The notes under the pieces are model-generated. The model was not told where the DNA came from and searched no databases. It was given only the letters and a program-made list of their open reading frames with translations. This document shows, piece after piece, positions 1-51,892 of a DNA stretch of 51,892 nt. Origin of the DNA: Bacteroidales bacterium (GTDB taxonomy: Bacteria > Bacteroidota > Bacteroidia > Bacteroidales > P3). The stretch is taken from NCBI GenBank assembly GCA_016283745.1, contig JAEENM010000006.1:1-51892 (forward strand), in the 5' to 3' direction. The stretch's first letter is position 1; the number at the start of each line of letters is the position of its first letter. The position numbers were made by a program, and so were the translations under genes.

Positions 1-34
1 AACCCTCGCAACTGGCTGGCAAAATAACACAACC

Positions 35-1921
35 ATGTACGACGCCATACTCACAGTAGAGAACCTCTCCAAATCGTACGGCGAGAAAGAGCTTTTCAGC
101 AATATCTCGTTCGGCATCAACGCCGGACAGAAAACGGCTCTCATAGCCCGCAACGGTACGGGCAAATCCACCCTGCTGAGCATACTGATGGGCGAACAGA
201 TTCCCGACGACGGCAAGATAACCTTCCGCAACGACATACGCGTGGCCTACCTGCCGCAAAACCCCACCATGAACGCCGCGCAGACCCTCGACAGCTACAT
301 CTATTCCTCCGAAAACAAATACCTGAGCACCGTAAGCACTTACGAAAAAGCGCTGAAAGACATTGAAAAAGAGCACTCCAAGGCCAACGAGGATGCCCTG
401 CAGCACGCCATCAACCAGATGGACGCCACCGACGCGTGGAGCTACGAAAACCGTATCAAAGAGATACTTTTTCGGTTGGATATCAAGGACTTCGACAAGC
501 CGCTGGGCAGTTTTTCCGGCGGCGAGCGCAAAAAAATAGCCCTTTCCAAAGTGCTTATCGACGACACCGACCTGCTTATCCTCGACGAACCTACCAACCA
601 TCTGGACATCAATATGATAGAGTGGCTCGAGGAGTTCCTATCCAAACAGAGTCTCAGCATACTGATGGTTACCCACGACCGCTATTTCCTCGACAAGGTG
701 TGCGGCGACATCCTTGAACTGGAGAACGGCGCCATGTACCACTATCGCGGCACCTACGACTATTATCTCGAAAAACGTGCCGAACGCATTGCCACCGAGA
801 AGGCCGAGGTGGAGAAGGCCAAGAACCTCTACCGCACCGAGCTGGACTGGATGCGGCGTATGCCTCAGGCACGAGGCACCAAGTCGCGCGCCCGCATCGA
901 CGCTTTCTACGAGCTGGAGGAGAAAGCCCACCGCCGTTTCGACGAACGCAAAGCCGAGCTGTCGGTGAAAACGGAGCGCATCGGGGGTAAGATTCTGGAG
1001 ATGTACAACATCACCAAAAGCATTGGCGGAAAGACACTTGTCGACGATTTCAGCTACGTGTGCAAGAAAGGGGAGAAGATAGGCATTGTGGGTGCCAACG
1101 GCATCGGCAAATCCACGCTGCTGAACATGATTACCGGCAAACTGCGTCCCGACAGCGGCCGCATCATCACCGGACAGACGATACAGTTCGGCTTCTACAC
1201 TCAAGATGGTCTTTCCGAAAAGGACGACCGCCGTGTGGTGGAGATTATCCGCGACGTGGCGGAGGTGATCAAGCTGCAGGACGGCAAAGAGCTGAGCGCC
1301 ACGCAGTTCCTGCGTCATTTCGGTTTCGACGACACCACGCAATACAACTACTACGGCAACCTCAGTGGCGGCGAGCGGCGTAGGCTATACCTGCTTAAAG
1401 TGCTGATTGCCAATCCCAATTTCCTTATCCTCGACGAACCTACCAACGACCTCGACATATACACCCTCGAAATTCTGGAGCGTTTCCTGCTCAGCTATCA
1501 GGGCTGCCTGATGGTGGTGTCGCACGACCGCAGTTTTATGGACAACATCGTGGACCATCTGTTTGTGTTCGAGGGCGACGGCAAAATCCGCGACTTCCCC
1601 GGCAACTACACGCAGTACCTGCAAAAACGCAACTGCGAACAGCGCGAGCAGATTTTGCAGAAAAAGAGCGAAAAACCGCAGTACGAACGCAAGCGTGCCA
1701 CCGTCAAACCCACCTACAAACAACAGCAGGAGTATAAGACGCTCACCGAAGAGTTGCAACGCCTTGAGGCCGAGAAGAAAGAGTTGGAAGCGAACCTCGC
1801 CTCCCCAGAAGGTGCCACGGCGGAACAGCTGGCCCAGTGGTCGGAGAGGATAGGGCAGGTGCTGGCGGAAATCGACGAGAAAGAGCTCCGCTGGCTGGAA
1901 TTGGACGAAATAGTTGGTTAA
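35..1921 (+). CDS. ABC-F family ATP-binding protein (duplicated ATPase, Uup/EttA-like)
   Basis: Two Walker A motifs (GKSTLL), two LSGGE/FSGGE signatures, two LILDEPTN Walker B motifs, linker and C-terminal coiled coil. Confidence 0.95.
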   Translation: MYDAILTVENLSKSYGEKELFSNISFGINAGQKTALIARNGTGKSTLLSILMGEQIPDDGKITFRNDIRVAYLPQNPTMNAAQTLDSYIYSSENKYLSTVSTYEKALKDIEKEHSKANEDALQHAINQMDATDAWSYENRIKEILFRLDIKDFDKPLGSFSGGERKKIALSKVLIDDTDLLILDEPTNHLDINMIEWLEEFLSKQSLSILMVTHDRYFLDKVCGDILELENGAMYHYRGTYDYYLEKRAERIATEKAEVEKAKNLYRTELDWMRRMPQARGTKSRARIDAFYELEEKAHRRFDERKAELSVKTERIGGKILEMYNITKSIGGKTLVDDFSYVCKKGEKIGIVGANGIGKSTLLNMITGKLRPDSGRIITGQTIQFGFYTQDGLSEKDDRRVVEIIRDVAEVIKLQDGKELSATQFLRHFGFDDTTQYNYYGNLSGGERRRLYLLKVLIANPNFLILDEPTNDLDIYTLEILERFLLSYQGCLMVVSHDRSFMDNIVDHLFVFEGDGKIRDFPGNYTQYLQKRNCEQREQILQKKSEKPQYERKRATVKPTYKQQQEYKTLTEELQRLEAEKKELEANLASPEGATAEQLAQWSERIGQVLAEIDEKELRWLELDEIVG

Positions 1922-1953
1922 TTCGGATTTCGGAACCTTTAGCTCGGCGTAGC

Positions 1954-2050
1954 CAATTCGGAATTAGGAATTGGTTGGTCGAAGGTTGAAGGACAAATGT
2001 CAAAAGTCAAAAGTCGAAGGTCAAAGGACAATGAATAATTGAAAATTGCT
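1954..2050. repeat. Degenerate 7-nt-periodic tract
   Basis: aattcgg|aattagg|aattggt|tggtcga|aggttga|aggacaa|atgtcaa|aagtcaa|aagtcga|aggtcaa|aggacaa. Confidence 0.7.
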
Positions 2051-2133
2051 GTTTCCCCGTGGGGGTTCTCTTTTAATAGATTAATGGTCAATGAACAATT
2101 ATTGTTTCCCCGTAGGGGATTCCTTTTAATAGA
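2051..2133. repeat. Pair of 30-nt CRISPR-repeat-like direct repeats
   Basis: gtttccccgtgggggttctcttttaataga (2051-2080) and gtttccccgtaggggattccttttaataga (2104-2133), 26/30 identical, 23-nt interval. Confidence 0.6.
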
Positions 2134-2209
2134 ATGATTAGGAGTTTTGATAGTCAAAAGACCAGCGACCAATGACCAAAGACCTTTGACCAATTACAAA
2201 AAAAAATCG

Positions 2210-2217
2210 TATATTTG
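2210..2217 (+). promoter_or_regulatory. Bacteroidetes-type -7 box TATATTTG
   Basis: TATATTTG with TTTG about 21 nt upstream (2185-2188), ahead of the 2279 CDS. Confidence 0.65.
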
Positions 2218-2278
2218 CACTAAAATGCAAAATTGTTCGTTTTTTGTATTTGTGTGAACATTAGAAATATACCCGATT

Positions 2279-2914
2279 ATGAGTAAAAATAGCGGCAAAA
2301 AAATGGCTGTGTTGGGACTTGCGGCGCTCACCGGCGCCTGTGGCTCGACCAACCAGCAGGCCACAACCTCCAACGACGGCGACACTCAACAGCCTAAAGT
2401 CCAGCACCCTGCCGACAGCGTCACGCTGGTGAAACGTCTGCAGAAACTGAAAGAGGTGCGCTACGACACCACCGAGCTGCCCATTGCCATGTGCTACTCC
2501 ATGGCCGCCCCCATAGTGGAAAACTACGTGTGTCCCGTGTGCGGCAAGGAGACACCCTCCACCTCGTACCAGCTCGGCAACATGCGCAGCATACGCCAGG
2601 TGGTGGAGAATATGAAAAACCTCGGCTACGACGTGCAACTCGACGAACGCGAGTTCTGCCAGTACTGCAACGGCAAGAAATCCGACTACCCCTCGCTGCT
2701 TTTCAAGATAAGCTTGAACAGAAACGGCTATTATCACAAGGCTTACTCCAACCTCTACGACGACTACGCCAACTTGATGACCTTCCTTGTGTGCGAGAAA
2801 AAGAAAGATTTTGTAAATTCGGTGTCTAACAACCAAAGCGAGGCCGAAAAGGCTTTCCGTTCGATAGAAAAAATGACAGGTCTTACGATTGAAACAAACA
2901 AAAAAAGAAAATAA
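2279..2914 (+). CDS. Putative lipoprotein with CxxC...CxxC zinc-ribbon-like motifs
   Basis: N-terminal LTGAC lipobox; CPVC and CQYC pairs; promoter upstream. Confidence 0.7.
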   Translation: MSKNSGKKMAVLGLAALTGACGSTNQQATTSNDGDTQQPKVQHPADSVTLVKRLQKLKEVRYDTTELPIAMCYSMAAPIVENYVCPVCGKETPSTSYQLGNMRSIRQVVENMKNLGYDVQLDEREFCQYCNGKKSDYPSLLFKISLNRNGYYHKAYSNLYDDYANLMTFLVCEKKKDFVNSVSNNQSEAEKAFRSIEKMTGLTIETNKKRK

Positions 2915-3006
2915 ATATAGAACTTCAACATCGAAATACACTAAAAAAACAAAAACTTTCGTTTTTTTTCTGGTCTTTAGATGTTCCACATATTGACAAA
3001 ACGCAA

Positions 3007-4776
3007 ATGAAACGTACTGTACTAACACTCACTTTGTTACTTGCTTTCTCCGTTGCGGCTTTTGCCCAGAAGGACAAAAACTCCAACGAGTTTATGAAAA
3101 TGGGGCAGACGATGAACCGCATCGCCGACTATTATGTTGATGAGCCCGACATGCAGCGTATCAACGAGAAAGCTATCTCCACCATGCTTTCCGAGCTCGA
3201 CCCGCACTCGGTGTTCATCACCGCCAAGGAGGTGCAGCGCACCAACGAAGGACTGGAGGGCAAGTTCTACGGCATCGGCGTTATGTTCCAGATTCTTAAG
3301 GACTCCGTGCATGTGGTGGAAGTGGTTCGTGGCGGTCCCGCAGAAAAGGTGGGCATGCTTGCCGGCGATGTGTTTGTGAAAGTCAACGGCAAAATGTTTG
3401 TCGGCGACAGCGTTACCAACAGCTTGGTAATGAAACGTTTCCGTGGCGACAAAGGTACAAAGGTCAGCTTCGACGTAAAACGTCGTGGACACAAGGACCT
3501 GCTGCATTTCGATGTGGTGCGCGACGTGATTCCCATCAACAGCATCGACACATATTTCATGATTGACAAAAACACCGGCTATATACGTCTCGACCGTTTT
3601 GCCCGCACCACGATGAGCGAGTTCCGCAAGGCTGTGCATGAGCTGAAAGAGCAGGGGATGACCCAGCTTATCTTCGACCTGCGCGGCAACGGCGGCGGTT
3701 TTCTCGATGTGGCCGTGGCTCTGGCCGACGAGTTCCTGCCCCGCGACAAGACCATCGTTTACACCAAAGGTCGCGACTCGACCAACGTTCATTACCACAA
3801 GTCCACCGACCGTGGCGAGTTCGAGACCGGCCGTCTGGTGGTGCTTATCGACGAATATTCCGCCTCGGCGAGCGAGATTGTCACCGGGGCCATTCAGGAC
3901 TGGGACCGTGGCATAGTGATAGGCCGTCGCAGTTTCGGCAAAGGCTTGGTACAGAGGATTTTCGAGCTTAACGACCGTTCGCAGATACGTCTCACCATAG
4001 CCCGCTACTACACCCCCTCGGGACGTTGCATACAAAAGCCTTACAAAGACGGTCTGGAGGCCTACTACCGCGACATATCCAACCGCTACAGTCACAAGGA
4101 GATGATAACCACCGACTCCATCTCGTTGCCAGACTCGGTGAAATACTACACCTCGGCCCGACGTGTGGTCTATGGCGGCGGAGGCATCATCCCCGACATC
4201 TTCATCCCTGTGGACACCACCCGCATGTCCGACTACTGGATAAGTCTCAACAGCAAAGGTTTGATAAACCGTTTCGCCCTCGAGTGGACCGAACGCAACC
4301 GCGCCAACGTTTTGGCAAAATACCCCAAGTACAGCGACTTTGTGGCCGCTTATCCCACCATGGGAGTGGAAAAGGAATTCGACAAATTTGTGAAAGACAA
4401 TGGCGTGGAGAAAACCACCGTGCGTGGCGAATGGGCCGCCGCTTGGGTTAACGACTATCTGAAAAAGAAAGTCAACGACACCGTCAATCCGTTGAAAGAC
4501 AGCGAGTACGCCAGCTATATGAAGAAACTCATCGACGACCCGAAGTTCCGCAGCGAGATGATGAAAAAGGCCAAGGACGAGGACCAGAAAGCCAAGGCCA
4601 TCGTCGCAAAATCCGACAAATACATCAATACTTTAGTGAAATCATTGATAGTCAGAAATCTATACGGAGTGCGCTACTACTACGAAACTTACAAGGAAAA
4701 CGACGAAGCCTACGGAACGGCTGTCCGTGTGATAAACGACAACAAAATGTTTCAGAAATTCAAGATAAACAATTGA
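3007..4776 (+). CDS. S41 family C-terminal processing peptidase (PDZ-containing)
   Basis: Signal peptide, PDZ-like GGPAEKVGMLAGDVFVKVNG, SASASEIVTGAIQDW catalytic region, RRSFGKGLVQ. Confidence 0.93.
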   Translation: MKRTVLTLTLLLAFSVAAFAQKDKNSNEFMKMGQTMNRIADYYVDEPDMQRINEKAISTMLSELDPHSVFITAKEVQRTNEGLEGKFYGIGVMFQILKDSVHVVEVVRGGPAEKVGMLAGDVFVKVNGKMFVGDSVTNSLVMKRFRGDKGTKVSFDVKRRGHKDLLHFDVVRDVIPINSIDTYFMIDKNTGYIRLDRFARTTMSEFRKAVHELKEQGMTQLIFDLRGNGGGFLDVAVALADEFLPRDKTIVYTKGRDSTNVHYHKSTDRGEFETGRLVVLIDEYSASASEIVTGAIQDWDRGIVIGRRSFGKGLVQRIFELNDRSQIRLTIARYYTPSGRCIQKPYKDGLEAYYRDISNRYSHKEMITTDSISLPDSVKYYTSARRVVYGGGGIIPDIFIPVDTTRMSDYWISLNSKGLINRFALEWTERNRANVLAKYPKYSDFVAAYPTMGVEKEFDKFVKDNGVEKTTVRGEWAAAWVNDYLKKKVNDTVNPLKDSEYASYMKKLIDDPKFRSEMMKKAKDEDQKAKAIVAKSDKYINTLVKSLIVRNLYGVRYYYETYKENDEAYGTAVRVINDNKMFQKFKINN

Positions 4777-4808
4777 CAATTAATAATTAAAAATTAAACA
4801 TTAATACC
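4771..4808. repeat. Degenerate 7-nt-periodic tract
   Basis: gacaatt|aataatt|aaaaatt|aaacatt|aatacc. Confidence 0.55.
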
Positions 4809-4829
4809 AAAAAGTCCTGAAAGGACGGC

Positions 4830-4910
4830 GGAATACAAACGGGGGTGCAACCCCTGGTCGGGTGGGGGCACAACCCCTGCACGATGGAATACAAACGGGG
4901 GTGCAACCCC
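4830..4910. repeat. Two exact 25-nt direct repeats containing GGGGT-gca-ACCCC hairpins
   Basis: ggaatacaaacgggggtgcaacccc at 4830-4854 and 4886-4910; related GGGGGCACAACCCC between them. Confidence 0.85.
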
Positions 4911-4975
4911 CGGCTGGGGCAAGCCACGGATGCACCCCCATATATATCGAAAGTAAAACAAAAACCAATAACGTT

Positions 4976-6214
4976 TTGGAAACAAAGGTAAACATAACAT
5001 CAGAAATCGGAAAACTGAACGCGGTGATACTGCACCGTCCGGGTGTGGAGATAGAACGTATGACTCCCGAGAACATCCACACCGCACTATATAGCGACCT
5101 GCTCAACAAACGCATCGTCGATGGCGAATACGCCAATTTCAGCGGCGTTTTCGAGAAATGCGCTACCACCTACTATGTGGAGGACCTTCTGCGTCAGCTG
5201 GTGGAGAACGAGAAATACCGTCAGGAGATAGTGACCAAGTCGTGCAAGTTCGACGGTTGCGAGTACCTCATCGACGAGCTGATGGGCCATCCCGCCGAAC
5301 AGCTCGCCTCCGAGCTTATCACGGGCTTCGCCTACCGCAAAGGCAAGGACCCCGACATCTACGAGACAGAGCGTTACATACTGAAACCGCTGTATAACCT
5401 ATTCTTCACCCGCGACGCCTCGTCGGCCATCTACAACCAAGTGCTGATACACCCCATGTCGTATCAGGTGCGCAAACGCGAGACCTTGATTTTCGACTCC
5501 ATTTTCCGTTACCTGTTCCAGTGCGAGACCATACACCCGCAGCGTCTTATCTCCAACGCCGGCACCGAAGGCGGCGACACCCTCATAGCACGTTACGACA
5601 CCCTGTGCATCGGCACTGGCTCGCGAACCAACAAAAATGGCATCAATTTTCTTGTGGAGAAATTCAGCAAAGAGCGTCCGCATTTCAACATACTGGTGCA
5701 GGAACTGCCGCAGACGCCGGAGTCGTTCATCCACCTCGACATGGTGTTCACCTTCCTCGACAAACATTGCTGCATGACCTACAAGCCCATCATAGAACAG
5801 AACAAAGGCGGACTGCACACTTTCCATATCAAGATTGACAACGGCAAGGCCGAATATGTGGAGAAACCCAATTTCCTGCAAGGACTGGAGGACCTCGGTT
5901 TCGACATGCGGCCTGTGTCGTGCGGTGGCGACGACCCGTGGAACCAGCAGCGCGAGCAGTGGCACAGCGGAGCCAACTTCTTCGCTCTGGGCGAAGGCAA
6001 GGTCATCGGCTACCAGCGCAACTGGAACACCATCGAAGCTATGAACAAAGCCGGTTTCGACGTGGTGGACGCCGCCGATGTGGTGGCAGGCAAGGACCAT
6101 CCCGACAAACACCGTCGCTGCGTGGTTACCTTCGCCGCCTGTGAGCTGCCAAGAGGCTGCGGCGGAGCACGCTGTATGACTATGCCCGTAAACCGCGACG
6201 AAGTGGAGTGGTAG
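4976..6214 (+). CDS. Arginine deiminase-like amidinohydrolase (probable TTG start at 4976)
   Basis: GKLNAVILHRPGVEIERMTPEN, GTGSRTN, HLDMVFTFLD and C-terminal CGGARCMTMPVNRD; the ORF-track N-terminus (from 4862) translates the upstream repeat. Confidence 0.85.
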   Translation: METKVNITSEIGKLNAVILHRPGVEIERMTPENIHTALYSDLLNKRIVDGEYANFSGVFEKCATTYYVEDLLRQLVENEKYRQEIVTKSCKFDGCEYLIDELMGHPAEQLASELITGFAYRKGKDPDIYETERYILKPLYNLFFTRDASSAIYNQVLIHPMSYQVRKRETLIFDSIFRYLFQCETIHPQRLISNAGTEGGDTLIARYDTLCIGTGSRTNKNGINFLVEKFSKERPHFNILVQELPQTPESFIHLDMVFTFLDKHCCMTYKPIIEQNKGGLHTFHIKIDNGKAEYVEKPNFLQGLEDLGFDMRPVSCGGDDPWNQQREQWHSGANFFALGEGKVIGYQRNWNTIEAMNKAGFDVVDAADVVAGKDHPDKHRRCVVTFAACELPRGCGGARCMTMPVNRDEVEW

Positions 6215-6218
6215 TTGC

Positions 6219-6281
6219 TAATTAGTAATTAGTAATTAGTAATTAGTAATTAGTAATTTGTAATGTACAATTGACAATTGT
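6219..6281. repeat. Heptanucleotide tandem repeat TAATTAG x5 decaying into 7-nt-periodic sequence
   Basis: taattag x5 (6219-6253), then taatttg|taatgta|caattga|caattgt. Confidence 0.85.
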
Positions 6282-6316
6282 CGGACGAACCAAATTAAAT
6301 AATACCAGGGAAAATC

Positions 6317-6697
6317 ATGCCAAATATGAAAGACATTCTGTTGTTTGTTGTGCTCGCTGTTTTTTGCGGATGTGTTTCCTTCAACAAAGAAAACACGAAT
6401 GATGCTTTGCCTGATACTGCGTTTTGTACAGCAAACTCAAAAACGGCATTCAATGATTCTATTTTTGGTTGTTGGGGCAATCACCCAGAAACAGGTAATA
6501 GTATATTATGTATAACATCCCGAGATTCTCTTTTCTGGGTGGATCCATCTTTATGGTGTACATATCGCATAAATAATGATACAATAACAATGACTGTGGA
6601 TACATTTGTTTATTTTCGAGGTCGTATAGAATTCCATAACGATTCATTGCTTTTGAAATCGGATGATTTCACATGGGAATATGGTAGATTTAAATAA
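6317..6697 (+). CDS. Small putative lipoprotein, unknown function
   Basis: Signal peptide with VFCGC lipobox; no recognised domain. Confidence 0.5.
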   Translation: MPNMKDILLFVVLAVFCGCVSFNKENTNDALPDTAFCTANSKTAFNDSIFGCWGNHPETGNSILCITSRDSLFWVDPSLWCTYRINNDTITMTVDTFVYFRGRIEFHNDSLLLKSDDFTWEYGRFK

Positions 6698-6730
6698 TTC
6701 CAAAGGTGTATATGTGGCAGTGAAAATATA

Positions 6731-6859
6731 TGCTCTCGGAGAGAGCAACTCTCAATAACCCCACACGGAAGTGTGGGGACAGAACGGACAGAAATAAAAA
6801 AGCGTGCCGGAGGCACGCGCTCTTTACCTAAGATGATATACTGCTCTCTCGGAGAGAGC
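6731..6859. repeat. Dispersed multi-hairpin repeat element, copy A
   Basis: tgctctc-gga-gagagca; ccccacac-ggaa-gtgtgggg; gcgtgcc-gga-ggcacgc; then gctctctcggagagagc; GCTCTTTACCTAAG after hairpin 3. Confidence 0.85.
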
Positions 6860-6866
6860 GACTCTG

Positions 6867-7529
6867 TCAGAAATGATACTCGTAGCCTGCGACGATCATT
6901 GTACTAAAAAATCTCCCATGGAATTTGGGACCTCCCAACGGGGCGCCATCGCTCCAATTTTGTTTGACTCTTTCTCTCCCGTAGAGGAATTGCCAACCGA
7001 TACGCAAACAGCTGTTGTCGGTAAGTCTTATCTTGCCTCCCGGCTGGATGAAACCGCCTAACTCGCAAACTTCGTAGGTGTTGGCCGCAATCCAAGGTTC
7101 GAAAGCGATGTCCACCTTGCCGCCGACTTTCAGGAAAAACCATTTGTGGCTGTATTCCAAACCGAAAAGTATGTTGCCGTAATGGCAGTCTACAAGGTGT
7201 TTCCCATTGTCGCTACTCGCGCTTTTGCATTCGGCGTTGTCACTCACGTAAACAAATCGGTATTGGTATCCCGCACCCAGAAACAATGACCAGTGCGGAC
7301 GGAAATTGAAATAGCCGTCGGCAAAAACATCCACGGTATGATAACTGCTTACGTCTCCACAAAGTCCGGGAAAAGCCAAATGTCCAGCGCCAACGTGTAT
7401 GTCGGCTGAAAAAGGCCTCTCGGGAATTTGAGCTAATGATATATTTGAAGATAGCAGAAATGTTGCCACTATGCAGAAAGATGTAAAAAATCGTCTGCTT
7501 GATTTTTGTTGTAAGTGATTGATATTCAT
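6867..7529 (-). CDS. Outer-membrane beta-barrel-like protein
   Basis: Signal peptide, alternating aromatic beta strands, terminal ...GYEYHF. Confidence 0.65.
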   Translation of the reverse strand: MNINHLQQKSSRRFFTSFCIVATFLLSSNISLAQIPERPFSADIHVGAGHLAFPGLCGDVSSYHTVDVFADGYFNFRPHWSLFLGAGYQYRFVYVSDNAECKSASSDNGKHLVDCHYGNILFGLEYSHKWFFLKVGGKVDIAFEPWIAANTYEVCELGGFIQPGGKIRLTDNSCLRIGWQFLYGRERVKQNWSDGAPLGGPKFHGRFFSTMIVAGYEYHF

Positions 7530-7570
7530 AGTTTTTTTTTTTTTTTTGTTTTGTACGGGGGTTGATTTTG

Positions 7571-7600
7571 CAAATATACAACTTTTTTCTAATTTGCAAA
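7571..7600 (-). promoter_or_regulatory. Bacteroidetes-type promoter (TTTG-n18-TATATTTG on minus strand)
   Basis: caaatata (7571-7578) and caaa (7597-7600) upstream of the 7529 start. Confidence 0.6.
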
Positions 7601-7640
7601 AATTAGTTCAAAAAAAAGTGGATGAAAAAATACAGCAACT

Positions 7641-7720
7641 CGTAGTAACCCACACGACAGAGTGGGGGAGAGGCAAGGGCATAGCAAAAAAGTGCTGGAG
7701 TTACGCACACTTTGCCTAAA
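7641..7720. repeat. Decayed copy B of the dispersed multi-hairpin repeat
   Basis: taacccacacgacagagtggggg ... aagtgctggagttacgcacactttgcctaaaatg, aligning to the copy A core. Confidence 0.5.
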
Positions 7721-7776
7721 ATGTCCAATGGCAATTTGAGTTAGAAAGTCTTATTTGTGACGACTGACACGTCTAA

Positions 7777-9072
7777 TCACTTAAGTCTAATAATATCATT
7801 CCACCTTGTAGTGGGGTTTTTGCTGCGGTAGTCGTGCTTGATGGCGTTGGCGAACACATCGGCTTTGCCGTTGCCGTCGCGGGTGGCGTACTGCTGCGAG
7901 CCGAGAATCACCGACTCAGTGCCGTGCAGGCGGTTGATGCGGTCCACCACGGCGTCGAGTTTTTTCAGTCGTTGGAACTGCTCCGCGTTGATGTCGAACA
8001 AGTTAAGCTGTATCGGCGAGGCCGCGCCTATTCCCATCACTATCACCCCAGCCTTTTTGTAATGGTAGCCGGGTTTGTAGATACTTTCCAGCAGGTCGCC
8101 GGCGGCTTTTACTATGGTGATGGCCGAGCTGGTGGGCGTGGGCAATGTGAGCTCCGCAAACTGCTGGTACTGAGGCAGGTCGTCGCGGAAAAAGTTGGTG
8201 TTGACAAACACCCCCACCACCGACGCCACGGTGTTCTGCGCACGCAGTTTCTCGGCGCAGCGCGCGGCGTAGTTGCTCACGTGGGTGCGAAGGGTGTCGA
8301 GGTCGGTAATCATGCCGTTGAAACTGCGGCTGGTGCAGATGCTTTTCTTCGCGGCCATGGCCTCATCGGCGATGCAGTCGATGCCGTTGAGCTCCGCCCA
8401 CGTGCGTTCCACCACGATATTGCCGAAAGCCGCCCGCACCCACTCCTTGGGCTTCGAAACGAAGTCGTAGGCGGTGTTCACGCCGTAACGTTTCAGCTTT
8501 GCGGTGTAACGGCCGCCTATCCCCCACACATCTTCTATCGGAAAGAGTTTCAACGCCTTGCGACGTTTTTCATCGTTGTCGATATAGCAGCAATGACGGT
8601 ACCCCGAATGCCTTTTGGCAAAATGACTTGCCACCTTGGCAAGAGTCTTGGTCGGCGCAATGCCGATGCTTACGGGCATCCCCACCGAGTGGCGTATGCG
8701 TTTGTGAAGTGCCTCGCCCCATTGTTTCAGGTCGGTGTCGCCCATCGCGTCGAGACGCACAAAACACTCGTCGATGGAGTAGCGGAAATACTGCGGAGCC
8801 TCCTGACGGACAATTTCCACCACACGGGCGGTGAGTTCGCCGTAAAGCTCGTAGTTGCTCGAAAAGACGGCGATTTTCTGGTCGGGGAACGCCTGAGCAA
8901 GTTGGAAAAACGGCATCCCCGCCTTGATTCCCAGCTTTTTGGCCTCGTTGCTGCGCGCCACAATGCAGCCGTCGTTGTTGGAAAGCACCACCACGGGCTT
9001 GCCTTCAAGGTCTGGACGGAACACCCGTTCACACGACACATAGCAGTTGTCGCAGTCGATGATGCCGTACAT
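7777..9072 (-). CDS. umuC: Y-family DNA polymerase, UmuC
   Basis: MYGIIDCDNCYVSCERVFRPDLEGKPVVVLSNNDGCIVARS; directly downstream of umuD. Confidence 0.95.
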   Translation of the reverse strand: MYGIIDCDNCYVSCERVFRPDLEGKPVVVLSNNDGCIVARSNEAKKLGIKAGMPFFQLAQAFPDQKIAVFSSNYELYGELTARVVEIVRQEAPQYFRYSIDECFVRLDAMGDTDLKQWGEALHKRIRHSVGMPVSIGIAPTKTLAKVASHFAKRHSGYRHCCYIDNDEKRRKALKLFPIEDVWGIGGRYTAKLKRYGVNTAYDFVSKPKEWVRAAFGNIVVERTWAELNGIDCIADEAMAAKKSICTSRSFNGMITDLDTLRTHVSNYAARCAEKLRAQNTVASVVGVFVNTNFFRDDLPQYQQFAELTLPTPTSSAITIVKAAGDLLESIYKPGYHYKKAGVIVMGIGAASPIQLNLFDINAEQFQRLKKLDAVVDRINRLHGTESVILGSQQYATRDGNGKADVFANAIKHDYRSKNPTTRWNDIIRLK

Positions 9073-9074
9073 AA

Positions 9075-9512
9075 CTATTTCTTCCAGTTGTGAATGGTCC
9101 ACACCACCACGCCCCACACCTCGAAATTGTCGGTGTCGTGGATGCGGATGGGCTTGTAGTTGGCGTTGGCGGGACGCAGTTCGATATATCCGTCGGCTTT
9201 GTGCGAAAGGTCCAAATATTTGATTGTGAATTCGTTGTTGACAAACGCCACAATCACGTCGCCGTCCTCGGGTTCCACGGATCGGTCGATAATGGCGATG
9301 TCGCCGTCGTTGATGCCCGCCTCCACCATGCTGTCGCCGTCCACACGGCCGTAGAAAGTGGCTTCGGGGTGTTTTATCAAATCGCGGTTGAAATCCAGGC
9401 TGTCGTGACGGTAGTCCTCGGCAGGCGACGGAAATCCCGCCTTGATGGAATTGGCCAGCTGCAACTCCAACGACTTCTCAAACTCCCCTTTTATGATATG
9501 AATTTTCGACAT
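9075..9512 (-). CDS. umuD: UmuD-like S24 autoprotease/translesion polymerase subunit
   Basis: GFPSPAEDY cleavage region, GDSMVEAGINDGD, DVIVAFVNNEFTIKYL. Confidence 0.93.
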   Translation of the reverse strand: MSKIHIIKGEFEKSLELQLANSIKAGFPSPAEDYRHDSLDFNRDLIKHPEATFYGRVDGDSMVEAGINDGDIAIIDRSVEPEDGDVIVAFVNNEFTIKYLDLSHKADGYIELRPANANYKPIRIHDTDNFEVWGVVVWTIHNWKK

Positions 9513-9520
9513 CTCACGAA

Positions 9521-11458
9521 TCATACCTTTCGCAGATTACGCAGCAGCACCAGCAAGTCGGTGGTTACGCGATAGTTACGCACGTACATATTGTTGAAAT
9601 GACGGCAGTCGGCAATGCGCTGACTTTCGTCGATGCCGCAAACGGGTATCACACAGGGTTTTATCTGTGGCAAAACCTGTTTTTCGATGGTCTTGCCGTA
9701 GCCAACCCATGTTTTTTTGCCCACAAGCACCGAAAACACTTTGCCGAAGAAGCCTTTCTTGTTACGCTGGAACAGCCAAAGCACGGGCGAGAAAAGCAGC
9801 ACCACAAAGGCCGACACAAAGTCGAATACACGTTTCTGGGTACGCTTGCGAGGAAGTGCCAACGTCTTGATTCTTATCGCATAAGCGTCCTCTGCAGAGT
9901 AGATGTCGCCGCTGCCTATCACAAACTGACTCTCCTGCGGCACAATCTTGTAATCGAGGTTGCTGTCCTGCAACGAGGTCATCAGCGTTATAATCTCCTG
10001 AGGTTGAAGGTTTTTGGCACAGAACACCACTTCGTTTATCTTGTAAAAACGCACCAAGTCGGAAATTTGCGACACATCGCCCACGAAACGGCTGTCGTCA
10101 GTCTTTTCCAGACTCACCTTGCCCATAAACGAAGGTGCTATGCCCAACGTGCCGAACAGTTCGCTAACACGCTGTGTTTCATCGCCATCGCCAACGATAA
10201 GGTATGCCTTGCTCTTGTCCGCCGAAAGGATGTAACCCTTTATGCGAAGCAGATGCAGTATCCCCCTCAGCGAAAGCGTAGAAACCGCCGCCCACACCGC
10301 GCCGAGCAGTATCAGCGCACGGGAGTAGCGTTGCGTCTCATCGAGTAACGAATAGAAAATCAGCAAAGTAGCCGTTCCAACGGCCAAGCCTTTCACAATT
10401 TTCAGCAGATTCACCGGCTTGCGGTAACCGCCGTACAAAAACACGCACAGCAGCCACAGAAGCACGTAGGCGGGCATTATCAGATAGGTGTATTCGGGCG
10501 GATAATAGCTGATGTCGTTGGCTTTGAAGGTGGCCCACAGGTTTTTTATCAAAAAGAAACCGAGGTAGATGCAGATAAAATCGAGCAACGGCACTATTAT
10601 ACTGCTAACCAAGCGTTTACAGAACGACAGCGACGCCCTTGCCCAGATCGCCATTTTTATTCCGAGGGTGAAAATCTTGGCGTCGGATTGGGAGAAATGT
10701 TTCTGCGTGAAAATGGCCATCGCGTTGTAGAAAGTGTAAACGTAGTTGAGGCTTCCTTTTTTGGTGCTTTCGCCCTTGTAGTGGATGATTCGCGTGGCGG
10801 GCAGGTAGTAGTTTTTGTAGCCGCCTTGCAGTATGCGGTACGAAAAATCGATGTCCTCGCCGTACATGAAAAATGTCTCGTCGAGCAGGCCAATTTTGTC
10901 GAGCACCTCTTTGCGTGTCATCAGAAAAGCACCCGAAAGTATCTCTATTTCAGCGGTTTGGTCGGGACTCAGATGGCCGAGGTAGTAATGTGCGAATTTC
11001 GGCGAGCGCGGAAACAGCTTTATCAGTCCCGAAATCTTGTAAAAAGCCACCTTCGGCGTAGGGAAACCGCGTTTGCTTTCAGGCAGATACTCCCCTTCGC
11101 CGTTTATCATCTTCACGCCAAGTCCGCCACAGTCGGGATGAGCGTCCATAAACTCCACGCATTTCGCGAAAGTGTCGTTCTCCACAAGGGTGTCGGGATT
11201 TAGCAGAAGCACGTAATCGCCCGTTACCTGCCTGAGTGCCTGATTGTTAGCTTTGGCAAAACCATAATTTTCCGTGTTGGCGATAAGCCGCACCTGCGGA
11301 AATTTCTCTTTCAGCATCGCCACCGAGCCGTCCACGGAGTTGTTGTCGACCACCCACACTTCGGCATCCATCCCTTTGGCGGCCTCGAACACCGAATTGA
11401 GGCACTGTTCCAAAAAGAACTTCACGTTGTAGTTTACTATGACAACACTCAAACGCAT
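9521..11458 (-). CDS. Family 2 glycosyltransferase fused to a multi-TM module with degenerate polyprenyl-sugar-transferase-like C-terminus
   Basis: N-terminal LSVVIVNYNVKFFLEQCLNSV and LLLNPDT; TM segments; C-terminal RVFDFVSAFVVLLFSPVLWL without a canonical KFRSM motif. Confidence 0.8.
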   Translation of the reverse strand: MRLSVVIVNYNVKFFLEQCLNSVFEAAKGMDAEVWVVDNNSVDGSVAMLKEKFPQVRLIANTENYGFAKANNQALRQVTGDYVLLLNPDTLVENDTFAKCVEFMDAHPDCGGLGVKMINGEGEYLPESKRGFPTPKVAFYKISGLIKLFPRSPKFAHYYLGHLSPDQTAEIEILSGAFLMTRKEVLDKIGLLDETFFMYGEDIDFSYRILQGGYKNYYLPATRIIHYKGESTKKGSLNYVYTFYNAMAIFTQKHFSQSDAKIFTLGIKMAIWARASLSFCKRLVSSIIVPLLDFICIYLGFFLIKNLWATFKANDISYYPPEYTYLIMPAYVLLWLLCVFLYGGYRKPVNLLKIVKGLAVGTATLLIFYSLLDETQRYSRALILLGAVWAAVSTLSLRGILHLLRIKGYILSADKSKAYLIVGDGDETQRVSELFGTLGIAPSFMGKVSLEKTDDSRFVGDVSQISDLVRFYKINEVVFCAKNLQPQEIITLMTSLQDSNLDYKIVPQESQFVIGSGDIYSAEDAYAIRIKTLALPRKRTQKRVFDFVSAFVVLLFSPVLWLFQRNKKGFFGKVFSVLVGKKTWVGYGKTIEKQVLPQIKPCVIPVCGIDESQRIADCRHFNNMYVRNYRVTTDLLVLLRNLRKV

Positions 11459-11474
11459 GGCAGTCAGCTATTTA

Positions 11475-12227
11475 TCAATGACAATCGGGTATCAGGTACG
11501 CCAAAACGAAGGCCAGGACAATAAGGAAAAACTTGAGTTTCGACTTTTTACCGACATCGTGGTTGAACAAAATGCTGATGGAGACGTGCAGCAGGATACC
11601 CACCACAAGTCCCATCACGGGCTGTTCGAAATTGCCTGCTGGTGCAATCATGAAATGGTTGAACAACGAGCCGAGCGGCGTCATCACTGCAAAAACGAGC
11701 AGCAGCAGATAGGATTTTGCCACGCTGTAGCCGTTGTTAAGAAACAGTGTTACAAGCACTAAGGCGATGGGGATATTGTGTAGCACTATACCCGTAAGCA
11801 AGCCAGCCTGCAACTGTCCGGAAGCTGTCACCAACGGCATACCTTCCATAAAGGAATGCAGCGAAAGTCCTATCAATAAGCCGGTTATGGGGTGCACATG
11901 ATGGTGATGATGCTCTTCGGACTCCGCACAGCACTGTGCGTGGTTGTGGCCGTGCTCAACACCTCGGGTAAGTATTTCGAGCAACAGCTGGATAAGGAAA
12001 CCCGCCAGCACCCAGATACCGGGACGCAGAGCGAAAAAGAGGCTTTCGTGCTCGTTTTCAAACACATGCGGTACCAAATGCAGAAAACAAACGGCAAACA
12101 AGAACGCCGCCCCGAAAGTGGATACCAAGTCCACCACCTTGGGCGGAATGCTCTTTTTGGCGAAAAGCGGTGTACCACAGAGCAGTACTCCAAAAATTAT
12201 AAGCAGATATGCAAAAATCATCGACAT
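11475..12227 (-). CDS. ZIP family metal transporter
   Basis: His-rich loop (HGHNHAQCCAESEEHHHHHVHP), LSLHSFMEGMPL, VLHNIPIALV. Confidence 0.85.
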   Translation of the reverse strand: MSMIFAYLLIIFGVLLCGTPLFAKKSIPPKVVDLVSTFGAAFLFAVCFLHLVPHVFENEHESLFFALRPGIWVLAGFLIQLLLEILTRGVEHGHNHAQCCAESEEHHHHHVHPITGLLIGLSLHSFMEGMPLVTASGQLQAGLLTGIVLHNIPIALVLVTLFLNNGYSVAKSYLLLLVFAVMTPLGSLFNHFMIAPAGNFEQPVMGLVVGILLHVSISILFNHDVGKKSKLKFFLIVLAFVLAYLIPDCH

Positions 12228-12247
12228 CGGCAGGTTGTGTTAAGTAG

Positions 12248-13255
12248 TTAGCAGTAAAGACGTTGTATCTCGTCGAACAGACGCTGGCGGTCGATAGGCA
12301 CCACACCCACCGTCTCGCACACAATGCCGCCGGCAAGGTTGGAATAGTTGAGCAAAGTTTCTATCGGCAAACCCATTGACAGACAGAGCGTTGCCACGCT
12401 TATCACCGTATCGCCCGCACCCGACACGTCGGAAATTTTGCGCAGATGAGCAGGAACCAAAACCGTCTCGGCCTTGCCACCTCTGAAATCGGCTATAAAA
12501 GCGCCTCTCTCCGAAAGGGTAATAAACACAATGTCAATTCCTTGCGCTTCGTGCAGACGCTCGGCTGCGGAGCGGAGCGTGTCGATGTCGGCATTTTTCG
12601 CATCCACGCCAAGACCTTCGGAGAGCTCTTTCAAGTTGGGTTTAAAGAGTGTTACATCCTTGAAATTCAAAAAGTTGCGATGTTTCGGATCCACGGTGGT
12701 GGGTATGTTGCGCGACTTGGCCATGGCGGTGATTTCGGCAATCACGCGCGGTGTTATGCAACCTTTGTCGTAGTCCTGAAAAACGATGGCGTTTATTGTC
12801 TTGGTTTCGAGTAAGTTGGCGACTTTTTCGATAAGTCGTTGCTCATCTTCCGCCGACAGCGGGTCGGTTATCTCTTTGTCCACACGCAGCAACTGGGTAT
12901 TGTTGCCGATGATGCGGTATTTTACTGTAGTTATGCGTGTTGCGGAGGTCAAGATTCCTTCGGAGGACATATCAGCTTTGTCCATCATAGCCTCGAAGTC
13001 GTGACTTTTGGCATCGTCGCCCAAAACGGTGCAGAGGATGGGGTTGGCACCCAAGGCGCGGATGTTGAGGGCCACGTTGGCAGCGCCGCCCAGACGGTTC
13101 TCGCGACGTGTCTCGGCCACCACAGGCACGGGAGCCTCGGGCGAGATACGGTCCACGCCGCCCCAGAGGTAAGCGTCGATCATCACATCGCCCACGATAA
13201 GCACATTCTGCGTGCCGAGCTGCGACTTAAACTTTTCAAAATCGTTCATACTCAT
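12248..13255 (-). CDS. PfkB family kinase, RfaE1/HldE kinase-domain type
   Basis: LIVGDVMIDAYLWGGVDRISPEAPVPVV, RLGGAANVALNI, DVSGAGDTVIS. Confidence 0.87.
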   Translation of the reverse strand: MSMNDFEKFKSQLGTQNVLIVGDVMIDAYLWGGVDRISPEAPVPVVAETRRENRLGGAANVALNIRALGANPILCTVLGDDAKSHDFEAMMDKADMSSEGILTSATRITTVKYRIIGNNTQLLRVDKEITDPLSAEDEQRLIEKVANLLETKTINAIVFQDYDKGCITPRVIAEITAMAKSRNIPTTVDPKHRNFLNFKDVTLFKPNLKELSEGLGVDAKNADIDTLRSAAERLHEAQGIDIVFITLSERGAFIADFRGGKAETVLVPAHLRKISDVSGAGDTVISVATLCLSMGLPIETLLNYSNLAGGIVCETVGVVPIDRQRLFDEIQRLYC

Positions 13256-14262
13256 ACAGTTATCTCCCCTCTTAGTGATTGTGTCAGCATCTTGCGGATG
13301 GTATCCCTATCTTTGTAGTTTCCAAGCAGATACATAAGTTTTGTAATGGCGGCTTCAAGGGTGATGTCGTAGCCGCTCACCACGCCGATACGTCCTAGGT
13401 CGAGGCTGGTGGCGTAGAGTCCGATACGCACAGTGCCTGATTTACACTGGGTTACGTCGTAAATCACGATTCCCCTGTCGGCGGCACGTTGCAAAGCTTC
13501 TATAAACCAGTCCTCGGTGGGAGCGTTGCCCGAGCCGTACGACGAAAGCACAACGCCCTCCAAGTCAGGCGTTTCCAGAACGGAATTGACGAATTTAGGG
13601 GTAATTCCGGGGAACAGGGTGAGTATGGCAACGTTGGTGTTGAGGTTTTTATTTACCTTAAAATCAGTGCTTTCGGGATAGAACACCAGATGTTTGTTGT
13701 AGCTGATGTCGATGCCGGCCATAGCCATCGGCGGGTAGTTGAACGAGGAGAAAGCGTCGAAATTCTGCGCGCTGATTTTGGTGCTTCGGTTGCCGCGGAA
13801 GAGCTTGTCCTCAAAGAAAATCGACACTTCTGGAACATTCAGTTTCTGGGCGGAAGCTATCTCCAAGGCCCCCACGATATTGCCACGGCCGTCGCTGCGG
13901 AGCATGCCCAGAGGCAGCTGCGAGCCAGTAAGCACCACGGGTTTGCCGAGGTTTTCGAGCATGAAACTCAATGCCGAGGCGGTGTAGGCCATGGTGTCGG
14001 TGCCGTGGAGGATTACAAATCCGTCGTACTTATCGTATTCTCTTTCAATAATTTGCACTATATCCACCCACACTTCCGCACACATGTTCGACGAGTCGAT
14101 AATGGGTTTCAACTGGCAAGAGTCGATGCGGTAGGAGACTTTCTTGAGCAGAGGCACGGCATCGCTAATGCGGTCAAGCTCAAAGGGTTGCAGCACCCCT
14201 TGCTCGTTCTGCACCATGCCGATAGTGCCTCCCGTATATATCATCAAAACGGCGTTATTCAT
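13252..14262 (-). CDS. ansA: Type I L-asparaginase
   Basis: IYTGGTIGM, HGTDTMAYTASALSFML, GSQLPLG. Confidence 0.92.
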   Translation of the reverse strand: MNNAVLMIYTGGTIGMVQNEQGVLQPFELDRISDAVPLLKKVSYRIDSCQLKPIIDSSNMCAEVWVDIVQIIEREYDKYDGFVILHGTDTMAYTASALSFMLENLGKPVVLTGSQLPLGMLRSDGRGNIVGALEIASAQKLNVPEVSIFFEDKLFRGNRSTKISAQNFDAFSSFNYPPMAMAGIDISYNKHLVFYPESTDFKVNKNLNTNVAILTLFPGITPKFVNSVLETPDLEGVVLSSYGSGNAPTEDWFIEALQRAADRGIVIYDVTQCKSGTVRIGLYATSLDLGRIGVVSGYDITLEAAITKLMYLLGNYKDRDTIRKMLTQSLRGEITV

Positions 14263-14317
14263 ATATCTATCTGACTTTTACGCTTTTAACATCAATTACC
14301 GCGTATTAAACGCTTTG

Positions 14318-14348
14318 CAAATGTACTATTTTTTTCGGAGATTTGCAA
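14318..14348 (-). promoter_or_regulatory. Bacteroidetes-type promoter (TACATTTG -7 box on minus strand)
   Basis: caaatgta (14318-14325), caa at 14346-14348, upstream of ansA. Confidence 0.5.
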
Positions 14349-14520
14349 GTCGGACTGTCGTGAAAAAATATCGTTTATGGTAGGGGATGTAGTTATATGT
14401 CATTTTATGGCAAATTATTCGCATTGATTTTTGGTAGTAATTGTGTTCATCAACCATTCGGGTGTTTTGATAAATTGAGTTTCTTTTTTTGATGCCATTG
14501 CCCAAGTCGTGAAATTTTCG

Positions 14521-14528
14521 TATCTTTG
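14521..14528 (+). promoter_or_regulatory. -7 box TATCTTTG
   Basis: TATCTTTG with TTG about 20 nt upstream, ahead of the WYL gene. Confidence 0.6.
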
Positions 14529-14632
14529 CAAACTGAAAATTATTGAAAAAGAATATTAATCCATTGACACTATGAACAAACAAGCTAAAACAATCTCTTA
14601 AATCTGAATTCCGAAATCCTAAATAAAATATC

Positions 14633-15700
14633 ATGCCCTCGAACAAAAACGCTGTAACACGCTATCAGATAATCGACAGACTTCTGGCCAACAGGTACAA
14701 GGACTACTCCATTGGCGACATCACCAAGCTGGTGAACGAGGAATTGGAAGAAATGGGTATAAAACCTGTTACCAAACGGACTATCGAAATGGATATCAAT
14801 TATTTGGAAGATAAAGGCCCATTCTATGTGGATATTGATCGTTATGAGATTGAGGAAATCAGTCAGAAAGACCTGAAACCCCACAAGAAAACCTGTCTGC
14901 GATATGTGGACCGCACTTTCTCCATATTTAAAAAGAAATTTACAGAGGATGAGCAATTTCTTCTCTCCGAGGCGTTGTCGCTGCTGGGACAGTTCGACGG
15001 ACTGCCAGATTTCGAGGGACTGGAGTCGTTGCGCGGCAAGGTGGAGATAAAGGACAGACCTCGGATTGTGGCGTTCGACAAAAATCCGTTGGAAGGCACC
15101 ACGGTGTTTGGCGAGCTGTTCACCGCCATATCGCAAAAAACGGTGGTGGAACTGCATCTGCACGTCTTTCAAGCACCCGACACCGATATTGTCTTTAAAG
15201 TCCATCCATACCTGCTCAAGGAGTACAACCGCCGGTGGTACCTGTTTGGCGCCGAATTCCAAACGGAGAATATTATGAACTTCGCCCTCGACCGCATCGA
15301 CAGCGTGGAGCCGTTGCCCAACCACAAATTTGTGCCCTGCGACTGCGACCTAGACGAGCGTTTTGAGGATATAATAGGCGTTACTTACGATCCCGACAAG
15401 CATGTGCAGGAGATAGTCTTCTGGGTGAGCGACCGCTCGAAGGATTACGTGGCCACCAAACCCTTGCACGACTCGCAATGCAATTTCCGAAGCGAGCGTG
15501 AAAAAGATCTCCGGCAGGCCTATCCGCAACTCCCGGCAGGTGCCTTTTTCAGTATCAAATGTCGCGAGAACTACGAGCTGCTGCGCGAGCTATCCTCCTT
15601 CGGCAAGGAACTGATAGTACTTTCGCCAAAAGAGATACAAAAGGCCATTTTTGACAAAATTGGCGAGATGTGCGAAAGGTACAAAGATGTAATTGGTTGA
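14633..15700 (+). CDS. WYL-domain transcriptional regulator
   Basis: N-terminal winged-HTH-like region; C-terminal VKTVVELHLHVFQ / HPYLLKEYNRRWYLFG WYL-type region. Confidence 0.85.
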   Translation: MPSNKNAVTRYQIIDRLLANRYKDYSIGDITKLVNEELEEMGIKPVTKRTIEMDINYLEDKGPFYVDIDRYEIEEISQKDLKPHKKTCLRYVDRTFSIFKKKFTEDEQFLLSEALSLLGQFDGLPDFEGLESLRGKVEIKDRPRIVAFDKNPLEGTTVFGELFTAISQKTVVELHLHVFQAPDTDIVFKVHPYLLKEYNRRWYLFGAEFQTENIMNFALDRIDSVEPLPNHKFVPCDCDLDERFEDIIGVTYDPDKHVQEIVFWVSDRSKDYVATKPLHDSQCNFRSEREKDLRQAYPQLPAGAFFSIKCRENYELLRELSSFGKELIVLSPKEIQKAIFDKIGEMCERYKDVIG

Positions 15701-15768
15701 AAATGCGTAAGATGTGTTTGTTTAAACCGCTGTTTAATTACAAAGGGAAAAATATCGCAATAAAAACG

Positions 15769-15776
15769 TATCTTTG
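15769..15776 (+). promoter_or_regulatory. -7 box TATCTTTG upstream of the Fic gene
   Basis: cgTATCTTTGcaaaa 22 nt before ATG 15798. Confidence 0.55.
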
Positions 15777-15797
15777 CAAAACGAAAACGAAGACAGT

Positions 15798-16988
15798 ATG
15801 ACCGACAAACAGTTGTATATCAATTTCGACGAGTACATACGTCAGGGCGAACCTGCCAAGCGCGAGGCGGCCTATGCTTGGAGTACGGCCATAGGCCTGC
15901 AGGCTGTGGACGGACTTAAAACATCTGATTATCTTAACCAACTGGCACAGCGCAATATCGAAGGCGAAATATCTATCGACGAGGTTGACCGCCTGCTGAA
16001 CAGCTACTACGAAAGCAAGGTTAGACGCGACACCAACGACAACGATAAAGAGGAAGCCGACAAAGCATCTAAAAACATTAAGCGGATACTCTCGTCCAAG
16101 ACATTCGATTTCTCTACAAAAGGCTATATTTCAGTACATCGTCGTATTTTCGAAGGAGTGCTTAAGCATGCAGGCGAATTGCGTAAATACGACATCGTAA
16201 AACGCGAGTGGGTACTGGAAGGCGACACGGTGAGCTATCTCAACTGGGAGGATTTGCACCGTGCCATCGACCACGACATTGAGCAGGAACGTAACTTCAG
16301 TTACAAGGGTATCGGCAATGATGAGCTGGTGGCTCATGTAGCCAAGTTTGTCTCTGGCATGTGGCAGATTCATGCCTTCGGTGAAGGAAATACACGTGCC
16401 ACGGCCGTATTTGCCATACAGTATTTGCGGTCGATGGGTTTTGATGTTGAGAACGACCTTTTTGCCAAACACTCGTGGTATTTCCGCAATGCCCTTGTAA
16501 GAGCCAACTATAAAAATGTCAAAAAGGGTATCGACTACAGTCCGGTTTATCTTGAACGTTTCTTCCGCAATTTGCTTTTGGGCGAACAATGGGATCTGCG
16601 CAACCGCTATCTGCATATCAACCCACCGGCAGAATGGAAAGAGCAGCCCAATCTAGCCACAAGCACCCCACAAGCACCCCACAAGCACCCCACAAGCACC
16701 CCACAAGTACAGGACAAGTTACACAATGAGAATCCAAATATTAAAAAATTGATTCTAGCGGTTGGTAAAAAGGAATTGTCCGTAAAAGAAATAATGGACG
16801 TTCTTGGACTTAAAGATAGAAAAAATGTTTTGAACCTCTATCTTAATCCTGCTATAACGGATGGCTATTTGCGCCTGCTGTACCCCCAAACCCCCCGCCA
16901 TCCGCGCCAGAAATATCTGCTTACCACCGAGGGACAAACGCTTTATAAAGCAATAATTTCCCCCGAAAACTCCTCAAAAACTCAATGA
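15798..16988 (+). CDS. Fic family protein with N-terminal VbhA-antitoxin-like region and C-terminal winged-HTH-like domain
   Basis: STAIGLQAVDGLKTSDYLNQLAQRNIEGEISIDEVDRLL; Fic motif HAFGEGNTRATAVF; TSTPQ linker; C-terminal ELSVKEIMDVLGLKDRKNVLNLYLNPAI. Confidence 0.87.
   Translation: MTDKQLYINFDEYIRQGEPAKREAAYAWSTAIGLQAVDGLKTSDYLNQLAQRNIEGEISIDEVDRLLNSYYESKVRRDTNDNDKEEADKASKNIKRILSSKTFDFSTKGYISVHRRIFEGVLKHAGELRKYDIVKREWVLEGDTVSYLNWEDLHRAIDHDIEQERNFSYKGIGNDELVAHVAKFVSGMWQIHAFGEGNTRATAVFAIQYLRSMGFDVENDLFAKHSWYFRNALVRANYKNVKKGIDYSPVYLERFFRNLLLGEQWDLRNRYLHINPPAEWKEQPNLATSTPQAPHKHPTSTPQVQDKLHNENPNIKKLILAVGKKELSVKEIMDVLGLKDRKNVLNLYLNPAITDGYLRLLYPQTPRHPRQKYLLTTEGQTLYKAIISPENSSKTQ
16657..16710 (+). 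repeat. 11-nt tandem repeat (CCACAAGCACC, 4 perfect plus 1 partial copy) inside the fic ORF
   Basis: ccacaagcacc at 16657, 16668, 16679, 16690; ccacaagtac at 16701. Confidence 0.95.
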
Positions 16989-17079
16989 AAATAACCGAAA
17001 AACGTCCTTTTTGCCGAGTGTACGGCACTAAAACACAATGTTTTGCGATGGTGCGAAAATAGGTTTCGTGGTGTTTTCG

Positions 17080-17087
17080 TATCTTTG
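17080..17087 (+). promoter_or_regulatory. -7 box TATCTTTG
   Basis: cgTATCTTTGcag before ATG 17115. Confidence 0.55.
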
Positions 17088-17114
17088 CAGCGTAAAACGG
17101 AAGTGAAACCAAAA

Positions 17115-17537
17115 ATGAGAACAATGAAAAAGATTAAAGAGTATTTCCAAGAAAGATTCGAACAGGTGAGAGTGCCAGTAATATCGTTTGAACACAACGA
17201 CATGACGCTGAACTTTCTTATAGACACCGGCTCCGACTGCTCGTTTATACGAAGCGAGATTGTTAGCAAACTCGATGTAATAAAACGCATTGATAGTGAC
17301 AATGTAATACAGACCGCAAATGGAGAAGCAAAAGGCGGCGGCAAAGTTTTTATTGAGATGAGGCGCGGCAGATGCAAGGTGCAACAGCTGTTCATTATAC
17401 ACGATGGCGTTAGAATATGGGACAACGACACGTTGGAGAACGGAGAGTTTATGCTTCACGGTATCTTGGGATGTAATTTCCTGAGAAAGCACAATTTCAA
17501 AATCAACTTTAAGACAATGAAAATGTGTGGGGCGTAA
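17115..17537 (+). CDS. Small single-domain retropepsin-like aspartyl protease
   Basis: LNFLIDTGSDCSFIRSEIV (DTGS) and GILGCNFLRKHNFKINF (ILG...F); start 17115 or 17124. Confidence 0.75.
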   Translation: MRTMKKIKEYFQERFEQVRVPVISFEHNDMTLNFLIDTGSDCSFIRSEIVSKLDVIKRIDSDNVIQTANGEAKGGGKVFIEMRRGRCKVQQLFIIHDGVRIWDNDTLENGEFMLHGILGCNFLRKHNFKINFKTMKMCGA

Positions 17538-17587
17538 AATGTGAGGTAGTATAGATTAAAACTATCAATTATTTCGAAAAAAAAACG

Positions 17588-17595
17588 TATATTTA
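17588..17595 (+). promoter_or_regulatory. -7 box-like TATATTTA
   Basis: aaacgTATATTTAcaaaacg before ATG 17638. Confidence 0.45.
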
Positions 17596-17637
17596 CAAAA
17601 CGAGAAAACAAGTATAAACAGAAAACTTAATTGAACG

Positions 17638-18195
17638 ATGAAAATAATATCTGAAAAACAGTACGGTAACGTAAAGGTGGTTAAAAACTCTGATTGGAAG
17701 TGGGCGGTGACAGATCTTGAAGGCAATGAAATTGTGCCTTTTGGAAAATATGATTGGATTTATGGTTTTGACCATGGCTTGGCGAGAGTTAGGATTGGAA
17801 AACGCAAGTCAGAACCTGTGATAATTAATGGTCATATTGATATTTTCAGTTTGGGTAAGGTTTATGGAAAGGGTGCGCCAATTAGTAAGGACACAGGGGA
17901 AAAGTATGGTATAATAAATGAAAAAGGAGTTGAGGTTGTACCTGTGGAATACGACGATATTTGGAATTTTATTGGGAAAGAATGGAAATGGGTTACTGCC
18001 GACAAAGATGGGGAGAGAACTAGTATTGATTTTTGTTTGCTTGATGGCTGGCACGACATTGGAGATAACAATAATGAGTGCGATTATAATGAGCGTGATT
18101 ACGACTATGATTATCAGGATAGAATGAGAGACATTGTTGATTCGTATGACGATGCTTTTGATGGAGATCCTGAAGCATATTGGAATATTGACTAA
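17638..18195 (+). CDS. WG-repeat-containing protein
   Basis: WKWAVTDLEGNEIVPFGKYDWIYGFDHGLARV and KYGIINEKGVEVVPVEYDDIWNF. Confidence 0.8.
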   Translation: MKIISEKQYGNVKVVKNSDWKWAVTDLEGNEIVPFGKYDWIYGFDHGLARVRIGKRKSEPVIINGHIDIFSLGKVYGKGAPISKDTGEKYGIINEKGVEVVPVEYDDIWNFIGKEWKWVTADKDGERTSIDFCLLDGWHDIGDNNNECDYNERDYDYDYQDRMRDIVDSYDDAFDGDPEAYWNID

Positions 18196-18223
18196 AACCC
18201 AACGTTAATAACGAAAAAAATCG

Positions 18224-18231
18224 TATATTTG
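18224..18231 (+). promoter_or_regulatory. -7 box TATATTTG
   Basis: aatcgTATATTTGcaaaaca before ATG 18265; overlaps the ORF-track start (18229), so 18265 is the likely start. Confidence 0.65.
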
Positions 18232-18264
18232 CAAAACAGAAATAGAGAAATAAAATTTGAGACT

Positions 18265-20823
18265 ATGGAAAACAACAACAATATGTCGGCATGGAATTTT
18301 AATGATAATTATAGAGATTTGATGGGCTTAATACCATCGTCTTTTCATGGTAGATTAATTAAGAATGATAAAGAAGTTGCTTTGCTTATTGCTACTCTTT
18401 ATTATTTGAGGCAAGAGGGCGCTTTAAAAATTGTCAAGAATTCAGAGGTTGATAAAAATAATGAATTTGTAGTTGTGTGTTATGACCAAAATGACGACTT
18501 GTGGTGTGTATGTTGCGATAAAGAAGCGTTATTTGAAATACCTGATGAGTGTTTGACGAAATTGGTTTTGGATTCATTGAAATCATTTCAAGAAGAAGCA
18601 CAAGAACCTCAATACGTTTTGTCTTTCGTTGACGCATTGATTGAGCAGAAGTTTGAACCAGGCGAACTGCTTTCTTTGTTGGATAGGTATATTGACGAAA
18701 TGATTTCTTTTAGAAGGGGAGAGTTTAGTCAGCCACACGAAATTTCATTGTTGCTCTCACATTTGATTGAAAAGGATGTTCATACTGTTTTTGATCCATT
18801 TGGTGGTTTTATGGATTTCGCCACAACTATGCCGGATAAACATTTCGTGTCTTATGAAACAAGTGAATTTGTAAGGAATATAGCAGTCTTTCGCTTGGCC
18901 CTGGCTGGCATTATAAGCCAGACTAGATTGAGTAACGAAAGTGCAGAGAATTGGACAAAAGAAAAATATGATGCTATTGTTACAATGCCTCCATTCAGAG
19001 CCCAGCTGACAATGAGAGATGAATGGTTTCTGACTCAAGACTATAGCAATGCGGAAGAAGTTGTTTTGTCCCGTTTTGAAAACACTACAAATGAGAATGG
19101 ACAACTAGTTATGGTTGTGCCTCTCTCAGCTTTGAACCAATATACGACCCGACGTTACCGAGAAAACTTAACTAAGAATAATTGGCTAGATAAGGTAATC
19201 TTGCTGCCTAGAGACATTTATACTTATACAAGAGTGTCAACAGCAATTATAGTTTTAAAGAAAAACAGACAGAAAGATGCCCCGATTCGGTTTGTTGACG
19301 CTTCTTCTTGTGTTAAAGAATCTGATAGGAGAAATCATTGTGGACAACTTGATTTGAGTGCGGTTTTAAATTATTTGTCTGAGCCTGAGGATGGTAGTCG
19401 TTCGTTAGACGTTTGTCGTTCGGAGATATTATCTCATGATGCATCATGGCTTGTTGGCTGGTATTTATATCTGCGAAATGAGAGTGGTAGCTATAGAGAA
19501 GGTGCTGTACCGGTTCCTTTTAGTGATGTTTTGGAGAGGGCACGTGGAACAAGATTTGACGAAACGACTGGACGAGTGATAACAGTGAGTGATCTTTCTA
19601 AAGCAGACATTTCGAATTATAATTGTTTGTTGGATGAAATTTCGATGTCAAATAATTTGGAACACACCAAAAAACTGACAGAACCAGTGTTGTTAATATC
19701 TTCTAATAACGTCTCTTTCCCTGTTTTTTGCAAAGCGTCACAAGAAATGCCGATATATGTAAAGCCTAATGTTTCAGCATATATCATAAAAGATGCGACT
19801 GTTAATATTGGATATCTTTGTGTGGAACTGTATGATAGGCTAAATTTTTTAAATAAATACGTTTCGTTTAATTCTTTAAATAGGCTTTATGAAAAAATCA
19901 ATATTTCAATACCTTCACTGTCAGAGCAAAAGAATTTGTTTGAAGAGGCTAAAAATATAGCAGTAGAAGGGATTGTAAAAGCACATGGTCTTCAAAATAT
20001 TATACGTGAATTAGTTGCAGATAATAAAAAGCAGTTTAGGGCTAGAAAACATTCATTGATGCAAAACTCTGTGTCGTTGGCTGCCGACTGGCAAGATTTG
20101 AAAGAGTACTTGTTGGGTAATGATGGAAAATTTGATGTAGATGATACTATCGGGATACTGAATCCGCTAAAAATCAGCGAAATTATTGATTCTATTTCCG
20201 AAAATATCGAGATTATGGAGAAAAAGATTAATAAACTGACTGATGAGGATATAGATTGGGGGCAGGCAGAGGAAATAGATTTGCGGGATTTTATCAATAA
20301 ATATATCAAAGGCCACCAGACAACTAGATATAGGTTTGAGTTTGAGCCAGAACGAAATGAAATTTTGAAGACGAAAGTCCTTATGAATTCCGAAGAAAGC
20401 AAAGTCGCTGTTGTGCTTATTTCTAAGAAGGCTTTGCTTCAAGTGTTCGACAACATCGTGTCGAATGCGAGAGACCATGGCTTTGTTTTTGATGACAATC
20501 GGATCGTCGATTATGCTGTCAAGTTTGACATTACTTATAATTTTGACTGCATCGTGTTGGAGATATCAAATAATGGAAAGGCACTTAGTGATGGCGTTGA
20601 TAGCGATTACATCAAAACTAATGGCAGTAGTACCAAATTGAATGTAATGGGAGAAAATATTAAAGCGGCGCATTCTGGTTTTGGAGGGTATGAAACTGAC
20701 ACCATATTGAAAAAGTATAACGCAACTATGGAGGTGATTTCAAACCCTGATGCCATGTATACTGTGACTTATCGGATTGTCTTCAAAGACACCAACGTTA
20801 GTGGTGATGTGTCGGATTATTAA
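18265..20823 (+). CDS. N6-adenine-methylase-like/HsdS-like protein fused to C-terminal histidine-kinase-type DHp and HATPase modules
   Basis: DPFGGFMDF (motif I-like), VTMPPF (motif IV-like, Met in place of N/D/S), NISIPSLSEQKNLFEEA (HsdS-like tail), RARKHSLMQNSVSL (possible H-box), LLQVFDNIVSNARDHGF (N-box), EISNNGKAL (G1-like), HSGFGGYETDTILKKYNATMEVIS (G2-like). Confidence 0.8.
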   Translation: MENNNNMSAWNFNDNYRDLMGLIPSSFHGRLIKNDKEVALLIATLYYLRQEGALKIVKNSEVDKNNEFVVVCYDQNDDLWCVCCDKEALFEIPDECLTKLVLDSLKSFQEEAQEPQYVLSFVDALIEQKFEPGELLSLLDRYIDEMISFRRGEFSQPHEISLLLSHLIEKDVHTVFDPFGGFMDFATTMPDKHFVSYETSEFVRNIAVFRLALAGIISQTRLSNESAENWTKEKYDAIVTMPPFRAQLTMRDEWFLTQDYSNAEEVVLSRFENTTNENGQLVMVVPLSALNQYTTRRYRENLTKNNWLDKVILLPRDIYTYTRVSTAIIVLKKNRQKDAPIRFVDASSCVKESDRRNHCGQLDLSAVLNYLSEPEDGSRSLDVCRSEILSHDASWLVGWYLYLRNESGSYREGAVPVPFSDVLERARGTRFDETTGRVITVSDLSKADISNYNCLLDEISMSNNLEHTKKLTEPVLLISSNNVSFPVFCKASQEMPIYVKPNVSAYIIKDATVNIGYLCVELYDRLNFLNKYVSFNSLNRLYEKINISIPSLSEQKNLFEEAKNIAVEGIVKAHGLQNIIRELVADNKKQFRARKHSLMQNSVSLAADWQDLKEYLLGNDGKFDVDDTIGILNPLKISEIIDSISENIEIMEKKINKLTDEDIDWGQAEEIDLRDFINKYIKGHQTTRYRFEFEPERNEILKTKVLMNSEESKVAVVLISKKALLQVFDNIVSNARDHGFVFDDNRIVDYAVKFDITYNFDCIVLEISNNGKALSDGVDSDYIKTNGSSTKLNVMGENIKAAHSGFGGYETDTILKKYNATMEVISNPDAMYTVTYRIVFKDTNVSGDVSDY

Positions 20824-20861
20824 GATGGTAAAATTTTAAATACACGAAAAGTAATATAGAT

Positions 20862-21911
20862 ATGAGCGAGAACAAAGATTTCTATAAGGTTTTGTGGGTT
20901 GAAGACGACCCCAAGGTAACTAGGTCTATTCCTAGAAGAGCAGAAAAACATTTTCTTGCACTAAGACCGTTTCCGTGTTGGGATGATGCCCAGATGGAAT
21001 TGGAGAAAGATTTTGATTCATGGGATGCCATTATTTTGGACGCTAAATGCAGACATCATAGAGGTAGCAAAGATGAAGCAAAAGAGTTTCTTCGAGAAGC
21101 ATTGTCTGAGATTAAGGCTATATGTCGGGAAAAAGGACGACAATTGAGTTGGTATGTTCTTACAGGAGAAGGAGGTGCTGATGCGGAATCAATCAACGAG
21201 CTTATTACCGATGAACGCATGAAATGGGATGCGGATTGGACAATTCAGACGGGAAAGAAATTTTATAGTAAAACTATAGAAGATATGGAAATCCTGTTTA
21301 TGCGAGTTAAGCACCATGTTAACCAATCGGAGAGGACACAGATAAAAACGAAGCTTTATTGCGAAGTTTTTGATGCGATGAGCTATTGCAAAATTGCCAC
21401 TTCGGAGATTGATTTAATGGTGGATTTGTTGCTTAATGTTCACAACAATGCGGATGGTATAAAGGCTAATTCTATCATGTGGGAAGCGAGGACGGTGCTT
21501 GAAGGCATTTTTAGAACCATGATTGAGGAGTGGGGAATGCTGCCAGTAGAGTTTATCAAGAACAGCAAGAAAGACCAAATCAATCTTACTTGGTCTTATC
21601 TGCTTCTTTCGGGCGTCACCGTGAATGCCGATACTAAGTTGTTTACATATAACCAGCGTGTAATAACAGATGTAATGAAGTACCAGATTCAAAACATCAT
21701 TGAATATACTGGAGAGTTTATTCATACTAGCAGTTCCAAAAAGCAGAACAACAAGACGGATGTAAAAGACTATCAGAATGCTGTGAAGAATTCGGCTTAT
21801 TTGGTGTATGTTATGACAATGAGCCTTTGCAATGTGATTCTTTGGTTTAAGAATTACGTTATGGCTCATCCCAACTATGAGGACAATAAAAAAGATTGGA
21901 AAATAATCTAA
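20862..21911 (+). CDS. Response-regulator receiver-domain protein with uncharacterised helical C-terminus
   Basis: VLWVEDDPKV, IILDAKCR (acceptor Asp at 21039), VLTGEGG, QTGKKFYSK; no recognisable DNA-binding domain; 38-nt gap from the kinase gene. Confidence 0.8.
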   Translation: MSENKDFYKVLWVEDDPKVTRSIPRRAEKHFLALRPFPCWDDAQMELEKDFDSWDAIILDAKCRHHRGSKDEAKEFLREALSEIKAICREKGRQLSWYVLTGEGGADAESINELITDERMKWDADWTIQTGKKFYSKTIEDMEILFMRVKHHVNQSERTQIKTKLYCEVFDAMSYCKIATSEIDLMVDLLLNVHNNADGIKANSIMWEARTVLEGIFRTMIEEWGMLPVEFIKNSKKDQINLTWSYLLLSGVTVNADTKLFTYNQRVITDVMKYQIQNIIEYTGEFIHTSSSKKQNNKTDVKDYQNAVKNSAYLVYVMTMSLCNVILWFKNYVMAHPNYEDNKKDWKII

Positions 21912-22072
21912 TAATTAAGTGTGTATGTAACAAACTAAAACTTCTTATTCGCTTTTTGCACATCCACATCCCTTATTTTCTTACTCAACCTTCTTCCGCC
22001 ACTTTTATTTACCATCCCCGCTTCTATTCACAAACAAAAAAAACGACAACCACAACCCTCATTCACCTAAAA

Positions 22073-22108
22073 AACCAAACGAGCGACTGCAAGGTCGCTC
22101 GTTTGGTT
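22073..22108 (-). terminator. Intrinsic terminator (15-bp perfect stem; U-tract on minus strand) for ilvE
   Basis: aaccaaacgagcgac-tgcaag-gtcgctcgtttggtt, preceded on the + strand by ctaaaaa. Confidence 0.8.
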
Positions 22109-22112
22109 CATT

Positions 22113-22228
22113 TATCAACTGTAAACTATATCAGTGATCTGTGAACAGTGAACTGTGATGAGGAACGGGGAGAATGATTGTTTAACTCCAAATTACTAAT
22201 TCCTCATTACTAATTCCGAATTACTCAA
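22113..22228. repeat. Degenerate 7-nt-periodic tracts
   Basis: gatctgt|gaacagt|gaactgt|gatgagg; ctccaaa|ttactaa|ttcctca|ttactaa|ttccgaa|ttactca. Confidence 0.65.
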
Positions 22229-23237
22229 CAATCGTGTTCCAGTTGTGTTTGTCTTCGGCTTCGCCGAGCTGTATGGCGCGCAGTGCGTTGTACAGTTTTG
22301 TGCTCCACGGGCCGGGTTCTTTGCCGAACACGTAGCTCTTGCCGGTTTCGGGGTCGTCGAGACGCTCGATGGGGCTGATAACGGCTGCAGTACCGCAGGC
22401 GCCGGCTTCTTGGAAGGTGGAGAGCTCTTCAACGTCGATGGGACGGCGTTCCACTTTCATGCCCATATCTTCGGCCAGCTGCATCAGGCTCTTGTTGGTG
22501 ATGGAGGGCAGAATGGAGGTCGATTTCGGAGTGATGTAAGCTCCGTCCTTGATACCGAAGAAGTTGGCGGCACCGGCTTCGTCGACATATTTCTTTTCTT
22601 TTGCGTCGAGGTAGAACTCGCAAGCGTATTCACCGCCGTGGCAGGCTTCCACGTGAGCGCGCAGCGAAGCGGCGTAGTTACCGCCCACTTTATAAACGCC
22701 GGTTCCTAGGGGAGCGCTACGGTCGTATTTGCGGGTGATGACATAGGGGTTGGCTTTGAAACCGCCCTTGAAATAAGGTCCCACGGGGGTTACGAATATC
22801 AGGAACAGGTATTCGTCGGCGGGTTTCACACCCACGGTGATTCCGGTGCCTATCAGCAGGGGACGCAGGTACAGGCTGGCGCCGGTGCCGTAGGGAGGAA
22901 TGAAACGTTCGTTCAGTTTGATGACTTTTTTGCACATCTCCACGAATTTCTCTGTGCTCAGCTCGGGCATCATAATGCCGCGGCAGGTGCTCTGCAGACG
23001 TTCGGCGTTGGCCTCGGGACGGAACATGCGGATTTTGCCGTCTTTGCAGCGGTAGGCTTTCAGACCTTCGAAAGCTTCCTGACCGTAGTGCAGGCTCGAA
23101 GCAGCCATGTGGATGTTTACGTTTTCGTCGGACGAAACTTCAATCTCGCCCCATTCTCCGTTGCGGAAGTAGCAGCGGACGTTGTAATCGGTTTTTACGT
23201 AGCCGAAAGGTAGGCTACCCCAATCTATATTGTTCAT
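22221..23237 (-). CDS. ilvE: Branched-chain amino acid aminotransferase
   Basis: LHYGQEAFEGLKAYRCKDGKIRMFRPEANAERLQ, GTAAVISPI. Confidence 0.93.
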   Translation of the reverse strand: MNNIDWGSLPFGYVKTDYNVRCYFRNGEWGEIEVSSDENVNIHMAASSLHYGQEAFEGLKAYRCKDGKIRMFRPEANAERLQSTCRGIMMPELSTEKFVEMCKKVIKLNERFIPPYGTGASLYLRPLLIGTGITVGVKPADEYLFLIFVTPVGPYFKGGFKANPYVITRKYDRSAPLGTGVYKVGGNYAASLRAHVEACHGGEYACEFYLDAKEKKYVDEAGAANFFGIKDGAYITPKSTSILPSITNKSLMQLAEDMGMKVERRPIDVEELSTFQEAGACGTAAVISPIERLDDPETGKSYVFGKEPGPWSTKLYNALRAIQLGEAEDKHNWNTIVE

Positions 23238-23342
23238 ATTTAATGTTTTATGTTAGTTAATACGTTTATTTGCGTTTTACGAAGATACACATTATTTTTA
23301 TATTTTCAAAAAATACTTTTGTCAAAGCGTTTTTTTTGTAAA

Positions 23343-23434
23343 GTGATTAGTGATTCGTCTCTTGACCTTTGACCAACAATTAAACAACTAAACAATTAAA
23401 CATTTCAACTTTCAACTTTCAACTTTCAATTATT
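23343..23434. repeat. Degenerate 7-nt-periodic tract
   Basis: gtgatta|gtgattc|gtctctt|gaccttt|gaccaac|aattaaa|caactaa|acaatta|aacattt|caacttt x3. Confidence 0.75.
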
Positions 23435-24540
23435 TTAATTGCTCTGTCTCGATTCCGGAAATTGGAATACAAATTGCTCAGTATCATATTGCGTCGTTCT
23501 ATCTCGAACTTGTCGAATTTGGCGGTGGCCAGTTGTCGTATCTCCTTCTGGAAATCCTCGGCGGTGTCGGCTATGTTACAGAGCTGTCCGAGTTCCGAGC
23601 CGGCAACCATGGTGCTGTTCACCAAGCAGAAACGTCCCGAAAAGAGCGAGTGCAACAGTTTGAGTTTCAGTCCGGTGGGCTGAAGGGTGTACATCACCGT
23701 GATATGTGCGTTGCGTATCAGCTCCAGCATGCGCTCTTCCGGTGGATTCTCCTCCAGCTCGATGTTCTTGTATTTGGCAATCAGCTTTTTAAGATGTTTC
23801 GGGGGATTCAGCCCCGCAATCTTCACAGGCAGGTCGGTGTGTCGGAACACATTGGTTATCAGCCACTCGGCGGCGGTCTGGTTTTCGGGCACCGAAAGGT
23901 TGGCGTGGTATAGAATGTGTCCGCCTTTGCCTTCGAGCGAACAGATCTCGTCGAACTCGTGGAAGGCGGGAATCAGCGTGGCGTTGCCGTAAAGGCCGTT
24001 TAGGTAGTCGTTCTCCTTTTGGTTGAGGGTTATCAGATGTTTCGCTTTGGCGAGTATTTTCTCGAAATTCCGCAGCTTGCGCGCCTCGGATTTCAGGTAG
24101 AGCCGTCGCAGCGGATTACGCTCTTGCTCGGCCAGAAGGCTGTAGTATTCGTGTTCGATGTTGTGGATGCGCACGATGGTGTTGCGGTCGGCGAAACGGC
24201 TGTCGTTCAGCAGGTCGCAGCAGTGCAGCCCTTCCATAAGGATGGGGTAGTTGTCTTGTAAAAGTCTATCAATCAATTTATTGGAATGTCGTGAGCAGAC
24301 TATGTAAGGGGTGCGCCGGAAAAGGTTGCGCACCGAAGTGTCTCGTTTGTAGTAGTTTACCTCGAGGCACAGACTCTCCAGCTCGCGCGAGTGGCTGCGG
24401 CCGTATTCGAAGCAGTGCAGATGAATCTTAACGCCTGCGCCCTTCAGCATCCGTATGCGGTGGTACACGTCGATAACGCCGCCGTAGTTGGCAGGGTAGG
24501 GGATGTCGAAACTTATTATATGTAGATGCAAGTCATTCAT
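23419..24540 (-). CDS. Glycosyltransferase (GT4-like)
   Basis: MNDLHLHIISFDIPYPANYGGVIDVYHRIRMLKGAGVKIHLHCF; PTGLKLKLLHSLFSGRFCLVNSTMVAGSELG. Confidence 0.75.
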   Translation of the reverse strand: MNDLHLHIISFDIPYPANYGGVIDVYHRIRMLKGAGVKIHLHCFEYGRSHSRELESLCLEVNYYKRDTSVRNLFRRTPYIVCSRHSNKLIDRLLQDNYPILMEGLHCCDLLNDSRFADRNTIVRIHNIEHEYYSLLAEQERNPLRRLYLKSEARKLRNFEKILAKAKHLITLNQKENDYLNGLYGNATLIPAFHEFDEICSLEGKGGHILYHANLSVPENQTAAEWLITNVFRHTDLPVKIAGLNPPKHLKKLIAKYKNIELEENPPEERMLELIRNAHITVMYTLQPTGLKLKLLHSLFSGRFCLVNSTMVAGSELGQLCNIADTAEDFQKEIRQLATAKFDKFEIERRNMILSNLYSNFRNRDRAIKIIES

Positions 24541-24550
24541 CTGGAGTGAG

Positions 24551-25318
24551 TTATATTTCAATTGTGAGTCCGTCGTAAGCCAGCAGCACATTGTCGGGGA
24601 GCTCCTTCGATACTTCGGCGTGCAGTCCCATCGAGTGGCTGATATGGGTGATGAACGCCTTTTCGGGATTCACCTGCCGTATTACCTCAAGGGCTTCGGG
24701 CAGACAGTAGTGCGAAAAGTGTTTTTCTTTGCGTAAGGCGTTAATTACCAGTGCTTTTGTGCCATGAAGTTTTTTCATCTCCTCGTAGGAAATAAAGTTG
24801 GCGTCGGTGATGTAGCTGAAGTCGCCTATGCGGTAGCCGAAAATTGGCAAGTCCTTGTGCATCACTGCAATAGGCGTTACTTCTATGCCGCCGGCCACCA
24901 CGAAAGGATGCTCTTTGCTCACGGCGAAGAGGTTGGCTTCGGGCAGACCGCTAAACTGGTGTTTTTCAAATATATAGTGGTAGTCGCGTTGCAGCACGTC
25001 GAGGGTGATGGGGCCGGAGTAGATGTCCATCGGCTTTCGCTGCACGTAGTTGAAGGAGCGTATGTCGTCGATGCCGGCCACGTGGTCGCGGTGGTGGTGG
25101 GTTATGAGAATGGCGTCGAGGTGCATGGTGCGGGTGCGCAGCATCTGTTCGCGGAAGTCGGGACCCATGTCAATAAGTATGTTCTTGCCGCCGATTTCCA
25201 CCAGTGCCGAGGTGCGCAGACGTTTGTCGCGGCTGTCGCCCGATGTGCAGACTCTGCATCCGCAGGCGATAACCGGCACACCCTGCGATGTCCCTGTGCC
25301 CAAAAAAGTTACTTTCAT
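24551..25318 (-). CDS. MBL-fold metallohydrolase (PhnP-like)
   Basis: FLGTGTSQGVPVIACGCRVCTSGD, THHHRDHVAGIDDIR. Confidence 0.9.
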   Translation of the reverse strand: MKVTFLGTGTSQGVPVIACGCRVCTSGDSRDKRLRTSALVEIGGKNILIDMGPDFREQMLRTRTMHLDAILITHHHRDHVAGIDDIRSFNYVQRKPMDIYSGPITLDVLQRDYHYIFEKHQFSGLPEANLFAVSKEHPFVVAGGIEVTPIAVMHKDLPIFGYRIGDFSYITDANFISYEEMKKLHGTKALVINALRKEKHFSHYCLPEALEVIRQVNPEKAFITHISHSMGLHAEVSKELPDNVLLAYDGLTIEI

Positions 25319-25386
25319 CAGTTTTTATTATTGTGTCGCCATAAAAACCGAATTTCGTCCGAAAAATTGTGTGGAGAGGAAAATTT

Positions 25387-25440
25387 AATTCGGATTTCGG
25401 ATTTCGGATTTCGGAATTAGGATTTAGGAATTAGGAATTA
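25387..25440. repeat. Heptanucleotide tract (TTCGGAT / TTAGGAW)
   Basis: attcgga|tttcgga|tttcgga|tttcgga|attagga|tttagga|attagga. Confidence 0.85.
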
Positions 25441-25514
25441 TATTCATTCTACAAACGTTGGCACCAATTTTGAACAATGGTAGTTGAGCTTGTCAAAACT
25501 ACCGCTAAAAAAAA

Positions 25515-25546
25515 TTTTGCCAATCCAAATAATTATCGTATTTTTG
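25515..25546 (+). promoter_or_regulatory. Bacteroidetes-type promoter TTTG-n19-TATTTTTG
   Basis: TTTTG at 25515-25519 and TATTTTTG at 25539-25546. Confidence 0.65.
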
Positions 25547-25552
25547 CACACA

Positions 25553-25800
25553 GATTTCATAGAAGAAATCACGAAGCGTTATGCTCGTTCTTGTTTGTAG
25601 AAACTTGAGAACCTTCTATAATGGGCAAGAGAGTGTAATTGTTCACGCTTATAGCGTGGACTTTATGTCATTCTTTCCCAAAAGGCGTTCTCAAGGCCTC
25701 TACAAGAAGAAATGGTATATAGCGCCACGCTTCTTTTATTGTGTTTTTTGATGCTTTGTTGGCGCTGCATTGCAAACTAAAAGTTGCGCCCGACACGTAT
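25553..25800 (+). ncRNA. Candidate structured 5' leader RNA (cis-regulatory?)
   Basis: gaagcgt/acgcttc (25573-25579/25727-25733); tgtaga..cttgagaac/gttctcaag..tctaca (25596-25612/25687-25704); cacgc-ttata-gcgtg (25644-25658); alternative pairings of ggcgct 25761. Confidence 0.5.
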
Positions 25801-25813
25801 TAAGGGATGAAAA

Positions 25814-26356
25814 ATGAAAAAGTTACTCTTTTTAAGCATAATCTGCCTGACGGTATTGGCAATTGCAAGTTGCGACAAAGACAGTACAGAAACAAGCAGC
25901 ACAGATGGGACGGACATAATACAAGAAGGATATGTTGATCTCGGTTTGCCCAGTGGAACGAAGTGGAAAGCTACCAATGAGACAAATCCCAATGATGAAA
26001 ACAATTTATATAGATATAATGAGGCAAAGGAAAAATATGGTTCTGGACTTCCAACAAAACAACAACTTGAAGAACTGAAAGACAATTGCCAATGGATATG
26101 GAATGATACAAGAAAAGGTTGTAAAGTGGTTGGACCTAATGGCAAATCAATTTTTTTGCCATTAGCGAAATACGACTATCACTATTGCGATGGCAACACA
26201 GATATTTCCTGGGAGGGCTTCACATGGTTATGGTCGTCCACACCTGTCGATTCAGACTCGGTCTATATTTGGTACCTATACTTCAATTCGGATAGAGTGA
26301 ATATAGCCTACTGGGATGCTTTATCTTTGTTAGCCGTGCGCCTTGTCCAAAATTGA
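25814..26356 (+). CDS. Lipoprotein with FISUMP-like domain
   Basis: IASCD lipobox; GYVDLGLPSGTKWKATNETN, LPTKQQLEEL, WLWSSTP. Confidence 0.78.
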   Translation: MKKLLFLSIICLTVLAIASCDKDSTETSSTDGTDIIQEGYVDLGLPSGTKWKATNETNPNDENNLYRYNEAKEKYGSGLPTKQQLEELKDNCQWIWNDTRKGCKVVGPNGKSIFLPLAKYDYHYCDGNTDISWEGFTWLWSSTPVDSDSVYIWYLYFNSDRVNIAYWDALSLLAVRLVQN

Positions 26357-26398
26357 GGGGAGGGTAATGGCTTTTAGAAAAAAGCCTTTTACGAAACA

Positions 26399-26433
26399 AA
26401 ACAGAGGTGCGGTTCGCCGAGCCTCTGTTTTTT
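26399..26433 (+). terminator. Intrinsic terminator
   Basis: aaacagagg ... cctctgttttttt. Confidence 0.7.
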
Positions 26434-26562
26434 AGTTGAAGGTTGAAAGTTGAAATTTAATTTACAATGAACAATGAACAATGTACAATGTACAATTCAC
26501 CCGATCATTACCTTTGTCCTCAGACTTTAGACCTCAGACCTTAGACCTCAGACCTTAGACCA
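26433..26562. repeat. Degenerate 7-nt-periodic tracts (several unit types)
   Basis: gttgaag|gttgaaa|gttgaaa; acaatga|acaatga|acaatgt|acaatgt; agacctc|agacctt|agacctc|agacctt. Confidence 0.85.
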
Positions 26563-26637
26563 AACCAAATTCTCCCAATCCACAAAACGCTGTTCACTTT
26601 TCACGAATCACCGGACGCAATTCACAAAAAAAAATCG

Positions 26638-26645
26638 TATCTTTG
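26638..26645 (+). promoter_or_regulatory. -7 box TATCTTTG
   Basis: aaaaatcgTATCTTTGcac upstream of gldF. Confidence 0.6.
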
Positions 26646-26727
26646 CACTTTGTTTCAACGCGTGGCCGATGCCCGTGCGGTTGTTGCTATGTGGTTGTAA
26701 ATAAGGTTTAAACGAAACAATATATAT

Positions 26728-27471
26728 ATGTACGCATTGTATAAAAAAGAGTTGGGCAGCTTTTTCTCGTCGCTGATTGGCTACCTCACTATCTTTGTCT
26801 TTCTGTTGCTCAACGGCTTGATGCTGTGGGTGATACCCTCCGATTTCAACATTCTCGACTACGGTTTCGCCGATATGAGTCCCTTTTTCCTCGTGTCGCC
26901 GATGCTGTTCCTGTTCCTCATCCCGGCCATAACGATGCGCATGTTCGCCGAGGAGAAACGCAGCGGCACCATGGAATTGCTGCTTACCAAACCACTGTCC
27001 GAAACCACCATCGTCACGGCCAAATTCCTTGCGGGACTTACCCTCGCGTTTTTGGCCATTCTGCCCACAATTGTTTATTACATAACGGTTTACCGCATTG
27101 CCCAGCCTGTCGGCAACGTGGATAGTGGCGGGGTGTTCGGCTCGTACATCGGACTTCTGATGCTGGCAGCGGTGTTCGTAGCCATCGGACTGTTCTCGTC
27201 GGCAATCACCAAAAACCAGATTGTGTCGTTTATCGTGGCCATAGTGCTGTGCTTTTTCTGCTACTTCGGCTTCGAGCTGCTGTATCAGATGCAACTGGGT
27301 GTTCTCAAGCCCATCAGTCTCACAGTCAAGTCGTTGGGGATTTACCACCACTACGAGAGCGTGAGCCGCGGCGTTATCGACACCCGCGACGTGCTTTATT
27401 TCCTCAGCGTCATTTTCCTGTTCCTCACCTTCACCTATCTGGTGTTGCAGTCGCGCAAATGGAAAAAATAA
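26728..27471 (+). CDS. gldF: ABC-2 transporter permease, GldF
   Basis: MYALYKKELGSFFSSLIGYLTIFVFLLLNGLMLWV; RSGTMELLLTKPLS; followed by gldG. Confidence 0.88.
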   Translation: MYALYKKELGSFFSSLIGYLTIFVFLLLNGLMLWVIPSDFNILDYGFADMSPFFLVSPMLFLFLIPAITMRMFAEEKRSGTMELLLTKPLSETTIVTAKFLAGLTLAFLAILPTIVYYITVYRIAQPVGNVDSGGVFGSYIGLLMLAAVFVAIGLFSSAITKNQIVSFIVAIVLCFFCYFGFELLYQMQLGVLKPISLTVKSLGIYHHYESVSRGVIDTRDVLYFLSVIFLFLTFTYLVLQSRKWKK

Positions 27472-27502
27472 ATGTGTTTGACCTTTTTCTTTCGATAAAT
27501 AT

Positions 27503-29308
27503 ATGGAAACCAAAAAGATAGATAAAAACGACGTACGTTCTTCGCAGAAACGCAGCATCAAACGCAGCAGCCTGCTGTTCCTCGGTGCGGCGATACTTAT
27601 CGTTGTTTTCGTAAACCTCATCGGCAGATACGTTTACACCCGTTTCGACCTCACTTCGGAGAAACGTTACACCCTTTCCGATTCCACCAAGAAGCTGCTC
27701 CGCGGCATCGACGAGACCATTCTTTTCCGAGTTTACCTCGAAGGCGATTTCCCTGGCGATTTCAAGCGTTTGCAGAACGAGACCAAGGACATGCTCAACC
27801 AGTTCCGTTCCTACAACGACTATGTGGAGTACGAGTTTTTCGACCCCAACTGCTTCGACGACAAGGAGAAACAGCAGGAATTTTATAGAACACTTGCCCA
27901 AAAAGATATAGTACCCACCATTATCGAGGACAAGGGCGAAGGCTCGGTGAAACGCCAGATTATCATCCCCGCTGTGGAGGTTACCTACAAAGGCCGCACC
28001 ACCATTGTCAACCTTCTGCCCGGACAGAAATGGGTGCCGCAGGCCGAGGAGCTCAACAATGCCGTGCAGGCTCTCGAATACAACCTCACCGATGCCATCC
28101 GAAAACTGTCGAAAATCGAACGTACCCGCATCGGTTTCCTGCAGGGACACGGCGAGCTGGAGCGCGAAAACATCTTCGACATACAGATGGCGCTCGTCGA
28201 TTACTACACCCTCGAAAATGTCACCATCGACGGCAACGTGAACTCGCTCACCGAGCGTTCTATAAATCCCAAGGACTCGTCGCAGTACATCTTCAAAAAC
28301 CGTTTCGACCTGTTGATAATCCCCAAGCCAACTCAGCCTTTCAGCGATCAGGACCTTTACATCATCGACCAGTTTGTGATGTACGGCGGACGCATTTTGT
28401 GGCTCTACGACCCCGTGGCAATGGACATCGACAGCCTGCAGAACAAGGACGTGGCCATCGGCGTGCGTTTCCCGCTCGAAAACCTCGACGAGATGCTTTT
28501 CTGCTACGGTGTGCGCGTCAATCCCAACCTGCTGCTCGACATCCGCTGTATGCCGATACCGATGCAGGACGGCACCATGGGCGGCAAACCCACCATCAAT
28601 TTCCATCCGTGGTACTATTTCCCCGAGTTTGTGCCCACCTCCGACCATCCTATCGTGAAGAACCTCGACCTGATAAAGGGCGAGTTTGTTAGCTCCATCG
28701 ACTTGATTGATAACGATATACAGAAGACAGTGTTGCTCACCACTTCGGAATATGTGCATGTGAGCAACGTACCTGTGCGTGTGGATCTCAACGTGGCGCG
28801 CGTGGAACCCGACCAGCGTCTGTTCAACCACAAGAACCTGCCGGTGGCCGTGCTGCTCGAAGGTCAGTTCCGTTCCGCTTGGCGCAACCGTCTGTCGCCC
28901 TATTTCACCGAAATCCCCGAAATGGGCTACCGCGACGTGAGCGACTCCACCAAGATGATTGTCATCTCCGACGGAGACATGATCCGCAACCGTTTCAACT
29001 ATAGGGACAACTATCCATTCCCGCTCGGCTACGACAACTACACCCGCACCATGTACGCCAACAAGAATTTCATCCTCAACGCTGTGAACTACCTCTGCGG
29101 CGACGAGGACATTCTCACCCTCCGCTCGCGCGAGATTAAGCTCCGCAAACTCGACCCGATGTCCGTCAAGGAGCATCGTCTTAAATATCAGCTGATTAAC
29201 ATCATCGTACCCGTTGTAGTACTTATCGTTGCAGGATTGGTGATTCTGCTGATAAGACGCGGAAGGAACGTGAAAAAATCGAACAAAAACACACTGACAA
29301 AGAAATGA
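27503..29308 (+). CDS. gldG: GldG, gliding-motility-type ABC transporter auxiliary protein
   Basis: RFDLTSEKRYTLSDSTKKLLRGIDETILFRVYLEGDFPGDFKRLQNETKDML; adjacent to gldF. Confidence 0.88.
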   Translation: METKKIDKNDVRSSQKRSIKRSSLLFLGAAILIVVFVNLIGRYVYTRFDLTSEKRYTLSDSTKKLLRGIDETILFRVYLEGDFPGDFKRLQNETKDMLNQFRSYNDYVEYEFFDPNCFDDKEKQQEFYRTLAQKDIVPTIIEDKGEGSVKRQIIIPAVEVTYKGRTTIVNLLPGQKWVPQAEELNNAVQALEYNLTDAIRKLSKIERTRIGFLQGHGELERENIFDIQMALVDYYTLENVTIDGNVNSLTERSINPKDSSQYIFKNRFDLLIIPKPTQPFSDQDLYIIDQFVMYGGRILWLYDPVAMDIDSLQNKDVAIGVRFPLENLDEMLFCYGVRVNPNLLLDIRCMPIPMQDGTMGGKPTINFHPWYYFPEFVPTSDHPIVKNLDLIKGEFVSSIDLIDNDIQKTVLLTTSEYVHVSNVPVRVDLNVARVEPDQRLFNHKNLPVAVLLEGQFRSAWRNRLSPYFTEIPEMGYRDVSDSTKMIVISDGDMIRNRFNYRDNYPFPLGYDNYTRTMYANKNFILNAVNYLCGDEDILTLRSREIKLRKLDPMSVKEHRLKYQLINIIVPVVVLIVAGLVILLIRRGRNVKKSNKNTLTKK

Positions 29309-30375
29309 AAAAACGTAACAAGATAATAATTGCCATAGTGCTTGTGCTGGCAGTTAGCGCCTTTTTCGTGGTGCGTCACGGCGCCCGCAAGTCCACTTCC
29401 GACGTGGTTTATCATATCGAGGATATCAACTCGGTTACCAAAATTTTTATGGCCGACAAGCTCGACAACAAAGTCCTGCTCGAACGCACCTCCGACAGCA
29501 CATGGACTGTGGATGGCAAATATCCCGCCAGCGAGGGCATGATGGATATGCTGCTCGAAACCCTCAACCAGATGCGTATCCGCCAACGGGTGAACAAGGC
29601 CGCAAAAAAGAATATCGTCGATAATATCTCGGTAAGTCATACCAAAGTGGAAGTGTATCAGATAGTTCCGTTTATCAACTGGTTCGGCGGCAAGCTGCAA
29701 CTGTTTAAGAGCGAGAAACTTGTGGCCACCTACTACATAGGTCACGAAACGCAGGACAATATGGGTTCCTACGTTTTCCGCGAAGGCGACGACGAGCCGT
29801 ATATCGTCCATATCCCCGGATTCCGTGGCTATCTCGGCCCGCGATTCGAGCCTGTTCCTGAGCTCTGGCGTAGCCATCGCATTGTGGACCTGCCTGTTAC
29901 GGAAATCCAGTCGGTGAAAGTGGAAATCCCCAACCAGCCGCAGGAGTCGTTCGAGGTGTTGCGCAACGGCGAGGCTTTCGACTTTTACTGTCAAGGCCAA
30001 AAGATGCCCGTATTCGACACCATGCGCGTGGGACAGCTGCTGTCGTCGTTTGTGAACCTCAATTTCGACCAGTTTGCAGGCGTTGTGCCTAAGGTGGAGC
30101 TCGACACCACTTTCTCGCGTCAGCCGGGATTCATACTCACAGTTACCGACACGGCAGGAAACGCCCGCAGTCTCAAGACCTATATCAAATTCACCGACCC
30201 CGACGCCCTCGCCACCATGCAGGGCAACCAGACGATGGCCGATTTCTTCGACCTCAACCGCCTTTATGCCATCCTCGACACCAAGGACACCGTGCTGATC
30301 CAGTATTTCGTTTTCGACAACATACTGCAACCCGCAAGTTTTTTCTTGGGCAAAGATAAAGTGATTACTAAATAA
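29305..30375 (+). CDS. DUF4340-like membrane-anchored protein
   Basis: N-terminal TM; IEDINSVTKIFMADKLDNKVLLERTSDSTWTVDGKYPA; 4-nt overlap with gldG. Confidence 0.65.
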   Translation: MKKRNKIIIAIVLVLAVSAFFVVRHGARKSTSDVVYHIEDINSVTKIFMADKLDNKVLLERTSDSTWTVDGKYPASEGMMDMLLETLNQMRIRQRVNKAAKKNIVDNISVSHTKVEVYQIVPFINWFGGKLQLFKSEKLVATYYIGHETQDNMGSYVFREGDDEPYIVHIPGFRGYLGPRFEPVPELWRSHRIVDLPVTEIQSVKVEIPNQPQESFEVLRNGEAFDFYCQGQKMPVFDTMRVGQLLSSFVNLNFDQFAGVVPKVELDTTFSRQPGFILTVTDTAGNARSLKTYIKFTDPDALATMQGNQTMADFFDLNRLYAILDTKDTVLIQYFVFDNILQPASFFLGKDKVITK

Positions 30376-30390
30376 CTGAACCACAACGCT

Positions 30391-31155
30391 ATGCGACCGC
30401 TGATACTACTTACCAACGACGACACCGTCCACGCCAAGGGACTGCGTGTGCTTATCGACGCCGTGCGCGATTTCGGCGATATTGTGGTGATGTCGAGCGA
30501 TGTGAACGGCTCAGGCATGTCGCACGCCCTCACCTCCGCTGTACCGCTGCGTACGCGCGTGGTGAGCGAGGAGGAGGGACTCTGCATCTACTCCTGCAAC
30601 GGCACCCCCGTGGACTGCTTCGACCTCGGCGCGGGATACTACTCCCCCCGCCGTCCCGACCTCGTGCTTTCGGGTATCAACAACGGCAGCAACGCCTCCA
30701 TCAACGTGGTCTATTCCGGTACTATGGGCGCCGTTATCGAGGCTTCGATGAAAGGCTATGACGCCATAGGGTTCTCGCTGCTCAACCACGACCTCGACGC
30801 CGATTTCTCGGCCTGCGTGCCGATAGTGCGCAAGATTGTGGCCGATGTGCTGAAAAACGGTCTGCCAAAAGGAACTTCGCTCAATGTGAACATCCCCGAC
30901 CTGCCTTACGAGCAGATAAAAGGGATGCGCGTGTGCCGTCAGTCCGAGGCTTTCTGGGCCGACAGCCACGAAAAACGTATCGACCCCATCGGAAAACCTT
31001 ACTGGTGGCTTACCGGCGAGTTTATATGCGACGACCGCGAGCCAGGCTCCGACATCCACGCCCTCGACAACGGCTACGTTTCCATCGTCCCCACACATTT
31101 CGACTACACCGATTACAAAAATATAGAAAGTCTGCAACAACGGTATGAACTTTGA
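30391..31155 (+). CDS. surE: 5'-nucleotidase SurE
   Basis: ILLTNDDTVHAKGLRVL, VMSSDVNGSGMSHALT, DLVLSGINNGSNASINVVYSGTMGA. Confidence 0.95.
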   Translation: MRPLILLTNDDTVHAKGLRVLIDAVRDFGDIVVMSSDVNGSGMSHALTSAVPLRTRVVSEEEGLCIYSCNGTPVDCFDLGAGYYSPRRPDLVLSGINNGSNASINVVYSGTMGAVIEASMKGYDAIGFSLLNHDLDADFSACVPIVRKIVADVLKNGLPKGTSLNVNIPDLPYEQIKGMRVCRQSEAFWADSHEKRIDPIGKPYWWLTGEFICDDREPGSDIHALDNGYVSIVPTHFDYTDYKNIESLQQRYEL

Positions 31156-31511
31156 CATATAAGTTTCATGGAAATGAAAAAAAATAGCATAAAGGTTGTA
31201 GAAGGTAAAGTGTTGCAATTACAGCACAAGGAATTTGTGCCAATTGGATTGTCACAAATTTCATCTGTTTTGTTTTCAATAGGTTGGAGTTCTGTAAGTT
31301 ATTATAAACAGTGAAAAGAAATATGATTACTATATTTTTTACCAAAAATGTGTCGGAGACACATGATTTCAATAACCCCACACAAGGAACGCAGTGTGGG
31401 GGTGATAATACACTCCTCGAAACCCAGCGTCTCGGAGAGACGCGATCTTTACTCAGGTAAAAAGAAGTAGTCAAAACAAGATAAACATATTGCAACAACG
31501 GTATGAACTTT
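31133..31511. mobile_element. Putative ~358-bp non-coding insertion flanked by exact 21-bp direct repeats (MITE-like)
   Basis: tgcaacaacggtatgaacttt at 31133-31153 (surE 3' end) and 31491-31511; interior carries hairpin repeat copy C; downstream copy gives the alternative stop RYEL-TAA. Confidence 0.6.
31348..31443. repeat. Dispersed multi-hairpin repeat element, copy C
   Basis: atgtgtc-gga-gacacat; ccccacac..gtgtgggg; gcgtctc-gga-gagacgc followed by gatctttact. Confidence 0.85.
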
Positions 31512-31519
31512 AATAAGTT

Positions 31520-31801
31520 ATGAAAAAAGACAGTTTCCTTTTCGGCGTTTTAGTTTCCGTGGCTTCCATAGCTCTTACGGCCGCCATTGTAATAGCGGTT
31601 TTCTTCGCCTTTGGCATACCTCCGGCCAACAATCTCAAATATTTCCTTGTGGCTTTTGTGCCGGCAATAGTGCTGTTGCGCTATTATACTAAAAATCTGC
31701 AGTTTATGAAAACCGCCAAGGCTATCGCCGTTGTCCTTTTCGTAACTCTTACGGCCTATATAGTGTTTTTGGTGCGTAGTTTTGAAGTGATGCTTAAATA
31801 G
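31520..31801 (+). CDS. Small multi-TM membrane protein, unknown
   Basis: About 3 hydrophobic helices in 93 aa; between surE and lpxB. Confidence 0.55.
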   Translation: MKKDSFLFGVLVSVASIALTAAIVIAVFFAFGIPPANNLKYFLVAFVPAIVLLRYYTKNLQFMKTAKAIAVVLFVTLTAYIVFLVRSFEVMLK

Positions 31802-31838
31802 TTTTGAATCAATGATTTGTAAATACTATATTCAAAAT

Positions 31839-31932
31839 GCCTCGGAGAGGCTTACTCTCAATAACCCCAGACGAACGCAGTGCAGTCTGGGGAAATGCAA
31901 AACTGCCGATAATCAGCGTCTCGGAGAGACGC
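31839..31932. repeat. Dispersed multi-hairpin repeat element, copy D
   Basis: gcctc-gga-gaggc; ccccagac..gtctgggg; gcgtctc-gga-gagacgc then gctctttactt. Confidence 0.85.
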
Positions 31933-31966
31933 GCTCTTTACTTATGTAAAAAAATGTTCTGAGTCA

Positions 31967-33103
31967 ATGAAATACTACATCATAGCAGGCGAGGCTTCGG
32001 GCGATTTGCACGGCTCCAATCTTATGAAAGCCATTTTGCGCAACGACCCTCAGGCGGAAATCCGTTTCTGGGGCGGCGACCTGATGCAGTCGGTGGGCGG
32101 GACGCTGGTGAAACACATCCGCGACCTTGCTTTTATGGGTTTTGTGGAAGTGGTGGCAAACCTGCGTACGGTGTTTAAAAACATCGCTTTGTGCAAAAAG
32201 GACATTGTGGAGTTCCACCCCGACGCCGTCATTTTTATCGATTACCCGGGTTTTAACCTCAAGATAGCCAAATTTACTCACGCTCAAGGTTTTAAAAACT
32301 TCTACTACATATCCCCGCAGGTGTGGGCGTGGAAGAAAGGTCGCATCAAGACAATGCGCAAGGTGCTGGATATGATGTACGTCATTCTGCCGTTCGAAAA
32401 GTCTTTCTACGACCGCAACAACGTGCAGAATGTGGAGTTTGTGGGACATCCCTTGCTGGACGCCATCGCCGAGTTCGACAAAAACGCCCAGCTTGCCGAC
32501 GATTTCCGCTCCCGCAACGGCTTCGACGAGCGTCCCATCATAGCACTAATGCCCGGCAGCCGCAAGATGGAGCTCCGCAAGATGATGCCCGACATGTGTC
32601 ATCTGGCTGCACAACATCCTGAATATCAGTTTGTTATTGCGGGAATGAAACTACTTGGAAGCTCGATGTACATTCCCTATATCCATTCCGACAACGTATC
32701 CATCGTTTACGACCAGACTTATCCCTTGCTGAAAACTGCTTTCGCGGGCGTAATAACCTCAGGCACAGCCACACTCGAGGCCGCACTGTTCGACCTGCCG
32801 CTGGTGGTGTGCTACAAGGCCAACGCCCTTTCGGTGTTCATCGCAAAACGCTTTGCCAAAGTGAATTACATCTCGCTGGTCAATCTCATTGCCGACAAGC
32901 CCGTTGTCAAAGAGTTGATACAGAATGATTTGAACGCCAACGACCTTGAGGCCGAGTTCAGAAAAATAACCGTTGACGAATCCTATCGCCAAAATCTGCA
33001 ACACGAATACGACCTTCTGAAAGAGCAGCTCGGCGGTGTGGGTGCTTCGCAACGTACTGTAAATTCGATACTTAATTACTTAAAACCCTCTGCCGATGCT
33101 TAA
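31967..33103 (+). CDS. lpxB: Lipid-A-disaccharide synthase
   Basis: YYIIAGEASGDLHGSNLMKAI, PQVWAWKKGRI, VTSGTATLEAALFDLPLVVCYK. Confidence 0.95.
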   Translation: MKYYIIAGEASGDLHGSNLMKAILRNDPQAEIRFWGGDLMQSVGGTLVKHIRDLAFMGFVEVVANLRTVFKNIALCKKDIVEFHPDAVIFIDYPGFNLKIAKFTHAQGFKNFYYISPQVWAWKKGRIKTMRKVLDMMYVILPFEKSFYDRNNVQNVEFVGHPLLDAIAEFDKNAQLADDFRSRNGFDERPIIALMPGSRKMELRKMMPDMCHLAAQHPEYQFVIAGMKLLGSSMYIPYIHSDNVSIVYDQTYPLLKTAFAGVITSGTATLEAALFDLPLVVCYKANALSVFIAKRFAKVNYISLVNLIADKPVVKELIQNDLNANDLEAEFRKITVDESYRQNLQHEYDLLKEQLGGVGASQRTVNSILNYLKPSADA

Positions 33104-34421
33104 ACGTGTCATACTGCTTATAATTGCTGTTTCCGTTCCTTTGTTGCTTTCCGCCGAAAAGGTAAAGGTGCGTATCTACTCCGCCACCAAAATCACGCAG
33201 GCAGTAATCTCCTTCGACGTAGGTCGTTACGTGGTACGCGACGCCAGCGGCAACATCATCTCCGACACCCTCGACCTCAACCGCAGCGTGGAGGTAAGGG
33301 CCCAGGGCGGAAAGGTGTGGGTGGCCGCAAATGCTTACGAGTTAGGCACTTTCGACAAGATTTCCATCACCGCTGTGGATTCGGCAAACCTGTTCTGCAT
33401 CAATCCCACAGGCAAGAAACAACGCACTTACGAGGGAGATGTCTATATCAAAGTATTGAAAAACAATTCTTTGGAGTTTGTTTCGTTAGTTGATTTCGAG
33501 ACATATATTGCCGGTGTGGTGCAGTCGGAGATTTACGGTAAGCCCGACCAGACCGACATTTTCCGTGTGCAGGCCATCATCTCGCGCACATGGGCTCTGC
33601 GCAACAAGAACAAACACAAAGCCGACGGCTACAACTTCTGCGACGATGTGCACTGCCAGGCTTACTACAACCGCTGCATCCGTCCCGAGATAGTGTACGG
33701 CACCCTGCAGAGCGTTGGCGAGATACTTGTTGACAAGGACGGCAAGCCCATCGACACGCCCTTCCACTCCAATTCCGGCGGACAGACCGCCAACTCCGAG
33801 GACGTGTGGTCGGCAAAGATTCCCTACCTCCGTTCCGTGCCCGACACCTTCTCGTACCGCATGAAACAGTCCGTATGGAAAAAGGAACTCACTCGCAACG
33901 AGTGGCTTAACTATTTCTCCAAAAAGCACAAACTCGACATCTCCGACTCCGCCCTTTGCGACGAGCTGCTCAATTTCCGTCAGGACGAGCGCAAAGCCCG
34001 TATCCATAACATATCGCTCACTAAAATCCGCACCGATTTCAAACTGAAATCCACCTTTTTCTCGGTCTCCGCCAATGGCAACAAAGTTACCCTCAACGGC
34101 CGCGGCTACGGTCACGGCGTAGGACTCAGCCAGGAGGGCGCGATACGTATGGTGACCCTCGGCTACAAGTATCAGGAGATACTGATGCACTACTACAAAG
34201 GCGCCATTATCTACCGCGATATGAGCATCGTGGACCCGAAATATCAGGGCGTTGCCAACGATCTGAAAAAGATTATCGAAGAGGACAAGAAAGACAATGT
34301 GAAAGCCTCAGCCAATAAAGGTCTGGAAAAACTCTACAGCAAAAAGGAGCGCGAGGAACGCGAGGAGGTGTATGTGGAGGAGGAGCAGGACAACGACGCC
34401 GACTGGGACTACGACTGGTAA
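33096..34421 (+). CDS. SpoIID/LytB-domain protein
   Basis: ETYIAGVVQSEIYGKPD, FRVQAIISRTWALRNKNKH, GRGYGHGVGLSQEGAIRM. Confidence 0.9.
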   Translation: MLKRVILLIIAVSVPLLLSAEKVKVRIYSATKITQAVISFDVGRYVVRDASGNIISDTLDLNRSVEVRAQGGKVWVAANAYELGTFDKISITAVDSANLFCINPTGKKQRTYEGDVYIKVLKNNSLEFVSLVDFETYIAGVVQSEIYGKPDQTDIFRVQAIISRTWALRNKNKHKADGYNFCDDVHCQAYYNRCIRPEIVYGTLQSVGEILVDKDGKPIDTPFHSNSGGQTANSEDVWSAKIPYLRSVPDTFSYRMKQSVWKKELTRNEWLNYFSKKHKLDISDSALCDELLNFRQDERKARIHNISLTKIRTDFKLKSTFFSVSANGNKVTLNGRGYGHGVGLSQEGAIRMVTLGYKYQEILMHYYKGAIIYRDMSIVDPKYQGVANDLKKIIEEDKKDNVKASANKGLEKLYSKKEREEREEVYVEEEQDNDADWDYDW

Positions 34422-34510
34422 AAAACACTGTGCCACAACACTTTTTCGTGCTTTGTTGAAAAAAAGTTGTAAAAGTTTTGTGCGGATTTTGATAATTGAA
34501 AGAAAAAACG

Positions 34511-34518
34511 TATTTTTG
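34511..34518 (+). promoter_or_regulatory. -7 box TATTTTTG
   Basis: aaaaacgTATTTTTGaa upstream of gcvH. Confidence 0.5.
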
Positions 34519-34630
34519 AAAAACATTTGGCACACCCAAAAAGGTTTTGGAAATTGGTGTAAAATGTTGAAATATAACGATTAAAGAAAAATAATAGTAA
34601 ACGAAACATAATTAAAAACAAACTCAAAAA

Positions 34631-35011
34631 ATGAAAGTACCCGAAAATTTGAAGTACACCGAAGACCACGAATGGTTGCGTGTAGAAGGCGAATTTGCTT
34701 TTGTAGGAATTACTGATTACGCACAGCACGAACTGGGCGACATCGTATTTGTTGACATCACCACCGAAGGTGAGACCCTTGGAAAAGGCGAAGTTTTCGG
34801 CTCCATCGAAGCTGTGAAAACCGTTTCCGACATCATGCTGCCCGTTGGCGGTGAGATAGTTGAGGTGAACGCTGCTCTCGAAAGCGACGCCGCTATCGTC
34901 AACAGCGATCCTTACGGCGAAGGCTGGTTGGTGAAAATCAAAGTTACCGACGCCGCCGAAGCTGACACACTGCTCGACGCTGCCGCTTACCACAACCTCA
35001 TCGGTGCGTAA
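34631..35011 (+). CDS. gcvH: Glycine cleavage system H protein
   Basis: [52 protein letters not shown]. Confidence 0.97.
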
Positions 35012-35035
35012 AACGCTTATCATGTGAAATCATAG

Positions 35036-35069
35036 GGAGAAAGTTCTTTCAAGGCTTTCTCCTTTTTTT
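35036..35069 (+). terminator. Intrinsic terminator after gcvH
   Basis: ggagaaag ... ctttctccttttttt. Confidence 0.75.
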
Positions 35070-35169
35070 GATTTTATCGTTAGTGAACATGAATTGCCAT
35101 ATAATTAACCATTAATTTATGATGCATTTGCGGCAATTATATGTTAAATGAAAAAACAGTCGTAATTAT

Positions 35170-36456
35170 ATGAAAAGAATCATCCTGTTTTCGTGTCTCT
35201 GCATAGCCCTTGCCACCGTTAGCGCGCAGGACAGCACATTGGCACGTGTCTTTATCAAAAACCTCGCTTCCAAGGAGTTCCACGGAAGGGGAGGGGCTTT
35301 CAACGGCGACAGCATCGCGGCAAGCTACATAGCCGAGAAACTCTCGCTGTTCGGCGCCAAGCCTCTGGCCGACGACTACCTGCAGCATTACAGTTTCAGG
35401 ACTTTCAAGATGGAAGGCGACTTCTCCATATCGCTTGCCGGCAAAGTCCTCGAGCCGGGCGTCGATTTCAGCGTCCACGCAATGTCGAAGGATTTCCATG
35501 GAAAAGTGGACATACTCTATTTCGATGCCGAGAAGATAACCGACCCCGACGCCGTTCAGCAGTTCTGCGACAAAAACCGCAAAAAACTGTCAAAGAGTTT
35601 CCTGTGTATCGACAAAGGCAACGAAAAAGACCTCAGCAAGAAGGCTTTGCGCACCATAAACCAGCTCAAGCGCGAGAATATCTTCGGTGTGGCCGGCTAT
35701 CTGATAGGCGTGGAGTCCATCTCCGCCATGTCGATTCCGGCCAACGCCCAACAGCTCGACCACTCGCTGTTTTTCGTGCGTTCCGAAATGTTGGCCAAAC
35801 AACCGAAAACAGCCGAGATAAAATATGATAGCAAACTTGTGATACACCGTACCCAGAACGTGGTGGCTTACGTGCCCGGCACCGAGCGCCCCGACAGCAT
35901 GATAGTGTTTATGGCCCACTACGACCATGTGGGACAGGTGGGGACAGTGGTCTATCCGGGAGCCCACGACAACGCCAGCGGCACAGCGGCGGTGATGGAC
36001 ATGGCACGACATTTCGCACACCATCCGGCCAAATACACCACGGTGTTCCTCTTTTTCAGCGGCGAGGAGTCGGGACTGATGGGTTCCAAGTATTTCTCCG
36101 AGCACCCGTTGATAGACCTATACAACGTTAAGATGATGGTGAATATCGACCTTTTCTGCGGTGGCGACGACGGAATCATCGTGTTCAACGCCGAGGCCGA
36201 CGACACCAAGGCGTTATTCGAAAAAATGAAACAGGTGAACGAAAAACACGGCTATGTGAAGGACATAGAGCCGCGCAAAAACTCCGCCAACAGCGACCAT
36301 TATTATTTTGTGGAGAGAGGTTGCCCCGCCATTTTCATCCTCACCAAAGGCGGTGCCTACGGCGGCTACCATTCGCCCACCGACACCTGCGAGGGCTGCG
36401 CTATCAATAAATACAACGATGTGTGGAACCTCATCATGGAAACGCTGGGACTGTGA
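35170..36456 (+). CDS. M28 family metallopeptidase
   Basis: VFMAHYDHVG, GAHDNASGTAAVMDMAR, FFSGEESGLMGS. Confidence 0.9.
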   Translation: MKRIILFSCLCIALATVSAQDSTLARVFIKNLASKEFHGRGGAFNGDSIAASYIAEKLSLFGAKPLADDYLQHYSFRTFKMEGDFSISLAGKVLEPGVDFSVHAMSKDFHGKVDILYFDAEKITDPDAVQQFCDKNRKKLSKSFLCIDKGNEKDLSKKALRTINQLKRENIFGVAGYLIGVESISAMSIPANAQQLDHSLFFVRSEMLAKQPKTAEIKYDSKLVIHRTQNVVAYVPGTERPDSMIVFMAHYDHVGQVGTVVYPGAHDNASGTAAVMDMARHFAHHPAKYTTVFLFFSGEESGLMGSKYFSEHPLIDLYNVKMMVNIDLFCGGDDGIIVFNAEADDTKALFEKMKQVNEKHGYVKDIEPRKNSANSDHYYFVERGCPAIFILTKGGAYGGYHSPTDTCEGCAINKYNDVWNLIMETLGL

Positions 36457-36474
36457 ATTTGCTGTTAGACAAAT

Positions 36475-36508
36475 AAAAAACGGGTGAACGTTCGTCCACC
36501 CGTTTTTT
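36475..36508. terminator. Bidirectional intrinsic terminator between convergent genes
   Basis: aaaaaacgggtg ... cacccgtttttt. Confidence 0.8.
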
Positions 36509-36526
36509 TATGAGATGTGCGATTGT

Positions 36527-37081
36527 TTAGAATCTTACATCGGCTTTGTTTATGTAACCGCCAATCCAAGAATTTTCGGCACCGCCGCGTTCGCTTTCGG
36601 CTTCCCAGTAAAATTTGATTTTTTTACCGTCTTGGGTTAAGGTTACGGTGTTGTCGTAATCATCTTCGTTTGTTCCGAGATATAATCTTTGAGTCTGGGG
36701 ATTGTAGTAGTTGATATCCATTCTGGCTACAACCAACGAGCCATTACCAGTTTGGGTGTTAGGAACTGTGAAATCCAATATCCAATTTCTGTAATTGTTG
36801 GATTCATCTGCTTCGTCACCGCCGTAGAATGATATTTCTAGATTGCCTGCGTCAATACCATCTTGTATTTTTCCCATAACTGTTTCGGAAAAATCAGGAC
36901 AATTGAAATCATCTACATAAATATCCCACTGGTGTGCTAGGTTGAAACCATCGAGGTTGAAATCGGGATATTGCTGCTGATTGTTTTGATTGTTGTTGTT
37001 ATTTTCTTCTTTGTCGCACGATACTAAGATCATGCACGATGCCACGAGGGCAATGCCTAAAAAACTGAAAATCTGTTTCAT
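36527..37081 (-). CDS. Putative lipoprotein, unknown
   Basis: MILVSCDKEENNNNNQNNQQQ lipobox and poly-Asn linker; no domain recognised. Confidence 0.55.
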   Translation of the reverse strand: MKQIFSFLGIALVASCMILVSCDKEENNNNNQNNQQQYPDFNLDGFNLAHQWDIYVDDFNCPDFSETVMGKIQDGIDAGNLEISFYGGDEADESNNYRNWILDFTVPNTQTGNGSLVVARMDINYYNPQTQRLYLGTNEDDYDNTVTLTQDGKKIKFYWEAESERGGAENSWIGGYINKADVRF

Positions 37082-37123
37082 GACTTTAAAATTTTAATGA
37101 TGATACTTTGTTTGTTTGTTTTG

Positions 37124-37131
37124 CAAATATA
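37124..37131 (-). promoter_or_regulatory. -7 box TATATTTG (minus strand)
   Basis: gCAAATATAgg upstream of the 37081 start. Confidence 0.55.
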
Positions 37132-37185
37132 GGTGTTATTTTTGAAAGTGCAAGCAAAAAAGTGTTTTTTAACATTTTTTGTCGT

Positions 37186-38442
37186 TCAATAGCCGTATTT
37201 TTTGCCCCATCTTTCGGCAAGCAGTTTTCGTGTTTCGCGTTCGCGCGGGTTGTCGCCGGGGTCGTAGAAACGGGTGCCTTGCAGCTGGTCGGGAAGGAAC
37301 TCCTGCTCCACGAAGTTGCCGGTGTAGTCGTGGGCGTATTTGTAACCTTTGTGGTAGCCGAGATCTTTCATCAGTTTGGTGGGGGCGTTGCGTATGTGCA
37401 GCGGCACGGCAAGGTCGCCGGTCTGCTTTACGGTGGCCAGGGCGTTGTCGATGGCCATGTAGGTGCTGTTGCTTTTTACCGAAGATGCCAGATACACAGC
37501 GGTTTGCGACAGTATGATGCGACATTCGGGATAGCCTATCTTGTTCACAGCATCGAAACAGGCGTTGGCCAGGAGCAGGGCGTTGGGGTTGGAGTTGCCT
37601 ATGTCTTCGGAGGCGAAGATAAGCATCCGTCGAGCGATGAACAGTGGGTCCTCGCCGCCCTCTATCATTCGCGCAAGCCAGTACACGGCCGCATTGGGGT
37701 CGCTGCCGCGCATCGATTTGATGAATGCCGAAATGATGTCGTAGTGCATCTCGCCTTTTTTGTCGTAGATGGCGAGGTTTTTCTGTATCACGTTCAAAAC
37801 GTGGGCGTTGTCGATAACAATGGTCGGTTCGCCGGTGCTGTTTATTATCAGTTCAAGGGCGTTGAGCAGTTTGCGGGCGTCGCCTCCCGAAAGACGGAAC
37901 AGAGCTTCGGTCTCTTTCACCTCCAGAGTGCGGTTCTGCGACTTTTTGATGAAATCAACGGCAGTGTTGAGCAGTTGCGTAAGTTCCTCAACGCCAAACT
38001 CTTTCAGTATGTACACCTGACATCGCGACAGCAGTGCCGAAATCACCTCGAACGACGGGTTTTCGGTGGTGGCGCCGATAAGGGTGATGATGCCTTTCTC
38101 CACGGCTCCGAGCAGCGAGTCCTGCTGACTTTTGTTGAAACGGTGTATCTCGTCGATAAAAAGGATGGCGTTCTCCTCGTTTTCGGCGGCGTCGATCACG
38201 GCACGCACGTCCTTAACGCCTGAGCTTATGGCGCTTAGCACGTGGAAAGGGCGGTTCAGCGTTTTGGAGATGATGCTGGCAAGGGTGGTCTTGCCTATGC
38301 CCGGAGGTCCCCACAGTATCATCGACGGTATTTTGCCCGACTCGATGGCGTTGCGCAGTATGGCGCCTTTGCCCACAAGGTGGGTCTGCCCGATGTAGTT
38401 GTCGAGCGATGTGGGACGCAGCTGTTCGGCTAAGGGTGTCAT
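37186..38442 (-). CDS. rarA: Replication-associated recombination protein A (RarA/MgsA AAA+ ATPase)
   Basis: LAEQLRPTSLDNYIGQTHLVGKGAILRNAIESGKIPSMILWGPPGIGKTTLA, ILFIDEIHRFNKSQQD. Confidence 0.96.
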   Translation of the reverse strand: MTPLAEQLRPTSLDNYIGQTHLVGKGAILRNAIESGKIPSMILWGPPGIGKTTLASIISKTLNRPFHVLSAISSGVKDVRAVIDAAENEENAILFIDEIHRFNKSQQDSLLGAVEKGIITLIGATTENPSFEVISALLSRCQVYILKEFGVEELTQLLNTAVDFIKKSQNRTLEVKETEALFRLSGGDARKLLNALELIINSTGEPTIVIDNAHVLNVIQKNLAIYDKKGEMHYDIISAFIKSMRGSDPNAAVYWLARMIEGGEDPLFIARRMLIFASEDIGNSNPNALLLANACFDAVNKIGYPECRIILSQTAVYLASSVKSNSTYMAIDNALATVKQTGDLAVPLHIRNAPTKLMKDLGYHKGYKYAHDYTGNFVEQEFLPDQLQGTRFYDPGDNPRERETRKLLAERWGKKYGY

Positions 38443-38445
38443 AGC

Positions 38446-39681
38446 TTATTTTTTGGTTATCTGGTTCAGGATATTGACGAATTGCATTGCTTCGCGTTCG
38501 CGTGAAAAGTTTTCAACAAAGGTGCGATTGGTGTGCGGCTCCACGAAGTGATTTTTTTGCCACTCGTTGTATTTGAATTTGATGTAGCTGATGAGTTCCG
38601 GCTGGAAATCAATGCAACATCCGGCATTGGCGTCCGAGAGTATGGTCTCGATCTCTCCTCCGCTGTTGGGGATGCACAGTATTTCGCGGTTGGATGCCAT
38701 ATATTCGAACAGCTTGGTGGTGAGGATGCCGTGGGTGTTGCTTTCCGATTGCAGTAAAAGCAGTACGTTGCTTTCCGCAAGTATCTGCGGGATTTCGGTA
38801 GCGGCAACCCAGTCGTTTTGTTGAACCAAAAATTGAAGGTCGTATTTTGATGCAAGCTGGGCCACTAACGATTGAGACTCTTTGTCGCTGAAGAAACGTA
38901 TTATGAGGGAGTTTTGGTTTAGGATGCCTTGCTCCAGCAGTTCGGCAATGACTTGGAAGAGCATCTCGGGACTTTGTGTGTGCTCTCCGTTGGCACCGGG
39001 CTCACGTATGCTGCCTGTGTAGGTTATGGTGAATTTGTCGGTTTCTACGGGTTGGGGAAAAGTGAATAAATCTTTGTCGAAACCGTTGAAAATCAGAGTT
39101 GTGTTAGGGTTGAACTGCGAAAGATGTTCCTTGTGCCACGTAGATACGGTGGTAACGGCATTGGCTTTAGACAAGATGATGTTGCGTTTAGCAATCTGAC
39201 GTTTGTGAAGATGTTTTGATAAAATGCTGTGTGCTAACAATTTATCTTCTTGTTCGTATATATCGCGTAAATCGATCAAAATGGGTAGGTTGCATTCTTC
39301 AGCGATGCGTGATGCACAATGTAAGGGGAAGAAACTTGCTGTGGAACAGAGTATTGCGTCGAACTTGTGAGTTTGCATCAGTTCCATTGCCTTTTTGTAC
39401 ATCTTCTCATCGGCGTGCGACCAATATGGACGACGTTTGATGATGCCGTATGATTCATTGTAAATGCGTTTTATGAGATTGCTTTCGGTGTAATTTGCCT
39501 CTTTTAGTACATACGATTCGGCAAAATTTTCCAGAAACTCAAATCCTGTTTCGCGATTGGGGTGAGGCGTTGAAAGTGCCACGGCATCCCAGCCCATGTC
39601 GTTAAGGTATTTGCACAGGTATCCCATACGCGGTGCGAAAGCCGGCGGGAAGTGGTCCAATATCATTAGAAGATGTTTCAT
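38446..39681 (-). CDS. Glycosyltransferase (GT4-like)
   Basis: DHFPPAFAPRMGYLCKYLNDMGWDAVAL, ANAVTTVSTWHKEHL, LIFNGFDKDLF. Confidence 0.82.
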   Translation of the reverse strand: MKHLLMILDHFPPAFAPRMGYLCKYLNDMGWDAVALSTPHPNRETGFEFLENFAESYVLKEANYTESNLIKRIYNESYGIIKRRPYWSHADEKMYKKAMELMQTHKFDAILCSTASFFPLHCASRIAEECNLPILIDLRDIYEQEDKLLAHSILSKHLHKRQIAKRNIILSKANAVTTVSTWHKEHLSQFNPNTTLIFNGFDKDLFTFPQPVETDKFTITYTGSIREPGANGEHTQSPEMLFQVIAELLEQGILNQNSLIIRFFSDKESQSLVAQLASKYDLQFLVQQNDWVAATEIPQILAESNVLLLLQSESNTHGILTTKLFEYMASNREILCIPNSGGEIETILSDANAGCCIDFQPELISYIKFKYNEWQKNHFVEPHTNRTFVENFSREREAMQFVNILNQITKK

Positions 39682-39693
39682 TTGTGGAATGAT

Positions 39694-41106
39694 TTAATCG
39701 TTTATTATTAATGATTGGTCGATGATTTTGTCATAAAGTTTTTTCCAGCCTTTCCAAGTGTAGTTGTCGAAACTGGAGTTGTGGAAAAGGATGCTGACTG
39801 GTGTATAGTTGGGTATGTAATTCTCAAAAAGTTCTTCGGCTTGGGCTGTGGAAAGATGTTTTGTGTGGTTCAGAGTGCTGTCCATGATTATCAGCGGCAC
39901 TTCGCGCACGTTCAGAGTTTTGCGGGCAAGGAAGTCGAACACTTGGTAGCTGTTGCCCGTGCCGCAGCGGAACCCTTCGCTGTCGCTGTAGCCGAGACTG
40001 AAATCGTGGGTTATGCCGTTGGCTTCCAATATGTTGAAAGTGTTTGGCATGTCGAATTTCAGAAAATGCTGGCGCGAGAAGGTTATGTCCACCCCTGTGT
40101 GCTGTCGCAGCAGTTGCAGTTCCTCGGCGTAGCGCTCGGGATTGTCGGCGGTGCCGTGTCCGGCGTGGAAGCCAATGAGGTGTCCGCGTTTTTTAATTTT
40201 ATCTATGGTCTGGGCAAACTTCTTGGTGTTCAGGTAGTTGTCGGAGTACCCCTCGCGGTGGTCGGCGGCCATGAAAAAGAAAATGGACTTTGTCCAAATA
40301 TGTTCCGATTTGTCCATCAGATAGTCGTAACAGTCCAGCGGGTCGCGGAAGGTGAAAAGACGGTGAAACGCCATTTTCAGGTCGTGGCGTTTGAGTATGT
40401 CGCCGCCAATGGACTTCCATTTAGGGTTGCTTTGCAGAATGTCGATGTCGTGGGTGGGAATAAGCGTTTTTTCAAGAATGTCGTTTCCAGCGTTGCAGTT
40501 CTCGTCGTCTTCCGGGTAATAATCGATGTAACGCAACATTTTATTCAACAGTTCGGCGTAGAGATTTACGACTGGAAGATGTAAAAAGTTGTGTTTCAGT
40601 GCCGTGCTTGCGCTTGCTGGGAAACGTCCATGCTCGTCGCGGGTGGGATTCACATACTCCTCCCAGCGTGTCAGCATAAAGAAAGCTGATGCCCAAATGT
40701 CTATGCCACAGGTGATTGTGTTTGTTAGGACATCGTGTTTTATTTTGCACTCGTCATTACCGTAGAGGACGGGGATTTCGTATTCTTCGTTGCCTAAAAC
40801 AAAGGGTATTTCTATGTTGTAATAAATGATAGGATTATCTTCTGCCTCGTGATACGTTTTTGACTTGAAGAAAGTTGGTTTGGGCAGGTTGCGGATGTCG
40901 AGGTAGGAGAGAGGTTCAGGGTGGGTGTTCCAGAAATGGTCGCGGAAAACGATTTTATTGTCTTCGTATAAAAGCGTGGTGCAGTCGGTGTCGGCCACCT
41001 CTATCTGCGGCGGCTCGGTGTGCAGAAAATCCCGGAACAGAACGGAGATGATGTATTTCCGTTCCTCCACGTTGTTGTTGGGTATTCGAGCCGTAAGTTC
41101 CGACAT
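39694..41106 (-). CDS. Polysaccharide-deacetylase-like protein
   Basis: IPTHDIDIL, IGFHAGHGTADNPERYAEEL, SILFHNSSFDNYTWKGWKKLY. Confidence 0.7.
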   Translation of the reverse strand: MSELTARIPNNNVEERKYIISVLFRDFLHTEPPQIEVADTDCTTLLYEDNKIVFRDHFWNTHPEPLSYLDIRNLPKPTFFKSKTYHEAEDNPIIYYNIEIPFVLGNEEYEIPVLYGNDECKIKHDVLTNTITCGIDIWASAFFMLTRWEEYVNPTRDEHGRFPASASTALKHNFLHLPVVNLYAELLNKMLRYIDYYPEDDENCNAGNDILEKTLIPTHDIDILQSNPKWKSIGGDILKRHDLKMAFHRLFTFRDPLDCYDYLMDKSEHIWTKSIFFFMAADHREGYSDNYLNTKKFAQTIDKIKKRGHLIGFHAGHGTADNPERYAEELQLLRQHTGVDITFSRQHFLKFDMPNTFNILEANGITHDFSLGYSDSEGFRCGTGNSYQVFDFLARKTLNVREVPLIIMDSTLNHTKHLSTAQAEELFENYIPNYTPVSILFHNSSFDNYTWKGWKKLYDKIIDQSLIIND

Positions 41107-41167
41107 TTTGTTGTAATGATTTGATTGATAGTCGACTGCCGTTCATTTACCGTTGGCTGTAAAAATG

Positions 41168-41175
41168 CAAATATA
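41168..41175 (-). promoter_or_regulatory. -7 box TATATTTG (minus strand)
   Basis: gCAAATATActaa upstream of the 41106 start. Confidence 0.55.
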
Positions 41176-41200
41176 CTAAAAAAAGTTGAATTTTTTGTTA

Positions 41201-41447
41201 GGACAATGAACAATTGACAATTAACAAAGAACAATTGACAATGATTTTTAGTTTGTAGTTTGCAGTGGTGAGTTTGCAGTTAGTGGCGGCACTTCGACAA
41301 GCTCAGTGACCGCAAAGCCTAATCGGTGGCTGAGCCTGTCGAAGCCACGGTTTTACATCTTAACATATTAACAACTTAACCTAATTCAACCCCGTTATTC
41401 ATCACTGTTCACTGTCTAATCACTATTCACCAATCACTAATCACTTG
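41201..41447. repeat. Degenerate 7-nt-periodic tracts flanking an inverted repeat
   Basis: gacaatg|aacaatt|gacaatt|aacaaag|aacaatt|gacaatg|attttta|gtttgta|gtttgca; later ttcatca|ctgttca|ctgtcta|atcacta|ttcacca|atcacta|atcactt. Confidence 0.8.
41292..41344. repeat. Inverted repeat CTTCGACAAGCTCAG...CTGAGCCTGTCGAAG
   Basis: cttcgacaagctcagtgaccg (41292-41312) versus cggtggctgagcctgtcgaag (41324-41344), 18/21 complementary. Confidence 0.85.
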
Positions 41448-41467
41448 CATATATTAAAAAAAAATCG

Positions 41468-41475
41468 TATCTTTG
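41468..41475 (+). promoter_or_regulatory. -7 box TATCTTTG
   Basis: aaaatcgTATCTTTGcag before ATG 41499. Confidence 0.6.
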
Positions 41476-41498
41476 CAGATTGTTTTAAACTGTAAAAA

Positions 41499-42362
41499 AT
41501 GTCAGACAATACCGAAAATATAGAGATTGGCGAGCGTTTCATCGATTTGGACAAGGTGATAAAATCCAAGAGCGAGCGTCTGCACCGCTGGCTGCCCAAG
41601 TTCGTGGTACGATGGGTGGGACGTCTGCTCCACGTCGATGAAATCAACTACCTTATTTACAAATATCGCGACAAGTTCGGTCCCGATTTCGCACAGGCCA
41701 TCCTTACGGAGCTTAACGTGGAGATGGAGATAGTGAATCCCGAAAACATCCCTTCTTCCGCCATCAACCCGATGATTGTGGGCAACCACCCGCTCGGCGG
41801 CGTGGACGGCATGGCGCTTATCGCCGAAGTGGGCCGCATCCGTCCCGACATACTGTTCCCCGTAAACGACATACTGCTCTACCTGCCGGGACTGCGCAAG
41901 AGTTTCGTGCCCATCAACAAATTCGGCAAGAACACCGAAAACGTGAAGGTGCTCGAGGAGGCTTTCGCCGGACAGAATACCCTGCTCTATTTCCCCGCCG
42001 GACTCTGTTCCCGCAAGAAAAAAGGCGTTATCCGCGACTTGGAGTGGAAACGCACTTTCGTGAAAAAATCGGAGCGCTACGGCCGCGACATCACCCCTGT
42101 TTACGTCGATGCTCACAACTCCAAGCGTTTCTACCGCTGGGCCAACATCCGCAAGGCATTGCACATAAAATTCAATTTCGAGCAGCTACTGCTGCCGAGC
42201 GAGATGTTCCGCATGCGCAACGGTAAGATACGTCTCGTTTTCGGTCCTACCATACCTCACACCACTTTCGATAAAACCCTGAAACCCGAACAATGGGCCG
42301 CCAAGGTGCGCGAATATGTGTACCAGCTGGCCGAAAACCCCAACCTTCATTTTGAAAAATAA
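41499..42362 (+). CDS. glsA: PlsC-like acyltransferase, likely GlsA-type O-acyltransferase
   Basis: MIVGNHPLGGVDGMALI, YFPAGLCSRKKKG; followed by the GlsB-like gene. Confidence 0.7.
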   Translation: MSDNTENIEIGERFIDLDKVIKSKSERLHRWLPKFVVRWVGRLLHVDEINYLIYKYRDKFGPDFAQAILTELNVEMEIVNPENIPSSAINPMIVGNHPLGGVDGMALIAEVGRIRPDILFPVNDILLYLPGLRKSFVPINKFGKNTENVKVLEEAFAGQNTLLYFPAGLCSRKKKGVIRDLEWKRTFVKKSERYGRDITPVYVDAHNSKRFYRWANIRKALHIKFNFEQLLLPSEMFRMRNGKIRLVFGPTIPHTTFDKTLKPEQWAAKVREYVYQLAENPNLHFEK

Positions 42363-42368
42363 ACTGCA

Positions 42369-43430
42369 ATGATAGACCTCAGCTATATTATACCACCCGT
42401 TGACAAAGCGTTGATAAAGAAAGAGTTGAAACGCGACATCTTTCTCCGTCGCTCCAATTTCGGCAACAACGAGATTTATGTCACAACCGCCGAACACTCG
42501 CCCAACATAATGCGCGAGATTGGGCGTTTGCGCGAAATAAGTTTCGCCACCGAAGGCGGAGGCACAGGCAAGGAGGTGGACATCGACGAGTTCGACACAG
42601 CTCCCGAGCCTTACTGCTTCAAACAGCTGTTCGTGTGGAATCCCGAATTCGAGGAAATCGTTGGCGGATACCGTTTTATACACGGTTCCAATATGTTACG
42701 CAAAGTGGACGGCACCTATTTCAGTCCCACCGCCGAGCTTTTCAATTTCACCGAAAAGTTTGCTGAAAACTACCTGCCCTACACCGTGGAGCTGGGACGT
42801 TCCTTTGTTCAGCCCGATTTCCAGCCATCCAACAATCTCCGCAAGGGCATGTATTCGCTCGACAACCTTTGGGACGGCCTCGGCACCATTGCCGTGGAGA
42901 TGCCCAACACCAAATATTTCTTCGGCAAGGTTACCATGTATCCCGACATGAACCGCATTGCCAAGGAGTACATACTTTATTTCTATCAGAAACATTTCCC
43001 CGACCGCGACGGACTTGTGTGGCCTTTCGACGCCATGGAGATAACGCAGGACTACAACGAGCTGGTGAAGAAATTCAACGGCCGCAACTACAAGGAAGAC
43101 TATCAGATACTTGTGCGCAGCGTGCGTGAGCTCGGAAGTGCCGTGCCGCCGCTGATTAACGCCTATATGAACCTCTCTTCGACAATGCGCACCTTCGGCA
43201 CCGCCATCAACCATCCTTTCGGCGATGTGGACGAGACCGGAATCCTTGTCACCGTGGAGGATATCTATCCCGAAAAGAAAGACCGTCACCTGCTGTCGTA
43301 CAACAAGCGCAACCGCTATTTCAAACGTCCTCTGTTCTTCCAGATCGATTGGAACAAACTGAAAATCACCGAGATAGGCAAGCGCACCCGTGCCCGTAGG
43401 GCCAAACGAAACGAAAAAAACGAAGAATAG
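42369..43430 (+). CDS. glsB: GNAT/OlsB-like N-acyltransferase, likely GlsB (glycine lipid synthesis)
   Basis: MREIGRLREISFATEGGGTGKEVDIDEFD, LFVWNPEFEEIVGGYRFIHG, LGRSFVQPDFQ. Confidence 0.7.
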   Translation: MIDLSYIIPPVDKALIKKELKRDIFLRRSNFGNNEIYVTTAEHSPNIMREIGRLREISFATEGGGTGKEVDIDEFDTAPEPYCFKQLFVWNPEFEEIVGGYRFIHGSNMLRKVDGTYFSPTAELFNFTEKFAENYLPYTVELGRSFVQPDFQPSNNLRKGMYSLDNLWDGLGTIAVEMPNTKYFFGKVTMYPDMNRIAKEYILYFYQKHFPDRDGLVWPFDAMEITQDYNELVKKFNGRNYKEDYQILVRSVRELGSAVPPLINAYMNLSSTMRTFGTAINHPFGDVDETGILVTVEDIYPEKKDRHLLSYNKRNRYFKRPLFFQIDWNKLKITEIGKRTRARRAKRNEKNEE

Positions 43431-43445
43431 AATAACCGTTTAGCG

Positions 43446-44063
43446 ATGAAGATAAAAAACGCCACTTTTGTTGTTAGCAACACCGACTACCGCAAATGTC
43501 CCCCGCCCGTGAGGCCGGAGTACGCCTTTGTGGGACGCAGCAACGTGGGCAAATCGTCGCTGATAAATATGCTCACGGGCAACGGCAAACTGGCCAAAAC
43601 CAGCGTGCAGCCCGGCAAGACGCAGCTTATCAACCATTTCGACATAAACGGCGACTGGTACCTTGTGGACCTGCCCGGCTACGGCTACGCCCGCATCTCC
43701 AAAACACAGCGCGAGAAATGGGAGAAGATGATGAAAGGCTACCTGCTCAACCGCACCAACCTGATGTGCGTCTTTGTGCTTGTGGATTCGCGTATACCGC
43801 CGCAGAAGATTGATATAGAGTTTATTAACTTTCTCGGCGAAAACGGAGTGCCCCTCAGCATCATCTTCACCAAAACCGACAAGCTGTCCAACGGCAAGCT
43901 TGCGCAGAATGTTGCCGATTTCAAAAACCGTATGCTGCAGGACTGGGAGGAGCTGCCGCCGATGTTCAATTCGTCATCGGTTACGGGATACGGACGCGAC
44001 ATCATCCTTGATAATATCGACAATATGAACCAAACATTTAACAACGATGACCAAAATATTTAA
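43446..44063 (+). CDS. engB: Ribosome biogenesis GTP-binding protein EngB/YsxC
   Basis: YAFVGRSNVGKSSLINMLTG, PGKTQLINHF, DLPGYGYA, TKTDK. Confidence 0.97.
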   Translation: MKIKNATFVVSNTDYRKCPPPVRPEYAFVGRSNVGKSSLINMLTGNGKLAKTSVQPGKTQLINHFDINGDWYLVDLPGYGYARISKTQREKWEKMMKGYLLNRTNLMCVFVLVDSRIPPQKIDIEFINFLGENGVPLSIIFTKTDKLSNGKLAQNVADFKNRMLQDWEELPPMFNSSSVTGYGRDIILDNIDNMNQTFNNDDQNI

Positions 44064-45516
44064 CCGTAATACTTTAATATTAACTTTTGTCGCTCTTGCG
44101 ATAAGCTTCGGCAACGTCTCGGCCCAGAACAAGAAACTCGCCGACGAGGTGAAGAAAGCGACTTCCGACGCCAATCTGAAACACGCATCCGTTTCGGTGT
44201 GCGTTTACAACATCACCCAAGGCAAGGAGGAATATGCCTACGATGCCGACCGACTGATGTCGCCCGCCTCGCTGATGAAGATTTTCACCACCGCCGCAGG
44301 ATTCGAAAAACTGGGCAAGAACTTCCGTTTCAAGACCTCGCTTGGCTACACTGGCAGCATCAATTCCAGCGGAGTGCTCAACGGCGATTTGGTCATTGTG
44401 GGCGGCGGCGACCCGCTGCTTGGCTCGTACCGATACAAACAGACGGTGATGGACACCCTTTTCCGTCTGTGGTACAACGCTTTACGTAAAGAAAGCATTA
44501 TCAGCGTAAGCGGAAGGGTGGTGGCCGATGGTACCATCTTCGACGGTCCGCAGCTGCACGACACTTGGCCTTGGGGCGACATCGGCAACTACTATGGATG
44601 TGGTGCCACGGGACTTAACTTCCATGAAAACATGTACTTCGTGTATTTCAATCCCGACCGCCGTGTGGGATTCCCCGCCTCCATCGACCACGTGCAGCCC
44701 AAGGGCATCGACGTGAGGGCACAGAACCACGTGACAACAGGACCGGCCAACTCCGGCGACCAAGTGGTGATCTACGGTGCTCCCACCGCCTCGATGCGCT
44801 ACTACGAAGGCACCGTGCCTATGGGACAGAAAAATTTCAAGGTGCGTGGCGCGCTGCCCAACCCCGGCAAGACCTGCGCCGAGCTGTTCTCCGTCTATCT
44901 TCGCAACAAAAACTTCAACGTTATGTCTCACGCCTCCGACGAGGTGAACTCTTCCGACAAAGTGAATGTGATTTTCGACTATTACTCAGTGCCTTACAGC
45001 GTTATAGCACAATACACCAATATGACGAGCAACAACCTCTACGCCGAGAGCATCTTCAAATATCTCGGCTATGAGGCATCGGGCAAAGGCAATTTCAAGA
45101 GCGGCGCTGACGCCGTTAACAAATTCCTGAAAGACAAAGGAATGGATATGACGGCAGTGAACATCGTGGATGGCTCGGGACTCTCGAAAAGCGGCATGGC
45201 TACGGCACGGTTCTTCACCGATTTCCTTGCCAAAGTGGCTAAAACCAATTACTATAACGACTTCCGCAAAACCCTGCCCAAAATTGGCGAAAGCGGCACC
45301 GCACGCAATATGCTTGCCGGACAGATGCCCGCAAATACCGATATGAGCGTGAAAACCGGCACTATGAGCGGCGTCTGCTCGTATGCAGGCTACGCCACCC
45401 GCGCCAACGGGGAGAAAATTTGTTTTGCCGTCCTGTTGAACAACCAAAAGGTCTCCGCCTCCACAGTGCGTCCGCTGGTGGCAAAACTGCTTTTGGCGAT
45501 ACTCAACGGCAATTGA
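44047..45516 (+). CDS. dacB: D-alanyl-D-alanine carboxypeptidase/endopeptidase (S13, PBP4)
   Basis: SPASLMKIFTTAAG, SxN-type region, VKTGTMSGVCSYAGY. Confidence 0.93.
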   Translation: MTKIFNRNTLILTFVALAISFGNVSAQNKKLADEVKKATSDANLKHASVSVCVYNITQGKEEYAYDADRLMSPASLMKIFTTAAGFEKLGKNFRFKTSLGYTGSINSSGVLNGDLVIVGGGDPLLGSYRYKQTVMDTLFRLWYNALRKESIISVSGRVVADGTIFDGPQLHDTWPWGDIGNYYGCGATGLNFHENMYFVYFNPDRRVGFPASIDHVQPKGIDVRAQNHVTTGPANSGDQVVIYGAPTASMRYYEGTVPMGQKNFKVRGALPNPGKTCAELFSVYLRNKNFNVMSHASDEVNSSDKVNVIFDYYSVPYSVIAQYTNMTSNNLYAESIFKYLGYEASGKGNFKSGADAVNKFLKDKGMDMTAVNIVDGSGLSKSGMATARFFTDFLAKVAKTNYYNDFRKTLPKIGESGTARNMLAGQMPANTDMSVKTGTMSGVCSYAGYATRANGEKICFAVLLNNQKVSASTVRPLVAKLLLAILNGN

Positions 45517-45583
45517 TGCGATTACAACAAATCGATGTTGAAAAGTAATGTTAGGACAGTGATTCTGTTAAGTCAAAAAACTA

Positions 45584-45591
45584 TATTTTTG
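45584..45591 (+). promoter_or_regulatory. -7 box TATTTTTG
   Basis: ctaTATTTTTGcaacg before ATG 45615. Confidence 0.5.
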
Positions 45592-45614
45592 CAACGCTAA
45601 ATTTATAGACAATA

Positions 45615-46964
45615 ATGGCAAAAAAACTATATGAGCACAGATTGACGGGTGTTTTCAACGCGTTGAAATTCATAGCGTTGGTGCTTGTTGTTGTACTGTC
45701 GGCAAACGTTGCCAATGCACAGGACGACAATGCTTTGAACGACGCCCGCAGGCAACAGCAGCAGGCGGCGCGCGAAGCCCAGGAGGCACGACGCAACTAC
45801 GCCGAAGACTCCGCAGCTATGGCAAAACGCATAAAAACACTGCAGACGATGCTTGCCAACGCACAGGCACAATTGGCCGAGACCAAGTCGAGCAGCGACT
45901 CCATAGCCAAGATGAAACAGATTATCATCAAACAGCAGCAAACTGTTGAAAGTCTGCGCAAGAGCCTGCGTTCCAACATGCGTTTGAAAGACTCGTTGCT
46001 CAGCGCCAACTCGGAGCTGGTGCGCCAACTCGACGAAAAGAACAACCAACTTATCGAAAAAGTGCGTCTGTTGCAGGATATGGAACTGCGTGTGGCCCGC
46101 AGCGAGAGCACCTACCGCGATTCGATGGGCAACACCCGCGTGGAAACCACCCGATTGGAAGGCCTGATAAAAGCCCAGGAGGTGAACATCGAGGCCAAGC
46201 AGCGCGAGGTGGAATACCTGCGCCGCGAGCTGAGCATGCGCGATACCGAGATTTTTAACCAGAGAGCCAACTACCGCCGTGTGCGCAACGACCGCGACCA
46301 TTACCTCAATCTCTCCGATTCGTTGCGTAACGAGCTTATGGCTACGCAAAAGATTGTAATTCAGAAAGAAGAAGAACTGAAATATACAAAAAAACGTGCC
46401 GAAGAAGCCGAAGCAAAGATAAACAATGCCACCAACAAGAAAAAGAAAGTGCGTGTAATTCAAGGTATTGCAATGCGTTTCTACCGCACCCCCGACTGGT
46501 ATATACGACCGTCGAAAACTTCCGAAGGAACCGTGGAGTATTTGATTACAAACAAAAACTCCGGCACTGTGGAATTTGACTTTATCACAGGCGCTTCCGT
46601 AATGCTTTGGGATTTAACACCTTATTTCCACAAGGGCAAAAGAGACACTACTCCCAGTCAGGGAGTCAATTTCAAACGCTTCGACCAAGATTTTACTTAC
46701 GATTTAGGTATCTATGTCGGATTCGGTGGTTCAAACCTTTTCAAGAACTTCTACGTTGGGCCTAGTTTCAAGTTTATGGATTTCTTCCATTTCACTGTGG
46801 GTGCCAATATTGCTGAATATAAGGTGCTTGCAGGCGATTACAAAGAGGGCGATCCACTTCCGAGCGGATTTTCAATAAAAGACCAGATTGTTGACCAATG
46901 GAAAGTGACATTATTCTTCGCTCTCTCGCTGGATTTGGACTTCTTGTCGTACATAAAGAAATAA
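45615..46964 (+). CDS. Coiled-coil protein with C-terminal beta-rich domain, unknown
   Basis: Signal-like N-terminus, long coiled coil (QQAAREAQEARRNYAEDSAAMAKRIKTLQ...), C-terminal strands. Confidence 0.6.
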   Translation: MAKKLYEHRLTGVFNALKFIALVLVVVLSANVANAQDDNALNDARRQQQQAAREAQEARRNYAEDSAAMAKRIKTLQTMLANAQAQLAETKSSSDSIAKMKQIIIKQQQTVESLRKSLRSNMRLKDSLLSANSELVRQLDEKNNQLIEKVRLLQDMELRVARSESTYRDSMGNTRVETTRLEGLIKAQEVNIEAKQREVEYLRRELSMRDTEIFNQRANYRRVRNDRDHYLNLSDSLRNELMATQKIVIQKEEELKYTKKRAEEAEAKINNATNKKKKVRVIQGIAMRFYRTPDWYIRPSKTSEGTVEYLITNKNSGTVEFDFITGASVMLWDLTPYFHKGKRDTTPSQGVNFKRFDQDFTYDLGIYVGFGGSNLFKNFYVGPSFKFMDFFHFTVGANIAEYKVLAGDYKEGDPLPSGFSIKDQIVDQWKVTLFFALSLDLDFLSYIKK

Positions 46965-46970
46965 ACAGCT

Positions 46971-47489
46971 GTGATGCAGAAAGATACGGAAAAACACTGG
47001 GTAACCTTCTACACCAAGCCGCGGTCCGAGAAAAAGGCCTTCGCGCAGCTCGAGCGTAGCGGTTTCGAGCCGTATCTGCCCCTGCAACGTCGCTTGCACA
47101 AATGGCACGACCGCAAGAAATGGGTGGAGATGCCGTTGTTCAGCTCGTATATCTTTGTGAATATATACTACAAACAGCTGTATCAGGTGCTGGAGCAGCC
47201 CTGCATCACGCGCTATGTGCGTTTCGGCGACGAGGTCGCGGTGCTTTCCGAGACCGAAATCGACGCCCTGCGCCGCATGATAGCCTCCGAACGGGAACTC
47301 TTTGTACAGAACATGTCGCAGATGAAAAAAGGCTCGCGGGTGCGGCTTATCTCCGGCGGCGTTTTCGACGGGCTGGAGGGTGAGCTGATCTCCGACTGCA
47401 AGGACGGCAACTTCGCGGTGCGTATCCAGTGCGTGTCGAGCGTGGTAGTGATGAATGTGGACCGACAACTGATGGAATTTATCGAATAA
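46971..47489 (+). CDS. NusG-paralog antiterminator (UpxY-like)
   Basis: HWVTFYTKPRSEKKAFAQLERSGFEPYLPLQRRLHKWHDRKKWVEMPLFSSYIFVNI and KOW-like GGVFDGLEGEL. Confidence 0.87.
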   Translation: MMQKDTEKHWVTFYTKPRSEKKAFAQLERSGFEPYLPLQRRLHKWHDRKKWVEMPLFSSYIFVNIYYKQLYQVLEQPCITRYVRFGDEVAVLSETEIDALRRMIASERELFVQNMSQMKKGSRVRLISGGVFDGLEGELISDCKDGNFAVRIQCVSSVVVMNVDRQLMEFIE

Positions 47490-47557
47490 AACAATCATTA
47501 ACGTAATAAAAAAGCAATAAAACCGACAAAAATACGTATAGTAACCAAACAGAAACG

Positions 47558-48265
47558 ATGGAAACACAACCGATTATATTATTGCAGCACGCCACCATCA
47601 AGAACGACGACTACCCGATATTGCAGAACGTCAGCCTTAGCGTGAACAAAGGCGAGTTCGTTTACCTTATCGGGAAAAGCGGAGCGGGCAAGACCACACT
47701 CTTCCGTGCCCTCTACGCCGACACCTGCGTCTCCGAAGGCGAGGCATTCGTGTGCGGCTTCGATGTGGCCAAGATAAAGAAATCCAAAATACCGATGCTG
47801 CGCCGCAAACTGGGCATAGTGTTCCAGAATTTCAACCTGCTCAAGGACCGCAACGTGTACGACAACCTGTCGTTTGTGATGCGCGCCACCGGCTGGAAAA
47901 ACAAAAACGACATCGACACCCGCATACAGCAGGTGATGGAGTCGGTGGGACTGCCCGACAAACTGCTCTGTCCCATACACCGTCTCTCCGAAGGCGAACA
48001 GCAGCGCGTGGGCATAGCAAGGGCGTTGCTCAACAACCCCGAACTTATCCTCGCCGACGAACCAACCGGCAACCTCGACCCGCAGACTTCCGAAGAGATT
48101 ATGAACCTCTTTGTGAGCATCAACCGCGAATATAACACCACAATACTCATCTCCACCCACGACTACATTATGATAGACAAATTCAAGGCACGTCTGCTCT
48201 ATTGCGAAAACCATTCCGTTTACGAACCAAACAACATCAACAATACCAACAATACCAACGAATAA
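47558..48265 (+). CDS. ftsE: ABC transporter ATP-binding protein, FtsE-like
   Basis: GEFVYLIGKSGAGKTTLFRALYAD, LRRKLGIVFQNFNLLKDRNVYDNLSFVMRATGW, LADEPTGNLDPQTSEEIMNLF. Confidence 0.88.
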   Translation: METQPIILLQHATIKNDDYPILQNVSLSVNKGEFVYLIGKSGAGKTTLFRALYADTCVSEGEAFVCGFDVAKIKKSKIPMLRRKLGIVFQNFNLLKDRNVYDNLSFVMRATGWKNKNDIDTRIQQVMESVGLPDKLLCPIHRLSEGEQQRVGIARALLNNPELILADEPTGNLDPQTSEEIMNLFVSINREYNTTILISTHDYIMIDKFKARLLYCENHSVYEPNNINNTNNTNE

Positions 48266-48278
48266 AACCATTACAGCG

Positions 48279-49220
48279 ATGAAACGTATATTGATAATAT
48301 TAGCAGCCCTGTTGCTTGTGGCACCGTCGGTTACGATGGCACAGAAAAAAGGCAAAAAGGAAGTGAACCCCATTCTGGAGGGCAAAAAGAAAGTCCGCAA
48401 GACCGACTTCGACTCCGTTTGGCGTTTTACCACTTTCAACACCAAAAAGAAATACTATTGTAATTTCAATTACCTGACGTTCAACTCGATAAACGACCCC
48501 GAAAAGCCTATTAAGGACTCCAAGCAGGAGATTTGGGGCGAGTTCAAACCGATTATGAACTATCTGGAGATGAACTCCCGTGTCCCGGTGAAGATTTGCG
48601 CCATCTACGCCATCAATCCCGAAATCACCGACAAGGTTAAACGCATGCGTCTCGAGCAGGAGGCCGGCGAGGCCGCCAAGGAGGCTCTCGAAAACTTCTC
48701 CGGATGGATGAAACTGCGCGAATACCGCAACAAAATCACCATTCAGGTGGCACAAATCGACTACCGCTACTGGTTCGGCTCCGATTATGTGAACATGGAG
48801 AAACCTACCGACGACATCATCATCGTGGGCGAGGTGCTGTTCTTCGCCACCAAGAAGATAGATTTCTTCCCCAACGCCGCCGAGGGCGCTCAGACCTTCC
48901 GCACCATCAAGTTCCTGCCCAACAGCACCGAGCTGTACGACAGTTTCGACAAGGAACTCGACGAGCTGGCCGAATACCTGGAGCAGAACGAGCGTCTGGA
49001 GGTGCTTCTGAAGAGCTACACCGACGACAACGGCACCGAGACCTACAACATCGCCATTTCGAAAAAACGTGCCGAAATCATCAAAAAAGCACTTGTGAAA
49101 CGCAATATTGCGCCTCACCGCATCGAAATTGAGGCTCTCGGCTCGGAGAACCCCATCGGCGACAACCTCACCTACGAGGGCAAGGTGGCCAACAACCGTG
49201 TGGATGTTGTAATACAATAG
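48279..49220 (+). CDS. OmpA family protein
   Basis: C-terminal FRTIKFLPNSTELYDSFDKELDELAEYLEQNERLEVLLKSYTDDNGTETYNIAISKKRAE. Confidence 0.85.
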   Translation: MKRILIILAALLLVAPSVTMAQKKGKKEVNPILEGKKKVRKTDFDSVWRFTTFNTKKKYYCNFNYLTFNSINDPEKPIKDSKQEIWGEFKPIMNYLEMNSRVPVKICAIYAINPEITDKVKRMRLEQEAGEAAKEALENFSGWMKLREYRNKITIQVAQIDYRYWFGSDYVNMEKPTDDIIIVGEVLFFATKKIDFFPNAAEGAQTFRTIKFLPNSTELYDSFDKELDELAEYLEQNERLEVLLKSYTDDNGTETYNIAISKKRAEIIKKALVKRNIAPHRIEIEALGSENPIGDNLTYEGKVANNRVDVVIQ

Positions 49221-49238
49221 TTTGAAAATGAACAAGAT

Positions 49239-49275
49239 AAAAGCAACGGACAACGCTCTGTTGCTTTTCTTTTTT
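49239..49275 (+). terminator. Intrinsic terminator after the OmpA gene
   Basis: aaaagcaac ... gttgcttttctttttt. Confidence 0.7.
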
Positions 49276-49279
49276 ATAA

Positions 49280-50245
49280 ATGACTGACAAGGAGCAATAT
49301 AGGCAGATTTGCGAATCGCATCCCGAAATACCTCTGTTTATGCAACATTGGTGGATGGAGGCGGTGTGCGCAGGCAAACAGTGGGACGTGCTGCTTTACA
49401 GCAACGGCGAGGGCGAAGTGCAGGCCGTGATGCCGTTCCTTATCGGCAAAAAGCTGTGGATGCGCTATGTGCTGATGCCGCTACTGACGCAGTACAACGG
49501 CGTATGGTACCTGAAAAGCGATTTCAAGAGCGAAAACGAGCGTCTCAGTTTCGAAAAAAAAGTCTGTAATGAGTTTGTGGGACGTCTCAAAGACTTAAGA
49601 TTGAAGTATTTTTCGCAAAATTTCGCGCCACAGTTCACCAACTGGCTTCCGTTTTATTGGAACGGCTTCCGCCAAACAACCCGTTACACTTACCAGATTC
49701 AGGACTTGGACGACCTCGATGCTGTTTTCGCCAATATGGATAAAAAGCGGCAGCAGAGCAAGATACAGGCGTTGGAGGAGAGCTACCAAGTGCGTTTCGA
49801 CCTCCAGCCAGAGGATTTTTACAATTTCCACGCCAGCTACTGGCAGAGCAGGGGAGGAGAGGAGTCGCTGCCGCGCGACTTTGTGGTAAGGCTGTGCACC
49901 GAGGCGCTAAATCGCAACCAAGGTCTCATTGCAGGACTTTACGATGCCGAAAACTGCCTTGTGGCAGCCTATTTCATTGCCTACGACAGCACTACCGCCT
50001 ACGCCTTGATGTCGGCTTTCGACAAACAGAAGAATGTGAACGGCATGACCGCCTTGCTTGTGTGGAATATCATCAAACAGCTGTCGGGAAAGGTGAAAGT
50101 GTTTGATTTTGAGGGAAGTATGGATGAGAACGTGGAATATTCGTTCCGCTACTACGGCACCAAGCAAGTGCCTTATTTCCAAATTGTTAAAAGTAACAGT
50201 CTGCTGTTCAGCGCTTTGGTTTCGTTAAAAAAACGTCTTGGATGA
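49280..50245 (+). CDS. FemAB/GNAT-like acyltransferase
   Basis: KRQQSKIQALEESYQVRFDLQPEDFYNFHASYWQSRG ... VFDFEGSMDENVEYSFRYYGTKQVPYFQI. Confidence 0.65.
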   Translation: MTDKEQYRQICESHPEIPLFMQHWWMEAVCAGKQWDVLLYSNGEGEVQAVMPFLIGKKLWMRYVLMPLLTQYNGVWYLKSDFKSENERLSFEKKVCNEFVGRLKDLRLKYFSQNFAPQFTNWLPFYWNGFRQTTRYTYQIQDLDDLDAVFANMDKKRQQSKIQALEESYQVRFDLQPEDFYNFHASYWQSRGGEESLPRDFVVRLCTEALNRNQGLIAGLYDAENCLVAAYFIAYDSTTAYALMSAFDKQKNVNGMTALLVWNIIKQLSGKVKVFDFEGSMDENVEYSFRYYGTKQVPYFQIVKSNSLLFSALVSLKKRLG

Positions 50246-51228
50246 AAAATAACGCTTCGAAAGAAATGGAAACGCTGTTTGCTGACCTCTGCAAACAGAT
50301 TGCTGGCACCGACTTCGGCAGCATTTCGGTTTCGGAGCAGTATATCGAGAAAGTGAGACGCAATGTAGACACGCTTCCTTATTATTCGAAAATTTATTCC
50401 TGCTGTTTAAGCGGTCTTACCGACGTTGCCAACACTGTCCTTGTGGATTACGGCGGCGGATGCGCTTTTCTTTCGCAGTTTGCCAAACGTCTTGGCGTGG
50501 CAAAGGTGATTTATGTCGATATAAATACAGAGTCTGCACAGACCGCTGCAGAACTGAAACGTGTGCTCGGCATTGGTCCGGATGTGATTATCCATGGCGA
50601 CTCCCGCGATTTTAAGGACTGGTGCGCCGAAAATAATTTGGTCCCCGATTGCCTTGTCTCCGTTGACGTTATCGAGCATATCTACGACCTCGACGCCTTT
50701 TTCGGCGACCTGCTTTCCGTCAACCCTTCGATGAAGATGGTGTTCACTACGGCTTCCAATCCTTGCAATAGGTTGAAAGTACGTAAGTTGCGCAAGGTGA
50801 TGCTTTCCGACGAGCAGGGAAGGTGGGATGAAAAAGGTTTCTACGCCCAACGGCTTGATTTTATCCGTCAGCGTTTCCCGCAACTTACTGAAAATGAGTT
50901 GGAATATTGGGCACGGAATACGAGAGGACTTGTGTTTGACGACATTGAAAAGGCCGTTGCCGAAAAGCGTCCCAACACCGCCATCGACCGCTACAACACT
51001 TGCGACCCCGCCACTGGCAGTTGGACGGAGCGGGTGCTGCCGTTGTCCGACTATAAACGTCTGTTTTCCAAGTATAAACGCATACTTTGTGTGGAAAACG
51101 GTTTCTACGACACCAATCGCACCCAGCCGCAAAAGGCTTTCCGGGCCTTGCTCAACGGCATAATTCGGCTGTTTCCCCATCTGGGACGTTGTGTTGCACC
51201 ATTTATAATTCTGAAAACCAAGTATTAA
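50242..51228 (+). CDS. Class I SAM-dependent methyltransferase-like protein
   Basis: VLVDYGGGCAFLSQFAKRLGVAKVIYVDIN motif; DCLVSVDVIEHIYD. Confidence 0.75.
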   Translation: MKNNASKEMETLFADLCKQIAGTDFGSISVSEQYIEKVRRNVDTLPYYSKIYSCCLSGLTDVANTVLVDYGGGCAFLSQFAKRLGVAKVIYVDINTESAQTAAELKRVLGIGPDVIIHGDSRDFKDWCAENNLVPDCLVSVDVIEHIYDLDAFFGDLLSVNPSMKMVFTTASNPCNRLKVRKLRKVMLSDEQGRWDEKGFYAQRLDFIRQRFPQLTENELEYWARNTRGLVFDDIEKAVAEKRPNTAIDRYNTCDPATGSWTERVLPLSDYKRLFSKYKRILCVENGFYDTNRTQPQKAFRALLNGIIRLFPHLGRCVAPFIILKTKY

Positions 51229-51231
51229 GCT

Positions 51232-51705
51232 ATGAATATACGACTTGTGGTGGTGGCCAAGACCGACGAGAAATATCTGCAGGAAGGCATCGACATTTAT
51301 GTCCGCCGGCTGGCACATTACGTCAATTTCGAGATGGTGGTGATTCCCGCCCTGCGCGACACCAAGAACCTTTCGCCCGCCGATATGAAAGAGCGCGAGG
51401 GAGTGTTGATTCTCAAAGCGGTGGAGAAATCCGACTACGTGGTTCTGCTCGACGAGCACGGAAAGGAATACACTTCGGTGGAGTTCTCGCAGTTTCTGCA
51501 AAAGCAGATGAACAGCGGCATACGCACACTAAGTTTTGTGGTGGGCGGTGCTTATGGCTTTTCGCCCGACGTGTATGCCCGTGCCAACGGCAAAATTGCA
51601 CTCTCGCAGATGACATTCTCGCACCAGATGATACGGCTTTTCTTTGTGGAACAGCTGTACCGCGCCTTCACCATTCTTAAAAACGAACCTTATCATAACG
51701 AATAA
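51232..51705 (+). CDS. rlmH: 23S rRNA pseudouridine-1915 N3-methyltransferase RlmH
   Basis: VVVAKTDEKYLQEGIDIYVRRLAHY, LDEHGKEYTSVEFSQFL, FVVGGAYGFSPDV, LSQMTFSHQMIRLFFVEQLYRAF. Confidence 0.97.
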   Translation: MNIRLVVVAKTDEKYLQEGIDIYVRRLAHYVNFEMVVIPALRDTKNLSPADMKEREGVLILKAVEKSDYVVLLDEHGKEYTSVEFSQFLQKQMNSGIRTLSFVVGGAYGFSPDVYARANGKIALSQMTFSHQMIRLFFVEQLYRAFTILKNEPYHNE

Positions 51706-51717
51706 TAGATCAATACG

Positions 51718-51892
51718 ATGGAAAAATCCTTTCTTTACCTTCACGGTTACAACTCGAACGGCAATGCCTTCAAGGCACAGCAGTTGCACGCCATGTTCCC
51801 CGAATACGGCTTTATCAGTCCCGATTTCCATTACAAGACCACCGCGCCACGCGATGTGCTGCGGCAGATTGTGGATATTGTGAAATCCAACG
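51718..51892 (+). CDS. YqiA/YcfP-like alpha/beta hydrolase (3' truncated by window end)
   Basis: MEKSFLYLHGYNSNGNAFKAQQLHAMFPEYGFISPDFHYKTTAPRDVLRQIVDIVKSN; no stop before window end. Confidence 0.75.
   Translation, partial: MEKSFLYLHGYNSNGNAFKAQQLHAMFPEYGFISPDFHYKTTAPRDVLRQIVDIVKSN

Follow-up and report, generated by a model that had tools for sequence, protein, structure and literature searches.

A kinase-receiver gene pair with a methyltransferase-derived input region, apparently tied to restriction in Bacteroidota

We analyzed a 51,892-nucleotide stretch of DNA from a Bacteroidales bacterium (contig JAEENM010000006.1), referred to here as the window, in which two adjacent plus-strand genes form a unit that we call KIN-REC. 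KIN (18265-20823) encodes an 852-aa fusion of a putative pseudomethylase, a single target-recognition domain (TRD) and a histidine kinase; its reading frame of 852 codons starts with ATG and has no internal stops, and the longer alternative start is an in-frame TTG at 18229. REC (20862-21911) follows after 38 nt and encodes a 349-aa response regulator, composed of a receiver (about residues 1-150) and a mostly helical domain. These coordinates confirm the two-gene unit described in a first-pass annotation of the same DNA.

Upstream of the pair, also on the plus strand, lie genes for a WYL/WCX-domain regulator (14633-15700; WYL E 1.6e-11 and WCX in Pfam, WYL E 1.2e-22 in PADLOC), a Fic protein (15774-16988; PADLOC candidate PDC-S72, E 4.5e-127), an aspartyl-protease-like protein (17043-17537; weak PADLOC match to PDC-M08B, E 1.6e-8) and a WG-repeat protein (17638-18195). 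The Fic and aspartyl-protease-like genes (15774-17537) are therefore found between the WYL gene and KIN. From its domain content and its position upstream of defense genes, the WYL gene is a putative WYL defense regulator. Two minus-strand genes named by eye, one asparaginase-like (13252-14262) and one encoding an ilvE-like aminotransferase (22221-23237), border the stretch that holds WYL, Fic, KIN and REC. The WG, KIN and REC genes have a G+C content of 36-39% versus 52-55% for these two flanking genes, with the WYL, Fic and protease genes intermediate, and the window pair lies inside a low-GC insert. The flank is variable, since homology with three genomes of the same genus ends just past the aminotransferase gene. 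No hsdR, hsdM or hsdS gene adjoins the window pair, and the locus itself is not a type I restriction-modification (R-M) locus. The host carries a separate type I R-M locus on another contig (L123 8900-19901, G000:C123) with hsdM, hsdS and an hsdR-like gene, and the stretch of it that was read contains no KIN-REC pair.

Four parts make up KIN: a methylase fold of the HsdM type, a single HsdS-like recognition domain, a helix with a phospho-acceptor histidine and a GHKL ATPase. When KIN was searched alone against Pfam, N6_Mtase matched residues 150-376 (18712-19392, plus strand) above the gathering score (E 7e-17), HATPase_c stayed under the cut-off (E 5.6e-4) and the HsdS-like segment had no match. 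Across 20 KIN relatives, N6_Mtase was found in 18, Methylase_S in 9 and HATPase_c in 19. A family profile built from these 20 relatives was searched against the PDB and matched solved HsdM (EcoR124II M) over positions 6-410 (E 5.5e-55), solved HsdS chains over positions 484-566 (E 2e-12) and, over positions about 567-811, the dimerization and ATPase parts of solved sensor histidine kinases (E 1.8e-13 to 2e-8), not MutL or Hsp90. Profile-profile comparison by hhalign gave E 1.5e-42 against HsdM of the same loci; the single-TRD region as tested (residues 385-570, 19417-19974, plus strand) matched neighboring HsdS with 98.4% probability (E 7.6e-15). The methylase fold, which is that of a type I methyltransferase, the HsdS-like segment and the kinase elements that the first-pass annotation had read by eye were thus all recovered. 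PADLOC 2023 returned MTase matches only for KIN. The structure model of KIN is weak (pLDDT 61), its best PDB matches being type I and related adenine methyltransferases; it predicts a helix after the TRD (residues 552-618) that includes His596, with residues 572-590 modelled at low confidence.

Neither of the two methylase motifs is intact in the window protein. The degenerate motif I reads DPFGGF and lacks GxG (from residue 177, 18793-18810, plus strand), at the very position first proposed, and the degenerate motif IV reads VTMPPF, with Met in place of Asn/Asp/Ser as had been noted, although it begins at 18979 (residue 239, 18979-18996, plus strand), one codon before the 18982 given earlier. 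Both motifs occurred together in 0 of the 31 aligned KIN relatives versus 21 of 21 neighboring genuine HsdM proteins, one of which (L116) belongs to a locus that turned out to be a false kinase match. The loss is a family-wide pattern, overlooked in the first-pass annotation, rather than a single odd Met; the earlier idea of a catalytically altered methylase is supported. The loss of methylation cannot be extended to every member with certainty, because 6 of the 31 have an NPPF/W- or SPPF-type motif IV; a GxG motif I is retained in 3 of the 31, and in the kinase of locus L006 both motifs are entirely gone.

The kinase residues behave differently. The predicted phospho-acceptor His596 (codon 20050-20052, plus strand) lies in the dimerization helix, within the region spanned by the PDB kinase match, and the HATPase_c region (residues 722-837, 20428-20775, plus strand) contains an N-box, G1 (N769-x-G771) and G2; this G1 is NxG and not DxG, its Asn taking the place of the Asp found in most kinases. 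All 31 aligned kinases contain both the H-box His and the NxG of G1, a count that does not represent independent events because the aligned sequences share kinship, as do those of REC. Every invariant column of a 20-member kinase alignment falls in the TRD or kinase parts. The methylase motifs decay differently by lineage and the kinase residues stay. Because the motifs are lost while the acceptor His and G1 are invariant, the methylase part resembles a pseudo-enzyme that has been retained, and the pattern is the one expected if this part serves as the sensor of a functional kinase.

Pfam gave no match to REC alone. The REC family profile matched structures of receivers with a best E of 2.7e-5, and the structure model (pLDDT 82) resembled receiver domains with a target-normalised TM of 0.65-0.71, so that the receiver domain first read from the letters is recovered by both routes. 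The fold carries the acidic pair, acceptor Asp, Thr/Ser and Lys of a response regulator. Asp60, the acceptor (codon 21039-21041, where the first reading had put it), and Lys137 (codon 21270-21272), both on the plus strand, are kept in 32 of 32 receivers, far beyond chance. The C-terminal ~200 residues are mostly helical in the structure model, and Pfam and the fold search recognized no DNA-binding domain in REC. A HEPN assignment for this helical domain, suggested by R..LE and SH residues, was dropped as neither Pfam nor the fold search was supportive. At locus L030 (2438-3385), the receiver is fused to Schlafen AlbA_2, which replaces the usual helical output domain, and McrBC genes come next.

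Scanning genome contigs with one sequence gave no relatives, and an alignment-based search was needed. In all, 34 distinct related loci were found, whose hosts are all Bacteroidota where known. Most matches at E 1e-40 to 1e-58 in the 250- and 388-genome sets described below spanned the methylase part only, corresponded to ordinary HsdM and were left uncounted; G745 was a false kinase match, and its locus holds only genuine HsdM/S/R. REC follows KIN in all 33 loci where the sequence continues. In one class, sampled with 250 genomes, full kinases and strong receivers coincided in the same 8 genomes. Among 388 genomes of the window's class a receiver was present in 13 of 13 kinase genomes (2 with broken or contig-cut kinase genes), and one additional receiver occurred at a CRISPR locus. 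Kinase and receiver distances correlated with r 0.81 (n 29), versus 0.28 for kinase and HsdM and 0.29 for kinase and WYL. The pairing is near-obligate, and the two genes do occur together as a conserved unit. The frequency is about 3% of sampled genomes (11/396, 8/250 and 13/388), in a genome profile search confined to Bacteroidota.

Neighborhoods were counted at the 30 of 34 loci with usable flanks. Type I R-M genes, at least in part, were present at 22 of them, with hsdM and hsdS downstream of the pair at 19 and type I genes on the opposite side at 3. Four loci carry other defense-type genes, namely GmrSD with RhuM (L007), McrBC (L030), AAA15/PLD/UvrD (L028) and a HAD-domain protein with a DprA-like protein (L006), the last being the least certain defense assignment. 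Neither kind of gene was found at 4 loci, the window among them; L032, from another genus, likewise has no adjacent effector, and its genes are intact. A WYL gene precedes the pair at 22 loci, and at three others a divergently transcribed RtcR-like sigma54 activator sits in the WYL slot (L027 11789-13240, L105 6501-7952 and L107 13047-14498; 76-91% identical among them). On the kinase tree, in which the window pair has a long branch, type I R-M and the remaining states must have replaced one another no fewer than 7 times, a number that incomplete flanks may inflate, and this suggests that the pair has associated with more than one kind of effector. The link to defense had been anticipated by the first-pass annotation, which overlooked the WYL gene upstream and the type I R-M genes of the relatives. 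At L008 (Flavobacterium sp. SLB02), L022 and L025, GmrSD-type genes are embedded downstream of hsdS in type I operons, and L002 has a PLD-domain gene in this position.

The nearest described pair is HEF_HK/Response_reg_2 (PF19191, PF19192), which likewise consists of a kinase-like and a receiver-like gene, both for soluble proteins, that lie side by side and are enriched near R-M systems (PMC8011034). The HEF_HK input is a second GHKL domain (HATPase_c_3) whereas that of KIN is methyltransferase-derived, and the HEF_HK pair is mostly Proteobacterial and found mainly with type II R-M and C5 methylases, whereas KIN-REC belongs to Bacteroidota and type I R-M. Neither Pfam model matched any of 20 kinases or 27 receivers at E 0.05, nor did PF19192 match in the window's own genome; by these models, KIN-REC is separate. 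KIN shares its folds with type I HsdM/HsdS, its single TRD being homologous to half an HsdS, but it differs by its eroded motifs, its fused kinase and its lone TRD. Likewise, it has the H-box His, the N, G1 and G2 boxes and the profile match to solved kinases expected of HisKA-type kinases (ThkA, HK853), but its input is cytoplasmic and methyltransferase-derived and its G1 has Asn for Asp. The WYL gene heading most loci recalls the BrxR/CapW regulators, whose description contains no kinase-receiver pair and no occurrence of 'histidine' or 'kinase' (PMC9122601). The architecture is not described in papers on RptR (PMC12255303), the BREX landscape (PMC12839542) or EVE (PMC7641849), and searches for MADS and Detocs turned up no relevant paper. 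A figure legend of the DefensePredictor paper places HATPase and REC among predicted systems, which may or may not be this family (PMC13092281). Our search of the literature, which covered few subscription papers and no preprints, returned no description of the family. KIN-REC is a real and conserved kinase-receiver family with a methyltransferase-derived input that is, provisionally, undescribed, and it apparently represents two-component signaling tied to restriction.

Our model, which we consider somewhat probable, is that of a soluble two-component pair with an input derived from a type I methyltransferase that would control the associated defense functions. The input domain would have been recruited from such an enzyme, and the HsdM-like and single-TRD regions would have lost methylation and probably retained DNA binding. 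Type I methyltransferases act as M2S complexes with two TRDs, and histidine kinases act as dimers. KIN is one M plus one half-S; therefore, a dimer would supply two of each, and two KIN copies dimerized through the kinase could restore a reader of the M2S type that has a pair of recognition domains. Binding to DNA would then be signaled to His596 along the helix that follows the TRD; because the predicted helix contains this residue, it could couple DNA reading mechanically to the acceptor. We hypothesize that the GHKL domain phosphorylates His596 and that the phosphate passes to Asp60 of REC, whose output domain would act on the associated defense, usually type I R-M and elsewhere GmrSD, McrBC or others. 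The target of phosphorylated REC may be the defense machine itself or the WYL or sigma54 regulator, the direction of control being conjectural. For the window pair, the candidate targets are the neighboring Fic gene and the host's separate type I R-M locus, which is a possible partner in trans. As the pair is conserved across many Bacteroidota beside restriction systems, the cell probably reads DNA and adjusts its defenses by phosphorylation through KIN-REC, and we infer an anti-phage role.

A narrower form of this model, which we hold only tentatively and would not bet on, is that the phosphorelay senses whether DNA is methylated, the dimer of a dead type I methyltransferase recognizing its target sequence in unmodified or foreign form and arming interchangeable restriction effectors. 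If true, self and non-self DNA would be turned into a His-Asp signal. Points against the general model are the Asn in G1, the missing restriction effector at the window locus, the weak structure model of the kinase, the unassigned output domain of REC and the NPPF-like motif IV in 6 of 31 relatives.

The WYL or RtcR-sigma54 regulator gene present at most loci would also fit a transcriptional two-component system for the neighboring operon, whose signal is not foreign DNA. In that case, the phosphorylated receiver would work through the WYL or sigma54 regulator, and the methylase-derived part would only anchor the kinase on a DNA site or sense SAM or another ligand. There is a parallel in Marinomonas mediterranea, where a histidine kinase and a response regulator are reported to control CRISPR-Cas expression (PMC8523701). 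However, REC lacks a recognized DNA-binding domain, the correlation between kinase and WYL is weak (0.29), and the type of regulator can switch while the pair stays, so that we regard this explanation as rather unlikely.

The Asn in G1 would also fit a role other than phosphorelay. The GHKL domain might instead use ATP to clamp or assemble the restriction complex, which has been proposed for MORC/paraMORC, GHKL ATPases known from R-M operons (PMC2292703). MORC proteins combine GHKL with an S5 domain and go with superfamily II helicases, and receivers are absent from that text. The acceptor His in 31 of 31 kinases, Asp60 and Lys137 in 32 of 32 receivers, the co-divergence of kinase and receiver and the PDB matches to sensor histidine kinases, not to MutL or Hsp90, make a clamp improbable. 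Slightly less probable still is an orphan state of the window pair, in which effector and function have both been lost. The absence of a restriction gene beside it, its long branch and a visibly broken relative (L117) would agree with decay; both window genes are nonetheless intact, with every kinase and receiver residue retained, and L032 likewise has intact genes and no adjacent effector. That KIN is an active DNA methyltransferase with an attached regulatory kinase is scarcely credible, as the partial motifs in 6 (motif IV) and 3 (motif I) of 31 relatives never occur together, the window protein has neither and L006 has lost both.

The control and switching-on of restriction systems are poorly known. 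A methyltransferase-derived sensor kinase beside type I R-M genes would connect DNA recognition directly, at the molecular level, with the control of defense. Since the pair is genetically simple, conserved and associated with multiple effectors, the idea is accessible in vitro with two proteins, ATP and DNA.

Copies of the pair also turned up in plasmid, phage and IMG/VR sequences. In the plasmid collection, receiver and near-full-length kinase matches came only from Myroides, whose plasmid carries one KIN-REC copy. The phage collection yielded a single match, MT835483, where a WYL-KIN-REC-hsdM-hsdS-hsdR block follows a gene identified by eye as a conjugative coupling protein; for this reason, MT835483 may represent not a phage but a mobile element. 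An IMG/VR contig (L041 9575-13322) has the pair after phage-like and muramidase genes, as if it were prophage cargo. In L117 (G955:C3, 843-5373) the WYL gene and receiver are present and the kinase gene is broken by stops, which marks a decayed copy. Finally, a receiver of the REC family (L149 421-1311, G813:C237; profile E 1.4e-32) lies directly before Cas6 and reverse transcriptase genes and is preceded by a RAMP-like ORF recognized by eye, in an apparent CRISPR-Cas locus on a short contig that carries no kinase.
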